In this document: positions 1 to 64,000 of the stretch, piece by piece
Position numbering within the stretch: position 1 is the stretch's first letter
Layout of the letters: every line of letters starts with the position of its first letter
The notes under the pieces: generated by a model
Told to the model about the DNA's origin: nothing
The model's input: only the letters and a program-made list of their open reading frames with translations
The model's database searches: none
Translations under genes and position numbers: made by a program
Origin: Andreprevotia lacus DSM 23236
Lineage (GTDB): Bacteria; Pseudomonadota; Gammaproteobacteria; Burkholderiales; Chitinibacteraceae
DNA: 64,000 bases
Assembly (NCBI RefSeq): GCF_900176275.1
Contig: NZ_FWXD01000005.1
Location: 124,001 to 188,000 of the forward strand
Reading direction: 5' to 3'

Positions 1-23
1 AGATTCAGTACAGGAGCCGTGCA

Positions 24-665
24 ATGTCCGATTTCCGTCGCGAGTTCATCGAGTTCGCCGTGGCACAAAAGGTGCTTATGTTTGGTGACTTTGTCACCAA
101 GGCAGGCCGCAACTCGCCCTATTTTTTCAACGCCGGGCTGTTCAGCGACGGGTCATCCGTTGGCGAGCTGGCGCGTTTCTATGCCCAGGCGGCACTGGCT
201 GCCGGCGTGCAGTTCGATGTGCTGTTCGGGCCGGCCTACAAGGGCATCGTGCTGGCGGCTGCCACGGCGGTGAAGCTGGCCGAAGCCGGCCACAACGTGC
301 CTTTCGTGTACAACCGCAAGGAAGCGAAGGACCATGGTGAAGGCGGCGTGCTGGTGGGGGCGCCGCTCAAGGGGCGCGTGCTGATCATCGACGACGTGAT
401 TTCGGCCGGCACCAGCGTGCGCGAATCGGTAAACATGATTCGCGCTGCCGGGGCAGAGCCGGCCGGCGTGCTGATTGCGCTGGATCGCATGGAGCGCGGC
501 CAGGGCGCATTGAGCGCGGTGCAGGAAGTGCAGCAGCAGTTCGGCATTCCGGTGATCCCGATTGCCACGCTCAAGGACTTGATCGGTTACCTTGCCGATT
601 CGCCGCAACTTGCCGACAATCTGGATAAGGTAAAAGCTTACCGCAGCCAGTACGGCATCGAATAA
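24..665 (+). CDS. pyrE: Orotate phosphoribosyltransferase
   Basis: Makes orotidine 5'-monophosphate from orotate and PRPP in cytoplasmic de novo pyrimidine synthesis. The 213-residue protein has the normal family length. The flexible catalytic loop with [11 protein letters not shown] lies at about residues 98-108, and the PRPP-binding motif [13 protein letters not shown] at about 119-131. The ATG at 24 follows an AGGAG-type ribosome binding site at about 10-15. The gene stands alone; a GC-rich hairpin without a T run (about 671-687) separates it from the next gene. The sequence shows the motifs directly and the assignment is firm. Confidence 0.97.
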
Positions 666-713
666 TGACTACGGCCCCGCAGGACGGGGCTGACCAAGGG
701 AAACGGAAACATC

Positions 714-1316
714 ATGCGCGTCGGGTTTATCGGGATCGTTGCAGTCACGTGCGCCGCCTTGCTGGCGCTGCCTGCGCAGGCCAAGCTGTACCGCTGGGTA
801 GATGAGAACGGCAAGGTGCAATACAGCGACAAGCCGCCGCAGACCGATCCGAAAAGCGGCATTTCCGAGGTCGATACACGCGGCCGCGTGATCAAGGAGC
901 CGGAGAAGAAAATCTCCGAAGAAGAAAAAGCACGCCTGCAGGCCGAGGAAACGAAGCAGAAAGAGATCCAGCGCCGCGACCGCGCGTTGCTGCAGTCGTT
1001 CTCCAAGCCTGAAGAAGTCGACATCCTGCGTGATCGGCAGATCGAGGCTGTGCAAGGTCAACTGCAGACCAACAAATTGCGCCGCCAGACCGCCGAAGAC
1101 AAGCTGGCGCGTATCAACAAAAATGCAGATACCTTGAAAAAGCGCAACAAGCCGCTGCCGGCCGACATGGAGGCCGATCGTGCGGTGATCCAGAAAGAAA
1201 TCGACGACATCGATGCCGACAGCAAGAAAAAGCTGGCCAACATCGAGGACATCAAAAAACGCGCCGAGGATGACAAAAAGCGCTTGGTGGAACTCAAGGC
1301 GCTCAACGCACATTGA
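714..1316 (+). CDS. DUF4124-domain periplasmic protein
   Basis: A 200-residue exported protein of unknown function. Residues 1-23 form a signal peptide (hydrophobic core, cleavage after AQA), followed at about 25-42 by the DUF4124 signature LYRWVDENGKVQYSDKPP. The rest is highly charged (many Glu, Lys, Arg), with heptad-like stretches from about 65 to 195 that predict a long coiled coil. DUF4124 proteins are common in beta- and gammaproteobacteria and lack a settled function. It lies between pyrE and ppgK with its own spacing on both sides, so no operon is evident. The domain call is good; the role is unknown. Confidence 0.85.
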   Translation: MRVGFIGIVAVTCAALLALPAQAKLYRWVDENGKVQYSDKPPQTDPKSGISEVDTRGRVIKEPEKKISEEEKARLQAEETKQKEIQRRDRALLQSFSKPEEVDILRDRQIEAVQGQLQTNKLRRQTAEDKLARINKNADTLKKRNKPLPADMEADRAVIQKEIDDIDADSKKKLANIEDIKKRAEDDKKRLVELKALNAH

Positions 1317-1486
1317 TCCCCGCTGCATCGACCCGTCCGGCCCTGTTGCGGCAAATCAGGTCTTCACCCGGCTTGACTTTGCGGGGTCTGGCGGCAAACT
1401 GTCGCACGTTCGGCCCTGTCGTTGCTGTGCTGCATGGTATGCACATTCTGGATGGCAAGCGGCCCGTTGATTCCTGAGGAAGTCCA

Positions 1487-2257
1487 ATGACGCAAAACAA
1501 CATCAAGGCAGTGCTCGGCATCGATATCGGCGGTACCGGCATCAAGGGTGCGCCGGTCAATATCGAAACCGGCGAGCTCTTGGGCGAGCGCGTGCGCCTC
1601 GATACCCCGCAGCCGGCCACGCCCGAGGCTGTAGGCCGCGTGGTCAAGCAGCTGGTGGACCAGTTTGCCTGGCAGGGCGCCATCGGCATCACCTTCCCGG
1701 CCATCGTTGCCAATGGCAAGACGCTGTCGGCCGCCAATGTGGACAAGAGCTGGATCAACGCGCCGGCCGAAGAAATCCTCGCCGATGCCATCGGCCTGCC
1801 GGTCAAGCTGCTCAACGATGCCGATGCAGCGGGCCTCGCCGAAGTGCTGTTTGGCGCCGCCAAAGGCAAACCGGGCAAGATCATCGTGATTACCCTGGGC
1901 ACCGGCATTGGCAGCGCGCTGATTGTTGACGGCGTGCTGATCAGCAATACCGAATTCGGCCACCTGATTTTCCCCAAGGACACGATTGCCGAGAAATACT
2001 GCTCGGGCAAGGTCAAGGACGATCTCGACCTGAAGTGGAAAGACTACAACCCGCGCCTGAACGCCTATCTGCAGCATCTGGACCTGCTGTTCTCGCCCGA
2101 TCTGGTCATTGTCGGCGGCGGCATCAGCAAGAAGGCCGACAAGTTCATCCCGGAAATGAAGGGCCTGCGCTACACCGTGGTGGCTGCGGTGCTGGAGAAC
2201 AATGCGGGCATCGTGGGTGCGGCCGTGGCGGCCGGGCGCGCTGTCGGTCTGGTGTGA
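1487..2257 (+). CDS. ppgK: Polyphosphate glucokinase (ROK family)
   Basis: Phosphorylates glucose to glucose 6-phosphate in the cytoplasm, using inorganic polyphosphate (and often ATP) as donor. The 256-residue protein has the ROK/hexokinase phosphate-1 loop [11 protein letters not shown] near residues 11-21, the sugar-site [11 protein letters not shown] near 110-120 and the phosphate-2 loop [12 protein letters not shown] near 136-147. Its length and [17 protein letters not shown]-terminal block match PPGK rather than longer ATP-only glucokinases. A GAGGAAG ribosome binding site precedes the ATG. The last 20 bases, including the stop codon, are duplicated 164 bp downstream (2402-2421), flanking a REP-like repeat. 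Assignment is strong; donor preference is inferred from the family. Confidence 0.92.
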
Positions 2258-2421
2258 GCGCCTCGCTCTGCCACATGGCGGTTATCTGCAGCCGCGTAGG
2301 GCGCAACAAGCGTAGCGCGTTGCGCCGCATGGGCAACGTTGGTCCTGCCGGTCAGAGCGCGCAAGGCTGTGGCGCAATACGCTGCGCTATTGCACCTTGC
2401 AGCGCTGTCGGTCTGGTTTGA
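2238..2421. repeat. 20-bp direct repeat of the ppgK 3' end flanking a REP-like insert
   Basis: The 20 bases at 2238-2257, ending with the ppgK stop codon, recur at 2402-2421 with one mismatch. The intervening 144 bases hold the REP-like palindromes described separately. The arrangement resembles a target-site duplication or a slipped duplication around an inserted element. A duplicated in-frame stop region also means an insertion here would not have altered the protein. Confidence 0.7.
2290..2400. repeat. REP-like palindromic repeat (family C, copy 1)
   Basis: Two imperfect palindromes built on GGCGCAAnnAGCGnAGCGCnTTGCGCC (2296-2330) and TGGCGCAATACGCTGCGCTATTGCACC-type sequence (2369-2396). 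The same design occurs at 6881-6975 and 15764-15799. It lies wholly between genes. REP-like elements of this kind are scattered downstream of genes in many proteobacteria. Confidence 0.65.
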
Positions 2422-2449
2422 CCGGAATCAAGCAAGGCCAGATGCACAC

Positions 2450-2471
2450 AGCCCGCGCCAGCGGGCTTTTT
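2450..2471 (+). terminator. Rho-independent terminator after ppgK
   Basis: Hairpin AGCCCGCGCCAGCGGGCT followed by a run of T. It is the only strong terminator between ppgK and mnmG and closes the ppgK transcript after the REP-like insert. Confidence 0.85.
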
Positions 2472-2563
2472 CAATTCATCGGCCCATGATCGCGCTTCAT
2501 GGCGCAAGTGACTGTTTTACCGTAGAATATTCGCCCTGATTTGCATTTAGGCAGCGCGACCCC

Positions 2564-4483
2564 ATGCTTTATCCCACCCGTTATGACGTCATCGTCGTCG
2601 GCGGCGGCCATGCCGGCACCGAGGCGGCGCTCGCCAGTGCGCGCATGGGCCGCAAGACGCTGCTGCTGACGCACAATATCGAAACCCTCGGCCAGATGAG
2701 CTGCAACCCGTCCATCGGCGGCATCGGCAAGGGCCATCTGGTCAAGGAAGTGGACGCCCTCGGCGGCGCCATGGCGCTGGCCACCGATATGAGCGGCATC
2801 CAGTTCAAGACGCTCAATGCCAGCAAGGGCCCGGCCGTGCGTGCCACCCGCGCGCAAGCCGACCGGGTGCGCTACAAGGCGGCCATCCGCCACATGCTGG
2901 AAAACCAGCCCAATCTCGACCTGTTCCAGCAGGAAGTGGCCGACCTGACGCTGGATGGCGACAAGGTCACCGGTGCGGTCACGCAGATCGGTATCCGCTT
3001 CGAGGCCTCGGCCGTGGTGCTGACTGCCGGCACCTTCCTCGGCGGCAAGATTCACGTCGGGCTGGAAAACCATGTCGGCGGTCGCGCTGGCGACCCGGCC
3101 TCGCTCACGCTGTCGCAACGGTTGCGCGAGTTGCAGTTGCCGGTAGGCCGGCTGAAAACCGGCACGCCGCCTCGCATCGATGGTCGCACCATCGATTTCT
3201 CGGTGCTGGAAGCCCAGCCGGGCGATACGCCCGAACCGGTGTTCTCGGTGCTGGGCAACCGCGCCATGCACCCGCAGCAATTGCCGTGCTGGATTGCGCA
3301 TACCAATCTGCGCACACACGACATCATCCGCAGCGGTTTTGATCGCAGCCCCATGTTCACCGGCAAGATCGAGGGCGTCGGCCCGCGTTACTGCCCGAGC
3401 ATCGAAGACAAGATCAACCGCTTTGCCGACAAGGACAGCCACCAGATTTTTCTGGAGCCGGAGGGCCTCGATACCAACGAGTTCTACCCCAACGGTATCT
3501 CGACCAGCCTGCCGTTCGATATCCAGTTGGCTGCAGTGCAATCAATTGCGGGGCTGGAAAACGCCCGCATCCTGCGCCCCGGCTATGCCATTGAATACGA
3601 TTACTTCGACCCGCGTGCGCTCAAGCAGTCGTTCGAATCCAAGGCCATCAACGGCCTGTTCTTTGCCGGCCAGATCAACGGCACCACCGGCTATGAAGAA
3701 GCCGCCGCGCAAGGGTTGTTCGCCGGGCTGAACGCCGCGCTGTATGCGCGAGACGAAGCGCCGTGGATGCCGGGCCGCGATGAAGCCTATCTGGGCGTGC
3801 TGGTCGACGACCTCACCACGCTGGGCGTGACCGAGCCGTATCGCATGTTCACCAGCCGCGCCGAATACCGGCTGCAGCTGCGCGAGGACAACGCTGACCT
3901 GCGCCTGACCGAGCACGGCCGCAAGCTGGGGCTGGTGGGCGATGCGCAGTGGGATCTGTTCTGCCGCAAGCGCGATGCCGTTGCGGCCGAGTTGCAACGG
4001 CTGAAGTCCACCTGGGTGAACCCGCGCCTGATCAGCGAGGCCGAGGCGTTGCCGGTGTTCGGCAAGGCCATCGAACGCGAATACAATCTGGCCGAGCTGC
4101 TGCGCCGCCCCGAAGTCGATTACGCCAGCTTGCTGACCATTGCCGCTGCCCAGCCCAAAGAGGGCGAAGCCGCCGTGACCGATCCGCTGGTGGCCGAGCA
4201 GGTGGAAATCCAGGTCAAGTATCAGGGTTACATCGAACGGCAACAGCACGAAGCGGCAAAACGCGATACGCTCGACGATGTGCCGCTGCCGGCCGATTTC
4301 GACTATACCGTGGTGTCCGGTCTGTCGAAGGAAGTGCAGCAAAAGCTTGGCAAGCACCGGCCCGAAACGCTGGGCCAGGCCGGGCGCATTTCCGGCATTA
4401 CCCCGGCAGCCATTGCCTTGCTGCTGGTGCATTTGAAGAAGAAACAACTCGCCGATGCGGCGAATACCCCCAAGGTTGCCTGA
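2564..4483 (+). CDS. mnmG: tRNA U34 5-carboxymethylaminomethyl modification enzyme MnmG
   Basis: With MnmE, installs the 5-carboxymethylaminomethyl group on wobble uridine 34 of certain tRNAs; FAD-dependent and cytoplasmic. The 639-residue protein has the FAD-binding motif [12 protein letters not shown] near residues 11-22, the conserved [16 protein letters not shown] block near 47-62, [18 protein letters not shown] near 370-387 and the helical C-terminal domain. The length is typical of the family. A TAGAAT -10-like hexamer lies at 2523-2528, downstream of the ppgK terminator, so transcription probably starts here. It directly abuts rsmG, the usual mnmG-rsmG-parAB order near the replication origin. 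Confidence 0.97.
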
Positions 4484-5134
4484 ATGACTGTTGCTGCTGT
4501 TGCCCCGCTTGCCCAAACCCTGGCCGCTGGCCTGACCGCCTTCGGTCTGACATTGTCCGATGCGCAGCAGCAATCGCTGCTGGCCTATGTCGAGCTGCTG
4601 GCCAAGTGGAACAAGACCTACAGCCTGACCGCGATCCGCGAGCCGGAACGCATGGTGCCGCACCACCTGCTCGATTCGCTCGCGCCGCTGCAGCACTTCA
4701 AGGCGGGCGACAACGCACGCATCCTCGACGTGGGTTCGGGTTTTGGCACGCCGGGCATTCCGCTGGCGATTGCGCGGCCGGACTGGCAGCTGGTGCTGCT
4801 CGATTCCAACCACAAGAAAACCACGTTTCTGCGCCAGGCCATCGTCGACTTGAAGCTCGCCAACGTTACCGTGGTCACCGAGCGTGTCGAGGCCTACCGG
4901 CCCGAGGCACCGTTCAACGTGATTACCTCGCGTGCCTTCTCCGATCTGGCCGAATTCGTGAAGCTCACCCGCCACCTGCTGGCCGACGACGGCGAATGGG
5001 CTGCGCTCAAGGGCGTGTATCCGCACGAAGAAATCGCGTTGCTGCCGGCCGATCTCAAGGTCACCGGCGTCGATACGCTGAACGTGCCGGGCATCGATGC
5101 CGAGCGCCATCTGGTGCACGTGGTGCGCGGCTGA
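4484..5134 (+). CDS. rsmG: 16S rRNA (guanine527-N7)-methyltransferase
   Basis: SAM-dependent methyltransferase that makes m7G527 in 16S rRNA. The 216-residue protein has the SAM-binding loop [17 protein letters not shown] near residues 80-96, an N-terminal [18 protein letters not shown] block near 43-60 and the [13 protein letters not shown] motif near 145-157. Its ATG follows the mnmG stop codon immediately, and its own stop overlaps the parA start by one base. Both junctions imply translational coupling. The family call is secure. Confidence 0.97.
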
Positions 5135-5919
5135 TGCGCGTACTGGCCATTGCCAACCAGAAAGGCGGCGTCGGCAAGACGACCACTGCGGTCAACCTCG
5201 CCGCCAGCCTGGCGCATCTGGGCAAGAAGGTCCTGCTGGTCGATCTCGACCCGCAGGGCAACGCCACCATGGGTGCCGGCGTCGACAAGGCACGACTGGC
5301 GCACTCGATCTACAGCGTGCTGATCGGCGAATCGACCGCCGCCGATGCGGTCAAGGTGTCCGAATCGGGCGGCTTCGACATCCTGCCCGCCAACCGCGAT
5401 CTGGCCGGTGCCGAGGTCGAGCTGGTCGATGCCGATGCGCGCGAGTCGCGCCTCAAGGATGCGCTGGCCCACCATGCCGATGACTATGATTTTGTCATTC
5501 TCGACTGCCCGCCCGCGCTCAACCTGCTCACGCTCAACGGCCTGGTGGCCGCCGATGCGGTGATGATCCCGATGCAGTGCGAGTATTACGCGCTGGAAGG
5601 CCTGTCCGATCTGGTGAATACGCTCAAGCGCATCAAGCAGGGGCTGAACCGCAAGATCGAAATCGAAGGCCTGCTGCGCACCATGTTCGACCCGCGCTCG
5701 ACCTTGGCGCAGCAAGTGAGCGATCAGCTGGTCAAGCATTTCACCAGCAAGCTCTATCACACCGTCATTCCGCGCAATGTGCGGCTGGCCGAAGCACCGT
5801 CCTATGGCCGCCCCATTCTGGCCTACGACAAGACGTCCAAAGGTGCCCAGGCTTATCTGCAACTCGCAGAAGAGATGCTGGCACGGCATAATCCGGTCGA
5901 AACCGTACAACCTGTTTGA
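5134..5919 (+). CDS. parA: Chromosome partitioning ATPase ParA/Soj
   Basis: ATPase that works with ParB and parS sites to segregate chromosomal origins. The ATG overlaps the rsmG stop by one base and gives 261 residues, the usual size of chromosomal ParA. The deviant Walker A motif NQKGGVGKTTTAVNLA lies at about residues 7-22, the A' motif VLLVDLDPQGNAT near 36-48 and Walker B VILDCPPALNLLTLNG near 117-132. There is no N-terminal DNA-binding extension, which argues against a plasmid type Ia ParA. parB follows after a hairpin-bearing gap of 74 bases. Confidence 0.96.
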   Translation: MRVLAIANQKGGVGKTTTAVNLAASLAHLGKKVLLVDLDPQGNATMGAGVDKARLAHSIYSVLIGESTAADAVKVSESGGFDILPANRDLAGAEVELVDADARESRLKDALAHHADDYDFVILDCPPALNLLTLNGLVAADAVMIPMQCEYYALEGLSDLVNTLKRIKQGLNRKIEIEGLLRTMFDPRSTLAQQVSDQLVKHFTSKLYHTVIPRNVRLAEAPSYGRPILAYDKTSKGAQAYLQLAEEMLARHNPVETVQPV

Positions 5920-5938
5920 AGCAAGGCTGAACGGATAA

Positions 5939-5964
5939 GCCCGACCCCGCCAGGGGCGGGCCTG
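5939..5964 (+). terminator. GC-rich hairpin between parA and parB
   Basis: GCCCGACCCCGCCAGGGGCGGGC forms a strong stem but is followed only by CTGTTT. It could be a weak terminator or attenuator that lowers parB expression relative to parA, or simply a stabilising hairpin. Confidence 0.4.
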
Positions 5965-5993
5965 TTTGCGCTTGCTTCGTGGTAGAGAACCGC

Positions 5994-6830
5994 ATGGTCA
6001 GCAAAAAATTCAAGGGCCTCGGTCGTGGCCTCGACGCCCTGATCGGCGATGCCGGCGACAGCCTGCAACAACTTTCCGTCGACGTACTGCAGCCGGGCCG
6101 TTACCAGCCGCGCACGCACATCGATCAGGACGCGCTGGCCGAGCTGGCCGAATCGATCAAGGCACAGGGGCTGATGCAGCCGGTGCTGGTGCGCCCGCTC
6201 GATGGCGTCGAGCGCTACGAGATCATCGCCGGCGAACGCCGCTGGCGTGCTTCGATCCTGGCCGGCCTCTCCGAGATCCCGGCGCTGGTGCGCGAAGTGG
6301 CCGACGAAGCCGTTGCCGCCATGGCGCTGATCGAGAACATCCAGCGCGAAGACCTCAACGCCCTCGAAGAAGCACAGGGTCTACAACGGCTGATCGACGA
6401 ATTCGGCATGACGCACGAAGCCGCCGCGCAGGCGGTGGGCAAATCACGCGTGGCGGTCAGCAACCTGCTGCGCCTGCTGCAACTGACCGAGCCGGTGCGC
6501 GACATGCTGATGGCCGGCCAGCTCGACATGGGCCACGCCCGCGCGCTGTTGCCGCTGGACATGCTCAAGCAGCTTGATGCCGCCAAGACCATCGCACTCA
6601 AGGGCCTGTCGGTGCGCGAGGCCGAAGCGCTGGTGAAAAAGCTGCTGCAAGGTCCGGTGCAGCAGGCCGAGAAACGCGTCGACCCCGACGTGCGCCGGCT
6701 GGAAGAAGAAGTATCGGAACGCCTGGGCACCAGCGTAGCAATCAAGACCGGCAAGAAGGGCGCCGGGCGCATCAGCATCGACTATGCCAGCCTGGACGAG
6801 CTTGATCGCTTGTTGATGTTGCTGAAGTAG
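5994..6830 (+). CDS. parB: Chromosome partitioning protein ParB/Spo0J
   Basis: CTP-dependent, parS-binding clamp that partners with ParA. I chose the ATG at 5994 (MVSKKFKGLGRGLDALIG) because the N-terminal LGRGLDALIG box is the ParA-activating motif; an in-frame GTG at 5979 would add five residues. The 278-residue protein has the CTP-binding GERRWRAS motif near 80-87, the ALIENIQREDLNALEEA block near 110-126, a helix-turn-helix near 140-165 (HEAAAQAVGKSRVAVSNLLR) and a C-terminal dimerisation domain. A good parS-like site occurs about 19 kb downstream, at 26047-26060. Confidence 0.96.
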   Translation: MVSKKFKGLGRGLDALIGDAGDSLQQLSVDVLQPGRYQPRTHIDQDALAELAESIKAQGLMQPVLVRPLDGVERYEIIAGERRWRASILAGLSEIPALVREVADEAVAAMALIENIQREDLNALEEAQGLQRLIDEFGMTHEAAAQAVGKSRVAVSNLLRLLQLTEPVRDMLMAGQLDMGHARALLPLDMLKQLDAAKTIALKGLSVREAEALVKKLLQGPVQQAEKRVDPDVRRLEEEVSERLGTSVAIKTGKKGAGRISIDYASLDELDRLLMLLK

Positions 6831-6880
6831 CACCACGGCCCGCCCCGGCGGACTTGAGCGTAGCCGCTGACGAACGACAG

Positions 6881-6975
6881 CGAGTAGGGCGCATTAGCGC
6901 AGCGTAATGCGCCGCAGCCGTGAGCCGTTCAGCGGAGCATACGGCGCAATTCGCTTTGCGCATTGCACCCTGCGC
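6881..6975. repeat. REP-like palindromic repeat (family C, copy 2)
   Basis: Two palindromes in the 433-base gap between parB and atpI: GGGCGCATTAGCGCAGCG..ATGCGCC (6886-6913) and CGGCGCAATTCGCTTTGCGCATTGCACC (about 6942-6969). It shares layout and sequence with 2290-2400. The preceding bases (6860-6881, CCGCTGACGAACGACAGCGAG) resemble the outer edge of repeat family B. No gene is seen in the rest of the gap apart from the terminator and promoter listed separately. Confidence 0.6.
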
Positions 6976-7112
6976 CGGGCATCGCGCAACTGATGAGGGT
7001 GGTGTGCGGGGAAAGCAGCCCAGCGGCGCGACGTAGTCAGGCTGTTGATACTACGCATTCCCGACCAACGGTAAACAGCAAGCGGCATCGCGTTTTGTGG
7101 CAGCAAAATGAC

Positions 7113-7138
7113 AAAAAACCGCGCATGGCGCGGTTTTT
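7113..7138. terminator. Terminator upstream of the atp operon
   Basis: AAAAAACCGCGC and its inverted partner GCGCGGTTTTT form a hairpin with A and T runs on both sides, so it can work in either direction. It insulates the atp operon from parB transcription. Confidence 0.85.
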
Positions 7139-7208
7139 CCCGTATTGTCACTGCCCCGCAATAGTGCTCCTGCACGCTAAACGTGCACCAACCTTACACT
7201 TGGTAAAA

Positions 7209-7238
7209 TTGACGCTGGCGCAAGCGCCTCCGTATAAT
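7209..7238 (+). promoter_or_regulatory. Sigma70 promoter of the atp operon
   Basis: TTGACG at 7209-7214, an 18-base spacer and a perfect TATAAT at 7233-7238. The predicted start near 7245 leaves a very short leader before the atpI ATG at 7264. This is the best promoter match in the window. Confidence 0.8.
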
Positions 7239-7263
7239 CGCGGGGTTTTACTGGTGGCGGACC

Positions 7264-8441
<1,178 letters not shown>

Positions 8442-8522
8442 AAGAATCGCGCCGGGCAGGCCACGCCTGTCTGGCACGTGTATTTCTCCCCTTTTTTATA
8501 CCAACCTCAACCTTCCTTTTAG

Positions 8523-8813
<291 letters not shown>

Positions 8814-8848
8814 GCCTGCTTTCGAACCCTTTCCAGGAGGAATAACAC

Positions 8849-9319
8849 ATGGAATTCAATTCGTCCCTGATCGGCCAGATGATCACGTTCGTGGCTCTGG
8901 TGCTGTTCACGATGAAGTTCGTGTGGCCTCCGCTGACCGGCATGATGGAAGAACGCGCTCGTCGTATCGCCGACGGCCTCTCTGCAGCAGACCGCGCCAA
9001 GCAAGACTTGGCCAATGCTGAGAAGGCCTCCGCCGACAAGCTGCGCGAAGCCAAGCAACATGCGGCCGAAATCATTGCCCAAGCCGAGAAGCGCGCGTCG
9101 CAACTCGTTGAAGAAGCGAAGAGCACGGCCAAGGAAGAAGGTGAGCGGCTGGTCAAAGGCGCTCAGGCCGAGATCGACAGCCAGGTACAACACGCCAAGG
9201 AAGCCCTGCGTCAGCAGGTCGGCCAGCTGGCGGTTGATGGCGCGACCAAGATCCTGAAGCGCGAGATCGACGCTGCAAAGCACGCCGATCTGTTGGCATC
9301 CATCAAAGCGGAACTGTAA
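8849..9319 (+). CDS. atpF: F0F1 ATP synthase subunit b
   Basis: Peripheral stalk subunit. The 156-residue protein has one N-terminal membrane helix (about 5-25, QMITFVALVLFTMKFVWPPL), then a long charged alpha-helix rich in Ala, Glu and Lys up to residue 150. It is preceded by an AGGAGG ribosome binding site and sits between atpE and atpH in canonical order. Length and architecture are those of the single-b-subunit enzymes of proteobacteria. Confidence 0.97.
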   Translation: MEFNSSLIGQMITFVALVLFTMKFVWPPLTGMMEERARRIADGLSAADRAKQDLANAEKASADKLREAKQHAAEIIAQAEKRASQLVEEAKSTAKEEGERLVKGAQAEIDSQVQHAKEALRQQVGQLAVDGATKILKREIDAAKHADLLASIKAEL

Positions 9320-9326
9320 AACAGTC

Positions 9327-9863
9327 ATGGCAGAACTCATCACCGTCGCAAGACCTTATGCCGAGGCTGTTTTCCGTCTGGCGAAAGCGTCGGGCACTCT
9401 GGGCCAGTGGTCCGAAGTGCTGACGAATCTGTCCCTGCTCGCGCAGGATCAGACCGCCCTGGACGTGGTGGCCAATCCGAAGTATTCCGCATCTCAGGTT
9501 CAGCAACTGCTGGTCGACCTGCTGGGTGGCAATGTCAGCGAAGAAGTGAAGAACTTCATCGCCGTAGTGCTGGAAAACGGGCGCTTCGCAGCGCTCGCAG
9601 GTGTTTCCGAACTGTTTGAAACCCTGAAAGCCGCCGAGGAAGGCGAGGTTGAGGCCGTGATCGAATCGGCCTTCCCGCTGGACGACGCCCAGAAGAATAC
9701 GCTGGCGAGCACGCTGTCTGCCCAACTCAACCGCAAGGTTGCAGCGGAAGTCACGGTCAATCCGGAACTCATCGGTGGCGTCAAGGTGACGGTCGGTGAC
9801 CTGGTGATCGACGCATCCGTGCAAGGCAAGCTGGCAGCGCTCGCGACGAGCCTGAAGAGCTAG
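9327..9863 (+). CDS. atpH: F0F1 ATP synthase subunit delta
   Basis: Links the F1 head to the peripheral stalk. The 178-residue protein starts MAELITVARPYAEAVFRLAK, the typical ARPYA opening of delta subunits, and ends with the conserved NPELIGGVKVTVGDLVIDASVQGKL block near 148-172. It begins seven bases after atpF and ends nine bases before atpA. Confidence 0.97.
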   Translation: MAELITVARPYAEAVFRLAKASGTLGQWSEVLTNLSLLAQDQTALDVVANPKYSASQVQQLLVDLLGGNVSEEVKNFIAVVLENGRFAALAGVSELFETLKAAEEGEVEAVIESAFPLDDAQKNTLASTLSAQLNRKVAAEVTVNPELIGGVKVTVGDLVIDASVQGKLAALATSLKS

Positions 9864-9872
9864 GAGATTTTA

Positions 9873-11414
9873 ATGCAACTCAATCCGTCTGAAATCAGTG
9901 AACTGATTAAAGCCCGGATCCAGAACCTGTCGACTGCCGCTGAAACACGTACCACTGGTACCGTGGTTTCGGTGACCGACGGTATCGTTCGCATCCACGG
10001 CTTGTCCGATGTGATGCAGGGCGAAATGCTGGAGTTCCCGGGTAATACCTTTGGTCTGGCGCTCAACCTCGAGCGTGACTCCATCGGTGCCGTGGTGATG
10101 GGTGAATACACCCACATCTCCGAAGGCGACGAAGTCAAGTGTACCGGCCGCATCCTCGAAGTGCCGGTCGGCCCGGAACTGGTTGGCCGCGTGGTGAACG
10201 CGCTGGGTCAGCCGATCGACGGCAAGGGCCCGCTGGGCACCAGCAAGAGCAGCCCGATCGAAAAGATCGCCCCGGGCGTGATCGCGCGTGAATCGGTATC
10301 GCAGCCGCTGCAAACCGGTATCAAGTCGATCGACACCATGGTGCCGGTTGGCCGTGGCCAGCGTGAGCTGATCATTGGTGACCGCCAGACCGGCAAGACT
10401 GCCGTTGCGCTGGACGCGATCATCAACCAGAAGGGCACTGGCGTGACATGTATCTATGTCGCCATTGGCCAGAAGGCTTCCTCGATCGCCAACGTGGTTC
10501 GCAAGCTCGAAGAGCACGGCGCACTGGCCCACACCATCGTGGTGGCCGCTGCTGCATCCGAATCGGCTGCGCTGCAATACATTGCTGCGTACTCCGGTTG
10601 CACCATGGGCGAATACTTCCGCGACCGCGGTGAAGACGCACTGATCGTTTATGACGATCTGTCCAAGCAAGCTGTGGCTTATCGCCAGATCTCGCTGCTG
10701 CTGCGTCGCCCGCCGGGCCGTGAAGCTTACCCGGGTGACGTGTTCTATCTGCACTCGCGTCTGCTGGAACGTGCTGCGCGTATCAACGCCGATGAAGTCA
10801 GCAAGCTGACCAACGGCGAAGTGACCGGCAAGACCGGCTCGCTGACCGCGCTGCCGATCATCGAAACGCAAGCCGGTGACGTATCCGCCTTCGTTCCGAC
10901 CAACGTGATCTCGATTACCGACGGCCAGATCTTCCTGGAAACCGACCTGTTCAACGCCGGTATCCGTCCGGCCATGAACGCCGGTATCTCGGTATCGCGC
11001 GTTGGTGGTGCTGCACAGACCAAGGTCGTCAAGAAGCTGGGCGGCGGTGTGCGTCTGGCCCTCGCCCAGTATCGTGAACTGGCTGCGTTCGCGCAGTTCG
11101 CTTCCGACCTGGACGAAGCCACCCGCAAGCAGCTGGAACGCGGCAAGCTGGTGACCGAGCTGATGAAGCAGGCCCAGTACAGCCCGCTGAAGGTTGCCGA
11201 ACTCGCCGTGACCCTGCTGCTGATCGGCAAGGGCAAGTACGACGACGTCAAGGTTGACCGCGCGCTGGCATTCGAAGCCGCTTTCCTTGCTGACCTGAAG
11301 GCGAACCACGCCGATGTGCTGGCCCGCGTTGATGCCAAGGGTGACCTTGCTGCTGAAGACGAAGCCACCATCCTGAAGGCTGTGGACGCGTTCAAGGCCG
11401 GCAACGCCTACTGA
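9873..11414 (+). CDS. atpA: F0F1 ATP synthase subunit alpha
   Basis: Regulatory nucleotide-binding subunit of F1. The 513-residue protein has the P-loop [13 protein letters not shown] near residues 169-181, the Walker B region [17 protein letters not shown] near 262-278 and the signature [17 protein letters not shown] near 365-381. Length matches the family. Codon use is highly biased, as expected for a highly expressed gene; long open frames on the opposite strand here are a by-product of that bias. Confidence 0.98.
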
Positions 11415-11441
11415 TTCGGAACCGGATAAAGGAAACGAATC

Positions 11442-12314
11442 ATGGCAGGCGGCAAAGAGATCCGGACCAAGATCAAGAGCGTCAAAAACACGCAGAAGAT
11501 CACCCGCGCCATGGAAATGGTTGCAACGTCCAAAATGCGCAAGGCCCAGGACCGCATGCGCGCGGCTCGTCCCTACGGTGAAAAAATCCGTAAGGTGACC
11601 GCGCACCTGGCCCAGGCGCTGGTGGACTACCAGCATCCTTTCCTCATCGGTCGCGACACCGTGAAACGGGTTGGCATCATCGTTGTCACGTCGGACAAAG
11701 GCTTGTGCGGTGGCTTGAACACCAACGTGCTGCGTCTGGCGCTGAACAAGATGAAGGGCTGGGACCAGAACGGTGTGGAAACTGCAGTCACCGCCATCGG
11801 CAACAAGGGTTTTGGTTTCATGGCACGCAATGGCGCCAAGGTCCTGTCGCACGCGACAGGTCTTGGCGACACGCCGCACCTCGAACAGTTGATCGGGCCC
11901 ATCAAGGTCATGGTCGACGCGTTCACGGCCGGCGAAGTGGACGAAGTGCACCTGGTGTACACCAAGTTCGTCAACACCATGAAGCAGGAACCCGTGCTGG
12001 AACAGTTGTTGCCACTGGCAAGCGAGGCCGTCGCCAAGCCCCAGTCGCACGAATACAACTGGGAATACCTGTTCGAGCCGGACGCCAAGTCCGTCATCGA
12101 CGACCTGATGGGTCGCTACCTCGAAGCCCTGGTTTACCAGGCGGTGGCGGAAAACATCGCGTCCGAACAGGCAGCGCGCATGGTGGCCATGAAGGCAGCA
12201 ACCGATAACGCCGACAAGGTGATCGGCAATCTGCAACTGCTGTACAACAAGACGCGTCAGGCAGCGATTACGAAAGAACTTTCGGAAATCTGCGCGGGCG
12301 CTGCAGCGGTTTAA
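11442..12314 (+). CDS. atpG: F0F1 ATP synthase subunit gamma
   Basis: Central rotor shaft of F1. The 290-residue protein has the N-terminal coiled-coil segment [20 protein letters not shown] and the C-terminal signature [18 protein letters not shown] near residues 243-260, followed by [26 protein letters not shown] before the ATG provides the ribosome binding site. Confidence 0.98.
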
Positions 12315-13733
<1,419 letters not shown>

Positions 13734-13744
13734 GGGGATAGGGA

Positions 13745-14173
13745 ATGGCCATGACGATGCATGTGGACGTGGTAAGCGCCGAGGCGCTGATCTACTCCGG
13801 CACCGCCGAGTTCATCTCGGCGCCTGCCGACCAGGGCGAGATCGGCATCCTGCCGCGGCACGCACCGCTGCTCAGCCGGATTCGTCCGGGTGCAGTGCGC
13901 ATCAAGCCGGCCAATAGCAACGATCCGGACGTAATCCTTTACGTTTCGGGCGGCCTGCTGGAAGTGCAACCGCACGTGGTAACCGTGCTGGCCGATACCG
14001 CGATTCGCGGTGCCGACATCGACGAAGCCAAGGCCAAGGAAGCAAAGGCCAAGGCGGAAGAAGCCCTGAAGAACCGTACTGGTTCGATGGACTTCGCGAT
14101 GGCGCAAGCCGAACTGCTGGAAGCCGTGGCGAAACTCGCCGTGGTGGAAAAGCTGAAGAAGCGCGGCCACTAA
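13745..14173 (+). CDS. atpC: F0F1 ATP synthase subunit epsilon
   Basis: Regulatory subunit attached to gamma. The 142-residue protein has the N-terminal beta-sandwich ([40 protein letters not shown]) and a C-terminal pair of helices from about residue 92. Three in-frame ATG codons (13745, 13751, 13757) are possible; the first is best spaced from the GGGATAGGG purine tract. It closes the operon and is followed by a strong terminator. Confidence 0.96.
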
Positions 14174-14200
14174 GCCCTGTTGCCCATAGCGACAAAACAG

Positions 14201-14230
14201 AAGCAGCCTTCGGGCTGCTTTTGTTTTTTT
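14201..14230 (+). terminator. Terminator of the atp operon
   Basis: AAGCAGCC-TTCG-GGCTGCTT, a stable UUCG-tetraloop hairpin, followed by TTGTTTTTTT. It lies 27 bases after the atpC stop. Confidence 0.95.
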
Positions 14231-14428
14231 GGGGCTGATGTGGCGGCGGGTGCAACAAGCGCAGCGGCACCAGTTCGTTTGACCTTTACCGTTTGCAGGA
14301 AATTACCCTGCGTTCCTGGCATGTGGTGCAATGCGCCTTGCTTTCCCGCCCGATATGCGGGGTCGTTTGGTGTTCATGTGCAGCGGGAAGAATTAACGTT
14401 GATTGATGTAACCATTGCTGGAGTCGCT

Positions 14429-14668
14429 ATGGCAGCTCGAAGGGTCGGTGCTCTTGAACTTTCCGAAGAGTTGGCATTTTCGGGGCACCTGATTTGCCCA
14501 GAATGTGGGGATACGAAGTTTGGCTCTACGCAACTCCCTGACGGCTCACTGATTCGTTCGTGCCATGGCTACCGCAAGGGGGGGCCATGCCGATTCAAGT
14601 GGTCAAGCTCGGATGATCATTTGTATTTCTTTGTACCGGTCAGATATGTGTTGCCGAGATCACCTTAG
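14429..14668 (+). CDS. Small zinc-ribbon-like hypothetical protein
   Basis: A 79-residue protein that I do not recognise as a named family. I chose the ATG at 14429 because GGAG lies six bases upstream; longer in-frame starts read back through the atp terminator. Residues 20-60 contain CPECGDTKFGS, then a second cysteine pair in RSCHGYRKGGPCRFKW, suggesting a four-cysteine zinc ribbon. The flanks are less GC-rich than the neighbourhood and contain no other gene. Position after the atp operon and before the amidase pair suggests accessory DNA. It could be a remnant of a phage or plasmid protein. Confidence 0.5.
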   Translation: MAARRVGALELSEELAFSGHLICPECGDTKFGSTQLPDGSLIRSCHGYRKGGPCRFKWSSSDDHLYFFVPVRYVLPRSP

Positions 14669-14882
14669 TTGGTGTCCAGAATCAATTGAACCTCAACACT
14701 CCCTGTCGCCCCCAGCTTCGTTGGCTCCTCCACCCACTGGTTCGACGGTTCGGAAATGATTGTGGCGGTTGACTTTCTTTCTTTCTTATTGCTGGTTAAA
14801 TTGTGACGAATACCACTACAAAATTTTTACTGCATTAGTAAAATTACAAGAGATTCACAACAGAACGGGACAAAGTCAGTAA
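14669..14882. other. AT-richer gap without recognised features
   Basis: A 214-base stretch visibly richer in A and T than its surroundings (TTTCTTTCTTTCTTATTG near 14780), without a convincing gene, terminator or repeat. It probably holds the promoter of the downstream amidase gene. Composition suggests recent acquisition of the 14.4-15.7 kb patch (inference). Confidence 0.4.
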
Positions 14883-15257
14883 ATGGCTTGGGATATAGAC
14901 AAGGCAGTAAAGCATCTGGACTCGCATGCAGCGACAAAGAGCACTGGTAACTGTGCAACATTCGTCAGGCGGGCAATTCTTGCTGGCGGCATCCATGTGA
15001 TGCCTACGCACTACGCGAAGGACTATGGGCTGGCCTTGGGCGCTGCCGGTTTTGTGCAAGTGCCGGCTAAGGACACCTATGAGGCCGGGGACGTTGCCGT
15101 TATTCAACCCGCGACCGGTCACCCAACCGGGCATATGGCCATGTATGATGGACATCAATGGGTTTCCGATTTCAAACAGCTGCACGGTCTGTATCCTGGC
15201 AAGACATACCGGAAAGAAATGCCGGCATTTGAAATCTACCGATACCCCGCGCAATGA
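14883..15257 (+). CDS. NlpC/P60-CHAP-like amidase, Tae2/BPSL0067-like; candidate effector
   Basis: A 124-residue protein with the layout of a small papain-like peptidoglycan amidase. The likely catalytic cysteine is Cys24 in STGNCATFVRRAI, with its histidine at His84 in GHPTGHMAMYDG, followed by the strand QWVSDFKQ. The single-domain size, no signal peptide and similarity in layout to BPSL0067-type proteins suggest a type VI secretion amidase effector related to Tae2. Its stop overlaps the start of a gene for a lipoprotein, the arrangement expected of an effector and its periplasmic immunity protein. No type VI secretion genes lie in this window, so export is inference. It could instead be a phage-type endolysin-like enzyme. 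Confidence 0.6.
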   Translation: MAWDIDKAVKHLDSHAATKSTGNCATFVRRAILAGGIHVMPTHYAKDYGLALGAAGFVQVPAKDTYEAGDVAVIQPATGHPTGHMAMYDGHQWVSDFKQLHGLYPGKTYRKEMPAFEIYRYPAQ

Positions 15258-15700
15258 AAACCACCGTGAGAACCCTCTTTGGCCTGCTTTTTGCGCTCTT
15301 CTTTGCGCTCACTGCTTGCGCAAGCGAGCAGGTGGGGCAGGGGCCGGAAACTGTGCTGACCACCTTCTATCCCTGGTACCTCGGCAGGCTGAATGATGGC
15401 GTTGCACCAATAGCCAGCGACAGGGCCAATCTTGCGAAATACGTCTCTCAGCGAAGGATGTCCGTTCTTGCCAAGGAATATGCCAAGGGCGCTCTGGATG
15501 TTGATTATTTCACCAAGGCGCAGGACGTCATGGATGACTGGCAGGCCCATGTGTCTGTCACGGATGTCGCCATCAAGGACCAAGGAGCTTCGGCCATCGT
15601 CACTCTTGGGAATGTCGATAAATGGCGGCTAAAGGTTTTTCTGACTAATGCCAAAGGTCGCTGGCGCATAGACAAAGTGGTTGCACCTCAACCCAAATAG
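15254..15700 (+). CDS. Lipoprotein, DUF3828-like; candidate immunity partner of the amidase
   Basis: A 148-residue exported protein. Residues 1-21 are a hydrophobic signal with lipobox LTAC (Cys22), so it should be lipid-anchored in the periplasm. The mature part (TVLTTFYPWYLGRLNDG, KYVSQRR..LAKEY, YFTKAQDVMDDWQ) and the closing KVFLTNAKGRWRIDKVV resemble DUF3828-type domains, some of which act as immunity proteins to amidase effectors. The ATG overlaps the amidase stop (ATGA), so the two are translationally coupled. Periplasmic location is where protection against a wall-degrading amidase would be needed. The immunity role is inference. Confidence 0.6.
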   Translation: MKTTVRTLFGLLFALFFALTACASEQVGQGPETVLTTFYPWYLGRLNDGVAPIASDRANLAKYVSQRRMSVLAKEYAKGALDVDYFTKAQDVMDDWQAHVSVTDVAIKDQGASAIVTLGNVDKWRLKVFLTNAKGRWRIDKVVAPQPK

Positions 15701-15763
15701 GCCTGACTCGGCGCCATAGCCCCGGCGGCTAGTCCTCGCAGCGGCAACCGTGCTGATAGCACA

Positions 15764-15799
15764 TGCGGCGCAATTCGCGTTGCTTATTGCGCCCTACGA
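15764..15799. repeat. REP-like palindromic repeat (family C, copy 3)
   Basis: A single palindrome GGCGCAATTCGC..GCTTATTGCGCC after the lipoprotein gene, matching the second half of the copy at 6881-6975. It directly precedes repeat A1. Confidence 0.6.
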
Positions 15800-15827
15800 G
15801 CAGCCGCGATTTTTTGTTCTGGCACGC

Positions 15828-16087
15828 CGGGTGGCCAACCGCCCAAATCCCTTCTGAAGCGCCGAGCAGCACAGCCAGGCCCGGATGAAGGGGAGGGATG
15901 TCTGAGGCCCGCAGGGCCGAGTTACCGACCCGCCGGGATTGGCGCGCAGCGCAGGGTACCGCTTGGCGTAGCCAAGTGGCGCTGAAGTAGGGCCGCATTC
16001 TTTTGCTTCCTTTTCTTGGCGGGACAAGAAAAGGGAGGCGGCATGCGGGACGCACTCCCGCCCTAAATACTGCGCCGAAGGCGCTAA
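15828..16087 (+). repeat. Long dispersed repeat, family A (copy A1)
   Basis: About 260 bases nearly identical to 60349-60619 and present in inverted, more diverged form at 60008-60257. Shared landmarks are CCCTTCTGAAGCGCCGAGCA near the left end, CGGATGAAGGGGAGGGATGT, GAGTTACCGACCCGCCGGGA, the stem-forming TTTTCTTGGCGGGACAAGAAAA (first 20 bases at about 16012-16031) and the right end GCGCCGAAGGCGCTAA. Open frames inside it reflect the repeat itself and are not called as genes. Confidence 0.85.
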
Positions 16088-16165
16088 CACCCAACGGCAG
16101 AAGCCAACAACCGCAGCCGTTGCATCAAACAGCATTAAAACGCGCCGGTCGGCGTGCCACCGACC

Positions 16166-17533
16166 TCAACAATCCGGCATCGCAATCGTTACTGCCAGCC
16201 CCGCCAGCGACGTTTCCTTGTAGCTGTGCTGCATATCCAGCCCGGTGCGGTACATGGTGGCGATCACCTGATCGAGCGAAACCACATGCTCGCCGCTTTC
16301 CAGCAGCGCCAGTTGTGCGATCTTCACCGCCTTTTCGGCCGCCACGCCGTTGCGCTCTATGCATGGCACCTGCACCAGGCCGCCGACCGGGTCGCAGGTC
16401 AGGCCCAGGTGGTGTTCCATGGCGATTTCGGCGGCGTTTTCCACTTGCGCCAGGCTGCCGCCCAGCACTGCGCAATAGGCGCCGGCCGCCATCGAACAGG
16501 CCACGCCCACTTCGCCCTGACAGCCCACTTCGGCGCCGGAGATCGAGGCATTTTGCTTGTACAGCATGCCGATGGCGGCAGCGGTGAGCAGGAAGTCGAC
16601 CACGCCGTTGTCGTTGGCGTCCGGTGCAAAATCGCAGTAGTACTGCAGCACTGCCGGCACGATGCCGGCCGCGCCGTTGGTGGGCGCGGTCACCACACGG
16701 CCGCCGCTGGCGTTCTCTTCCGACACCGCCAGCGCGTAGACCAGCGGCCACAGCATCACGTCGTTGCGGCCGGCTTCCAAGAGCTCATACATGCGCGCGT
16801 ACAGCCCCGGCGCGCGGCGGCGTACCTTGAACGGCCCCGGCAGCTGGCCTTCGCTGCGGCAACCGCGCCGCACGCAGCCGGCCATCACGGCGGCAATGTC
16901 GAGCAGTTGCGAGCGCACCGCCGCCTCGGGTTGCCAGTGGCATTCGTTGGCCAGCATCACCTGCGCAATACTCAGGTGGTGGCTGCGGCAATGGCCGAGC
17001 AGCTCGGCGGCGTTGTTGAACGGTAGCGGCGGTTCGCTGCGGCCCGCGCGCGGCTGGTCGAACTCGGCATCGCTGACGATGAAGCCGCCGCCGACCGAGT
17101 AATAGATGTCGCTGGCCAGCACACTGCTATCGGCGGCGTGGGCGGCAAACTTCATGCCATTGGGGTGGCGCGGCAGGAACAGATGGCGCTGCAGCAGGCA
17201 ATCGCTGCGTGCGGCAAACGGCAGCGCATGCGTGCCGGCCAGCAACAGATCGGCGCCGGCAATCAGCGCGCGTGCGCGCGGCAGGATGGTGGCCGGGTCC
17301 ACGCTGTGCGGCAGCTGGCCTTCCAGCCCGTTCAGCAGCGCCTCCACCGTACCGTGGCCCGCCCCGGTCAGGGCCAGAGAGCCATACAGCTCGATCTGCA
17401 CCCTGGCGACGTGATCGATTACGCCCGCCTGCGCCAGCCCGGCGGCAAAGCGCTGCGCGGCCAGCATGGGGCCGACGGTGTGCGAGCTGGACGGCCCGAT
17501 GCCGATTTTGAACAGATCGAATACGCTGAGCAT
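16166..17533 (-). CDS. sdaA: L-serine ammonia-lyase, iron-sulfur type
   Basis: Deaminates L-serine to pyruvate and ammonia with an oxygen-sensitive 4Fe-4S cluster. The start is the ATG whose complement is 17531-17533, preceded by GGGAGG and giving [23 protein letters not shown], the standard opening. The 455-residue single-chain form joins both domains. Candidate cluster cysteines lie in [23 protein letters not shown]-type sequence near residues 333-352 and in [20 protein letters not shown] near 375-394. It is divergent from glmU. It may drain serine produced by the glycine cleavage/SHMT cycle, whose gcv genes lie further along (inference). Confidence 0.95.
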
Positions 17534-17692
17534 GCGGCCTCCCGCCGACGGACTTGTGATCCGGCACACGCAGCAGGCCGGATAAGCCAGCCGAATGTGG
17601 CGTCATGATTGATGTGTACGCTTAATTTGCGTGCGCGCAGATCGGGAGCATCCTGTAGTGCCCGCTTTTCATTGACCGCTGCTAGCCGGCGA

Positions 17693-17825
17693 ACCGGCAT
17701 CAAGACCCCGGCAAAGCCCGGCTCCTGCCTGCGGTGATGAACGAATCACGGGCACTACGCTGCTTGATGCCACACCCCCGCCCGCGCCGCTGCGAGGGAG
17801 CCTCGCCATTGCCCCTCAGCGGCAG
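17693..17825 (+). repeat. Dispersed two-hairpin repeat, family B (copy B1)
   Basis: Opens with GGCATCAAG and a CCCCGGCAAAGCCCGG-type hairpin. It ends with CCCGCCCGCGCCGCTGCGAG and GAGCCTCGCC..CTCAGCGGC. The same order of blocks is found at 26403-26534 (inverted), 29563-29688, 57019-57149 and, truncated, at 57201-57288. It fills most of the sdaA-glmU intergenic region. Confidence 0.75.
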
Positions 17826-17907
17826 GGATTGCGCGTGATGCTGCACGTACTGCTGCAGCGCGTCATTCGCTACAATGCCCGCATTCCTCTTTTGTTGCGG
17901 TCAGCTC

Positions 17908-19281
17908 ATGTCCTCCACGCTCAATGTCGTTGTCCTCGCTGCCGGTCAGGGCAAGCGCATGTATTCCAGCCTGCCCAAGGTGCTGCACCCGATTGCCGGC
18001 AAGCCGCTGCTGGGCCATGTGCTCGATACCGCGCGCCAGCTCGGCGCCGGCAAACTGGTGGTGGTGCACGGCCACGGCGGCGAGCAGGTGCAGGCGGCGT
18101 TTGCCGGCCAGCCCGATCTGGCCTGGGCGCATCAGGCGCAGCAACTGGGCACCGGGCACGCGCTGGCGCAGGCCATGCCGCACGTGGGTGGCGATGTCAC
18201 CCTGATGCTGTACGGCGATGTACCGCTGACGCGCCTGGCCACCCTGCAGCAGCTGCTGGACGCCAGTGCCGGCGGCAAGCTCGGCATCCTCACCGACATC
18301 CTCGACGATGCCACCGGCTATGGCCGCATCGTGCGTGATGCTGCCGGCGCGGTGCAGGCCATCGTCGAACAGAAGGACTGCACGCCCGAACAAGCGGCGA
18401 TTCGCGAAATGAACACCGGCATCCTCGCGCTGCCGACTGCGCGGCTGGCCGGCTGGCTGGGCGAGCTGAAAAACGACAACGCGCAGGGCGAGTACTACGC
18501 GACCGACCTGATCGCACTGGCCGTGCGCGACGGCGTGCCGGTTGCCACCGTGCACCCGAAAGACCATTGGGAGGCCGAAGGCATCAACAACAAGCTGCAG
18601 CTGGCTGTGCTGGAGCGCATCCACCAGCGCGAGCAGGCCAATGCATTGCTGGCAGCTGGCGTGGGCCTGCTCGACCCGGCGCGCTTTGATTTGCGCGGCA
18701 CGCTGAGCCACGGCAAGGATGTGGTGATCGACGTCAATTGCGTGTTCGAGGGCAAGGTCGCCTTGGGCAACAATGTGCAGATCGGTGCCAACTGCGTGCT
18801 GAAGGATGTGACGATTGCGGATGGCGTGGTCATCCACCCGTTCTGCCATCTGGAAGACGCGCAAGTTGGCCCCGGCGCGCTGATCGGCCCGTATGCGCGC
18901 TTACGCCCCGGCGCCGAGCTGGCGGCAGACGTGCACATCGGCAATTTTGTCGAAGTAAAGAAATCCACCATCGGCACCGGTTCCAAGGTCAATCACCTGA
19001 CGTATATCGGCGACACCACCATGGGCAGCGGCGTGAATGTCGGCGCTGGCACCATCACCGCCAACTATGATGGCGTGAACAAATTCCGCACCGTGATCGA
19101 AGACGGCGTGCGCATCGGCTCCAACAACGTGCTGGTGGCGCCCGTTACCATCGGCACAGAGGCCACCACCGGTGCGGGCTCGGTGATCAGCAAGGATGCG
19201 CCGGCCGGCAAGCTCACGCTGGCGCGCGCCAAACAGGTCACGCTCGACGGCTGGCAACGGCCGGTCAAGAAAAAGGACTGA
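17908..19281 (+). CDS. glmU: Bifunctional GlcN-1-P acetyltransferase / GlcNAc-1-P uridyltransferase
   Basis: Makes UDP-GlcNAc for peptidoglycan and lipopolysaccharide. The ATG at 17908 gives [20 protein letters not shown], the usual opening, and 457 residues. The nucleotidyltransferase motif [15 protein letters not shown] lies near residues 9-27; from about 250 the protein is a left-handed beta-helix of hexapeptide repeats ([19 protein letters not shown]) carrying the acetyltransferase site with [10 protein letters not shown] near 386-395. A TACAAT -10-like hexamer at 17871-17876 marks the likely promoter. In a chitin degrader it also connects imported GlcNAc to wall synthesis (inference). 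Confidence 0.97.
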
Positions 19282-19284
19282 AGC

Positions 19285-20187
19285 ATGCCGGCCACGCTAG
19301 ACGGCAAGTTGGTAGTGGCAATCAGCTCGCGCGCGCTGTTCGATTTCGAACAGGAAAACCGCGTGTTCGAGCAGAACGACGATACTGCCTACATGGCGCT
19401 GCAGCAGTCGCTGCTGGAGCGGCCGGCCCAGCCCGGCGTGGCCTATCCGCTGGTGAAAAAGCTGCTGGCGTTCAACCAGGGCGGCGAGCAACTGGTCGAG
19501 GTGGTCATCCTGTCACGCAATGACCCGATGAGTGGGCTGCGCGTGTTCAAATCGGCCGAGCATGCCGGCCTGCAGCTGGAGCGCGGCGTGTTCACGCGTG
19601 GCCGCCCGGCGCATCACTATCTGGCGCCGCTCAAGGCCAATCTCTTTCTGTCGGCCAACGAGGCCGACGTGCGCGAGGCCATACAGCGCGGTTTTCCGGC
19701 CGCTCGGGTCTATCCCGAATCGGTACAGGTGGCCGAAACCCACGCCGACGAAGTGCGCATCGCCTTCGACGGCGACGCGGTGCTGTTCTCGGATGAAGCC
19801 GAGCAGGTGTTCCAGCGCGACGGCCTGCCGGCCTTCCACGCGCACGAACACGACAAGGCCGCGCTGCCGCTGCCCGACGGCCCATTCCGCCCGCTGCTGG
19901 AGGCACTGCACCGGCTGCAGCGGCAAAGCGCCGCCAACCCGGCGATGAAAATCCGCACCGCACTGGTCACTGCCCGCAGCGCCCCGGCGCACGAGCGCGC
20001 CATCCGCACCTTGATGGGCTGGAACATCGAGGTGGACGAGGCCATGTTCCTTGGCGGGCTGGAAAAAGGCCCCTTCCTGCGTGAATTCCAGCCGGATTTC
20101 TTTTTTGACGACCAGACCGGCCACTGTGAATCGGGCGCACGCGTCGGCCCCACCGGGCAGGTGCATTACGGGGTGACCAACCGTTGA
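19285..20187 (+). CDS. Cytosolic 5'-nucleotidase (NT5C1-like)
   Basis: A 300-residue cytoplasmic protein resembling the 5'-nucleotidase family that includes eukaryotic cN-I, which releases phosphate from nucleoside monophosphates. Visible blocks are VVAISSRALFDFEQENRVFE near residues 10-29, VVILSRNDPMSGLRVF near 73-88, RGVFTRGRPAHHYLAPLKANLFLS near 99-122 and a haloacid-dehalogenase-like IAFDGDAVLFSDEAE near 158-172. A final segment WNIEVDEAMFLGGLEKG..FLREFQPDFFFDDQ near 243-275 is typical. It starts three bases after glmU and is very probably cotranscribed. Physiological substrate is unknown. Confidence 0.85.
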   Translation: MPATLDGKLVVAISSRALFDFEQENRVFEQNDDTAYMALQQSLLERPAQPGVAYPLVKKLLAFNQGGEQLVEVVILSRNDPMSGLRVFKSAEHAGLQLERGVFTRGRPAHHYLAPLKANLFLSANEADVREAIQRGFPAARVYPESVQVAETHADEVRIAFDGDAVLFSDEAEQVFQRDGLPAFHAHEHDKAALPLPDGPFRPLLEALHRLQRQSAANPAMKIRTALVTARSAPAHERAIRTLMGWNIEVDEAMFLGGLEKGPFLREFQPDFFFDDQTGHCESGARVGPTGQVHYGVTNR

Positions 20188-20205
20188 TCTGCGAGCGCCA
20201 GGCAC

Positions 20206-21093
20206 TCACCCCGGCTCGTGCTGCATCACCTGGCTGGGGTTCTGCCCGAAATGCCGGCGGAAACGGCGCGAGAAACTGGCCACCTCGCGGTAGCCCAGTT
20301 GGGCTGCCACTTCGCTGACATTGCCGGCGCCGCTCATCAGCAGTTGCAGCGCTTTTTCCATGCGCAGGTTCAGCAACAGTTGCGACGGCGCCATGCGCAT
20401 ATGGGTGATGCACAGCTTGTGGAAGTAACCGGGCGTGACGCCCAGCCGCGCGGCCAGCTCGTCCACGCGCCATTCGCGGCTGTAGTCCTGTTTCACGGCG
20501 TCGAACAAGGTCAGCAGCCGGCGCTCCATGTGCGGCTTGTCCAGCGCGGCGGCCAACGATTGCGACAAGATGCCCATGGTGAGCGACAGCGCGCCGGTGG
20601 CAAACGGGTTGTGCGCGCCGCCCGCCTCGACCTCGCGGCACAGCAGCGAGAGCGCGTCGAAGATGCTCTCGGTGTGTTGATCCGGATAAATCACGTTGCC
20701 CATGGTGTTGAGCGCATGCCAGCGCGGCGTATCGCGCAGCAGGAACCAGCCAAAGCGCCATACCTCGCCATGCAGGCGGAAACCACGCAGCCCGCCCTTG
20801 GGCAGCACCACGAAATCATGCGGGCGTATCGTCTGCCAGCCGTTCTCGTCCAGCGCCTCGGCCTCGCCATGCGCCGACAGCAATACGGTGTGAAACGGTG
20901 CGCCCAGCCGCTGCACGGCAAAGCACTCGCGCGCGGTGGTCACGCCGGCCAGGATCACGTCGAACTCGTCCAGCTTGCGGTAGAACAGCGTCTCGTAATC
21001 GTGCGCGCCCACATAGCGCTGGCGCGAGGCCGGCGCGATGTCGAACGCTTCCTGATATTCCACGCCGTGATGGCGGTTGGGTTGATATTTCAT
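20206..21093 (-). CDS. AraC-family transcriptional regulator
   Basis: A 295-residue regulator. The N-terminal half (about 1-170) is a cupin-like sensor domain with GVTTARECFAVQRLGAPFHTVLLSAHG near 50-76. The C-terminal part has two helix-turn-helix units: VDELAARLGVTPGYFHKLC near 212-230 and GNVSEVAAQLGYREVASFSRRFRRHFGQNPSQ near 257-288. It is convergent with the nucleotidase and divergent from the GH18 chitinase gene, whose expression it may control, possibly in response to a chito-oligosaccharide. That link is inferred from position only. Confidence 0.9.
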   Translation of the reverse strand: MKYQPNRHHGVEYQEAFDIAPASRQRYVGAHDYETLFYRKLDEFDVILAGVTTARECFAVQRLGAPFHTVLLSAHGEAEALDENGWQTIRPHDFVVLPKGGLRGFRLHGEVWRFGWFLLRDTPRWHALNTMGNVIYPDQHTESIFDALSLLCREVEAGGAHNPFATGALSLTMGILSQSLAAALDKPHMERRLLTLFDAVKQDYSREWRVDELAARLGVTPGYFHKLCITHMRMAPSQLLLNLRMEKALQLLMSGAGNVSEVAAQLGYREVASFSRRFRRHFGQNPSQVMQHEPG

Positions 21094-21183
21094 CGCATCA
21101 GATGAGATCAGGACAAATCGAGAATCAAAGCGGACATTCCTAAATAGCGGGCGATCGGCTAGTTTGGCGCAGCGTCAGTCCAA

Positions 21184-21285
21184 GGGGCAAAAAAGCCCCG
21201 GCGCAGACCCAAGCCACGATCTCGGCGAGAGGGGCCTCAGCGGGGTAAAGAGCAGCGCAGAAACCGGAATGTACTTAGCGTACAT
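21184..21285. promoter_or_regulatory. Hairpin-bearing leader region upstream of the chitinase
   Basis: The 289-base gap between the AraC gene and the chitinase holds a GGGGC-A6-GCCCC hairpin at 21184-21199 and an ATGTAC-TTAGC-GTACAT palindrome at 21269-21285. The latter could be an operator or part of a structured leader. I could not fit it to a known riboswitch class. Confidence 0.35.
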
Positions 21286-21382
21286 GAGGATTTTGAGCAG
21301 CGCATGATCCCCGATCAGGCCCTCGCAGCCAGATCGCGTCAGGTCTCAATACTAAAACCAAATGATGGAAGGAGGAGACGTA

Positions 21383-23017
21383 ATGTCTCGCAAATCACAG
21401 TCCCGCAACCTGCGGCGGCTTGGCATGGGCGCGCTCGCGCTCGCCATGGGCCTCGCCTCTGTCGGTTCCCTGGCTACCGAAGCCGCCCCGTATTTCTTCA
21501 CCTGGGGCTACGGCGAAAGCAGCTACAAGTTCACCAGCCTCGTCGATGCCAAGCAGAAAGCCGGTCTGGATGCCGCCACCCTGGCGTTCATCATCACCGG
21601 CAACAGCGGTTGCAGCCTGAGCAACGATGTCGACAACATGCTCAGCGATGTGCTCGCGTTCCAGCAGCAAGGTGGTCGTTTGATCATCTCGTTCGGCGGC
21701 GCAGCCGGCACCTATGTGGAAGCCAAGTGTACCGGCCCGCAAATGGCCACACTGGTAGATGCCCTGCTGCAACGCACCGGCGTGCGTGCGCTGGACTTCG
21801 ACATCGAAGGCAGCCAGCTGTCGCAAACTGCGCTCAACAGCGTGCGTAACGAAGCCATCAAGACGCTGCAGGCCAAGTATCCGGACCTGTACATCTCGTT
21901 CACCCTGCCGACCAACCCGACCGGGCTGACCAGTGAGGGCCTGAACCTGCTGCGCGGCGCACAGGCAGCCGGCGTGCGCACCGACGTGGTCAACGTGATG
22001 ACCATGGACTACGGCGCATCGATCTCCAACGGCAAGAAGATGGGCGATCTGGCAGTGCAGGCTGCCAATTCGCTGTTCAGCCAGCTCAAGGGCATTTACA
22101 CCACCAAGAGCGACGCCGAACTGTGGGCCATGGTCGGCATCACGCCGATGATCGGCAAGAACGACGTGCAGACCGAAATCTTCACCACGGCCGACGCCAC
22201 GCAAGTTGCCAACTTTGCCAAGCAGTACAACATCGGCCTGCTGTCGTTCTGGGCGCTGCAGCGTGACCGCAGCGGCTCGGGCAGCCTGGATGATTTCTCG
22301 CTGACCCCGCAGACCGACTACCAGTTCTACCAGACCTTCAAGGCGGCCAAGACCGGCACACCGGCTACCCCGGTGCCGACAGCCACACCGGCACCCACTG
22401 CCACGCCGAAGCCGACCGCTACACCGGCCCCGACGGCTACCCCGGTTCCGACCGGCACACCGACTGTCACGCCCAAGCCCACTACGACTCCGGTGCCGAC
22501 CACAGCCCCGACCGTGACGCCGAAGCCGACCGCCACCCCGGTGCCGTCGACCACCACCTGCGCCGCCACCTGGAGCAGCAGCACTGCCTATAACGGCGGC
22601 GCTACCGTGGCCTACAACGGCCACAACTACCAGGCCAAGTGGTGGACACAGGGCAACGTGCCGTCCAGCAGCACTGGCGATGGTCAACCGTGGGCCGACC
22701 TGGGCGTGTGCGGTGGTGATCCGGCGCCGACAGCAACACCGGCCCCGACGGCCACCCCGCTGCCGACAGCAGCCCCGACCGTGACGCCGAAGCCGACCGC
22801 AACCCCGGTGCCGACCAGCGTACCGACTGCCACCCCCGCACCGACCGTCACCCCGGTACCGGGCGGCTGCGCAGCATGGGCTGAAGGCAATACCTACACC
22901 GCAGGCACCTGCGCCAGCTACGGCGGCAAGGACTATGTGGCACAGGTAACGCACACTGCCTACGTCGGCGCCAACTGGAACCCGGCCGCAACGCCGACGC
23001 TCTGGAAGCTGAAGTAA
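21383..23017 (+). CDS. Secreted GH18 chitinase with two CBM5/12 modules
   Basis: Cleaves beta-1,4 bonds of chitin outside the cell. The ATG at 21383 follows an excellent GGAGGAG ribosome binding site and gives 544 residues. Residues 1-35 are a signal peptide. The catalytic domain (about 36-325) has IISFGGAAGTY near 101-111 and the GH18 motif DxDxE as D138-F-D140-I-E142. A Thr/Pro linker follows, then a CBM5/12 module (CAATWSSSTAYNGGATVAYN..WW, about 393-445), a second Thr/Pro linker and a final CBM5/12 (AWAEGNTYTAGTCASYGGKDY..LWKLK). Tandem chitin-binding modules suggest action on crystalline chitin. A divergent AraC gene may regulate it. Confidence 0.95.
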   Translation: MSRKSQSRNLRRLGMGALALAMGLASVGSLATEAAPYFFTWGYGESSYKFTSLVDAKQKAGLDAATLAFIITGNSGCSLSNDVDNMLSDVLAFQQQGGRLIISFGGAAGTYVEAKCTGPQMATLVDALLQRTGVRALDFDIEGSQLSQTALNSVRNEAIKTLQAKYPDLYISFTLPTNPTGLTSEGLNLLRGAQAAGVRTDVVNVMTMDYGASISNGKKMGDLAVQAANSLFSQLKGIYTTKSDAELWAMVGITPMIGKNDVQTEIFTTADATQVANFAKQYNIGLLSFWALQRDRSGSGSLDDFSLTPQTDYQFYQTFKAAKTGTPATPVPTATPAPTATPKPTATPAPTATPVPTGTPTVTPKPTTTPVPTTAPTVTPKPTATPVPSTTTCAATWSSSTAYNGGATVAYNGHNYQAKWWTQGNVPSSSTGDGQPWADLGVCGGDPAPTATPAPTATPLPTAAPTVTPKPTATPVPTSVPTATPAPTVTPVPGGCAAWAEGNTYTAGTCASYGGKDYVAQVTHTAYVGANWNPAATPTLWKLK

Positions 23018-23125
23018 GTACGACTCCCCTGCTCGGCCACTCTCCAGGCCGGGTGGGGGCGCTGCCGGCGCATGGCTGCGCCGGCAGCAGTCTCACATCC
23101 TTGTAATTGTCGTGTCCGACTTGAT

Positions 23126-23149
23126 GGCCCACCTCGGTGGGCCTTTTTT
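23126..23149 (+). terminator. Terminator of the chitinase gene
   Basis: GGCCCACC-TC-GGTGGGCC followed by TTTTTT. The rest of the 312-base gap up to the convergent beta-helix gene contains no feature I recognise. Confidence 0.93.
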
Positions 23150-23329
23150 GCGGCATCAGGTTCATTTACAGGTGGGGCGCCACATTAACCCTTTGGTGGG
23201 GCCAGCTGCCGATCGCTCTTGGTAAGGGTTATGTTGGCGTATTTCCGATTGATCCGTTTCCTCTCTTCGCCGGGTTTGAAAAACTCGCTACACGACCTTC
23301 CATGTTGTACGGAAGGTTCGTTTATTTGC

Positions 23330-25000
23330 TTAAGGTGTGTAGCTGGCAGGCAGGCTGTAGCCGATCAGTTTTTCGAAATTGACGCCTTCGCATTGTGCGT
23401 TGTACGACACAAAGTGGTCGGCGCCATTGCGGCAGCGATAAACAGGGGTGGCATTTGCATCCGAGGCGTTCACGCTGAAGCCGAGCACGGAGTCAAGCTT
23501 GCCACCTGAATTTTCGCATTGGCTCAAGTTTGTGATGAAGTCGTCATCCGGGTAGGTGCCGGAAAAACAGCGATACACGATGCCATAGCCGGCCAGCTTG
23601 GGATTGGGCCGGAGCGGCAGCTGGAATACCCACTCCAGCGAATAGCCGGGGTCTTCGTTGCGATAGCGTGCTTCATGGTGATACGCGCCGCCCAGGCGGT
23701 AGACCTTCCAGTCTGCAAGGCCGGAATGGGTAAGCCGCGGCGGCAGGCTCAGCACATTGCCCTGGCCGGAGTAACCCCAGGAGGTGGCGGTGCAGCGCGA
23801 CAGATTGGCGCCGGGCACCTGCATGGCGGCTGAGGTGCAGCGGTCGGGCTGGTTGGGTGCTTGCGGCACATAGAACACCACGCCGGGCACGGTTTCGGTC
23901 TGGCCGGCGCTGTTGGTCTTGATCCGCGCCAGGCCCGACAGGGTGTTGTTCGCAATCACCAGCGTATCGGCAATGCTGCCCGAGTTTTTCATCACCGCCG
24001 AGCCAGCATGGTTGTAAATGATGTTGTCGGTGATGGTCAGGTTTTTGACCACGGCAGACTGGTTAGTCAGCGCGGTGTATTTACCCACCTCGATCGGCCA
24101 TACCGATTTCAAATCATCGCGCGGATTGTCCTGTTCGCAATTTCTGCAGTAGCCATCACCGATGATGTTGTGATCAATTGTGGTGTCCAGGCTGTCCACG
24201 ACTTCAAATATGTTGAGTTTCTCATTCAAGTCATTGACGCCATAGACCAGAATCTGTCCGCCGTTGCACATGAATTTTTTATTTTCGCTTTCGCACTGCC
24301 TGTATTTTCCCTCCCGGTGGTTGTTCAGAAACACGTTCGAGGTGACATGGCTGGTGTTGGTGGCGTGCAGCACCAGTGCATTCGCTCCGGTGTTGGTAAA
24401 CACCGAATTGGTGATGTTGATATTGGCGCTGACCTGATAGACGTTGCCAACGGCCGGGCCGGCAAGCACGCCGAGCACGCCGGCATTGTCGAAGGCCGAC
24501 TGATCGATGGTGATGCCGTTGACCCCGTTGTAGGTGACGGCGTAATGCGGTGCGTCGAATACGCTGACCTTTTGCAAGGTGACCTGGCTGGATTGATCCG
24601 CCCGGATGGTCGACGCGGTCGGGCAGTTGCTGCCGTTGATGTCGCAGCGGAGGACATTGGCATCTTCCTTGAAGGCCAGATCGGACACCTTGATATTCGA
24701 TGACGACGAAATCTGCAAGGCATTGCACGACACCGACTCCAGCCCGATGCGACTGATCGAATGTCCGTTGCCCAGCACGGTGATATTGGATTTGCCGCTG
24801 ATCTGCCCCAGCGCTGATTGCGACGGCCCGCAGCACGAGGTGCCGGTGCAGGAAATGTCGGCAATCAGGCTGATCGTACCGCCCGAGGGCGTGCCGCCCA
24901 GGCATGACGACCAGGAAGCCGCATTACTGACATTACAGTCGGCATGTGCGAGGGCGCTGATGAAAAACAATAAGCCGGAAAATTTTCTGAGGTAACTCAT
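23330..25000 (-). CDS. Secreted right-handed beta-helix protein with C-terminal DUF5648-like repeats
   Basis: A 556-residue exported protein with signal peptide at about 1-20 (cleavage after AHA). Residues 40-370 consist of short repeated beta-strand rungs (GKSNITVLGNGHSIS, SNIKVSDLAFKEDA, NGITIDQSAFDNAGVLG, LTITDNIIYNHAG), the pattern of pectin-lyase-like right-handed beta-helices. The last ~90 residues contain two YRC..LGF/LGY-type units (VYRCRNGADHFVSYNAQCEG), resembling DUF5648 repeats that often decorate secreted proteins. Cysteines are unusually many, suggesting disulfides. No catalytic residues can be assigned. An AGGACC ribosome binding site precedes the start. It may be a polysaccharide lyase, hydrolase or surface adhesin. 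Confidence 0.75.
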   Translation of the reverse strand: MSYLRKFSGLLFFISALAHADCNVSNAASWSSCLGGTPSGGTISLIADISCTGTSCCGPSQSALGQISGKSNITVLGNGHSISRIGLESVSCNALQISSSSNIKVSDLAFKEDANVLRCDINGSNCPTASTIRADQSSQVTLQKVSVFDAPHYAVTYNGVNGITIDQSAFDNAGVLGVLAGPAVGNVYQVSANINITNSVFTNTGANALVLHATNTSHVTSNVFLNNHREGKYRQCESENKKFMCNGGQILVYGVNDLNEKLNIFEVVDSLDTTIDHNIIGDGYCRNCEQDNPRDDLKSVWPIEVGKYTALTNQSAVVKNLTITDNIIYNHAGSAVMKNSGSIADTLVIANNTLSGLARIKTNSAGQTETVPGVVFYVPQAPNQPDRCTSAAMQVPGANLSRCTATSWGYSGQGNVLSLPPRLTHSGLADWKVYRLGGAYHHEARYRNEDPGYSLEWVFQLPLRPNPKLAGYGIVYRCFSGTYPDDDFITNLSQCENSGGKLDSVLGFSVNASDANATPVYRCRNGADHFVSYNAQCEGVNFEKLIGYSLPASYTP

Positions 25001-25367
25001 AAAGGTCCTGGTTTGCGGTGAAATTGAAATAATTTACAAGTATTGCGGCTGACTGGCTTGCGGGTACTGAATGCAGAAGTTGGTTCCGAAGTACTCAGGC
25101 ATATGAATAAACATACCTTTGCCATGCAGTGATTGATTGCTTCGAGTTTGTGGATAGTTTTCTCGGAAAGACAGCGAAATTAGAGAAAATCTTACATAAA
25201 GTATCATAAATTCTTGGTATTTTTGAGCGTTATTCCGGTCAGTTACAGACGGAATGCTGACATTGCTGCCGCACAGCGTATGCCTGCTAAATGGTGCATC
25301 AGTTGTGTGCTGCAGCTGGCGCGTTCACTCAACACGGTCGGCAGGCAAGGTGCACGACGCCTTGAAT
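25001..25367. other. AT-rich intergenic region
   Basis: A 367-base gap between two minus-strand genes, richer in A and T than its surroundings, especially 25010-25215. It must include the promoter of the beta-helix gene. I see no gene, repeat or clear terminator in it. Confidence 0.5.
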
Positions 25368-26300
25368 TTACCCAGAATATGGAGCGCTACTGCCGTCCGC
25401 CCAGCGCAACACCCGTTCACTGCGGAAGGTGTGCTCCTTGCCGCTGACCGGGTCAGTGAATGTGATGGAACGCGCCAGCAATTGCAGCGGGCGGCTGAAG
25501 TCGTCGCCCTTGTCGGGCAGTGCCAGCGGGTACCACGGGTCGTGCAGGATGGGGATGCCCAGCGCGCACAGGTGGGCGCGCAGCTGGTGTTTCTTGCCGG
25601 TGTGCGGCTGCAGCCGGTAGTGCGCCCAGTCGCCGCGCTGCGCGATCAGGCTGATGCGCGTTTCGCTGTTCGGCTCGCCATCGGCCTCGTACATGGTGAA
25701 GTTTTCCGGCCGCTCCTCCAGCCGGCTGCGGTGCACCAGCGGCAGCGCCAGATCGGCGCGGTAGGGCGCGATGGCCTCGTATTCCTTTTCCACCCGCCGC
25801 TCGGCAAACAGCTTCTGATACGCGCCGCGGTAGGCCGGGTCGGCGCAGAACAGCATGATGCCGGCAGTTTCGCGGTCCAGCCGGTGGATGGGAGCCAGAT
25901 CGGGCAGGTCCAGTTTTATGCGCAGGCGCGTCAGCAGCGTTTCCTGCAAGTGGCGTCCAGCGGGTATGCAGGCGAGGAAATGCGGCTTGTCGGCCACCAC
26001 CAGCTGATTATCCCGGTAGAGGACATATTCCTCGAACGGCACCGGCGTTTCACGTGGAACCTCGCGGTAATACCAGATGCGGCTATAGGCGCGGTAGGGG
26101 CTGTCCGGCGCAAATGGCACGCCGTCCGGGTCGACCAGCGCGCCACGCTGCAGCCGCTCCAGCCACGCGGCCTCGGCCACGTGCGGAAAGCGCGCCACCA
26201 GAAACGCCAGCAGGCTGGGCCAGCTGCCGGCAGGCAACTCCAGATAGCTGGGCGTGATGCCGTCGCGTTGCGGCAGGGGGCAGTGGCTGGGCTTGGGCAC
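25368..26300 (-). CDS. RluA-family RNA pseudouridine synthase
   Basis: Isomerises uridine to pseudouridine in rRNA or tRNA. The 310-residue protein has the catalytic motif IHRLDRETAGIMLF with Asp142, the upstream VVADKPHFLACIP near 101-113 and the C-terminal HTGKKHQLRAHLCALGIPILHDP near 235-257, all typical of RluA. Its N-terminal 80 residues are not a canonical S4 domain, and the type (ERTP-free, with YYREVPRE) matches a subgroup annotated only as pseudouridylate synthase. The target RNA is unknown. The codons for EVPRET contain a parS-like sequence. Confidence 0.9.
   Translation of the reverse strand: MPKPSHCPLPQRDGITPSYLELPAGSWPSLLAFLVARFPHVAEAAWLERLQRGALVDPDGVPFAPDSPYRAYSRIWYYREVPRETPVPFEEYVLYRDNQLVVADKPHFLACIPAGRHLQETLLTRLRIKLDLPDLAPIHRLDRETAGIMLFCADPAYRGAYQKLFAERRVEKEYEAIAPYRADLALPLVHRSRLEERPENFTMYEADGEPNSETRISLIAQRGDWAHYRLQPHTGKKHQLRAHLCALGIPILHDPWYPLALPDKGDDFSRPLQLLARSITFTDPVSGKEHTFRSERVLRWADGSSAPYSG
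26047..26060. promoter_or_regulatory. parS-like ParB-binding site inside the pseudouridine synthase gene
   Basis: GTTTCACGTGGAAC, read on the minus strand as GTTCCACGTGAAAC, equals the 14-base core of the known parS variant TGTTCCACGTGAAACA. Only the outermost bases differ. It lies about 19 kb from parB, within the origin-proximal zone where parS sites cluster. parS sites inside coding sequences are well known. Confidence 0.6.
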
Positions 26301-26402
26301 GGCGGATACGGGGGCGGGGTAAAGGCGGCACTATACCCCGTTCTCCACTGCGGGCAGAGGCGATGGCAGTACCAACCATCTGATTACAAAGGCCCGACTC
26401 GT

Positions 26403-26534
26403 GCTGCTGACGAGCATGGCGAGGCTCCCTCGCGCAAACGAGGGCGGGGGGCGTGGAATCAATCAGGAAGAGCCGCTGTTTCACCTTCAGAAACCGGTGA
26501 GAACCCGGCTTTGCCGGGTGCTTGATGCCGGTTT
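26403..26534 (-). repeat. Dispersed two-hairpin repeat, family B (copy B2)
   Basis: Inverted copy between the pseudouridine synthase and threonine aldolase genes. The hairpins CCCGGCTTTGCCGGG (26504-26518) and CCCTCGCGCAAACGAGGG (26427-26444) correspond to those of the other copies. Confidence 0.8.
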
Positions 26535-26570
26535 ATCAACAGATGACGGCCGAGGGGGCCTAACAGGCGC

Positions 26571-27596
26571 TCAGCGTAGCGACAGCGCGATCGTCGCCGC
26601 AATGCGCTCGGCGGCGGCGGTATCGATCTGCCAGTGCGTTACCAGCCGCATCACGCCGTCCTCGGGCGGGTTGGCCTTGATGCCGGCGGCGGTCAGGTCG
26701 GCCATCAACTTGGCCACGTTCACGCCGGGCGCCACGTCGAACCACACCATATTGATATCGAGCTGATCGCGGCGCACGGTGATGCCCGGCTGCCCTTCCA
26801 GCAGGCCGGCCAGCTTTTTGGCGTTGGCGTGATCCTCGCCCAGCCGCTGGCGCATTTCGCCCAGCGCCAGCAGCCCGGCCGCAGCCAGCATGCCGGCTTG
26901 GCGCCAGCCGCCGCCCATCAGCTTGCGCTTCTTGCGCGCCACTTCGATGAAGTCGGCTGGCCCGGCCAGGATGGAGCCGATCGGTGCCGCCAGTCCCTTG
27001 GACAGGCAGAACATCAGGCTGTCGGCACACGCGGCGATATCGCGCGCATCCACATCCAGTGCGGCAGCGGCGTTGAACAGCCGCGCGCCGTCCAGATGCA
27101 CCGGCAGGCCGGCCGCCTTGGCAACGGCATGGCAAGCCTGCATGCCCGCGAGCGGCAGTGCGCGGCCGTTGCCGTGCGCGTTTTCCAGGCACACCAGCCC
27201 GGTGCGCGGCAGGTGGATGTCGCCATCGGGCCGGATGCGGCTGCGGATGTCGTCCGGGTCCAGCTCGCCCAGCCAGCTGACTACCGGGCGCAGGTTCACG
27301 CCGGCAATCACCGCCGCCGCGCCCACTTCGTGCCAGACGATGTGGCTGTCCTCACCTACGATCACTTCATCGCCGTGCCGGCAATGCGTGAACAGCGCCA
27401 GCTGGTTGCCGAAGGTGCCGGTGGGCACGAACAGCGCCGCCTGCTTGCCTACCAGCTCGGCCGCACGCGCTTCCAGCGCGTGCACGGTCGGGTCGTCGCC
27501 ATACACGTCGTCACCCACCTCGGCGCTGGCCATGGCCGCGCGCATGGCCGGGGTGGGTTGGGTCACGGTGTCGCTGCGGATGTCGATCCAGTCCAT
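26571..27596 (-). CDS. ltaE: Low-specificity L-threonine aldolase
   Basis: PLP enzyme that splits L-threonine (and allo-threonine) to glycine and acetaldehyde in the cytoplasm. The 341-residue protein opens MDWIDIRSDTVTQPTPAMR and contains GDDVYGDDPTV near 27-37, HLDGARLFNAAAALDV near 164-179 and the PLP lysine in MFCLSKGLAAPIGSIL near 199-214. Length is typical. Its glycine product could feed the gcv system 3 kb away (inference). It is divergent from the hydroxylase gene. Confidence 0.95.
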   Translation of the reverse strand: MDWIDIRSDTVTQPTPAMRAAMASAEVGDDVYGDDPTVHALEARAAELVGKQAALFVPTGTFGNQLALFTHCRHGDEVIVGEDSHIVWHEVGAAAVIAGVNLRPVVSWLGELDPDDIRSRIRPDGDIHLPRTGLVCLENAHGNGRALPLAGMQACHAVAKAAGLPVHLDGARLFNAAAALDVDARDIAACADSLMFCLSKGLAAPIGSILAGPADFIEVARKKRKLMGGGWRQAGMLAAAGLLALGEMRQRLGEDHANAKKLAGLLEGQPGITVRRDQLDINMVWFDVAPGVNVAKLMADLTAAGIKANPPEDGVMRLVTHWQIDTAAAERIAATIALSLR

Positions 27597-27742
27597 GCTC
27601 TAGCCTCGGGTGCGTAATGCATGCAGCGTAGCGCAGGCGCAACGCCGGCAAAACTGTGGATCATCCTGATCCGCGCAGGCGCTACCATGCGGCGTGAGCA
27701 GGCGGCGTGTGCTGCCGGGCCCGAACAGCGAGTTTCCATTCC

Positions 27743-28555
27743 ATGGCAGAAGTTTTCACCCGGCCGCCGTGCGCGCGCCTGCCGCTGGCCGTCGATACCG
27801 CGCCCATGCTGGCCGCGCTGGCGCGTATTCCCGATGCTGCATGGCAGCCGCATTTCAATACCGAGTATTTCAGCGGTGATTGGAGCGGCGTGGCGCTGAT
27901 CGCCCCGGCCGATGCGCAGGGCGGGCTGACGCCGGGGCAGGGCGAGCCTGTGCCCACTGCGCTGTATCAGGCCGAGCCGGCATGGTCGGCCGCGCTGGCG
28001 CCGCTGGATGCCGTAGTACGCAGCGCGCGCCTGCTGCGCCTGGGGCCGGGGGCGTGCATACGCGAGCATTGCGATTACGACCTGGGCAGCCCGGACAGCG
28101 ATCTGCGCCTGCATCTGCCCTTGCTCAGCCACCCCGACGTCGAATTCCTGCTCGACGGGCTGGTGGTGCCGATGCTGGCCGGCGAATGCTGGTTCCTTGA
28201 TTTGTCGCGGCCGCACCGCGTGCACAATCCCGGCACGCAAGTGCGCATCCATCTGGTGGTCGATTGCCGCCCCAGCCCCGCGCTGCAGGCCATGATTGCC
28301 GCCGGTGCGCCTGCCACGCCGGCGCTGCAGCCCAGTCGCGGCAGCCTGGCGCTGCAGGCATTCCAGCAGCAGGTGGTGGCCGATGCCACGCTGCGTGCCA
28401 GCCTGCTGGCGCACAGTGAGCGCGATACGTTCATCGATACCGTGCTGGCGCTGGGTCGGCAGCATCAGCACCTGTTCAGCCGCGATGACGTGCTGGCCGC
28501 CATGCGCCAGCAACGGCAGCGCTGGCAGCAGCGCTACATGGTGCAATCCGCATGA
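27743..28555 (+). CDS. Aspartyl/asparaginyl beta-hydroxylase-like 2-oxoglutarate oxygenase
   Basis: A 270-residue cytoplasmic protein with the double-stranded beta-helix of Fe(II)/2-oxoglutarate oxygenases. The metal site fits His109-Cys-Asp111 in IREHCDYDLGS and His158 or His161 in SRPHRVHNPG; Arg168 in QVRIHLVVDC is the likely 2-oxoglutarate ligand. I chose the ATG at 27743; an upstream frame extension has no family match. Its stop overlaps the start of the sulfotransferase gene (ATGA), so the two are coupled and probably act on the same substrate. The substrate is not known. Confidence 0.8.
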   Translation: MAEVFTRPPCARLPLAVDTAPMLAALARIPDAAWQPHFNTEYFSGDWSGVALIAPADAQGGLTPGQGEPVPTALYQAEPAWSAALAPLDAVVRSARLLRLGPGACIREHCDYDLGSPDSDLRLHLPLLSHPDVEFLLDGLVVPMLAGECWFLDLSRPHRVHNPGTQVRIHLVVDCRPSPALQAMIAAGAPATPALQPSRGSLALQAFQQQVVADATLRASLLAHSERDTFIDTVLALGRQHQHLFSRDDVLAAMRQQRQRWQQRYMVQSA

Positions 28556-29553
28556 TGGCCGCGCTGCGCCCCGCTGATCTGGCCGGCTGGCTGCCTATCA
28601 TGGCCCGCTCCTCGCCGGCAGGTTACCGGCTGGACTGGGCTTTTTTTGACCGCCATGCGCTGCAGGAGCCGTTTTTCCACAACAGCACCGACAGCGTGTT
28701 GCAACTGCCGTTCAACCAGCTGTTTCGCCGCGACACCGCGCTGGACGTGCTGGCGGCATGGGCGGAGCAGCCCGCCGATACCGCACCCGCTGCCTTTGTC
28801 TTTCACGCCTCGCGCTGCGGCTCCACGCTGATTGCGCGCATGTTGTCGCGGCTGGCGAGCCACACCGTGCTGTCCGAGCCTGCCCCGCTCGATACCTTGC
28901 TGCGTGCGCACTACACCGATCCGGTCGCCACTCGCTGGCAACGCGACAGCCTGCGTGGCCTGCTGGCCTGCTACGGCCAGCGCCGCCGGGGTGGCGAGCG
29001 CAGCCTGGTGGTCAAGCTCGATGCCTGGAACATTTTTGAACTGCCGCTGCTGCGCGCAGCGTTTCCCGACACACCATGGATTTTTCTCTACCGCGATCCG
29101 CTGGAAATCGTCGTGTCGCAACTGCGCCAGCCCGGGGTGCATGTGGTGCCGGGCATGCTGGGCGCGTCACCGCTGACCTTGCCGTTTGACGAGGTATCCG
29201 GCCTGACGCGTGCCGAGTTCGTAGCGCAGGTCATCGGGCAGATACTGGCCGAGGGCGAACGGCAATGCCGCGCCCACGGCGGCATTGCCGTGAACTACAG
29301 CGAGCTGCCCGGCGCGGTAACCGGGCGGCTGGCCGGCCTGTTCGACCTGCATGCCGACGATCTGGCGCTGGCTGCAGCGGGGGCCGGGCAACACGCCAAG
29401 CGGCCCGAGCAAGGCTTTAGCCCGGATGGCGACGACAAGCGGCGCGAAGCCGGGCCGGAGGTGCTGGCTGCTGTGGCGCAATATGCACAGCCGGCGTATC
29501 AGGCGCTCGAAGCCCTGAGAGCGCCGGTTATCCCCTCAACCGTCAGCGTGTGA
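28552..29553 (+). CDS. Sulfotransferase-family protein
   Basis: A 333-residue protein with the 5'-phosphosulfate-binding loop FHASRCGSTLIARML at residues 84-98, the family's counterpart of a P-loop, and WIFLYRDPLEIVVSQLRQP near 177-195, the usual 3'-phosphate-binding RDP..S segment. The N-terminal 80 residues (WAFFDRHALQEPFF, PFNQLFRRDT) are typical of the subgroup found beside aspartyl hydroxylases. It starts within the hydroxylase stop codon. Donor is presumably PAPS, acceptor unknown. Some members may transfer other groups or only bind nucleotide. Confidence 0.75.
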   Translation: MMAALRPADLAGWLPIMARSSPAGYRLDWAFFDRHALQEPFFHNSTDSVLQLPFNQLFRRDTALDVLAAWAEQPADTAPAAFVFHASRCGSTLIARMLSRLASHTVLSEPAPLDTLLRAHYTDPVATRWQRDSLRGLLACYGQRRRGGERSLVVKLDAWNIFELPLLRAAFPDTPWIFLYRDPLEIVVSQLRQPGVHVVPGMLGASPLTLPFDEVSGLTRAEFVAQVIGQILAEGERQCRAHGGIAVNYSELPGAVTGRLAGLFDLHADDLALAAAGAGQHAKRPEQGFSPDGDDKRREAGPEVLAAVAQYAQPAYQALEALRAPVIPSTVSV

Positions 29554-29562
29554 GCAAGGGCA

Positions 29563-29688
29563 GCAAGATCCCGGCACAGCCGGGATCTGGCCGGCTGTCG
29601 AGGGTGACACGGCGGCGCTCCCTGATTTGATGCCACTTCACCTGCCTTCGCCGCCGCGAGGGGGCCTCGCTTCGCTCGTCAGTGGCTT
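29563..29688 (+). repeat. Dispersed two-hairpin repeat, family B (copy B3)
   Basis: Directly after the sulfotransferase gene. It has ATCCCGGCACAGCCGGGAT as first hairpin and CTTCGCCGCCGCGAGG as second, with the shared CCTCGCTTCGCTCGTCAG end. It may serve as the transcript end of the hydroxylase-sulfotransferase pair. Confidence 0.75.
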
Positions 29689-29777
29689 CACGTATCTGCG
29701 CTGTTCCTTGTGGCCATGATCCGCGCGCGGGCACGCGATCAAGCCGGGGGCCGGCAGACAAGAGGCCAGCCCGTGAC

Positions 29778-29806
29778 TTGCAAGGCAGCACCCGCCCATC
29801 GATAAT
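29778..29806 (+). promoter_or_regulatory. Promoter of the glycine riboswitch-gcv operon
   Basis: TTGCAA at 29778-29783, a 17-base spacer and GATAAT at 29801-29806. The predicted start near 29813 falls just before the first aptamer. Confidence 0.65.
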
Positions 29807-29816
29807 GGCGGCATTC

Positions 29817-30030
29817 TGCAGGAGAGAGCGGCCGGCTTCATGCCACGCGCCGCCGCCGAAGGCGCAAATGCACCCGCAATCGCTCAGGCAAAAGGACTGC
29901 AAGATCGGGGGAGACCCCGTTCAATCTGGAGAGCGGCGCGCGCACGCGCGCCCACCGAAGGGGCTAACGGCCACGCTGTGTGTACATCACTGGCGCGCCG
30001 GAAAATCTCAGGTTCAGCGGACAGAGGGTG
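29817..30030 (+). promoter_or_regulatory. Tandem glycine riboswitch
   Basis: Two consecutive glycine aptamers upstream of gcvT. Aptamer 1 (about 29817-29905) has GGAGAGAGCG, CGCCGAAGGCGCAA and GCTCAGGCAAAAGGACTG. Aptamer 2 (about 29933-30030) has TGGAGAGCG, CACCGAAGGGGCTAAC and TCTCAGGTTCAGCGGACAGA. These are the conserved blocks of the class in the correct order, joined by a short linker with GGGGGAGACCCC. In known cases glycine binding turns on the glycine cleavage genes. The final segment before the gcvT start (30030-30074) has no terminator, so control could be at translation (inference). Confidence 0.92.
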
Positions 30031-30074
30031 TGAGGTTGTGCCGATAAAGTACCCCTACACTTGAGTGAGCCGGA

Positions 30075-31160
30075 ATGAGCGCCCCGCAACGCACCCCCCT
30101 GTTTGAAGCCCACGTCGCCGCTGGCGGCAAGATCGTCGATTTTGCCGGCTGGGAGCTGCCCATCCACTATGGCTCGCAGCTGAAAGAGCACGACACCGTG
30201 CGCAGCGATGCCGGCGTGTTCGATGTCTCGCACATGACCGTGGTCGATGTCACCGGCCCGCAAGCCACCGCCTTTCTGCAAAAGCTGCTGGCCAACGATG
30301 TGGCCCGCCTCGGCTTCGAGGGCAAGGCGCTGTACTCGGGCATGCTCAATGCCGACGGTGGCGTGATCGACGACCTCATTGTCTACAAGACTGCGTGGGA
30401 TTACCGCGTGGTGGTCAACGCCGCTACGCGCGATAAAGACCTCGCGTGGATCACCCAGCAAGCCGCCGCTTTCGACGTCACCGTCACCGAGCGCCCTGAA
30501 CTCGCCATGCTGGCCATCCAGGGCCCGCAAGCCATTGCCAAGGTGAAAGCCGCCAAGCCCGAGCTGGCCGCGCTGATCGACAGCCTCAAGGTCTTCCAGG
30601 GCTTGCCCGCCGGTGAGTGGTTCGTCGCCCGCACCGGCTATACCGGCGAAGACGGCCTGGAAATCATGCTGCCGGGTAGCGAGGCGGTGGCATTCTGGAA
30701 TGCGCTGCTGGCTGCCGGCGTCGCCCCCACCGGGCTGGGCGCGCGCGATACGCTGCGCCTTGAGGCCGGCATGAATCTCTACGGCCACGAAATGGACGAC
30801 GGCGTATCGCCGTTGGCGGCCGGCATGGGCTGGACCATCGCCTGGGCGCCGGAAGAGCGCGATTTCATCGGCCGCAGCGTGATCGCGGCGGAAAAGGCCG
30901 CTGGCCCGGCCTACAAACAAGTCGGCCTGGTGCTGGAAGGTAAGGGCGTGCTGCGCGCCGGCCAGACCGTGCAGACCGATGCCGGCGAAGGCGAAATCAC
31001 CAGCGGCACCTTCAGCCCCTCACTCAAACTGTCGATTGCCATGGCGCGCGTGCCCGCAGCGGCCAGCGGCATCGTGCAGGTCGATATCCGCAGCAAGCTC
31101 GAGCCGGCGCGCATCGTCAAGATGCCGTTCGTGCGCAACGGCCAGAAAGTATTCGAATAA
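30075..31160 (+). CDS. gcvT: Glycine cleavage system T protein (aminomethyltransferase)
   Basis: Transfers the methylene group from H-protein-bound aminomethyl lipoate to tetrahydrofolate, releasing ammonia. The 361-residue protein has the standard opening [29 protein letters not shown] split by the substrate motif DFAGWELP near 20-27, [10 protein letters not shown] near 52-61 and the folate region [14 protein letters not shown] near 188-201. It is the first gene behind the glycine riboswitch and begins the gcvTH-x-gcvP operon. Confidence 0.97.
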
Positions 31161-31191
31161 CAAACTCACCCTCCATAGAAGGACGATAGAC

Positions 31192-31578
31192 ATGAGCCAC
31201 GTTCCCGCCGAACTGAAATACGTCGATACCCACGAATGGCTGCGTCTGGAAGACGACGGCACCATCACCATCGGCATTACCGATCACGCCCAAGCGCTGC
31301 TGGGCGACATCGTTTTTGTCGAGCTGCCGCAACTGGGCGCACAACTGGCCGCTGGCGATACCGCCGGCGTGGTCGAGTCGGTGAAAGCCGCGTCGGACGT
31401 ATACGCACCCATTGCCGGTGAAGTCGTTGCCATCAACGAAGCGCTGGTGAACGAGCCGGAACTGGCCAACACCGAGCCGTATGGCGATGCCTGGTTCTTC
31501 CGCGTGCGCCCGGCGGATGCCGACGCACTGGCCGGCGCGCTGGATGCTGCCGGCTACGTGGATCTGATCGGCGCCTGA
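31192..31578 (+). CDS. gcvH: Glycine cleavage system H protein
   Basis: Lipoyl carrier that shuttles the aminomethyl group between P, T and L proteins. The ATG at 31192 gives 128 residues, the family norm. The lipoylated lysine lies in [16 protein letters not shown] near residues 58-73, and [18 protein letters not shown] near 18-35 is typical. An AGAAGGACG ribosome binding site precedes it. Confidence 0.97.
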
Positions 31579-31582
31579 TGCC

Positions 31583-31921
31583 ATGGCCGGGCTGCTCCGG
31601 GACCGGCTGATTTTCGCGGTACTCGGTGCACTGTTCGGCCTGTTCTACGGCGTACTGCTGGTGTTCGCGCTGGCCAGCTGGATGACCTCGCCGCTGGCGG
31701 CGCGCCTGCTGATGCTCAGCAGCGGCGGCTTTGCGCTGACCGGTTTGCTGAGCGGTGGCTGGCTGTTCGATACGCTGTTTGCCGCGCTCATCGTGTTATG
31801 GGGGCTGCTGACCGGCACCGGTTCATATGCCGGCCGGCCGGCCCTCACCGGCAATGGCTGGGTGGGTCGTTTGTTTCTGTTTGGGGCCGTTAGCGGCCTT
31901 GTTTTGTATTTTGCTTACTGA
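31583..31921 (+). CDS. Small membrane protein within the gcv operon
   Basis: A 112-residue hydrophobic protein of unknown function. Three to four membrane helices are visible (about 10-32, 40-58, 62-78 and 92-110), with a Gly-rich loop GTGSYAGRPALTGNGW near 76-92. It starts four bases after the gcvH stop and lies before gcvP on the same strand, so it is cotranscribed with the glycine cleavage genes. No transporter or enzyme family is recognisable. A role in glycine metabolism is guilt by association only. Confidence 0.65.
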   Translation: MAGLLRDRLIFAVLGALFGLFYGVLLVFALASWMTSPLAARLLMLSSGGFALTGLLSGGWLFDTLFAALIVLWGLLTGTGSYAGRPALTGNGWVGRLFLFGAVSGLVLYFAY

Positions 31922-31981
31922 TGATGGCCGCGCCCCCGCGCGGCCGCCCATCAGCGTAATGCTATTTTTCGGGTATATCGC

Positions 31982-34848
<2,867 letters not shown>

Positions 34849-34852
<4 letters not shown>

Positions 34853-35805
34853 TTACGCTGTATGAGCTGGCCTGGTCGCACTATTGCGAAAAAGTGCGGC
34901 TGGCCCTCGCCTATAAAGGCGTGCCGTGGCGGCGCGTGGGCGATAACGCGTTCAGCAAGGCCGGCATCCATGCGGTGGCCGGCGGCCAGCGCGTGCCGCG
35001 CCACGCCTTCCCCACCGTGCACGACGATGCCACCGGCGCGGTGGTGTTCGAATCGACGCCCATTCTCGATTACCTCGATCAGCGCTATCCGGATGCGCCG
35101 CTGCTCTACCCCGGTGACGCGGCCAACCGCGCCGCCATCCGGCAGCGGCTGATCGAGTTCGATACCCTGCTGGGCGTGCCGGCGCGGCGCTTTGGCTATA
35201 CCCAGCTCATTCTTGAATGCCCCACCGTGCTGCCCTCGCTGTTTCTGGGTCAGATCGCCGGCGGCGTGTTCACCAAGCCCGGCCTGCGCTGGCTCACCGG
35301 CCACGTCCTTGGCATCTTGCTGACCAAGCGCTTTGCCTTCCACCGCAGCGAGGCCATCGGCCTGTATGAGGGGCTGGAGCGCTATCTGCTCGATCTGGCT
35401 GCCGCGCTGGACGGGCGCGAGTTCGTGGTGGGCGAGGCGTTTTCCGCTGCCGACATCACGCTGGCCACGCATTTGCGGCCGCTGCTCATCGTCCCGTTCT
35501 TTGCCGAGCACCCCGGCCTGCAGGGGCTGTTTGCCCGCCAGCAGCAGGTGTTTGCCCAACTGGGCGCCGAGGCGGAATTCCCCTACCAGGCTGCCATTAC
35601 CGCCGCTCGCCAGCACCGTGCTCCGGTGCGCCGCAAGCTGCGCGATGTGGCCGGCAGCCTGCCGCTGCAGCCCGCCGGCGCTCTGGCCGGCAATGATCAG
35701 AACAAGGTGTGGACGTGGAACATGGTGCTGCACCCGTGGTATTACCTGGTCACGCTCAGGCGCAATAAGGCACGACTTGCGCTGGCCTCTTCACAGTACC
35801 GGTGA
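34849..35805 (+). CDS. Glutathione S-transferase-family protein
   Basis: A 318-residue protein. The N-terminal thioredoxin-like domain ([20 protein letters not shown], then [25 protein letters not shown] near residues 55-79) has the SHYC active-site type. The C-terminal all-helical domain includes [18 protein letters not shown] near 191-208. The only usable start is a GTG that overlaps the gcvP stop (GTGA), pointing to translational coupling. The protein is longer than most GSTs, with a C-terminal extension of about 80 residues. Substrate unknown; the link to glycine metabolism may be through glutathione but is not shown. Confidence 0.85.
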
Positions 35806-35812
35806 CATAGCC

Positions 35813-36202
35813 ATGCAACGCGGCCTGCTGCATCATCTGTCCTTTGGTGTGCGCGATCTGGCACGCGCTGCGGCGTTTTATGATGCGGTGCTGGCCACCG
35901 TGGGCTACCGCCGCGTGTTCGAGAGCGACACTGCGGTGGGCTATGGCCTGGTCGATGGGCAGGATGCCTTTTGCATCAAGGCGCGCGCCGGTGCGGCTGC
36001 GCCGGGGGCGGGGTTTCATCTGGCTTTTACCGCCCGCACGCGTGATGATGTGCACGCCTTTCATGCCGCTGCGCTGGCGCATGGCGGCCGCGACAACGGC
36101 GCCCCCGGCCTGCGCGCGCATTACGGCCCGCATTATTACGCGGCATTCATTACCGACCCCGATGGCTATGCCATCGAGATCGTCATCAACACCCCGGCTT
36201 GA
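35813..36202 (+). CDS. VOC (glyoxalase/bleomycin-resistance) family protein
   Basis: A 129-residue vicinal-oxygen-chelate protein starting MQRGLLHHLSFGVRDLARAA. Putative metal ligands are His8 in the first beta-alpha unit and Glu near position 124 in FITDPDGYAIEIVIN, the usual VOC ending. It follows the GST gene by seven bases and precedes gcvR, so it belongs to the same transcription unit. Glyoxalase-like detoxification together with the GST is possible, but the substrate is not predictable from sequence. Confidence 0.85.
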   Translation: MQRGLLHHLSFGVRDLARAAAFYDAVLATVGYRRVFESDTAVGYGLVDGQDAFCIKARAGAAAPGAGFHLAFTARTRDDVHAFHAAALAHGGRDNGAPGLRAHYGPHYYAAFITDPDGYAIEIVINTPA

Positions 36203-36245
36203 GCCTGCCGGCCCGGCCCCCACAAGAAACAAAAAGGAAACCGCC

Positions 36246-36755
36246 ATGACCATCACTACCCTCGTGCTGACCGTGCTGGGCGCAGACAAACCCGGTCTGG
36301 TCGAGCAACTGGCCGAAGTCGTCGCCGCGCACAAGGCCAACTGGCTGGAGTCGTCGATGAGCCGGCTGGCCGGCCAGTTTGCCGGCATCCTGCGCATCGA
36401 GCTGAACGGCGCCGACCGCGCCGCGCTGGAAGCCGCGCTGCAACAGCTGCCCGATCTGCAGGTGGCGGTGGTTGAGGGCGGCGCGGCCGAGGAATACCCG
36501 ATCGAGCTGATGCTGTCAGTCACCGCACACGACCGCATCGGCATCGTGAAGGAAGTGACGCAGGTACTGGCCCGCCACGGCGTGAACGTCGACCAGCTCA
36601 GCACCGAAGTCGTGCCCGCGCCGATGTCGAGCGAGCCGCTGTTCCAGGCCGGCGCCGTGCTGCGCGCCCGCGCCGGTTTCGATGTGGATGCACTGCAGCG
36701 CGATCTGGAAGCGCTATCCGACGATCTGTTCGTCGAATTCGGCAGCGCGGACTAA
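36246..36755 (+). CDS. gcvR: Glycine cleavage system transcriptional repressor GcvR-like ACT protein
   Basis: A 169-residue protein with two ACT domains: ITTLVLTVLGADKPGLVEQLAEVV near residues 2-25 and LMLSVTAHDRIGIVKEVTQVLARHGVNVDQLST near 87-119. GcvR proteins in proteobacteria restrain glycine cleavage expression through GcvA, which is not seen here. Location at the end of the gcv operon, with a second glycine sensor (the riboswitch) at its start, supports the assignment. AAAAAGGAAACC supplies the ribosome binding site. Repeat D1 begins in its stop codon. Confidence 0.8.
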   Translation: MTITTLVLTVLGADKPGLVEQLAEVVAAHKANWLESSMSRLAGQFAGILRIELNGADRAALEAALQQLPDLQVAVVEGGAAEEYPIELMLSVTAHDRIGIVKEVTQVLARHGVNVDQLSTEVVPAPMSSEPLFQAGAVLRARAGFDVDALQRDLEALSDDLFVEFGSAD

Positions 36756-36868
36756 GAGCCGCTACAAAACCCTGCTGGCGGCGTTACGCTCACTGGCCGT
36801 ACGCCTTGTACTGTCTGCGTTTCGCGTGCCTTGCCAGCATCGCTACACTGGGCTTTGTTAGCGGCTCT
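36755..36868. repeat. 114-bp inverted-repeat-bounded element (family D, copy D1)
   Basis: The left end AGAGCCGCTACAAAACCC and right end GGGCTTTGTTAGCGGCTCT are imperfect inverted repeats of about 18 bases. The interior contains GTTACGCTCACTGGCCGTAC and GCGTTTCGCGTGCCTTGCCA. A nearly identical copy lies at 39390-39502. No coding capacity. Looks like a miniature inverted-repeat transposable element or a large BIME. Confidence 0.85.
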
Positions 36869-36896
36869 AAGCCGCCGAACACAGCGCCGGACAGCA

Positions 36897-36923
36897 AAGA
36901 CCCCGCCATGGCGGGGTCTTTGT
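36897..36923. terminator. Bidirectional terminator between gcvR and the YdcF-like gene
   Basis: AAAGACCCCGCCATGGCGGG and its symmetrical end GTCTTT form a near-perfect palindrome with A and T flanks. It can end both the gcv transcript and the convergent YdcF-type gene. Confidence 0.9.
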
Positions 36924-36965
36924 ATGTGGCGGGCAGCTGCAACCCAGTGGCGATACGGCAGGCGC

Positions 36966-37754
36966 TCAGTATTCGCCCAGCAGCCACGAGATGGCCACCG
37001 CAAAATACTCGCGCAGCCATGCGTTGTAGCGCGCAACGAGCGGCGTGGGCGCGCCGGCAGTCATCACGTTGCCGAAACCCTGGCGCTGGGCAATGCGCCC
37101 GGCGCGCCACATGTGGAAGTCGCTGCTGACCACCAGTACGGCATCGCTATCGGGCTGGTGGCCATGCCTGGCGAGCACGCGATGGCTGAACAGCAGGTTT
37201 TCCTGGGTGCTGGTGCTGCGGTCTTCGCGCAGGATGCGGCTGTCGGCAATGCCATGCGCTAGCAAGTCGGTGCGCATCGCATCGGCCTCGCTCACGGCTT
37301 CGCTCAGCCCTTGGCCGCCGGATACCACCAATACCGCATGCGGATATTGCCCTGCCAGCTGCCGCGCCCGATTCAGGCGTGCCTGCAGCATCGGCGAAGG
37401 CCGGTCGCCATCGAGCCCCGAACCCAATACGATGATGGCGGAAGGCGCGACCGCCGGGGTGGCTAGTTGCTGTCGGGCCAGGTGCCAGAAAAACGCCAGC
37501 AGCGTGATCAGCCAGGCCAGCAAGAGCCAGCCCAGCGCCTGCCAGGCACGCTGGCGCCATACGGCTCGCTGCAGCCAGCCCTGCCAGCGGCGGGCCAGCA
37601 ACACGGGTAACAGCAGTCCCAGCCCGAGGAACAAGGGCACCAGCGTACCGACATTGAGTTTGCCCGCCAGGCACCAGGCCAGGCCATCCAGCGCAAGCAG
37701 TGCGCCTGCCAGTATTTGCAGCCATTGCCGCGGGGATTGCTTGCCAAGCTGCAT
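36966..37754 (-). CDS. YdcF/ElyC-family (DUF218) membrane protein
   Basis: A 262-residue inner-membrane protein. Three hydrophobic helices lie at about residues 12-30, 36-53 and 72-90, followed by a cytoplasmic or periplasmic DUF218 domain: AIIVLGSGLDGDRPSPMLQARLNRA near 105-129, VLVVSGGQG near 140-148, REDRSTSTQENLLFS near 175-189 and VLVVSSDFHMWRAGRI near 205-220. The relatives ElyC and SanA act in envelope integrity and undecaprenyl-phosphate-related processes; a role of that kind is inference. Confidence 0.85.
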   Translation of the reverse strand: MQLGKQSPRQWLQILAGALLALDGLAWCLAGKLNVGTLVPLFLGLGLLLPVLLARRWQGWLQRAVWRQRAWQALGWLLLAWLITLLAFFWHLARQQLATPAVAPSAIIVLGSGLDGDRPSPMLQARLNRARQLAGQYPHAVLVVSGGQGLSEAVSEADAMRTDLLAHGIADSRILREDRSTSTQENLLFSHRVLARHGHQPDSDAVLVVSSDFHMWRAGRIAQRQGFGNVMTAGAPTPLVARYNAWLREYFAVAISWLLGEY

Positions 37755-37921
37755 GTGCCGGGGCCGCCACTAGGGAGTTGGATAGCCGCCGATTATGCGC
37801 AGCGCAGGCCACGGCGGCAAAACTGCCTGCAGTGCAGGCAGAAATCATGCCGTGTTGTGCGTGCCGCCATGCCGCGTGCGCGCGCTTTTTCGCCTGCCGG
37901 CCCGTAATCGCCGGGGCCGGC

Positions 37922-37951
37922 TTGGTGGGTGGCGCTAAGTCACGGTAAAAT
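37922..37951 (+). promoter_or_regulatory. Candidate ychF promoter
   Basis: TTGGTG at 37922-37927, an 18-base spacer and TAAAAT at 37946-37951, followed by a 5' leader of about 45 bases. Confidence 0.5.
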
Positions 37952-38002
37952 CATCGTTTTTCCGGGGCGGCCTGTTGCTGCTCCTGCAAACAGGAATACA
38001 GC

Positions 38003-39094
38003 ATGAGCCTCAAATGCGGCATCGTCGGCCTGCCCAACGTCGGCAAGTCCACGCTTTTCAACGCCTTGACCAAGGCCGGCATCGAAGCCGCCAACTACCC
38101 GTTCTGCACCATCGAGCCCAATGTCGGCATCGTCGAAGTGCCGGATGCGCGCCTGCAGCAGCTGGCCGGCATCATCAATCCGCAGAAAATCGTGCCGGCC
38201 ATCGTCGAATTCGTCGACATCGCCGGTCTGGTGGCGGGTGCTTCCAAGGGTGAGGGCCTGGGTAACCAGTTCCTCGCCAACATCCGCGAGACCGATGCCA
38301 TCGTCAACGTGGTACGCTGCTTCAACGACGACAACATCATCCACGTGGCCGGCCGCATCGACCCGATCGACGACATCATCGTGATCGGCACCGAGCTGGC
38401 GCTGGCCGACCTCGCCACGGTGGAAAAAGCCATCCAGCGCGAAGGCAAAAAGGCCAAGTCGGGCGACAAGGACGCGATTGCGCAAATCAAGGTGCTGGAA
38501 AAGCTGCTGCCGCACCTGAACGAAGGCAAGCCCGCGCGCTCGGCCGGGCTGTCCGATGACGACAAGCTGGCGATCAAGTCGCTGTGCCTGCTCACCATCA
38601 AGCCGGCCATGTACGTGGCCAACGTGGCCGAAGACGGCTTCCAGAACAACCCGCTGCTGGACAAGGTCACCGCGCACGCCCAGGCCGAAGGCGCACCGGT
38701 GGTGGCCGTCTGCGCCGCCATCGAATCGGAAATCGCCGAGCTGGACGACGCCGACAAGATCGAATTCCTGTCCGAACTGGGCCTGGAAGAGCCGGGCCTG
38801 AACCGCCTGATCCGCGCCGGCTTCCAGTTGCTGGGCCTGCAGACCTACTTCACCGCCGGTGTGAAGGAAGTACGCGCTTGGACCATCCACGTCGGCGATA
38901 CCGCCCCGCAAGCGGCCGGCGTGATCCACACCGACTTCGAACGCGGCTTCATCCGCGCACAAACCATCGGCTTCGACGACTTCATCCAGTACAAGGGTGA
39001 ACAAGGCGCCAAGGAAGCCGGCAAGATGCGCGCCGAAGGCAAGGAATACGTGGTGAAGGATGGCGACGTGCTGAACTTCCTGTTCAACGTCTGA
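38003..39094 (+). CDS. ychF: Redox-responsive OBG-type ATPase YchF
   Basis: Translation-associated nucleotide-binding protein that prefers ATP to GTP. The 363-residue protein has the P-loop [17 protein letters not shown] near residues 8-24, the G3 motif [20 protein letters not shown] near 70-89, the altered specificity motif NVAED (in place of NKxD) near 204-208, and the C-terminal TGS-like domain ([38 protein letters not shown], in part). Length matches E. coli YchF. Monocistronic, with its own terminator. Confidence 0.97.
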
Positions 39095-39158
39095 TTCAAG
39101 CAAACCGGTTCAGGTGTATGCATTCCAGCGTGCAGACGTGGCACCCAGAGCGATGCGC

Positions 39159-39187
39159 AGCCCCGTGAAGACGGGGCTTTTTCTTTC
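39159..39187 (+). terminator. Terminator of ychF
   Basis: AGCCCCGT-GAAG-ACGGGGCT followed by TTTTTCTTT. Confidence 0.93.
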
Positions 39188-39389
39188 CCAACCACATTCG
39201 CTACCCCGAAGTCTGCTGCTGGTGCAATGCAGCCGGGGCTGGCTTTTATCTTGAGGCAAGTTAAACGACTCGACCTTTGGCGATGGAAATACCGGCTGTG
39301 CGGCAAACAGAGCCGTTACGGAGTCGGAGGCGATTCCGCCCTGCCCAGGTTAAGGGAGGCAGTTGAAGCCACCCGCAAGTCACTGCCTG

Positions 39390-39502
39390 GAGCGGCTAGC
39401 AAAACCCTGCTGGCGGCGTTACGCTCACTGGCCGTACGCCTTGTACTGGCTGCGTTTCGCGTGCCTTGCCAGCACGGCTACACTGGGTTTTGTCAGCCGC
39501 TC
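39390..39502. repeat. 113-bp inverted-repeat-bounded element (family D, copy D2)
   Basis: Ends GAGCGGCTAGCAAAACCC and GGGTTTTGTCAGCCGCTC pair as terminal inverted repeats. Apart from a few substitutions the interior equals D1 at 36755-36868. Several differences at the left end are matched by changes at the right end (CGGCT/AGCCG against CCGCT/AGCGG), so pairing of the two ends seems to be maintained. Confidence 0.85.
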
Positions 39503-39904
39503 TTATTGCTTGCAAGCAATAAGTAATTCATCAGGGCAATCGCGTGGCTGCGTCTTCCGTGAAGCCCTGGCTGCAGTTGTGTCGCATTGATAAGATGCCC
39601 GCTTTATTTGGTTACGCCGATCAGGGCGCTTGATCTGAAGCGCTGCGTCGCTGGTATTCGCCGCCCCGGTGACCGGGGCGGCGCTAACCGGCAAGGATGT
39701 GCCAACCGCTTGATTTCCTTCGATGACTACGAGGGCCGCAGTGCTGTCCGGTTGGCAAGCGCCCAGTCCGTCGCGCGCACTGCGAGCGATGGAAGGCTGC
39801 GGGCTGGTGGCGCTGAAAAATATGTGCGAGATCGAACCGATTGCACTGGCGACCAGTTTCAAAATGCTGATTAACCGAAGAACGACGCGATGAAGGGGGT
39901 GGCA
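39503..39904. other. Region upstream of the restriction-modification locus
   Basis: About 400 bases without a convincing gene. It contains a perfect hairpin CCGCCCCGG-TGA-CCGGGGCGG at 39661-39681, without a T run, and must include the hsdR promoter. Short open frames here show no family resemblance. Confidence 0.5.
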
Positions 39905-42304
39905 ATGCAAGAGGGCGTGATCACCGAAGCGGATACCTGCCGCGAATTTGTCACTCCCCGTTTGGTGGAGGCTGGCTGGGGTACTGCACCGCACGCCATC
40001 GGGGAGCAGCGCAGCTTCACCAATGGGCGGATCATCGTCGCTGGCGGCAAGGTACGGCGCGGCAAGCAAAAGCGGGCTGACTACCTTCTGTACTACCGCC
40101 GTGACTACCCCCTGGCTGTGGTCGAAGCCAAGGAAATCGGCCTCCCTGCCGAAACCGGCGTTCAGCAGGCGCGCGAGTACGCCGAGATTCTCGGCCTCAA
40201 GTTCGCCTACGCCACCAACGGCCACCGCATCATCGAGATCGACTACACCACCGGCACCGAACGCGAGGTGGATCGCTACGCCACCCCCGACGAGCTGTTT
40301 GCCAGGTTGGCCGCCGCGACGCAATTGCCAGCATCGACGGCCCCTTGCTTGCTGGAACCGTTCAATCTTGTATCTGGCAAGGTGCCCCGCTATTACCAGC
40401 AGATTGCGATCCACCGGGTAATTGAGTCGATCCTGCTCGGACAGAAACGCATCCTTGCCACACTGGCCACCGGCACAGGCAAGACCTGCGTCGCCTTCCA
40501 GATTTGCTGGAAGCTGTGGAGCAGCCGCTGGAACCGAACCGGCGAGCACCGCCGCCCCAAGATTCTGTTCCTGGCCGACCGCAACATCCTGGTGGATGAC
40601 CCGATGGCCAAGATGTTCGCGCCCTTTGGCGATGCCCGGCACAAGATTACGGGCGGGGACACCAGCCAGAGCCGCGATATGTATTTTGGTATCTACCAAG
40701 CGCTGACCACGGCCAGCGCTGACGTGTTCCGGCAATACCGCCCTGACTTCTTCGACCTGATCATCATCGACGAATGCCATCGCGGTTCCAGCCGCGATGA
40801 GAGCGCCTGGCGCGCCGTGCTCGATTACTTCGAGCCGGCTGTGCAATTCGGCATGACAGCCACGCCCTTGCGCGAAGAATCCCGCGACAGCTACGAATAC
40901 TTCGGCAATCCGGTTTACACCTACAGCCTGCGCCAGGGCATCGAGGATGGCTTCCTCGCCCCCTATCGGGTGCATCGCGTCATCACCACGGTCGATGCTG
41001 CCGGATGGCGCCCCAGCAAAGATGAACTGGACCGCTACGGCCGCGAAGTGCCCGACGAGGAATACCAGACCAAGGACTTCGAGCGCGTAGTGGCCTTACG
41101 CTCCCGTACGCGGGCCATGGCCAAGCACCTGACCGATCTGCTCAAGGGCACCGACCGGTTCGCCAAGACCCTCGTGTTCTGCGTCGATCAGGAACACGCG
41201 GCCGAGATGCGGCAGGAGTTGGTGAATCTGAACAGTGACCTCGTCAAGCAGTATCCCGACTACGTCTGCCGCGTCACTGCTGATGAGGGCGCGATTGGCC
41301 TCACCCATTTATCGCACTTCCAGGACGTGGATAAGCCCACGCCCGTTATCCTCACCACATCCCAGTTGCTGACCACGGGCGTTGACGCCGAGATGGTCAA
41401 AAACGTGGTGCTGGCACGTGTAGTGGGCTCTCGCGCCGAGTTCAAGCAGATTGTTGGTCGCGGCACGCGACTAAAGGTCGATTACGGCAAGGAATACTTC
41501 AACATCATCGACTTCACCGGTACGGCCACCCACCACTTTGCCGACCCGGATTTCGATGGTGACCCGGAGCGAATCGAAGAGGTGACCGTCAATGATTCCG
41601 GCGAAGTCGTCGAGGCTGTCGCAGAAGAAATTCCTGGCGTTGCCGAGCCCGAAGCCGAGTACGTGGTGGAGCCGGAACAGAACGGCGAATCGGGGGGCGG
41701 CGACATCCTCTCTGATCCACCGGCCGAGCCACGCAAGTTCTACGTTGACGGCGGCGAAGTCGAAGTCATTGGCCATCTGGTCTACGACCTTGATACCGAT
41801 GGCAAGAAGCTGCAGGTGGTCAAGTACACCGAATACTCCGGCCGCGCCGTCCGCACCCTGTACCCCACGCGCGAGGCGCTGCAATCGGCCTGGGCCAACC
41901 CCGACACCCGCGCCGAGGTGTTGCGCGAGTTGACTGATCGCGGCATCAGCTTTGAAGAGCTGGCCTCCAGTAGTGAACAGCCCGACGCCGATCCATTCGA
42001 CCTGCTATGCCATTTAGCCTGGAACGCGCCGCTGCTCACCCGTCGCCAGCGCGCCGAGGCGGCCAGGCGCCAAGCCCAAGAGCTTTTCGCCCAACACGGC
42101 GATACCGCTCGTGAAATCCTTACGCTGCTGCTCGACCGCTACATCGAGCGCGGCATCCTGCAATTCAATGCGCTGTCCGAGCTGATGAAGGTGCAACCCT
42201 TCGACCGTTTCGGCAGTCCTTCCGAGATTGCCACCCGCCACTTCGGCGGCGTGCGGGGCATGAAGGACGCCATATCCCGGCTCCAGACGGCGCTTTACCA
42301 ATAA
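39905..42304 (+). CDS. hsdR: Type I restriction enzyme R subunit (EcoEI-type)
   Basis: ATP-dependent DNA translocase and nuclease. I chose the ATG at 39905 because AGGGGG lies five bases before it; an ATG at 39890 is weaker. The 799-residue protein has an N-terminal PD-(D/E)XK nuclease (Asp59 in KRADYLLYY, Glu74-Ala-Lys76 in VVEAKE), helicase motif I ATLATGTGKTCVAFQ near 185-199, motif II IIIDECHRG near 290-298, motif III GMTATPLR near 320-327 and motif VI QIVGRGTRL near 520-528. The C-terminal segment fits the EcoEI R C-terminal domain. First gene of a four-gene locus with hsdM, a DUF1016 nuclease and hsdS. Confidence 0.95.
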   Translation: MQEGVITEADTCREFVTPRLVEAGWGTAPHAIGEQRSFTNGRIIVAGGKVRRGKQKRADYLLYYRRDYPLAVVEAKEIGLPAETGVQQAREYAEILGLKFAYATNGHRIIEIDYTTGTEREVDRYATPDELFARLAAATQLPASTAPCLLEPFNLVSGKVPRYYQQIAIHRVIESILLGQKRILATLATGTGKTCVAFQICWKLWSSRWNRTGEHRRPKILFLADRNILVDDPMAKMFAPFGDARHKITGGDTSQSRDMYFGIYQALTTASADVFRQYRPDFFDLIIIDECHRGSSRDESAWRAVLDYFEPAVQFGMTATPLREESRDSYEYFGNPVYTYSLRQGIEDGFLAPYRVHRVITTVDAAGWRPSKDELDRYGREVPDEEYQTKDFERVVALRSRTRAMAKHLTDLLKGTDRFAKTLVFCVDQEHAAEMRQELVNLNSDLVKQYPDYVCRVTADEGAIGLTHLSHFQDVDKPTPVILTTSQLLTTGVDAEMVKNVVLARVVGSRAEFKQIVGRGTRLKVDYGKEYFNIIDFTGTATHHFADPDFDGDPERIEEVTVNDSGEVVEAVAEEIPGVAEPEAEYVVEPEQNGESGGGDILSDPPAEPRKFYVDGGEVEVIGHLVYDLDTDGKKLQVVKYTEYSGRAVRTLYPTREALQSAWANPDTRAEVLRELTDRGISFEELASSSEQPDADPFDLLCHLAWNAPLLTRRQRAEAARRQAQELFAQHGDTAREILTLLLDRYIERGILQFNALSELMKVQPFDRFGSPSEIATRHFGGVRGMKDAISRLQTALYQ

Positions 42305-42319
42305 CGAGAACCAGCTTTA

Positions 42320-44152
42320 ATGGCCAAGACCACCACGCCAACTGGCGAGAAAAAGACGCGAGCACCACGCAAAGCCAAGGCGCCACTCACTACCCGAGAA
42401 AACCTCTCGGCGCTGATCGGCACTGCCCGCAAGATTCTGCGCAAGGACAAAGGGCTCAATGGCGACGTGGATCGCCTGCCGCTGCTGACCTGGGTAATGT
42501 TCCTCAAGTTCCTTGACGACCTCGAAATCGTGCACGAGGAAGAGGCCGAACTCGACGGCAAGCGCTATCAGCCCATCATCGAAGCGCCCTACCGCTGGCG
42601 CGACTGGGCGGCCAGAGAAGACGGCATCTCCGGTGATGAACTGCTGGCCTTTATCAGCCAGGAATTCGCTGTGCGCGCTGACGGCAATGCCGGCAGGGGC
42701 CTGTTCGCCTATTTGCGTGGTCTTGCGGGTGAGGGCGAAAAAGGCAGCCAGCGTGAAGTCATCGCCAATGTGTTCAAGGGCGTGCAGAACCGCATGGTCA
42801 GTGGCTACCTGCTGCGCGACATCATCAACAAGATCAACGGCATCCATTTCTCGGCCAGCGAGGAAATCCACACCCTCTCGCACCTGTACGAATCCATGCT
42901 GCGCGAGATGCGCGATGCAGCGGGCGATGCCGGCGAGTTCTACACACCGCGCCCGGTCGTGCGCTTTATGGTGCAAGTGACTGATCCGCGTTTGGACGAA
43001 ACAGTGCTTGATCCGGCTTGTGGCACGGGCGGCTTTCTGGTCGAGGCCTACGACCATATCGCGCCACAGGTGGCCACACCAGACCAGCGCCGCGCCTTGC
43101 AGTGCGACACCCTGTATGGGCAGGAAGCCAAGCCGCTACCCTACATGCTGGCGCAGATGAACCTGTTGCTGCACGGCCTGGAAGCACCGCAGATCGCCTA
43201 TGGCAACACGCTGGAGCGGCGGATCAACGAGATCGGCCACGGCGAGCGCGTGGACGTGATCCTTACCAACCCGCCCTTTGGCGGCGAGGAAGAGGTCGGC
43301 ATCAAAGCCAACTTCCCACCCAATATGCAGACGGCGGAAACCACGCTGCTGTTCCTGCAGTACGTCATGCGCAAGCTGCGCGTGGCCGGTGCTCCGGTGC
43401 CAGGCGGCAAACCGGCTGCCCGTGGCGGCCGTGCCGCCGTGGTCGTGCCCAATGGCACCCTGTTTGGTGATGGCGTCTGCGCCGTCATCAAGGAGGAGAT
43501 GCTCAAGGAATTCAGGCTGCACACCATCGTGCGCCTGCCGCAGGGCGTGTTCGCGCCCTATACCGACATCCCGGCCAACCTGCTGTTCTTCGAGCGTGGC
43601 GGCCCGACCGACACCATCTGGTATTACGAGCTGCCGCTGCCGGAAGGCCGCAAGAAGTACAGCAAGACGGCCCCCTTGCAGTTCGAGGAATTCGCGCAGG
43701 CAACATCGTGGTGGAACAACCGGGAGGAAGGCCCGCAGGCCTGGAAGGTGGACTTTGCCGCCAAGCGCGCAGCCGCCGTCGAGGCCGCCACGCCGCATTG
43801 GCAAAAAGCCGAGGCCGCGCGCAATGCCGCCATCGCCCTGGGCAAGCCCATCCGCGAGCTGGAGCAAACCATTCAGGCGGCCACGAATGGCAACAAGGCA
43901 GCCCTGCAAGATCAACTGCGCGCCTTGAAGGCCGAGCAGCAAGCCCATGAGCAATCAGCCAAGGTGGCACAGGCCGAAGGTGACAGCCTGTACTGGCCCA
44001 TTTACAACCTGGACATCAAGAACCCGCACGCCCGCGCCGGACTGGAGCACGCCGACCCGAAAGACCTGATTGCCGCCATGCGCAGCCACGAGGCCGAGGT
44101 CATGCGCCTGCTGGGTGAGATTGAGGCCTTGGTCGCCGAGGTGCAGGCATGA
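42320..44152 (+). CDS. hsdM: Type I DNA methyltransferase M subunit
   Basis: N6-adenine methyltransferase that pairs with HsdS. The 610-residue protein has the N-terminal helical bundle, EFYTPRPVVRFMV near residues 206-218, SAM motif I DPACGTGGFLVEAYDHI at 231-247 and catalytic motif IV NPPF at 317-320. A coiled-coil C-terminus (about 490-560) probably contacts HsdS. It starts 15 bases after hsdR and overlaps the DUF1016 gene start by four bases (ATGA). All key motifs are intact, so the enzyme should be active. Confidence 0.96.
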   Translation: MAKTTTPTGEKKTRAPRKAKAPLTTRENLSALIGTARKILRKDKGLNGDVDRLPLLTWVMFLKFLDDLEIVHEEEAELDGKRYQPIIEAPYRWRDWAAREDGISGDELLAFISQEFAVRADGNAGRGLFAYLRGLAGEGEKGSQREVIANVFKGVQNRMVSGYLLRDIINKINGIHFSASEEIHTLSHLYESMLREMRDAAGDAGEFYTPRPVVRFMVQVTDPRLDETVLDPACGTGGFLVEAYDHIAPQVATPDQRRALQCDTLYGQEAKPLPYMLAQMNLLLHGLEAPQIAYGNTLERRINEIGHGERVDVILTNPPFGGEEEVGIKANFPPNMQTAETTLLFLQYVMRKLRVAGAPVPGGKPAARGGRAAVVVPNGTLFGDGVCAVIKEEMLKEFRLHTIVRLPQGVFAPYTDIPANLLFFERGGPTDTIWYYELPLPEGRKKYSKTAPLQFEEFAQATSWWNNREEGPQAWKVDFAAKRAAAVEAATPHWQKAEAARNAAIALGKPIRELEQTIQAATNGNKAALQDQLRALKAEQQAHEQSAKVAQAEGDSLYWPIYNLDIKNPHARAGLEHADPKDLIAAMRSHEAEVMRLLGEIEALVAEVQA

Positions 44153-45339
44153 CAGCACCCACCGTGCCAACGCCCCAGAATCAGGCCGACTACGTCGCCG
44201 TCCACACCGACATCGTCACGTTGCTGGAGGCGGCGCGTCATGCCGCCGCACGCAGCGTCAATGCGCTGATGACCGCCTCTTACTGGGAAATCGGGCGGCG
44301 CATCGTCGAGTTCGAACAGGGCGGGCAGGAGCGGGCCGGGTATGGCGAGGCAATGATCAAGCGGCTTGGAGGCGATTTAAGTCGCCAGTTCGGGCGCGGC
44401 TTTGGCTGGCGCAATCTGGCCCAAATGCGCACGTTCTACCTTGCTTGGCCAGCCGACCAGATTTTGCAGACACTGTCTGCAAAATCTCCAGCCCCCAAAA
44501 TTCGCCAGACGCTGTCTGGCGACTTGGCTGCGGGCCCTGTGCCCGGCACGCCTCGGCAATCCATCGACCTGGCGGCGCTGGCACAGGCCTTTCCGCTGCC
44601 GTGGTCGGCCTATGTGCGCCTGCTCTCGGTCAAGAACCCGCAGGCCCGCGCCTTTTATGAAACCGAGACGCTGCGTTGCGGCTGGTCGGTGCGCCAGCTC
44701 GACCGCCAGGTGGGCAGCCAGTTTTACGAACGCACCGCCCTGTCGCACAACAAGGCGGCGATGCTGGAAAAGGGCGAAGTGGCCGAGCCTGGCGACGCCA
44801 TCACGCCCGAGCAAGCCATCAAAGACCCCTTCGTGCTGGAGTTCCTCAACCTCAGGGACGAGTATTCCGAGTCCGACCTGGAAGACGCCCTGATTCAGCA
44901 TCTGGCCGACTTCCTGCTGGAACTGGGCGACGACTTCGCCTTTGTCGGCCGTCAGCGCCGCCTGCGGCTGGACGACACCTGGTTCCGCGTTGACCTGCTG
45001 TTCTTCCACCGCCGACTCAAGTGCCTGCTGATCATCGACCTCAAGATCGGCAAGTTCAGCCATGCCGATGCAGGGCAGATGCACTTGTATCTGAACTATG
45101 CCCGCGAGCACTGGATGAAACCGGGCGAGAACCCACCCGTTGGCCTGATCCTGTGTGCAAGCAAGGGCAGCAACGAAGCCCATTACGCCCTGGAAGGTCT
45201 GCCAAACAAGGTACTGGCTGCGGAATACCAGACCGTCCTGCCGGATGAAAAGCTGCTGGCCGAGGAACTCGACAAGACGCGCCGGGAGCTGGAGGCAAGA
45301 CGGGCCGGGCGCGGTGGCGATGTGGAGGGGGACGTATGA
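44149..45339 (+). CDS. DUF1016/YhcG-family PD-(D/E)XK nuclease within the hsd locus
   Basis: A 396-residue protein of the YhcG family. The N-terminal DUF1016 helical domain (about 20-195, SYWEIGRRIVEFEQGG near 44-59) is followed by a PD-(D/E)XK nuclease core: Glu245 in SDLEDALIQHL, Asp282 in WFRVDLLFFH and Asp297-Leu-Lys299 in LLIIDLKIGKF. The gene overlaps both hsdM and hsdS by four bases each, so it is fully built into the restriction-modification operon. Its function there is unproven; extra cleavage or abortive defence are possible. Residues 104-124 (ILQTLSAKS and IRQTLSGD) are encoded by two palindromes. Confidence 0.9.
   Translation: MTAPTVPTPQNQADYVAVHTDIVTLLEAARHAAARSVNALMTASYWEIGRRIVEFEQGGQERAGYGEAMIKRLGGDLSRQFGRGFGWRNLAQMRTFYLAWPADQILQTLSAKSPAPKIRQTLSGDLAAGPVPGTPRQSIDLAALAQAFPLPWSAYVRLLSVKNPQARAFYETETLRCGWSVRQLDRQVGSQFYERTALSHNKAAMLEKGEVAEPGDAITPEQAIKDPFVLEFLNLRDEYSESDLEDALIQHLADFLLELGDDFAFVGRQRRLRLDDTWFRVDLLFFHRRLKCLLIIDLKIGKFSHADAGQMHLYLNYAREHWMKPGENPPVGLILCASKGSNEAHYALEGLPNKVLAAEYQTVLPDEKLLAEELDKTRRELEARRAGRGGDVEGDV
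44461..44522. repeat. Two palindromes inside the DUF1016 coding sequence
   Basis: 44461-44485 is a perfect 25-base palindrome with arms ATTTTGCAGACA and TGTCTGCAAAAT around a central C. 44502-44522 has arms TCGCCAGAC and GTCTGGCGA around GCT. Both carry the core CAGAC..GTCTG and encode QTLS. They lie at the junction between the N-terminal helical part and the rest of DUF1016. Confidence 0.8.
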
Positions 45340-46505
45340 AGGCGTGGCCCTTGGTGAAGCTCGGGGATTTGCTTGAGCAGATCGACCGCATGGAGAGAGT
45401 TGATCCCAACGCAACCTATCACCTGCTTGGAGTGCGTCTCGAAGGAAATGGCCCTTTCATCCGCGAAACAGTCACAGGTGCAGAGACATCGGCCGGGCGT
45501 CTCAATCAGGTTCAGTCGGGCGACTTCATCTACAGCCGTTTGTTCGCTTGGCGCGGAGCGTTTGGGGTTATCACAGACGCAATGGACGGCTGCTTTGTCT
45601 CCAACGAGTTCCCCATTTTCCGTACCAATCAAGAACGCCTTGATGTGGGTTACTTGGCCAGATGGTTCCAGTTGCCAAACGTGTGGCGGAAAGTTGAGGA
45701 AAACTGCACAGGTAGCACGCCAACCACGCGCAACCGCTTCAAGGAGCAGTTCTTCTTCGATCTAGAAATCCCACTCCCTCCGTTGACCGAACAACAAGCC
45801 CTCGTCGCCCGCCTCGACGCACTGGCCGAGAAAGCCCGGCAGGTCGAAGCGCATCTGGATGCCGTTGAGCGCGATGCCGAGCGTCTGATCCGCAGCTACA
45901 TATTTGGCCGCGAGGGCGAGCGGCCGGTGAAGCGCCGTATGTCGGAGCTGGTCTCGCAACGACAGCCAGATGTGGCCGTGGACGGCACAGCCCAGTACCG
46001 TTTTGCGGGCGTCTACTCCTTCGGGCGAGGAGTGTTCCCCAGTGCGATCAAGATGGGCAGCGAGTTTGCCTATCAACGGCTGTCCACCGTTCGTGCCGGC
46101 GATTTCATTTATCCCAAGCTGATGGCCTGGGAGGGTGCGTTGGGCGTCGTGCCGCCAGGGTGCGACGGCATGGTGGTGTCACCCGAGTTTCCGGTATTCA
46201 CGGTCAACACTGAAGCCGTGCTGCCCGAAGTGCTCGACATCTACTTCCGCACGCCGGAAGTCTGGCCAACACTGGCGGAGATTAGTGGCGGCACGAATGC
46301 CCGTCGCCGTCGATTGCAGCCTACCGCCTTCCTCAGTTATGAGATGCCGGTGCCCCCGATGGACAAGCAGCTTGAACTCCGCGCCATCTACCAGCATGCA
46401 CAGACCCTCAAGGCCAAACACTCAGCGATCCGCGAAGCCAATGCCGCACTGCTACCCGCGACGCTGGAGCGCGTTTTCTCGACCGGAGTGACCGACCATG
46501 CCTGA
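45336..46505 (+). CDS. hsdS: Type I restriction-modification specificity subunit S
   Basis: Determines the DNA target of the HsdRMS complex. The 389-residue protein has two target-recognition domains (about 1-150 and 195-350), each followed by a helical spacer: LPPLTEQQALVARLDALAEKARQVEAHLDAVE split across 148-178, and VPPMDKQLELRAIYQHAQTLKAKHSA near 342-367. Both recognition domains share GDFIYSRLFAWRGAFGV / GDFIYPKLMAWEGALGV, a typical internal duplication. It overlaps the DUF1016 gene by four bases. The recognition sequence cannot be read from the protein. Confidence 0.92.
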   Translation: MKAWPLVKLGDLLEQIDRMERVDPNATYHLLGVRLEGNGPFIRETVTGAETSAGRLNQVQSGDFIYSRLFAWRGAFGVITDAMDGCFVSNEFPIFRTNQERLDVGYLARWFQLPNVWRKVEENCTGSTPTTRNRFKEQFFFDLEIPLPPLTEQQALVARLDALAEKARQVEAHLDAVERDAERLIRSYIFGREGERPVKRRMSELVSQRQPDVAVDGTAQYRFAGVYSFGRGVFPSAIKMGSEFAYQRLSTVRAGDFIYPKLMAWEGALGVVPPGCDGMVVSPEFPVFTVNTEAVLPEVLDIYFRTPEVWPTLAEISGGTNARRRRLQPTAFLSYEMPVPPMDKQLELRAIYQHAQTLKAKHSAIREANAALLPATLERVFSTGVTDHA

Positions 46506-46545
46506 CCAGCCGTTGCAAAACGCGCTGTTCGACGATGGCCGATGA
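46498..46545 (+). pseudogene. Stub open frame overlapping the hsdS end
   Basis: An ATG at 46498 overlaps hsdS by eight bases, as if translationally coupled, and encodes only MPDQPLQNALFDDGR before a stop. It may be the vestige of a fifth gene of the locus that was lost or replaced. It may also be chance. Confidence 0.25.
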
Positions 46546-46662
46546 CCCACATATCTTTGTGAGGGGGCCGACTGCGGGCGCTGCAGCAATGGCCAACAGT
46601 ATCATGCTTGTTCTGCGTAACTTGTGATTGTTGTCGGTGTTGCCATCACTGTCTCAGCGCCA

Positions 46663-46690
46663 AAGCCCCGTTTCGACGGGGCTTTTTCTT
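46663..46690 (+). terminator. Terminator of the hsd locus
   Basis: AAGCCCCGT-TTCG-ACGGGGCTT followed by TTTCTTTG, about 160 bases after hsdS. Confidence 0.9.
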
Positions 46691-46746
46691 TGTTTGCCAG
46701 CCACCGTGGTCATTTTCCACGTGCGCCTTGAGTGTAGTGCCGTTGC

Positions 46747-46801
46747 TTGACTGTTTTAGGATGATTGTCCTATTCTGGGAATGATTAGGATGATTGTCCT
46801 A
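46747..46801 (+). promoter_or_regulatory. tetR promoter with two identical operators
   Basis: TTGACT at 46747-46752 and TATTCT at 46771-46776, spacer 18, form the promoter. The palindrome TAGGATGATTGTCCTA occurs twice: at 46757-46772, lying between and touching the promoter boxes, and at 46786-46801. The operator centres are 29 bases apart. Placement is exactly where a TetR dimer would block its own transcription. Confidence 0.7.
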
Positions 46802-46886
46802 AGTGCCGTGCAAAACTGAATGACCCTCGGCAGCCGCCTGGCGGGCATCCGCACAATGGATTCACTGATCAACTGGACGGATTGCC

Positions 46887-47471
46887 ATGCGCCTTGCCCC
46901 GGATAGCGCGACGACGCGCGAGCAAATCATTGCTGCGGCGGATACGCTGTTTTATCAGCACGGTTTCGAGCACGCGTCGTTCACCGACATTGCGGCTGCG
47001 GTGGGTATATCGCGCGGCAATTTCTATTACCACTTCAAGACCAAGGACGACATTCTGGCGGCGGTGATTGCATCCCGCCTGGTGCGTACGCAAGCGCTGC
47101 TGGCTGGCTGGGCGGCTGATAACGATGCGCCAGCCGTGCGGATACGCTGTTTCATCAACCTGCTGATTGCCAATCGCGAGCCGATCATGCGCTACGGCTG
47201 CCCGGTCGGCACGCTGTGCGCAGAGCTGGCCAAGCTTGGCCATCTGGCGCATGCCGATGCCAGCAAGCTCTATACCCTGTTCCGTGACTGGCTGGCCTGC
47301 CAGTTCCATGCCGCAGGGCGAGGAGCAGAGGCCGATACGCTGGCCATGCATCTGTTGATGCGCAGCCAGGGCGTTGCCGCACTGGCGCAGTCGTTTCACG
47401 ATGAAGATTTCATCCGCCGCGAGGTGGCCGCCATGCATGCCTGGCTGGACGTGCAACTGGCCATGTCTTGA
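46887..47471 (+). CDS. TetR-family transcriptional regulator
   Basis: A 194-residue repressor. The N-terminal DNA-binding domain (about 8-55) contains REQIIAAADTLFYQHGFEHASFTDIA and the helix-turn-helix AAVGISRGNFYYHFKTKDDIL split at about 36-56. The ligand domain has two cysteines in RYGCPVGTLCAELAK near residues 105-119, a pattern seen in TetR regulators that sense electrophiles or oxidants, such as NemR; redox sensing is inference. Two identical operators lie in its promoter, so autoregulation is likely, and the two following genes are probably in its regulon. Confidence 0.93.
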   Translation: MRLAPDSATTREQIIAAADTLFYQHGFEHASFTDIAAAVGISRGNFYYHFKTKDDILAAVIASRLVRTQALLAGWAADNDAPAVRIRCFINLLIANREPIMRYGCPVGTLCAELAKLGHLAHADASKLYTLFRDWLACQFHAAGRGAEADTLAMHLLMRSQGVAALAQSFHDEDFIRREVAAMHAWLDVQLAMS

Positions 47472-47520
47472 GCAAATTTTTCCGTTTCAACCACCTGCAT
47501 CACCGTTTGGAGGTGTACCC

Positions 47521-47808
47521 ATGTTTGTTGTTTTGCTCGAATTTGCTACCAACAAAAGCCAGGCAGCCCACTTTATGGAAGGGCACAAGGCGTGGCTGCA
47601 GCGCGGCTTTGATGACGGGGTGTTCCAGTTGTCGGGCAGCGTCCTGCCTGCTGCGGGTGGTGCGGTGCTGGCGCACGGTGTGACGCGGGCCGAGCTGGAA
47701 CAGCGCGTGGCGCAAGACCCTTTCGTGGCCGAGGGTGTGGTCGGCGCAAAAATCATCGAGATTGCGCCGTCGCGCGCCAGCGAGCCATTGGCCTTCTTGC
47801 TCGCCTGA
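47521..47808 (+). CDS. YciI-like family protein
   Basis: A 95-residue protein with a ferredoxin-like alpha/beta layout typical of the YciI family: MFVVLLEFATNKSQAAHFMEGHKAWLQ at the start (in part), DGVFQLSGSVLPAAGGAVLA near 34-53 and the AQDPFVAEGVVGAKIIEI closing near 69-86. The His and Asp residues at HKAWL and QDPF correspond to the putative active site. A strong TTGGAGGTG ribosome binding site precedes the ATG at 47521. It follows tetR by 49 bases and is likely under its control. Substrate unknown. Confidence 0.85.
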   Translation: MFVVLLEFATNKSQAAHFMEGHKAWLQRGFDDGVFQLSGSVLPAAGGAVLAHGVTRAELEQRVAQDPFVAEGVVGAKIIEIAPSRASEPLAFLLA

Positions 47809-47852
47809 GCCGGATAGCAAGAGCCGCACCTCAAATTGCCAAGGAGGCACTC

Positions 47853-48401
47853 ATGCACTGGAGCATCGATCGCTACGCGCAGGCGTGGCATTTCGCCACC
47901 TTGCACCATATGGGGCAGACTTACGGCGGCACCCGGCCGGATGAGCGCATTCCCTATATCAACCACATCGCCAGTGTGGCGGCCGAAGTGCTGTGGGGCT
48001 GTGGGCAGGACAGCGGTCTGGATGTCGATCTGGCGCTGCAGTGCGCGCTGTTGCACGACGTGGTTGAGGATACGCCCGCAACGGTCGAGGAGTTGGCGCA
48101 GACCTTTGGCCCGGCCGTGGCTGCCGGCGTGCTGGCTTTGACCAAGAATGAGCAGTTGCCCACCAAGCAGGAACAGATGGCGGACAGCTTGCAGCGCATT
48201 TTGCAGCAGCCCCGGGAGATCGCACTGGTAAAGCTCGCCGACCGCATTACCAATCTCTATCACCCACCGTATTACTGGAGTGATGAGAAGATCGCGCAAT
48301 ACCGCATCGAGGCGAGCCTCATTCTGGATGCGCTGGGCCACGCCAGCACCCCGCTGGCCGCGCGACTGACCGACAAGATTGCTGCTTACGGTCAGGCATG
48401 A
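47853..48401 (+). CDS. HD-domain hydrolase, MESH1/SpoT-like
   Basis: A 182-residue single-domain HD protein. The metal-binding set is visible as His38 in IPYINHIASVA, His68-Asp69 in ALLHDVVEDT and Asp130 in KLADRITNL; the first and ED residues (Glu72, Asp73) match the (p)ppGpp hydrolase family. No synthetase, TGS or ACT domains are present, so it resembles the small alarmone hydrolases (MESH1 type). (p)ppGpp or NADPH hydrolysis is possible but not shown. An AAGGAGG ribosome binding site precedes it. Third gene of the tetR-yciI-HD group. Confidence 0.8.
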   Translation: MHWSIDRYAQAWHFATLHHMGQTYGGTRPDERIPYINHIASVAAEVLWGCGQDSGLDVDLALQCALLHDVVEDTPATVEELAQTFGPAVAAGVLALTKNEQLPTKQEQMADSLQRILQQPREIALVKLADRITNLYHPPYYWSDEKIAQYRIEASLILDALGHASTPLAARLTDKIAAYGQA

Positions 48402-48544
48402 ACCCGGGGCAACCGGGGAGGCGTGCAGATTCGCAACAGAACGCCCCCTATATCCTCCGCTGAGCATGCTGTTGTTGCAAGGAATTGGAAAGCTCAATTA
48501 GGGTAAGCATCCCGTGAAAATGACTACCCACAAGTGAGTTTGCC
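48394..48544 (+). promoter_or_regulatory. Conserved leader, copy 1, before DUF4034-like gene 1
   Basis: Shares with 50653-50805 and 54760-54896 the blocks GCAGATTCGCAACA, GTTGCAAGG, GAAAGCTCA.TTAGGGTA and GACTACC, ending at the start codon. GCAAC near 48433 and GTTGC near 48474 can pair in all three copies. A promoter reading TTGCAA (48475-48480), 18 bases, TAGGGT (48499-48504) is possible. The similarity begins inside the stop region of the HD gene. Confidence 0.55.
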
Positions 48545-50629
48545 ATGCTGGTTTCCGAGCCCTCCGTTGCTCAACAACTTGCCGATCAAGGGCTGCTGGT
48601 GTTGCGCGACCGTTTGCGTGTACTGGCTGCGGCGGGTGACGTGCAGCGCGTCGAGAAGATTTACCAGTTGCTGGAGCAGGACTGGTGGGCGGCGGCCAAG
48701 CCGGATGATCGTCCTTATGAAGCGGTGTGTGCCGAGGGGGCGCTGTTCGATACCCGGCAAGTGGCCGGGCCGCAGCGGCTGGCCTTTCTGCATGCCTGGG
48801 TGCAGGCCTGCCCCGAGTCGTATCACGCGCACTTGATGCTGGGTATTTATGCATTGAGACGTGCGCAGGATTTTCGCGGTGGTGACTGGGCGCAGCAGGT
48901 CAGCGATGCGCAGTGGCTGGCCGCTGCCGTAGCTTGCGAGCATGCCGTGGTGCATTTTTGCGAAGCCATGCGCTGTAATCCGCGTGCGGCCATCGCCTAT
49001 GCGAACATGTACGAGATCGCCTCGCGCTTTTCCGAGCCGGATTGGCTGGTGGCACTGTTTGCCGGCAGTAGCGACCCGGATGCGCGCCCCGAGGCGGATG
49101 AAGCCACCTGGCAGGCGGCGGCCGAATTGTTCGAGCCGGCCGGCCTGATCCCGCTGGATGTGGTGACCACCGAGCTGCCGCGGGGATTGCCGCTGCGTGC
49201 CGAACATGATGCCGACGACGGTGCGTTGTACTGGGTGCAGCAGGCGGCGCAGGCGCGCCCCAACTGGCTGGGCATCGTCACCAGCTATGCCTTTTACCGC
49301 ACGCCGCGCTGGGGTGGCAGCCACGAAGAGATCGAACAGTTTGCCCACGGCCCCTTGTGTGCGGGCCTGAATGAAGCCGAGCGCAATGCGGTGCGCTGGA
49401 TGGGCGCACATGACTATTTCTCTGCCTTTCACGATTGGGCGCTGCCTGAGCCGGGAGCTGAATCGCAGATCCGCCAGTGGCATGCCCAGTTCCAGCCCTG
49501 GCTGACCACGCCGCTGCCGCCCGCACACCGCCGCCACATGCTGGAATTGTGGGCATGCTTTCATGGCAAATCGCTGCAGCAGCCCGAGCAGGCGGTACGC
49601 ATTTACATCGAGGCCTTTTCGCAAACCCCGCAGGATCTGGCTTTCGGCCCTTCCAGCAACTACGGCCACGACTTCATCTATCAGTTTCTGCGCCACCGCC
49701 AGGAGGCGCCGGCCGAATTCATGCGCGCGCTGTTCGAGCAAGCGGCCGGCAACAACAACTACGCAGCGCTGCTGGCATGGGCCGCAGTGGCATACCGTTT
49801 CGGCATGTGGGGCGTTGCAGCGGACCCGGCCAGGGCCGAAGCCTTGCTGGATGCAAGCGCGCAGCAAACCGCCGACGAAAGCGACGGGTTGACGACAGAA
49901 TCGCTGGAAGGCCTGCTGTGGGAGGCCGGCTATCACGAACAGGCGCTTTGTGTGGCACGCGGGCTGGCACAGCGTGATTGCGCGTCGTCGTGTGCCTATC
50001 TGTACACCCTGCTGCGCGTGCGTGATGCGGATGACGACCCGGTGCCATCCTCGGCTGTCGCAGCGCCGTTCTATCAGCCGCAGCCTTATCGCAACCAGCA
50101 TGAGGCATTGCGCTGGCTGGAGCGCGGGGCCGAGTTGGGCGCACCGCTGGCGGAATACAACTTTGCCTATCACATGACCGAGCAGCCGGAGTACGACCTG
50201 AGCCGCCCGGAGCAGTATGAACGCTGCAAGACCCTGTTCCTGAATGCAGCCCACAAGGGCTTGCACCAGGGTTGGCTGCAATTGGGCCGCGTGATGCTGA
50301 CGCATGGCAATGCCGACGAACAGCGCGATGCGATTGCCAAGCTGCTGCGGCCATACGCGCTGGACGACGACCGAAGCACCAGCGCACGCGCCTGGGCCAT
50401 GACCGATCTGGCCAAGGCCTATCGCGATGGCCGTGGCGTGCCCAAGAGCCTGCATGCGGCCAAGGCATGGATTACCCGCGCGCAGGAGCTGGCGCCCGAT
50501 GATGGCTGGATCGGCGAATTGCACGGTGAGCTGCACGGCGGCGGTTCGCTGCTGGGGTCGGTGTTTGGCGCCTTCCGTGGCAGCGACAAGCTGGCGGCAG
50601 AGCACTACCCGCCCGGCATGCACGACTGA
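48545..50629 (+). CDS. DUF4034-like protein with Sel1-type repeats, paralogue 1
   Basis: A 694-residue cytoplasmic protein of unknown function; no signal peptide or membrane helix. Residues 1-200 resemble DUF4034 (LHAWVQACPESYHAHLMLG, EHAVVHFCEAMRCNPRAAIAYANMYEI). The C-terminal third carries Sel1/TPR-like helical repeats (RNQHEALRWLERGAELGAPLAEYNFAYHM, then LFLNAAHKGLHQGWLQLGRVML, then AMTDLAKAYRDGRGVPKSLHAAKAWI, each in part) that suggest protein-protein contacts. It ends AEHYPPGMHD, identical in paralogue 2 at 54897-56981. Most positions match between the two, and both have exactly 694 residues. It may be an envelope, secretion-accessory or conflict-related protein. Confidence 0.75.
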   Translation: MLVSEPSVAQQLADQGLLVLRDRLRVLAAAGDVQRVEKIYQLLEQDWWAAAKPDDRPYEAVCAEGALFDTRQVAGPQRLAFLHAWVQACPESYHAHLMLGIYALRRAQDFRGGDWAQQVSDAQWLAAAVACEHAVVHFCEAMRCNPRAAIAYANMYEIASRFSEPDWLVALFAGSSDPDARPEADEATWQAAAELFEPAGLIPLDVVTTELPRGLPLRAEHDADDGALYWVQQAAQARPNWLGIVTSYAFYRTPRWGGSHEEIEQFAHGPLCAGLNEAERNAVRWMGAHDYFSAFHDWALPEPGAESQIRQWHAQFQPWLTTPLPPAHRRHMLELWACFHGKSLQQPEQAVRIYIEAFSQTPQDLAFGPSSNYGHDFIYQFLRHRQEAPAEFMRALFEQAAGNNNYAALLAWAAVAYRFGMWGVAADPARAEALLDASAQQTADESDGLTTESLEGLLWEAGYHEQALCVARGLAQRDCASSCAYLYTLLRVRDADDDPVPSSAVAAPFYQPQPYRNQHEALRWLERGAELGAPLAEYNFAYHMTEQPEYDLSRPEQYERCKTLFLNAAHKGLHQGWLQLGRVMLTHGNADEQRDAIAKLLRPYALDDDRSTSARAWAMTDLAKAYRDGRGVPKSLHAAKAWITRAQELAPDDGWIGELHGELHGGGSLLGSVFGAFRGSDKLAAEHYPPGMHD

Positions 50630-50652
50630 TCCATCCCTGCGCCAGGCGCGGC

Positions 50653-50844
50653 CAGGCATGACCCCGGGGCCAACGGGGCGGTAGCGTGCAGATTCGCAAC
50701 AAAACCGCCCCCTTCTGCCCCGTTGGCGATGCGGTGGTTGCAAGGTGTCAGAAAGCTCATTTAGGGTAGGTATCCAGAGAGAACGACTACCCCAGCGAGC
50801 TTGCCATGTCCGTTTCCCAGCCCACCAAAGCCCAGCAGCTGGCA
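50653..50844 (+). pseudogene. Leader copy 2 plus broken start of a third DUF4034-like gene
   Basis: The leader 50653-50805 matches copies 1 and 3. From the ATG at 50806 the first 13 codons (MSVSQPTKAQQLA) match the start of paralogue 2 (MSVSQPSKAQQLA), after which similarity stops at about 50845. The following sequence belongs to the 3' flank of an oppositely oriented glycoside hydrolase gene. This is the remnant of a third gene copy, lost by deletion or displaced by insertion. Confidence 0.8.
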
Positions 50845-50893
50845 GCGATCTGGCCGGCGTCGATATCGCCCCGACCGCTGCCGGCCCTTGCGC

Positions 50894-52168
50894 TCAGCGC
50901 AGCAACACAACATCGTCCGGCATGCGTGGCAGCGTCGTTGCGGGGTCGAAGCCGGTCAGCGTGGTGCTGGTGCCGTCGAGGAATTCGATCCGGCTGTAAC
51001 CCTCCTTGCTCCAGGCGGCCGAGGGTTTGCCCGGGCCCCAGTAGATGGCGCCTAGCTTGCTCTTGCCGTCGTACACCTCGCAGGACATCGCCGTGCCGGC
51101 ATCGGTGCAATTGCGCAGATAGCGGCCGCCCAGCCAGCCGTGCAGCACCGCCAGCGCCCGGCCGAAGTTGTTCAGGCGGTTCTGGCGCTTGTCTGCCATG
51201 GTCGAGCCCATCCACGAGGTATCGTGCGCAAACCAGTAGGTTCGTTCCACGCCGAGGTTGTGCGACACGACCAGCATCTTGGCGGCCAGACGTGCGGCAT
51301 CGTCGCTCTGGAAGCTCTTGCTGAGTGGCCCTTCCTTGAATTTGGGCTGCAAGTTGTAGCCGGCCTCGGCGACAATGACGCCCGTTTCCGTATCCCAGAC
51401 CGGGGTTTTGGCCAGGCCATAGCCGGCCTTGATGCGGTTGGTTTCTTCCACCATGTCGCGTAGTTCTTTCACGGTCTGGCGCGGCAGGTAGTAGTGAAAG
51501 CCGATCACGTCGCAGTACTGGCCGGCACCCGTTTTCAGAAAGGCATCCAGGCGCTTCAGGCCGTCGAACCCGTCCATGCTCGGGCAGACAATCTTGGCAG
51601 TCGGGTCGATCCTGCGCACTTCGGTGGCGGTGATTCTGGTCAGTTCCGCCAGCTTGGCAGCACTGCCCGAGAAAAAGCCTGGTGACCAGACTTTGACTGC
51701 CTCGGGCACGCGCGGCTCGTTCATCACCTCGTAGGCCGATATCTTGCCCTTGTAGCGCGTGGCTACTGTGCGCACGTAGCGCGCCCAGTCTTCCATGTCT
51801 GCCGGCTCGGCCGCTGCGCCGGGGCCGGTGTTGCCCTGTTCATCCGGCCGTGCCGATGCCCAGAGCGGGGTCTGGCCCAGCGTGTGCATCAGCGGCAAGT
51901 GGCGCGCCTGTGCAGCGGCAACGTGCTCGTCGAAGCGCTTGAAATCGAACTGGCCCTTCTGTGGCTCGATTTCGCGCCAGGTGGTGCCTTCAGCCCCCCA
52001 GATGCGCAGACCGTCGAACAGATTGTCCTGCAGGCCGTCAAAGGTGCGGTTATAGAGGATATGCTGGCCCAGAAAGACGGGACGTTCCCCTTGGGGCGCA
52101 GCGTGTGCAATGCCTGCAGACAGCGCAAGTGCAGCCAGAGCGAGGCGCGGGTTCATGAGGTAGATCAT
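50894..52168 (-). CDS. Secreted GH39/PslG-like glycoside hydrolase
   Basis: A 424-residue exported protein with signal peptide at about 1-23 (cleavage after AHA). It has the (beta/alpha)8 clan-A layout: WREIEPQKGQFDFKRFDEHV near 64-83, the acid/base Glu151 in YEVMNEP and the probable nucleophile Glu261 in VWDTETG. This pattern fits GH39 and relatives such as PslG, which cut exopolysaccharides. Start 52168 has AGGT at a fair distance; an ATG at 52156 is an alternative. It lies beside an OafA-type acyltransferase on the same strand, suggesting polysaccharide processing. Substrate unknown. Confidence 0.8.
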   Translation of the reverse strand: MIYLMNPRLALAALALSAGIAHAAPQGERPVFLGQHILYNRTFDGLQDNLFDGLRIWGAEGTTWREIEPQKGQFDFKRFDEHVAAAQARHLPLMHTLGQTPLWASARPDEQGNTGPGAAAEPADMEDWARYVRTVATRYKGKISAYEVMNEPRVPEAVKVWSPGFFSGSAAKLAELTRITATEVRRIDPTAKIVCPSMDGFDGLKRLDAFLKTGAGQYCDVIGFHYYLPRQTVKELRDMVEETNRIKAGYGLAKTPVWDTETGVIVAEAGYNLQPKFKEGPLSKSFQSDDAARLAAKMLVVSHNLGVERTYWFAHDTSWMGSTMADKRQNRLNNFGRALAVLHGWLGGRYLRNCTDAGTAMSCEVYDGKSKLGAIYWGPGKPSAAWSKEGYSRIEFLDGTSTTLTGFDPATTLPRMPDDVVLLR

Positions 52169-52232
52169 ATCGGCGACCTGGAAATGAGCGGCGTCCTACA
52201 CTAGCGCCTCGCCCCGCTTGGGACAAGTTAAC

Positions 52233-54401
52233 TTATTGCAAACTTGCCGAATCGACAGCCAGTGTTTGATCGATGTAAGTCGCGTTGTCCCGCACATAGA
52301 ACGGCCGCATGTGTTCATGGTCCATGAAGTGTGGCTCGCCGTCGTTCGACATGGCCGGGCAGATCGAGCCCCGGCATAGTGTGGCAATCGGGTCTATCAC
52401 CCTGGCGCCATGGCGGGTGGCAATGTCGCGCAGGCGCGCCCAGATGGCCGCGTTCTTTTGCTGGAAGGCGCTGATGTCGACCATGGGCGTATCGTGGCGG
52501 CGCGACAGCGTGGTCCAGCGTGAGCCGTTCAGCATGCTTTTGGGTGAGAAGCGCTCATCCTTGGGCGAATTGAGCAGCAGATAGACCTGCTTGGTCTGCG
52601 CGAGCGATGCCACTTCCTTTTCCAGTGCGGCAAACGCGGCATCGACGGCACCCGGCTCGCCGAATGGAATCTGGCGCCCACCCGACTTGAACATCAGCTC
52701 GGCATTCTGCGGGTTCAGATAATTGTCCCAGTTGCCACCGATGACCACGACTTTCACATCGTCGCGGTGGGCAAGCTCGTACGATCCGGCCGCCACGCCC
52801 GGGCAGGCGGCGTGCGTGTGCGTCGCGATGTGGAACACGCCGGGCACGGCCGGGCAGCCGGGGCCGGTGGCAAAGATGACGGAATATTGCGGGCGCGGGT
52901 TTTCGGTCAGTAGCCGGTCGACGCGCGCTGCGTATTGCTCGACGATGGAATCGCCAATGAACACGACATAGTGCGGGTCGGTGCCAGCGCGCGTATAGAA
53001 GCTCGGCCCCGTTGCGGCCAGTTTCTTGAAGTTGCGCGGGGGGAAGTCCCAATCGTACTGCGCGGCGAGCAAGGCATCGACATCGCGCGTGGTGCTGCGT
53101 GCGCCCAGCAGGCCGCCAAACATGGCCAGACCGGCAAGGCACAGCGCGGCCATGCCTGCATACAGACCGGTCAGCGCGGCACGATTGCGCTCGCGCGATG
53201 CTTGCGGGTTCGGGCGGCGCAGGCGTTGCTCCACCAGGCGGTAAGTGGCCCAGGCCAGCACGAATGCTGCCCCGATCAGCGCAAAGCGCAGTTCTTTCGA
53301 CATATTGCCGGCAAGGATGCGGCCGAAGGCAAGCAGCGGCCAGTGCCAGATATAGAGGGGATAGCTGATCAGGCCTATACCTGCCATGACACGGTTGCCC
53401 AGCACAAAGCGGTTGACCACGGCCTGCGGGCCGGCTGCGATCAGCAGCATGGCGCCCAGCACCGGCGGTACGGCCCACCAGCCGGGGAAGGCATGCGATT
53501 TGTCCAGCGTGTAGATGGTGTGCGCCAGCAGTGCGGCACCCGTCAGCGAGCACGCATGCCGTGCGGCCATGGCGCTGCGCTGCCCGGCAAAGGCCCGGCC
53601 GATATCGGCATGGCCCCTGACCGTGACGGCGTAGGCAAGGCCGGCGCCGCCCAGCAGCTCCCAGAAGCGTGTAAACGGCAGGTAGAAGACCGCGTCGGCA
53701 TACTGCGCAATGCCATATACGTTGGCCGCGAACGAAGTCGTGGCAATGACCGCGCCGACCACCAGCAGGTTCAGGCGGCGACGCCACGCGGCCCACAGCA
53801 GCAGCGGCCAGACGATGTAGAACTGCTCCTCGACGCCCAGCGACCAAAGATGCAGCAGCGGCTTGGCGTCGGCCGCCGTGTCGAAGTAGCCCGTTTCCAG
53901 CCACAGCGCGACGTTGGCCACAAAGCCAGAGCCGGCGGCGATGTGTTTGCCCAGCATGGCAAATTCGTCCGGCGTCAGCACATACCAGCCGGACAGGGCT
54001 ACGGTCACCAGCATCACGATCAGTGCCGGAAAGATGCGGCGTGCGCGGCGCGAGTAAAAATCGACAAAGCTGAAGCTGTTGTTCCGCAGGCTGCCAAACA
54101 GGATGGACGAGATCAGGAAGCCCGAAATGACGAAAAAGATGTCGACGCCGACATAGCCGCCGGCCAGCCAGCGCGGAAAGGCATGGAAAATGACCACGGC
54201 CAGCACGGCCACGGCGCGCAGGCCATCGATGTCCGGCCGGTATGCCGGGTGTGCCGCAGCATGCCCGTCGCCGAGCGCCGGTGCAGCCGTACTTGCGCTG
54301 GTGGCCGGGCTGCCCCGCTGGCCGGCTGCGTTGCGGTTTCTGGCATGGATGTCTGTGCCGCCGTCATTGCCCGGCGCGATGTATTCGGTGCTGTTCATCA
54401 T
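52233..54401 (-). CDS. OafA/YrhL-type acyltransferase with C-terminal SGNH domain
   Basis: A 722-residue inner-membrane O-acyltransferase. After about 50 low-complexity residues comes the acyltransferase-3 domain: YRPDIDGLRAVAVLAVVIFH near 53-72, GGYVGVDIFFVISGFLIS near 80-97 and FYSRRARRIFPAL near 114-126, with about ten membrane helices up to residue 420. The periplasmic SGNH esterase-like domain has the GDS block VVFIGDSIVEQYAARV near 495-510, GGNWDNYL near 570-577 and the catalytic Asp-His region ending in EPHFMDHEHM. Such proteins acetylate LPS, peptidoglycan or exopolysaccharide. The start chosen is the first of two adjacent ATG codons. Confidence 0.9.
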   Translation of the reverse strand: MMNSTEYIAPGNDGGTDIHARNRNAAGQRGSPATSASTAAPALGDGHAAAHPAYRPDIDGLRAVAVLAVVIFHAFPRWLAGGYVGVDIFFVISGFLISSILFGSLRNNSFSFVDFYSRRARRIFPALIVMLVTVALSGWYVLTPDEFAMLGKHIAAGSGFVANVALWLETGYFDTAADAKPLLHLWSLGVEEQFYIVWPLLLWAAWRRRLNLLVVGAVIATTSFAANVYGIAQYADAVFYLPFTRFWELLGGAGLAYAVTVRGHADIGRAFAGQRSAMAARHACSLTGAALLAHTIYTLDKSHAFPGWWAVPPVLGAMLLIAAGPQAVVNRFVLGNRVMAGIGLISYPLYIWHWPLLAFGRILAGNMSKELRFALIGAAFVLAWATYRLVEQRLRRPNPQASRERNRAALTGLYAGMAALCLAGLAMFGGLLGARSTTRDVDALLAAQYDWDFPPRNFKKLAATGPSFYTRAGTDPHYVVFIGDSIVEQYAARVDRLLTENPRPQYSVIFATGPGCPAVPGVFHIATHTHAACPGVAAGSYELAHRDDVKVVVIGGNWDNYLNPQNAELMFKSGGRQIPFGEPGAVDAAFAALEKEVASLAQTKQVYLLLNSPKDERFSPKSMLNGSRWTTLSRRHDTPMVDISAFQQKNAAIWARLRDIATRHGARVIDPIATLCRGSICPAMSNDGEPHFMDHEHMRPFYVRDNATYIDQTLAVDSASLQ

Positions 54402-54759
54402 GGAGGCTCTGGCCGGGCGGTAAATCCCGTACGCCGTTGCTGCGCCGGCTGGCTGGCGCGGAGGGACGAAGGCCCGCACGCTGCAAGTGCAGCAGCTGCA
54501 CATCCGTCAAAACCCGGGATTGCCAAGCCGCAATTTGCATTGCAGTTGTCAAAGCCTGGGGAAAATTGTCGGAAATCTTAACAGTCATGCTGCATTTTCG
54601 ACAGGCATTCGGCATGTAACTGTTGGTACGTGCAACAGGATTGTTTGGCAGGTTTCTGTCATGTCGCTGAAATGACGAGGTGACGGTATCTAAGCAGGCG
54701 GCAAAGTCGGGGGCATTCCAGTGTGTCGGCAGGTACTCTTGCCCCCAAATATCGCACCA
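54402..54759. other. Gap between the acyltransferase and leader copy 3
   Basis: About 360 bases upstream of the acyltransferase gene, which must contain its promoter. I see no gene, repeat or clear terminator. It is less GC-rich than the flanking genes around 54535-54700. Confidence 0.45.
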
Positions 54760-54896
54760 CCCGCGTTGACCCCGTGCAGATTCGCAACAAAACAGCCCCC
54801 TTCCACCCCGTTGGTGATGTCGCGGTTGCAAGGTAAAAGAAAGCTCATTTAGGGTAGGCCTCCAGAGAGGATGACCAACCACAAGCGAGTTCGCCC
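54760..54896 (+). promoter_or_regulatory. Conserved leader, copy 3, before DUF4034-like gene 2
   Basis: Matches copy 2 especially closely: GTGCAGATTCGCAACAAAAC, CCCCGTTGGTGATG, GGTTGCAAGGT, GAAAGCTCATTTAGGGTAGG and the GAGTT/GAGCT-CGCCATG end. Conservation over about 110 non-coding bases suggests a functional promoter or RNA leader shared by the paralogues. Confidence 0.6.
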
Positions 54897-56981
54897 ATGT
54901 CCGTTTCCCAGCCCTCCAAAGCCCAGCAGCTGGCAACGCACGGCGTGCGTGCGCTGCGTGATCGTTTGCGCACCCTTGCGGCGGCGGGCGATGTGCACCG
55001 GGTGGAAATGATTTACCGCCTGCTGGAGCAGGGCTGGTGGGAGGCGGCCAACCCCGACGAGCACCCCTATGTGCCGCTGTGCCGCGAGCCAGCGCTGTTC
55101 GATGGTGCCGTGGTACCCAGGCAGGAGCGGGTGGCGTTTTTGCAGGCGTGGGTGCAGGCCTATCCCGACTCCTATCATGCGCACCTGATGTCGGGCGCGT
55201 GCGCCCACATCCGGGCGCGGCAGTTTCGCGGCCGGGGCTTTGCCAAAGAGGTAAGCGCGGTGCAGTGGCTGGCCGCAACGGTGGCGGCCGAACATGCCGT
55301 GGTGCATTTCTGCGAAGCCATGCGCTGCAATCCGCGCGCGGCCATGGTCTATCTGCACATGTACGAGCTCAGCGCGCGTTTTACCGAGCCTGGCTGGCTG
55401 GTGGCGCTGTTTGCCGGCCGCAGCGACCCGGATGCACGCCCCGAGGGGACCGAGGAAGAGTGGCAAGAGGCCGTCGGCACCCATCTGATGCCATCGGGCC
55501 TGATGCCGCTGGATGACGTCCCCGCCGCGCTGCCGCCCGGTTTGCCGCTGCGCGCCGAGCACGATGCAAAAGACGGCCGTCTGTACTGGGTACAGCAGGC
55601 AACGCGTGCCCGGCCCGACTGGCTGGAAATCCTCACGACCTATGCGTTTTACCGCACGCCGCGCTGGAGCGGTGGCAGCCACGAAGAGATCGAGCAGTTT
55701 GCCCACGGCCCCCTCTGCGCCGGGCTGGGCGAGCCGGCGCGCAATGCGGTGCGCTGGGTGGGCGCGCATGACTATTTCTCGGCCTTTCACGAGTGGACCT
55801 TGCCCCCGCCCGGTGCCGAATCGCAGCTCCGCCGCTGGCAGGCCGAATTCCAGCCCTGGCTGACCATGCCGCTGCCGCCTGCGCAACGCCGCAGCGTGCT
55901 GGAGCTATGGGCCCATTTCCATGGTTACTCGCTCGATCAGCCTGCCAAAGCCGTGGAAATCTACGCGCAGGCTTTTGCGCAAACCCCGGCGCAGATTGCC
56001 TTCGAATCCGACAGCTGGAATGGCCATGACTTTCTTTACCAGTGTCTGCTCCACCGGCTGGCGGGGCCGCCCGAGCTGATGCGCACCCTGTTCGAGCAGG
56101 CGGTGGCCAATAACGACTATGCCGGGCTGCTGGGCTGGGCGGCGGTGGCCTATCGTTTCGGCATGTGGGGGGTAGCGGCAGACCCGGCTAGGGCAGAGGT
56201 CATCCTGGCTGCTTGTGCCGTGCGCACCGCAGAAGAGCTCTACGGATTGCAGACCGATACGCTTGAGACGCTGCTGTGGGAATCGGGCTATCACGAGCAG
56301 GCGCTCTATCTCGCGCGCGGCCTGGCCGAGCGCGATTGCGCCACTTCGTGTGCCTGCCTGTACAACCTGTTGCGCGAGCGCGAGCCGGATGAAGAGCCGG
56401 TGCTCTCGGCGGCCGTGGTCCCGTTTTACAAGCCGCATCCCCATCGCAACCAGCAAGAGGCGATGCGCTGGCTGCAACGTGGCGCCGAGCTGGGCGCACC
56501 CAATGCGGAATACAGCTTCGCACACCAGATGACCGTGCAACCGGCCTACGATCTGCGCCGGCCCGAGCACTATGAACGTTGCAAGGAATTGTTTTTCAGC
56601 GCGGCGCGCAAGGGCCTCGGCATGGGGGGGGTGCGCGGCGCGCGGGTGATGATTGCTCACGGTGGGCACGACGAGCAGCTGGATGCCGTCAACAAGGTGT
56701 TGCGGCCCTATGCGCTCGACGACGAGCTGGATGCCTACGATCGCGCCTGTGCCATGTACGATCTGGCCAAGGCCTATCGCGATGGCAGCAGCGTGCCGCA
56801 GAGCCAGCATGTGGCCAAGGCCTGGATTACCCGCGCGCGCGAGCTGGCACCTGATGACCACTGGATCATCAAGCTGCATGCCGAGCTGCACGGCGGCGGC
56901 TCCTTGCTGGGCTCGCTGCGCAATGCGCTGCGCCACAACAGGCTGGCGCCGGAACATTATCCGCCGGGCATGCATGACTGA
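54897..56981 (+). CDS. DUF4034-like protein with Sel1-type repeats, paralogue 2
   Basis: A 694-residue paralogue of the protein at 48545-50629, in the same strand and behind the same leader. It keeps the DUF4034-like N-terminal part (LQAWVQAYPDSYHAHLMSG, EHAVVHFCEAMRCNPRAAMVY), the invariant middle (YRTPRWSGGSHEEIEQFAHG, GAHDYFSAFHEW, AYRFGMWGVAADPARAEV) and the Sel1-like C-terminal repeats. Residues invariant between the copies cluster in the middle and at the very end (PEHYPPGMHD). No catalytic motif is recognisable. Duplicated copies with conserved leaders imply retained function and common regulation. Confidence 0.75.
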   Translation: MSVSQPSKAQQLATHGVRALRDRLRTLAAAGDVHRVEMIYRLLEQGWWEAANPDEHPYVPLCREPALFDGAVVPRQERVAFLQAWVQAYPDSYHAHLMSGACAHIRARQFRGRGFAKEVSAVQWLAATVAAEHAVVHFCEAMRCNPRAAMVYLHMYELSARFTEPGWLVALFAGRSDPDARPEGTEEEWQEAVGTHLMPSGLMPLDDVPAALPPGLPLRAEHDAKDGRLYWVQQATRARPDWLEILTTYAFYRTPRWSGGSHEEIEQFAHGPLCAGLGEPARNAVRWVGAHDYFSAFHEWTLPPPGAESQLRRWQAEFQPWLTMPLPPAQRRSVLELWAHFHGYSLDQPAKAVEIYAQAFAQTPAQIAFESDSWNGHDFLYQCLLHRLAGPPELMRTLFEQAVANNDYAGLLGWAAVAYRFGMWGVAADPARAEVILAACAVRTAEELYGLQTDTLETLLWESGYHEQALYLARGLAERDCATSCACLYNLLREREPDEEPVLSAAVVPFYKPHPHRNQQEAMRWLQRGAELGAPNAEYSFAHQMTVQPAYDLRRPEHYERCKELFFSAARKGLGMGGVRGARVMIAHGGHDEQLDAVNKVLRPYALDDELDAYDRACAMYDLAKAYRDGSSVPQSQHVAKAWITRARELAPDDHWIIKLHAELHGGGSLLGSLRNALRHNRLAPEHYPPGMHD

Positions 56982-57018
56982 GCGCCGCGTGTTCTGTTTG
57001 GCTGTACCTGCGCGCATG

Positions 57019-57149
57019 CGGCATCAAGCACCCGGCCAGGCCGGGCGCGCACCAGTGTTGAAGGGCGATACAGCGGCGCTGCCCTGCTTTAATCCACACC
57101 CCCCGCCCTCGCCGCCGCGAGGGGGCCTCGCTGTGCTCGTCAGCGGCAG
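57019..57149 (+). repeat. Dispersed two-hairpin repeat, family B (copy B4)
   Basis: Follows DUF4034-like gene 2. It has GGCATCAAGCACCCGGCCAG, CAGCGGCGCTGCCCTGC, CCCGCCCTCGCCGCCGCGAG and CTCGTCAGCGGCAGG in order. Together with its upstream 35 bases it is repeated in tandem at 57162-57288. Confidence 0.8.
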
Positions 57150-57200
57150 GAATGACATTGCCGGGTGCCGCGTGTTCTTTTTGCCTGTACCTGCGCGCGT

Positions 57201-57288
57201 GCGGCATCAAGCCCCCGGCCAGGCCGGGCGCGCACCAGTGTTGAAGGGGAATGCAGCGGCGCGCTCCTGCTGTGTTCCACACCACTCG
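57201..57288 (+). repeat. Truncated family B repeat (copy B5)
   Basis: Tandem partial duplicate of B4, carrying the first hairpin (CCCGGCCAGGCCGGGC) and CAGCGGCGCGCTCCTGC but lacking the second hairpin. Both copies share the preceding GCCGCGTGTTCT and CTGTACCTGCGCGC. Confidence 0.7.
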
Positions 57289-57326
57289 CAGTCGCAAGGC
57301 GCTAGCCGGCCTCGGGCCAATCTTCC

Positions 57327-59174
57327 ATGCAGGCAACCATGAGCAACGCAGCGCGTAGCCCCGATCACGATGACGCCCGCGCCGAGCCGCGCGCCCGCAT
57401 GCTGGGCTGGCTGCTGCTGGGTGATGTGGCGGTCTATGGCGTGATCGTACTGCTGTTCAGCCTGCCGCTGCTGGCTGGCTGGCTGGGGGGCATGTTGTGG
57501 TTCTGGGTGCTGGTGTTTACCGTCTCCTGGCCGGGCGTGGCCTATGTGCGCTTGCTGCTGCAGGCGCGGCGCGCCGAGCCGGATACGCAGGAAGCGGACG
57601 AGCTGCTGGTTGACCCGGCCAGCGTGCCGGTGCTGGCTGGCGTGCTGCGCGAGATCGAACAAGGGTTGGGCATGCGGCATGGCACGCAGATCGCGCTGGA
57701 TGGCCGCATGAATGCCAGCATCCGTCTGGTGCAGCAGGGGCGGCGGCAGCGGCGCCGGCTGACCATCGGCCTGCCGGTGCTGCTGGCGCTGGACGAGCCA
57801 TGCTGCCGCGCCATGCTGTTGCATGAATGCGCGCATCTGGCGCGCGAGCATGGCCGCTGGTCGCAGTGGTTCCATGTGCGCTTGCAGTGGTGGCGGCGGC
57901 TGGCCGATATCCACCGGCAGAACCACGCCATGTTTACCGTGCCGCTGCGTTTGTTCCTGCGCTGGTATGTGCCACGCCTGTGGCTGCGCCGGCTGGCTTT
58001 TTCCCGCGTGTGCGAGCGCATGGCCGACCAGTGGGCCGTCCAGCAGGGGGGCGCTGCGGCAGGGCGCTTGCATCTGGCGATGGCGGTGCAGGACCGCACG
58101 CTAAGCAACTATTGGCAGACACTGTATGCCGGTGCTGGCCGGCAAGGGATAGCCGCGGTGACGCCATATCAAATGCTGCTGAGCGTGCCGCAACATGCAT
58201 TGCCGGTTGATCAGGCGCAGGCGCGCGCCTGGCTGGATGCTGCGCTGGCAGAGCCTGCCGCCGAGGGCGATACCCACCCGGTCTTGCTCGAGCGCCTGCA
58301 GATGGCCGGTGTGCACCCCGGGCAACTGCCGGCAGACTGGCCCTGGCAATGGCCGGCCCGCCCGGCTGCCACCGTCTGGCTGGGCAAGGCGCTGCCGGCG
58401 CTGGCCGCGCGGCTGGATGAGCACTGGCAGCAAGCGGCCGAGCCTTACTGGCAGCAGGCCGCCGATGCGGCCGGCGCGCGCACGGCGGAGTACCACGCCA
58501 CGCGGCGGCGGCAGCAGATCCAGCGCCTGAACGCCGATGACTGGTTTGTGCTGGCTGTTTACCAGCGCGGGCAGGGCGCGGCTGAGTGGGTCGATGCCTT
58601 GCGGCAGGGGCTGGCGCTGGATGCGCGCCATGCCGGCCTGAACCGCCTGTTGGCCGAGCAGACCGCCAAGCGGGGCGACTGGGCTGCGGCCAGCCGGCGC
58701 TGGCAGATCGTGCTGGCCGATCCCGAGGCCGAGCGCGAAACCCCGCTGTGCGAGCTGCTGGCCTGCGCGCTGCGCCTGACCGACACGGCGCTGGCCACCT
58801 GGTGCCGCAGCGAGCTGGCGGCGCTGTATGTCTACGCCGAGTCGCCCGAGCTGTATCCGCACGGGCTGGGGCAGGCCGAGCTGGCCAAGGTGCGCAACGA
58901 CCTGGACTTGCTGCTGCGCAGCGCCAACGCGGTGTGGCTGTTTCGCCAGTCGGAAGACGCCGCTGCGCCGGAGTGGTTGCTGCTGATCAAGGCCTGGGAT
59001 GACTGGCTGCTGCGCACCGTGGCCAACGCCACCGGCCAGATCGAAGCCACCCGCGCGGCCTGCAACCGCCTGCTGCCCGAGGTACTGGGCAAAACCCATC
59101 TGAAACTGGCGGTGGATTATCTGCTGCCCGGTGATGTGCGCTTGGCTGCCTGCGTGGACGCCGCCAAACTGTAG
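57327..59174 (+). CDS. M48-family membrane metallopeptidase-like protein
   Basis: A 615-residue protein. Two membrane helices lie at about 26-52 and 54-78, followed by a zinc-protease domain with HECAH (His166-Glu167-x-x-His170) in AMLLHECAHLAREH and the third ligand probably Glu230 in VCERMADQWAV. The C-terminal half (about 350-600) is helical and TPR-like, with no catalytic motif. An alternative ATG at 57339 would remove four residues. M48 enzymes include HtpX and BepA-type quality-control proteases; this protein's longer tail sets it apart. It is downstream of the second DUF4034-like gene but separated by repeats. Confidence 0.82.
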   Translation: MQATMSNAARSPDHDDARAEPRARMLGWLLLGDVAVYGVIVLLFSLPLLAGWLGGMLWFWVLVFTVSWPGVAYVRLLLQARRAEPDTQEADELLVDPASVPVLAGVLREIEQGLGMRHGTQIALDGRMNASIRLVQQGRRQRRRLTIGLPVLLALDEPCCRAMLLHECAHLAREHGRWSQWFHVRLQWWRRLADIHRQNHAMFTVPLRLFLRWYVPRLWLRRLAFSRVCERMADQWAVQQGGAAAGRLHLAMAVQDRTLSNYWQTLYAGAGRQGIAAVTPYQMLLSVPQHALPVDQAQARAWLDAALAEPAAEGDTHPVLLERLQMAGVHPGQLPADWPWQWPARPAATVWLGKALPALAARLDEHWQQAAEPYWQQAADAAGARTAEYHATRRRQQIQRLNADDWFVLAVYQRGQGAAEWVDALRQGLALDARHAGLNRLLAEQTAKRGDWAAASRRWQIVLADPEAERETPLCELLACALRLTDTALATWCRSELAALYVYAESPELYPHGLGQAELAKVRNDLDLLLRSANAVWLFRQSEDAAAPEWLLLIKAWDDWLLRTVANATGQIEATRAACNRLLPEVLGKTHLKLAVDYLLPGDVRLAACVDAAKL

Positions 59175-59276
59175 CGGCAGGTGGATGTGTTCACAGCCTG
59201 CCTGTGATTAGTGCCGTGCCGGCGCAGTGCATCTCTGTTGATAATCGCCATGTATTGTTCCTGTTACGGAGTTGTC

Positions 59277-59966
59277 ATGGCTGTTGTTGCACCTTCCCGC
59301 AAGGCGATCTGCCTTGTCCTGTCCGCGTCGCTGCTGCTGGGCGCCTGCGCCACCAATGATCTGGGCGACAAGCGCGACCTGAACAAGACCGAGATGGGCG
59401 CCATCATCGGCGCGGTGGGCGGCGCCGTGGTGGGCGCGGCGGTAAATCACCGCAATCGCGGCAAGGGCGCGTTGATTGGCGCGGTGGGTGGCGGTCTGGC
59501 CGGCGCCGGCATCGGTTATTACATGGACCAGCAGGCCAAGGATCTGCAAAAGCAGCTGGCGCCGGAAATCGGCCGGGGCGAGATCGTACTGCAAAAGCGC
59601 AGCGACAATACGCTGGTGGTCAGCATGACCTCGACCACCGGTTTCGACACCAACTCGGCCATGCTCAAAGCCGGCTATACGCCGACGCTGGACAAGATCG
59701 CCCGCGTGGTGAACCAGTATGGCAAGACGGCCATCACCATCATTGGCCACACCGACAATGTGGGCAAGGATGCCTACAACCAGCAATTGTCCGAGCAGCG
59801 CGCCCGCGCGGTATCGGATTACTTCGTCGGCCGCCAGGTGAACCCGGTGCGCTTGGACAGCTATGGCAAGGGCGAGCTGGAACCGCGCGCCAGCAACGAC
59901 ACCGAAGCCGGCCGGGCCATGAACCGCCGGGTGGAGTTGTGGATCATGCCGGTGACGGCAAGCTGA
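59277..59966 (+). CDS. OmpA-family lipoprotein with glycine-zipper domain
   Basis: A 229-residue outer-membrane lipoprotein (YiaD-like). The ATG at 59277 follows GGAG. Residues 1-22 form a lipoprotein signal with lipobox LLGAC. A glycine-zipper segment (GAIIGAVGGAVVGAAVNH and GALIGAVGGGLAGAGIGYYM, about 42-85) is followed by the OmpA-like peptidoglycan-binding domain: ITIIGHTDNVGKDAYNQQLSEQRA split near 162-185 and NRRVELWI near the end. It probably anchors the outer membrane to the wall. Confidence 0.93.
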   Translation: MAVVAPSRKAICLVLSASLLLGACATNDLGDKRDLNKTEMGAIIGAVGGAVVGAAVNHRNRGKGALIGAVGGGLAGAGIGYYMDQQAKDLQKQLAPEIGRGEIVLQKRSDNTLVVSMTSTTGFDTNSAMLKAGYTPTLDKIARVVNQYGKTAITIIGHTDNVGKDAYNQQLSEQRARAVSDYFVGRQVNPVRLDSYGKGELEPRASNDTEAGRAMNRRVELWIMPVTAS

Positions 59967-60007
59967 TGGTGCGTGATGCTGGCGCTTGTGAGCTGTCGTG
60001 ATGAGAT

Positions 60008-60257
60008 TTAGCGCCTGCGGCGCGGCGTTTTGGTGCCGGTTCCGCCCGGCGGGCAGGTCAAGGGGGCGTCTCGCCACCCCCTTAACAATCCCGGGCGACC
60101 CTGCCTATGCGCTACCTGCCTTTGCTGGCGCAAAGCCAGGCAGTGCCTTGCGCTGCTCGCCCGCCGCGGCGGGAATCGAACTCGGCCTTGCAGGCCTCAA
60201 ACATGCGATTCCCGACTACCCCGCGTCGTGCTGTGCTGCTCAGCGCTTCAGAAGGGA
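60008..60257 (-). repeat. Long dispersed repeat, family A (copy A3, inverted)
   Basis: Reverse-oriented, diverged copy of A1/A2. Its left end TTAGCGCCTGCGGCGCGG is the complement of the A2 right end, and its right end CGCTTCAGAAGGGA is the complement of the A2 left end. The middle section differs most. With A2 it forms a large inverted repeat spanning 60008-60619. Confidence 0.75.
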
Positions 60258-60348
60258 AACGAGTACTCCGTAGTGACCAGCCTTGGAAATGCCAAGCATT
60301 GAAATTCGACGGTCCCCCGTACTTTGCAAAAATCCTGCAATCCCGATG

Positions 60349-60619
60349 CAGGTTGCAAACCACCCAGGTCCCTTCTGAAGCGCCGAGCAGCACAGCCAAG
60401 CCCGGATGAAGGGGAGGGATGTTTGAGGCCCAAAGGGCCGAGTTACCGACCCGCCGGGATTGGCGCGCAGCGCAGGGAACTGCCTGACTTTGCGTGAGCA
60501 AAGGCGGGTAGCGCGCAAGTAGGGCCGCATTCTTTTGCTTCCTTTTCTTGGCGGGACAAGAAAAGGGAGGCGGCATGCGGGACGCACTCCCGCCCCAAAC
60601 ACCGCGCCGCAGGCGCTAA
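60349..60619 (+). repeat. Long dispersed repeat, family A (copy A2)
   Basis: Near-identical to A1 at 15828-16087, including CCCTTCTGAAGCGCCGAGCA, CCGAGTTACCGACCCGCCGG, TTTGCTTCCTTTTCTTGGCG and CGCCGCAGGCGCTAA. A 90-base unique spacer separates it from A3. The 818-base gap between the OmpA gene and the terminator contains no gene. Confidence 0.85.
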
Positions 60620-60694
60620 GTCAATTGACAGCACGTGGGGTACCCGCAGCGCCTGCCGCGCCCCCGAGCAGCAGGGCCAGTAGCCGCCACCCAC

Positions 60695-60731
60695 CAAAGA
60701 AAAGAGCCCACCCTTCACAGGGTGAGCTCTT
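60695..60731 (-). terminator. Terminator of the GH55-like gene
   Basis: On the minus strand AAGAGCTCACCC-TGTGAA-GGGTGGGCTCTT followed by TTCTTTGG, about 55 bases after the stop codon. Confidence 0.88.
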
Positions 60732-60784
60732 GTTGCTGGCGACTTTAGCCAGGCAGTACCGGCCAGCAATGGCGGCAGTGTTGC

Positions 60785-63292
60785 TTACGGATATTGCGGC
60801 AATGTTGCAACGAAGTTGTTTTTGTCCGCCGTCGGTCCGGTGCCGTTGATCACGTGGGTGATCTCGCCCACGCCGCCCAGCGATACGCTGGACAGGTGGT
60901 GGAACTTCACCGCTGCGTTGTACGGCGCTTCAACCCCGTTGGTGAGCTTGATGGCATTGTTGGTGTTGAAGAAGCTGTACACCCCGGTGCCCCATGCTTC
61001 GTGGCTGGTGACGCTGTTGCTCACCTTGTACGAGGCATAGCCATTGTTGCTGCCACTCATCCAGTCGCTCTGCAGCGCCACTTCATACGGTGCTTCGCTC
61101 TGGTAGAAGTACACGCGGCCGCCGTTGCCGTTCCACGTGGTCTGGTACTTCTGGTAGTGCTCGACCGCCAGGCCGTAGATGGTCACGTCGTTGCCGTTTA
61201 CCACCACGCCATAGTCGGACGTGTTCACCGTCCAGCCGATGCCGTCGCCGTGGTCGGCGCGCCATACCCAGAAGTTGTCGCCGATCACGTTGTTGCTGTT
61301 GATCTCCAGGTTGATGTTGGCACGACCAACACCTGCACCGCCAACGCGGAAGAAGATGTCATGCAGCGAGGTCGGGTTGGCGGCATGGTTGGCGCTGCTG
61401 CCACGCGGGCCGATCTGCACCAGCACTTGCGAGCTGGTCGGGCCGGCATCGATCAACAAGCCGGCGAGCTTCACGCCGTCCACGTCGGCCACGTCGATGG
61501 CGTCGTTGCCGCTATCGGCTACCAAGGTGGCAATACCCAGCCCCAGCACCACGGTGTTGGCACGGTTTACGTGCAGTGCCTGGTTCAGGTGATACACGCC
61601 CGGGGTCAGCAACAGGTTCTTGCCGGCGTCCAGCGCTGCATTCAGCGTGGTGGCGGTGTCCACGCCTTCCTTGGCCACGTAGAACTGGTCGATCGAGATC
61701 GATTCACCCTGCGGGGTCTTGTTGAACCATGTGGTGCCCTGGCTGTTGGTGCTCAGTGTCGGCACAAACACGCTGTAATGGCCCGCGCTGTCGATGGTCA
61801 GGAACGGCTTTTCGCGTACTACCGGGGTCTGGTTGACCACGGTATAGGGGGCGGTCGGCCAGTTTTCTGCCGGTGCGCCGTTCACGCCCACAAACACCAT
61901 GTTCCACACCCCGCCGGTCCACGAACCGTATTGCGCGTTGCGCGACAGCCATTGTTGTTGCGAGCCGGAATTGATGTCGCCATCGACCACGGTATCGGCA
62001 ATGAAGCCGCCGCTGGACCAGCCGCAGTAGGGCGAGCACAGCGTCATGTTGCCCTTGACGTGCATGCGGCGGAACGGCGCGGCTTGCGAGACCGCATAGC
62101 GATCCAGCGCGCCGGCGGCAGTCGGGATCACGGCCAGGTTTTCGGCCGAGCGCCAGAAGTTCTGCGTGGCGTTTTCATCCGGCAGCCAGTTGGCCTCGAC
62201 GCGCACGGCGCCGATCAGGGTCACGTCGTCCGGCGATTTGCCCAGACCGGCCACCTGGGTATAGAAGCCCAGATTGGCATCGACATTGTACGAGCCCGGC
62301 TTGAACAGGAAGGCATAGCGCGCGGTGCCGAACTGGTTGGTTTCCTGCTGGGTGAAGGTGCTGTTCAGCTTGTCCTGGATCACGTTTTGCGGCGTGCTCG
62401 GATCGAAGATGAACACGTTGGGGCCAAAATCGGGCGCAGCGCCCGGTGTCGGGGTGGGGGTCGGCACCTTGGTCGGCGTCGGCGTGACGGTCGGCACGGC
62501 GGTCGGGACCGGCGTTGCGGTCGGCTTGGGCGTGGCGCTCGGCGCGGTCGTGGGCACCGGGGTCGCAGTCGGCTTGGGGGTCGCTGTCGGGGTGCTGGTC
62601 GGCACCGCCGTCGGTGTTGAAGTCGGTTTCACAGTCGGGGTCACCGTCGGTTGCGGGGTGGCCGTCGGCGTGCTGTTGCCGATGGTCAGCTGCTGCCACG
62701 CGGTATCGCTGGCGCCGCTGCCCTGGCCGATGGTGAAGAAATAGCGCACCACGTCACCGGCTTTCAGGCCGGTCACAGTATAGGTGTTGTTGCTGCCGTT
62801 CACCGTCATGCGCACGTTTTGCTGGTTTACGCCGTTCACGGTGTAGTGCAGGTCGGCCCACGGGGCATTGTTCACATAGAAGGCCACGCTGCTGGCGCTG
62901 GCCGTTGCACCATAGCTGCCGCCGGTGGCCGGGGTCGGCGCAACGGTCGGTGCGGCTGTGGGGGCGAGGGTCGGCACCGGTGTGGGGGCGACTGTGGGTT
63001 GCGGCGTCGGTGCCTTGGTCGGCACGGGGGTGGGCGCCGGGGCCGCGGTGGGGCTGGCGGTGCCGCACAGGCCCAGGTCTTGCCACACATCCCACTGGCC
63101 GGACAGGCTGGGGTTGTCGCCCTGCGTCCACCACTTGGCCTGATAGCTGTGGCCGTTGTAGCTCACGCGGTTGCCGGCGGTGTAGACCGCCGAGGCCGAC
63201 CACGGCGCCTCGCACGCGGCGGCAAAGGCGCTGGCAGACAGGCTGCTGGCCAGTGCCACCACGGCATAGTTCAACATTGTTACGGGTTTCAT
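60785..63292 (-). CDS. Secreted CBM5/12-CBM56-GH55-like beta-helix glycosidase
   Basis: An 835-residue exported protein. The start at 63292 (MKPVTMLNYAVVALASSLSA) gives a clean signal peptide cut after AFA; upstream in-frame ATGs lack one. Order: CBM5/12 (about 24-75, YNGHSYQAKWWTQGDNP), Thr/Pro linker, CBM56-like module (about 122-205, FYVNNAPWADLHYTVNG and GLKAGDVVRYFFTIGQG), second Thr/Pro linker and a beta-helix domain (about 310-835). The latter (GTARYAFLFKPGSYNVDANL, VVREKPFLTID, NLLLTPGVYHL, WRADHGDGIGWTVNTSDYG) resembles GH55-type beta-1,3-glucanases and related actinobacterial proteins. CBM56 also binds beta-1,3-glucan. Enzyme class is inferred. Confidence 0.78.
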   Translation of the reverse strand: MKPVTMLNYAVVALASSLSASAFAAACEAPWSASAVYTAGNRVSYNGHSYQAKWWTQGDNPSLSGQWDVWQDLGLCGTASPTAAPAPTPVPTKAPTPQPTVAPTPVPTLAPTAAPTVAPTPATGGSYGATASASSVAFYVNNAPWADLHYTVNGVNQQNVRMTVNGSNNTYTVTGLKAGDVVRYFFTIGQGSGASDTAWQQLTIGNSTPTATPQPTVTPTVKPTSTPTAVPTSTPTATPKPTATPVPTTAPSATPKPTATPVPTAVPTVTPTPTKVPTPTPTPGAAPDFGPNVFIFDPSTPQNVIQDKLNSTFTQQETNQFGTARYAFLFKPGSYNVDANLGFYTQVAGLGKSPDDVTLIGAVRVEANWLPDENATQNFWRSAENLAVIPTAAGALDRYAVSQAAPFRRMHVKGNMTLCSPYCGWSSGGFIADTVVDGDINSGSQQQWLSRNAQYGSWTGGVWNMVFVGVNGAPAENWPTAPYTVVNQTPVVREKPFLTIDSAGHYSVFVPTLSTNSQGTTWFNKTPQGESISIDQFYVAKEGVDTATTLNAALDAGKNLLLTPGVYHLNQALHVNRANTVVLGLGIATLVADSGNDAIDVADVDGVKLAGLLIDAGPTSSQVLVQIGPRGSSANHAANPTSLHDIFFRVGGAGVGRANINLEINSNNVIGDNFWVWRADHGDGIGWTVNTSDYGVVVNGNDVTIYGLAVEHYQKYQTTWNGNGGRVYFYQSEAPYEVALQSDWMSGSNNGYASYKVSNSVTSHEAWGTGVYSFFNTNNAIKLTNGVEAPYNAAVKFHHLSSVSLGGVGEITHVINGTGPTADKNNFVATLPQYP

Positions 63293-63475
63293 TGCGTTTC
63301 CGTCCATCTCGTTGGTTTTGACTGGAATTCCGCGCTGCGGATGTGAGCCTGTCTGTTGGCCGGTTGTGCAGGGCTGATCGGGGTGTTGTGTCCCACCCCG
63401 CCGTGCCGCCCGGCACCGGCGTGGCAAACGGGTTCCGGGGCCGTATCACGTTGAACACGGACTACGGCGCAGGCG

Positions 63476-63506
63476 ATATGAAAGCGCTTTCAAAATCGCA
63501 AGTCAA
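63476..63506 (-). promoter_or_regulatory. LacI-type operator overlapping the GH55-like promoter
   Basis: TGAAAGCGCTTTCA at 63479-63492 is a perfect 14-base palindrome of the LacI/GalR (cre-like) type. On the minus strand TTGACT (complement of 63501-63506) lies just upstream and TCATAT (complement of 63476-63481) serves as a possible -10 at 19-base spacing, so the operator sits inside the promoter. The leader from here to the GH55-like start is about 185 bases. The rest of the 418-base gap to the next gene shows only a TACAAT -10-like hexamer for yggX at 63621-63626. Confidence 0.65.
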
Positions 63507-63710
63507 TCTTTAAATGGGCACCTTAGGGTGAATGCCCTATGTCAGAGACATGCGGGAACCGGCTGACAGACGTGGCCGGGCGCGCCGCAGGCAAATGCGC
63601 GGCGCGCAGCTGCAACGGGGTACAATGACGCATTCCCGCGAGCGGGTTTCGGCCCGCTTGTCATGTTTGCGTAACATATTTGTCATTTAATTCGTGCTGG
63701 AGCCGTTGCA

Positions 63711-63977
63711 ATGAGCCGTACCGTTCAATGTGTCAAACTGGGCCGCGAGGCCGAGGGTCTGGATTTCCCGCCGCTGCCGGGTGCCCTGGGCAAAAAGCTG
63801 TTCGATAGCGTCTCCAAGGAGGCATGGGCCGCCTGGATCAAACACCAGACCATGCTGATCAATGAAAACCGGCTGAATCTGGCCGACCCGCGCGCGCGCC
63901 AATACCTGCAGCAGCAGCTGGAGAACTACTTCTTCGGCAGCGGTGCCGATCAGGTGGCGGGCTACGTACCGCAATAA
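63711..63977 (+). CDS. yggX: Probable Fe(2+)-trafficking protein
   Basis: An 88-residue cytoplasmic protein of the YggX family, which protects iron-sulfur clusters from oxidation and helps iron delivery. It has the characteristic opening [20 protein letters not shown] with Cys7, followed by [31 protein letters not shown] in part and the closing LENYFFG. Length is standard. A candidate -10 box TACAAT lies at 63621-63626. It ends 23 bases before the window does. Confidence 0.95.
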
Positions 63978-64000
63978 ACGCCGCGCCTGACGGGCGAGAG

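Follow-up and report, generated by a model that had tools for sequence, protein, structure and literature searches.

The recurrent pairing of a DUF4034 gene with the gene of an M48 metallopeptidase is the new and useful lead at this locus of Andreprevotia lacus DSM 23236. The paralogue array itself is real and old, and it is not spectacular; the story of its diversification fails. DUF4034 was not found by name in the literature searched (a collection without bioRxiv preprints and with few subscription journals), so that any functional link is of value. The pair recurs, tightly spaced, in Rhizobium, in Pseudomonas and in two families of the window's order, which gives DUF4034 a testable role. 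It makes the DUF4034 protein a candidate partner for an M48 peptidase, and the doubled copies, here called A and B, a natural comparison of partner specificity. The window is the whole stretch of DNA that was analysed, 64,000 nucleotides long, and the features that matter here are the following.

47853-48401: HD-domain gene, upstream of the array; the similarity between leaders 1 and 2 starts at 48395, inside its last codons
48422..48529, + strand: leader 1
48545..50629, + strand: gene of DUF4034 protein A, 694 aa, without a hydrophobic segment
50685..50792, + strand: leader 2, kept without a gene body
50806..50844, + strand: stump of a third DUF4034 copy, with its ATG at 50806 and 13 codons
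50894..52168, - strand: GH10/GH5-like glycoside hydrolase gene, occupying the expected place of the third copy's body
52233..54503, - strand: acyltransferase-3 plus SGNH gene, the second gene of the block between the stump and gene B
54773..54880, + strand: leader 3
54897..56981, + strand: gene of DUF4034 protein B, 694 aa, likewise without a hydrophobic segment, a predicted all-helical solenoid
56973..57295, + strand: two copies (84-87%) of a repeat of about 130 nt, from the end of gene B into the gap before the peptidase gene
57327..59174, + strand: M48 metallopeptidase gene, 615 aa

The two paralogues and their age

An earlier note on this DNA described two 694-residue, mostly identical proteins in one orientation, with a third leader and 13 codons between them. 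The lengths and the orientation are exact, and the third leader with its 13 codons lies where it was placed. "Mostly identical" also holds, with 475 identities in 696 positions of the full-length alignment (68%), although the proteins are not near-copies. The family name is secure as well: PF13226 matches A at E 3.4e-61 and B at 6e-54 (207.5 and 183.7 bits against a cut-off of 21.3), over profile positions 4-273 and 5-269 of 274.

In a phylogeny of 42 DUF4034 proteins, for which the program warns of long branches, the G048 and Rhizobium rows included, A and B are sisters (100/100). They are 69% identical to each other, and their identity to the other relatives for which it was measured is no more than about 31%. 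Because A and B are mutual closest relatives, the array arose by local duplication, as had been proposed for the leader-plus-gene unit. Single-copy orthologues elsewhere without the leader, which were to speak against this, were not seen, and the leader was found in none of the 60 relatives searched. Protein B as query retrieved relatives in two genomes only, at 26-30% identity, and a family search of two congeners found nothing. The upstream HD gene and the leader DNA had no match in two congeners in a search run without a positive control, so that no empty site was observed. Genome G048, from another family of this order, carries a tandem DUF4034 pair whose members are likewise sisters (100/100); with each pair closest to itself, the two doublings look independent.

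The distribution of the family is patchy in our samples. It was found in 10 of 61 relatives (own genome included, at E<=0.001 and with weak hits counted), in 2 of 369 genomes of the class sample (own included; full-length profile, with scores for up to three candidates in each genome) and, across the phylum sample, in 6 of 398 genomes (own included). The genus of G334, which we take to be Stenotrophomonas, has it in 27 of 91 genomes, and the genus of P. brassicae in 22 of 298, with one match each in both. Chitinilyticum piscinae (G020; Neisseriales, Chitinibacteraceae in NCBI) is a relative from the same family. When strong matches are counted (relatives at E<=1e-15, duplicates removed), tandem pairs occur only in the present genome and in G048 among 56 genomes. 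Weaker DUF4034-like frames were also seen, two short ones side by side in G006 and one at C41 of the own genome.

The substitutions bear on the age of the pair. Between A and B, dN is 0.21 and dS 0.87 by NG86, and 0.20 and 1.17 by YN00; 146 of 262 fourfold-degenerate sites (56%) are identical, on which ground a recent amplification was rejected. The ratio dN/dS is about 0.2 overall and 0.19-0.41 across overlapping 90-codon segments. Silent sites near saturation, together with this low ratio, indicate that the duplication is old and that both copies are kept under purifying selection. Positions at which A and B differ have a mean family conservation of 0.39, against 0.49 where they agree, in an alignment of 42 rows that includes A and B and so slightly favours this result.

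These figures tell against the selection on copy number or diversification that the earlier note had suggested. An array of that kind, comparable to conflict, antigenic or immunity genes, would fit the three leader copies in one place and the patchy distribution, with absence from two congeners and from all but a few of the phylum genomes sampled. A diversifying array would be expected to show dN/dS above 1 in some segment, but none exceeds the maximum given above, and tandem pairs are as rare as the count of 56 genomes indicates. Moreover, within the own genome and the 60 relatives the leader is confined to this locus, none of the five proteins tested matches a PADLOC family, and protein B matches no phage record. 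We regard such an array as very improbable. Anti-phage defence and a phage origin were rejected on the PADLOC and phage results.

Leaders and the bodiless third copy

The leaders had been called near-identical, which is too strong, since those of A and B are 74% identical. Over the alignable part the identities are 93/121 between leaders 1 and 2, 91/123 between 1 and 3, and 102/121 between 2 and 3. Searched against the whole genome, leader 3 recovers its two sister copies at E 1e-20 and 8e-48, which excludes chance likeness; the only further matches there are three of 17-24 nt, with E 0.2-0.7. Conservation in the leaders exceeds that at the fourfold sites in A and B (one-sided Fisher p 4e-5, 4e-4 and 2e-8), and the leaders look like shared regulatory DNA. 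We see them as putative promoter or 5' control DNA because they are conserved above silent sites.

A structured RNA leader was considered and is not favoured. There is no Rfam match at E<=1, the fold energies (z -0.34, -2.15 and -0.11) are ordinary in two of the three copies, and a two-sided change occurs in 1 of 35 predicted pairs among three sequences only. A sigma-70 scan of 47800-57400 gave no promoter-like site. By eye, the arrangement TTGCAA-18-TAGGGT can be seen in the leaders; it fails the rule of that scan.

The stump behind leader 2 shares 38 of 39 nt with gene B, and the homology then ends abruptly; nothing recognisable of the third copy's 3' end is left in 50800-54772. The glycoside hydrolase now in its place has relatives of 44-45% identity elsewhere in the same genome and in one congener. 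Leader 2 has 5 private changes, compared with 9 for leader 3 and 18 for leader 1. Leader 2 shows no excess, which would suit a recent loss of the body, a leader that still works, or an exchange of sequence between leaders.

Fold, peptidase and gene neighbourhood

The predicted structure of protein B is all-alpha, with 33 helices and no strand element (pLDDT 81.7, pTM 0.72). Its best Foldseek matches are Sel1 proteins (LceB, c5321 and Sel1 proteins of Oxalobacter, E 1e-5). Nine rows reach E<=0.001, of which eight are Sel1-type, including LpnE, which we take to be a Sel1-type protein, and one is TTC7B/Hyccin. The model also resembles TPR proteins; VIA Z reaches 13.8, a value that helical repeats can attain through their general arrangement. 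Protein B is thus predicted to have a TPR/Sel1-type alpha-solenoid fold. The idea of a Sel1-type interaction protein gains from the all-helical model and the Foldseek matches, but not from Pfam, in which the Sel1 repeat PF08238 scores 28.4 bits in A and 25.3 in B, below the cut-off of 30.7. Sel1-like proteins match the C-terminal half of the family profile (best E 1.2e-15; best stretches at profile positions 455-637 of 682). An 820-aa protein at C41 of the own genome (G000) that matches the profile was set aside as a plain Sel1-repeat protein. In a short loop of B, P255-R256-W257 and S261 are conserved in the family, and 256-261 is among the stretches modelled with lowest confidence. This loop would be a first place to look for a candidate binding site.

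The peptidase downstream carries H166ECAH, E230RMAD and H317PVLLER (H317P318, R323), that is, the predicted M48 set of HExxH, Glu ligand, HP plug and Arg, and scores 30 bits with Pfam M48 (cut-off 20.3). Its C-terminal half has no Pfam match of its own. No TPR family is listed for it; TPR_19 is above cut-off in the peptidases of P. brassicae and G744. A hydrophobic stretch at 23-67 has room for two membrane segments and has basic residues on both sides. By the positive-inside rule, basic residues mark the cytosolic side, and this suggests that the catalytic domain is cytosolic. The topology is read from hydropathy and charge because the structure model of this protein is poor (pLDDT 43).

Neighbours were compared in a census of 61 loci, comprising 60 fetched DUF4034 neighbourhoods and the window. 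It leaves aside the weaker loci at G011 C3 and the second of G020 (E ~1e-17; L031, L030) and all family-search hits in relatives weaker than 1e-15. In 5 of the 61 loci DUF4034 is followed by M48 (P. brassicae, three congeneric genomes and a megaplasmid of Rhizobium lusitanum), and in two more, G048 and the window, two DUF4034 genes precede it. In the genus of P. brassicae, 4 of the 22 DUF4034-bearing genomes have the pair. HExxH, ExxAD and HPxxxxR are present in 7/7 linked peptidases, all with hydrophobic N-terminal stretches; three of these peptidases served to build the M48 profile, and the remaining four are independent finds at E 1.2e-127 or better. Outside the window, all six linked loci offer a possible M48 start codon between -4 and +8 nt relative to the DUF4034 stop (other in-frame starts are present), a spacing like that of a tightly packed operon. 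In the window the gap between gene B and the M48 gene is 345 nt and spans the two repeat copies, so that co-transcription is not assured here. The repeat is dispersed, with further partial copies at 26439-26530 and 17695-17787. The earlier note mentioned neither the M48 gene nor its recurrent linkage to DUF4034.

Since the same two genes adjoin in several other bacteria, the DUF4034 proteins are probably partners of the protease. In the reading that we favour, tentatively and a little short of an even chance, they would act as cytosolic solenoid adaptors or regulators of M48, and the locus would be an expanded form of a recurrent module of DUF4034 and a membrane-anchored M48. The predicted DUF4034 solenoids would bind client proteins in the cytosol and either pass them on to or restrain the HP-plug M48 in the inner membrane, whose catalytic domain would face the cytosol. 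In this lineage the duplication of the leader-plus-DUF4034 unit is old, and A and B have diverged to their present identity under purifying selection. Their retention would be explained most simply if the peptidase is shared while clients, or conditions of use, differ between the two. The third copy, closer to B, has lost its body where the glycoside hydrolase and acyltransferase pair now lies, while its leader stayed, and the leaders, as conserved promoter or 5' control DNA, may keep the copies under shared control. This partner reading best joins gene order, near overlap, separate doublings and fold.

Alternatively, DUF4034 may be a stand-alone housekeeping or stress gene that was duplicated, with both copies kept by subfunctionalisation and M48 an incidental neighbour. 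We consider this doubtful, and a serious possibility nonetheless. In its favour, and against the partner reading, 50 of the 61 loci have DUF4034 without an M48 or PcfJ/DUF1266 neighbour (in one of them, L097, the contig ends 121 nt past the DUF4034 stop, where an M48 gene is possible), and four more carry the PcfJ/DUF1266 genes instead, so that M48 is not required in cis by DUF4034. Purifying selection on both copies and the gap in the window would fit as well. So would the tree, on which the DUF4034 proteins linked to M48 do not group into a single clade and the label changes at least three times. This view has to face the recurrence of the linkage in Rhizobium, Pseudomonas, the window and G048, and the near-zero spacing in all six other loci. 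There is also the position of comM, a neighbour that we name by eye from the start of its protein. The Pseudomonas pair at L109 lies near presumed comM, and so do 4 of the 5 listed solitary Pseudomonas copies (adjoining in L093, L101 and L105, about 2.8 kb off in L092; not in L112), which suggests that M48 was lost from an older pair.

The partnership could also take another form, in which DUF4034 is a substrate or an inhibitor of the peptidase and not a client adaptor. The order of DUF4034 and then protease, with near overlap, would suit an inhibitor or a regulated substrate, while the 50 loci without a protease gene leave nothing to inhibit in cis. Little in the data separates this form from the adaptor, and we think it rather unlikely. 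Tandem DUF4034 genes occur in 2 of 7 M48-linked loci against 0 of 54 others (Fisher p 0.011, a weak comparison that ignores kinship). As an improbable extension of the adaptor reading, A and B might recruit different clients to one cytosol-facing M48, the receptor having doubled at least twice (here and in G048), and leader 2 might be a working promoter whose antisense transcription enters the glycoside hydrolase gene and brings that gene under the common control.

Comparison with known systems

Proteins with PF13226 are annotated in Salmonella, Burkholderia and Pantoea, with the same N-terminal domain as A and B and a similar length. In 4 of the 61 loci (Salmonella, two Burkholderia and Chitinilyticum) the order is PcfJ-like, DUF1266 and DUF4034, and these DUF4034 proteins form a branch of their own (100/99). 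In the window, in contrast, M48 comes after two DUF4034 genes. PcfJ scores fall short of the Pfam cut-off in the three proteins tested; the same three trios built the PcfJ and DUF1266 profiles, and the one independent find is in B. arboris. The Salmonella trio had no match in the near-DNA search of E. coli. A paper on BMP signalling (PMC4433240) mentions PcfJ and M48 once each, without DUF1266.

The Sel1-like proteins LceB, c5321 and those of Oxalobacter resemble the model of B in fold, and their sequence matches in the C-terminal part only. The window peptidase has HExxH, the downstream Glu and HPxxxxR in common with M48 peptidases of the BepA/HtpX type. These correspond to the zinc-ligand and plug residues described for BepA, an enzyme that is periplasmic and has a fused TPR domain (PMC7950410). 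Unlike BepA, the window peptidase has a hydrophobic N-terminal stretch, and the solenoid is encoded by a separate gene upstream. Apart from BepA, substrate recognition by the M48 peptidases of E. coli is said to be unclear (PMC7950410).

A separate partner has a precedent that works alike in LbcA-CtpA of Pseudomonas aeruginosa, in which a TPR-spiral protein acts as the partner of a protease and possibly brings it substrates (PMC8764530), although the protease family and the compartment are different. The LbcA structure 7rqf matches the model of B at Z 10.2, the lowest among the best 50 matches listed, as one of many solenoids. BepA and LbcA-CtpA show that proteases can be directed by helical-repeat modules, as we propose for DUF4034 and M48; we claim neither as kin of DUF4034.

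Leaders and the truncated copy

Similar leaders precede gene A and gene B, the two full-length DUF4034 paralogues, and the stump, 13 codons of a third copy. Leader 1, that of gene A, carries an inverted repeat (AGCTCA..TTAGGGTA / TACCC..GTGAGTT, about 48487-48542) immediately before the start codon, and leaders 2 and 3 contain it in a less perfect form. The repeat could mask the ribosome site. The stump (50806-50844) matches the start of gene B (54897-54935) at 38 of 39 positions, above the only 84% identity of the leaders preceding them. Perhaps the 5′ coding end belongs to the control region, or it was exchanged.

Divergence between the two full-length genes

Across residues 242-332 of the gene B product (gene 54897-56981), dS between A and B is 0.47, versus 0.57-1.05 in the remaining segments. 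This local dip is perhaps a trace of gene conversion.

Surroundings of the array

Slightly upstream of the array lie three genes, tentatively named from their translations:

42320-46505, hsdM gene (type I restriction-like), DUF1016-like gene and hsdS-like gene

Gene B is separated from the M48 metallopeptidase gene by two copies of a G+C-rich dispersed repeat (about 90-140 nt), with further copies elsewhere in the window; the copies are 71-87% alike:

56973-57112, repeat copy
57156-57295, repeat copy
26439-26530, repeat copy
17695-17787, repeat copy

DUF4034 genes elsewhere

The same genome holds a weak third DUF4034 match (L003, G000:C41:59484-59822; 335-residue frame, E 0.002), which together with neighbouring matches in frame reaches 27.7 bits, above the cut-off. 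A trio of PcfJ-like, DUF1266 and DUF4034 genes recurs in Chitinilyticum, two Burkholderia and Salmonella:

L029:6744-10813, trio
L062:4702-8782, trio
L063:4997-9037, trio
L065:4714-8782, trio

The trio-linked DUF4034 proteins form their own branch.
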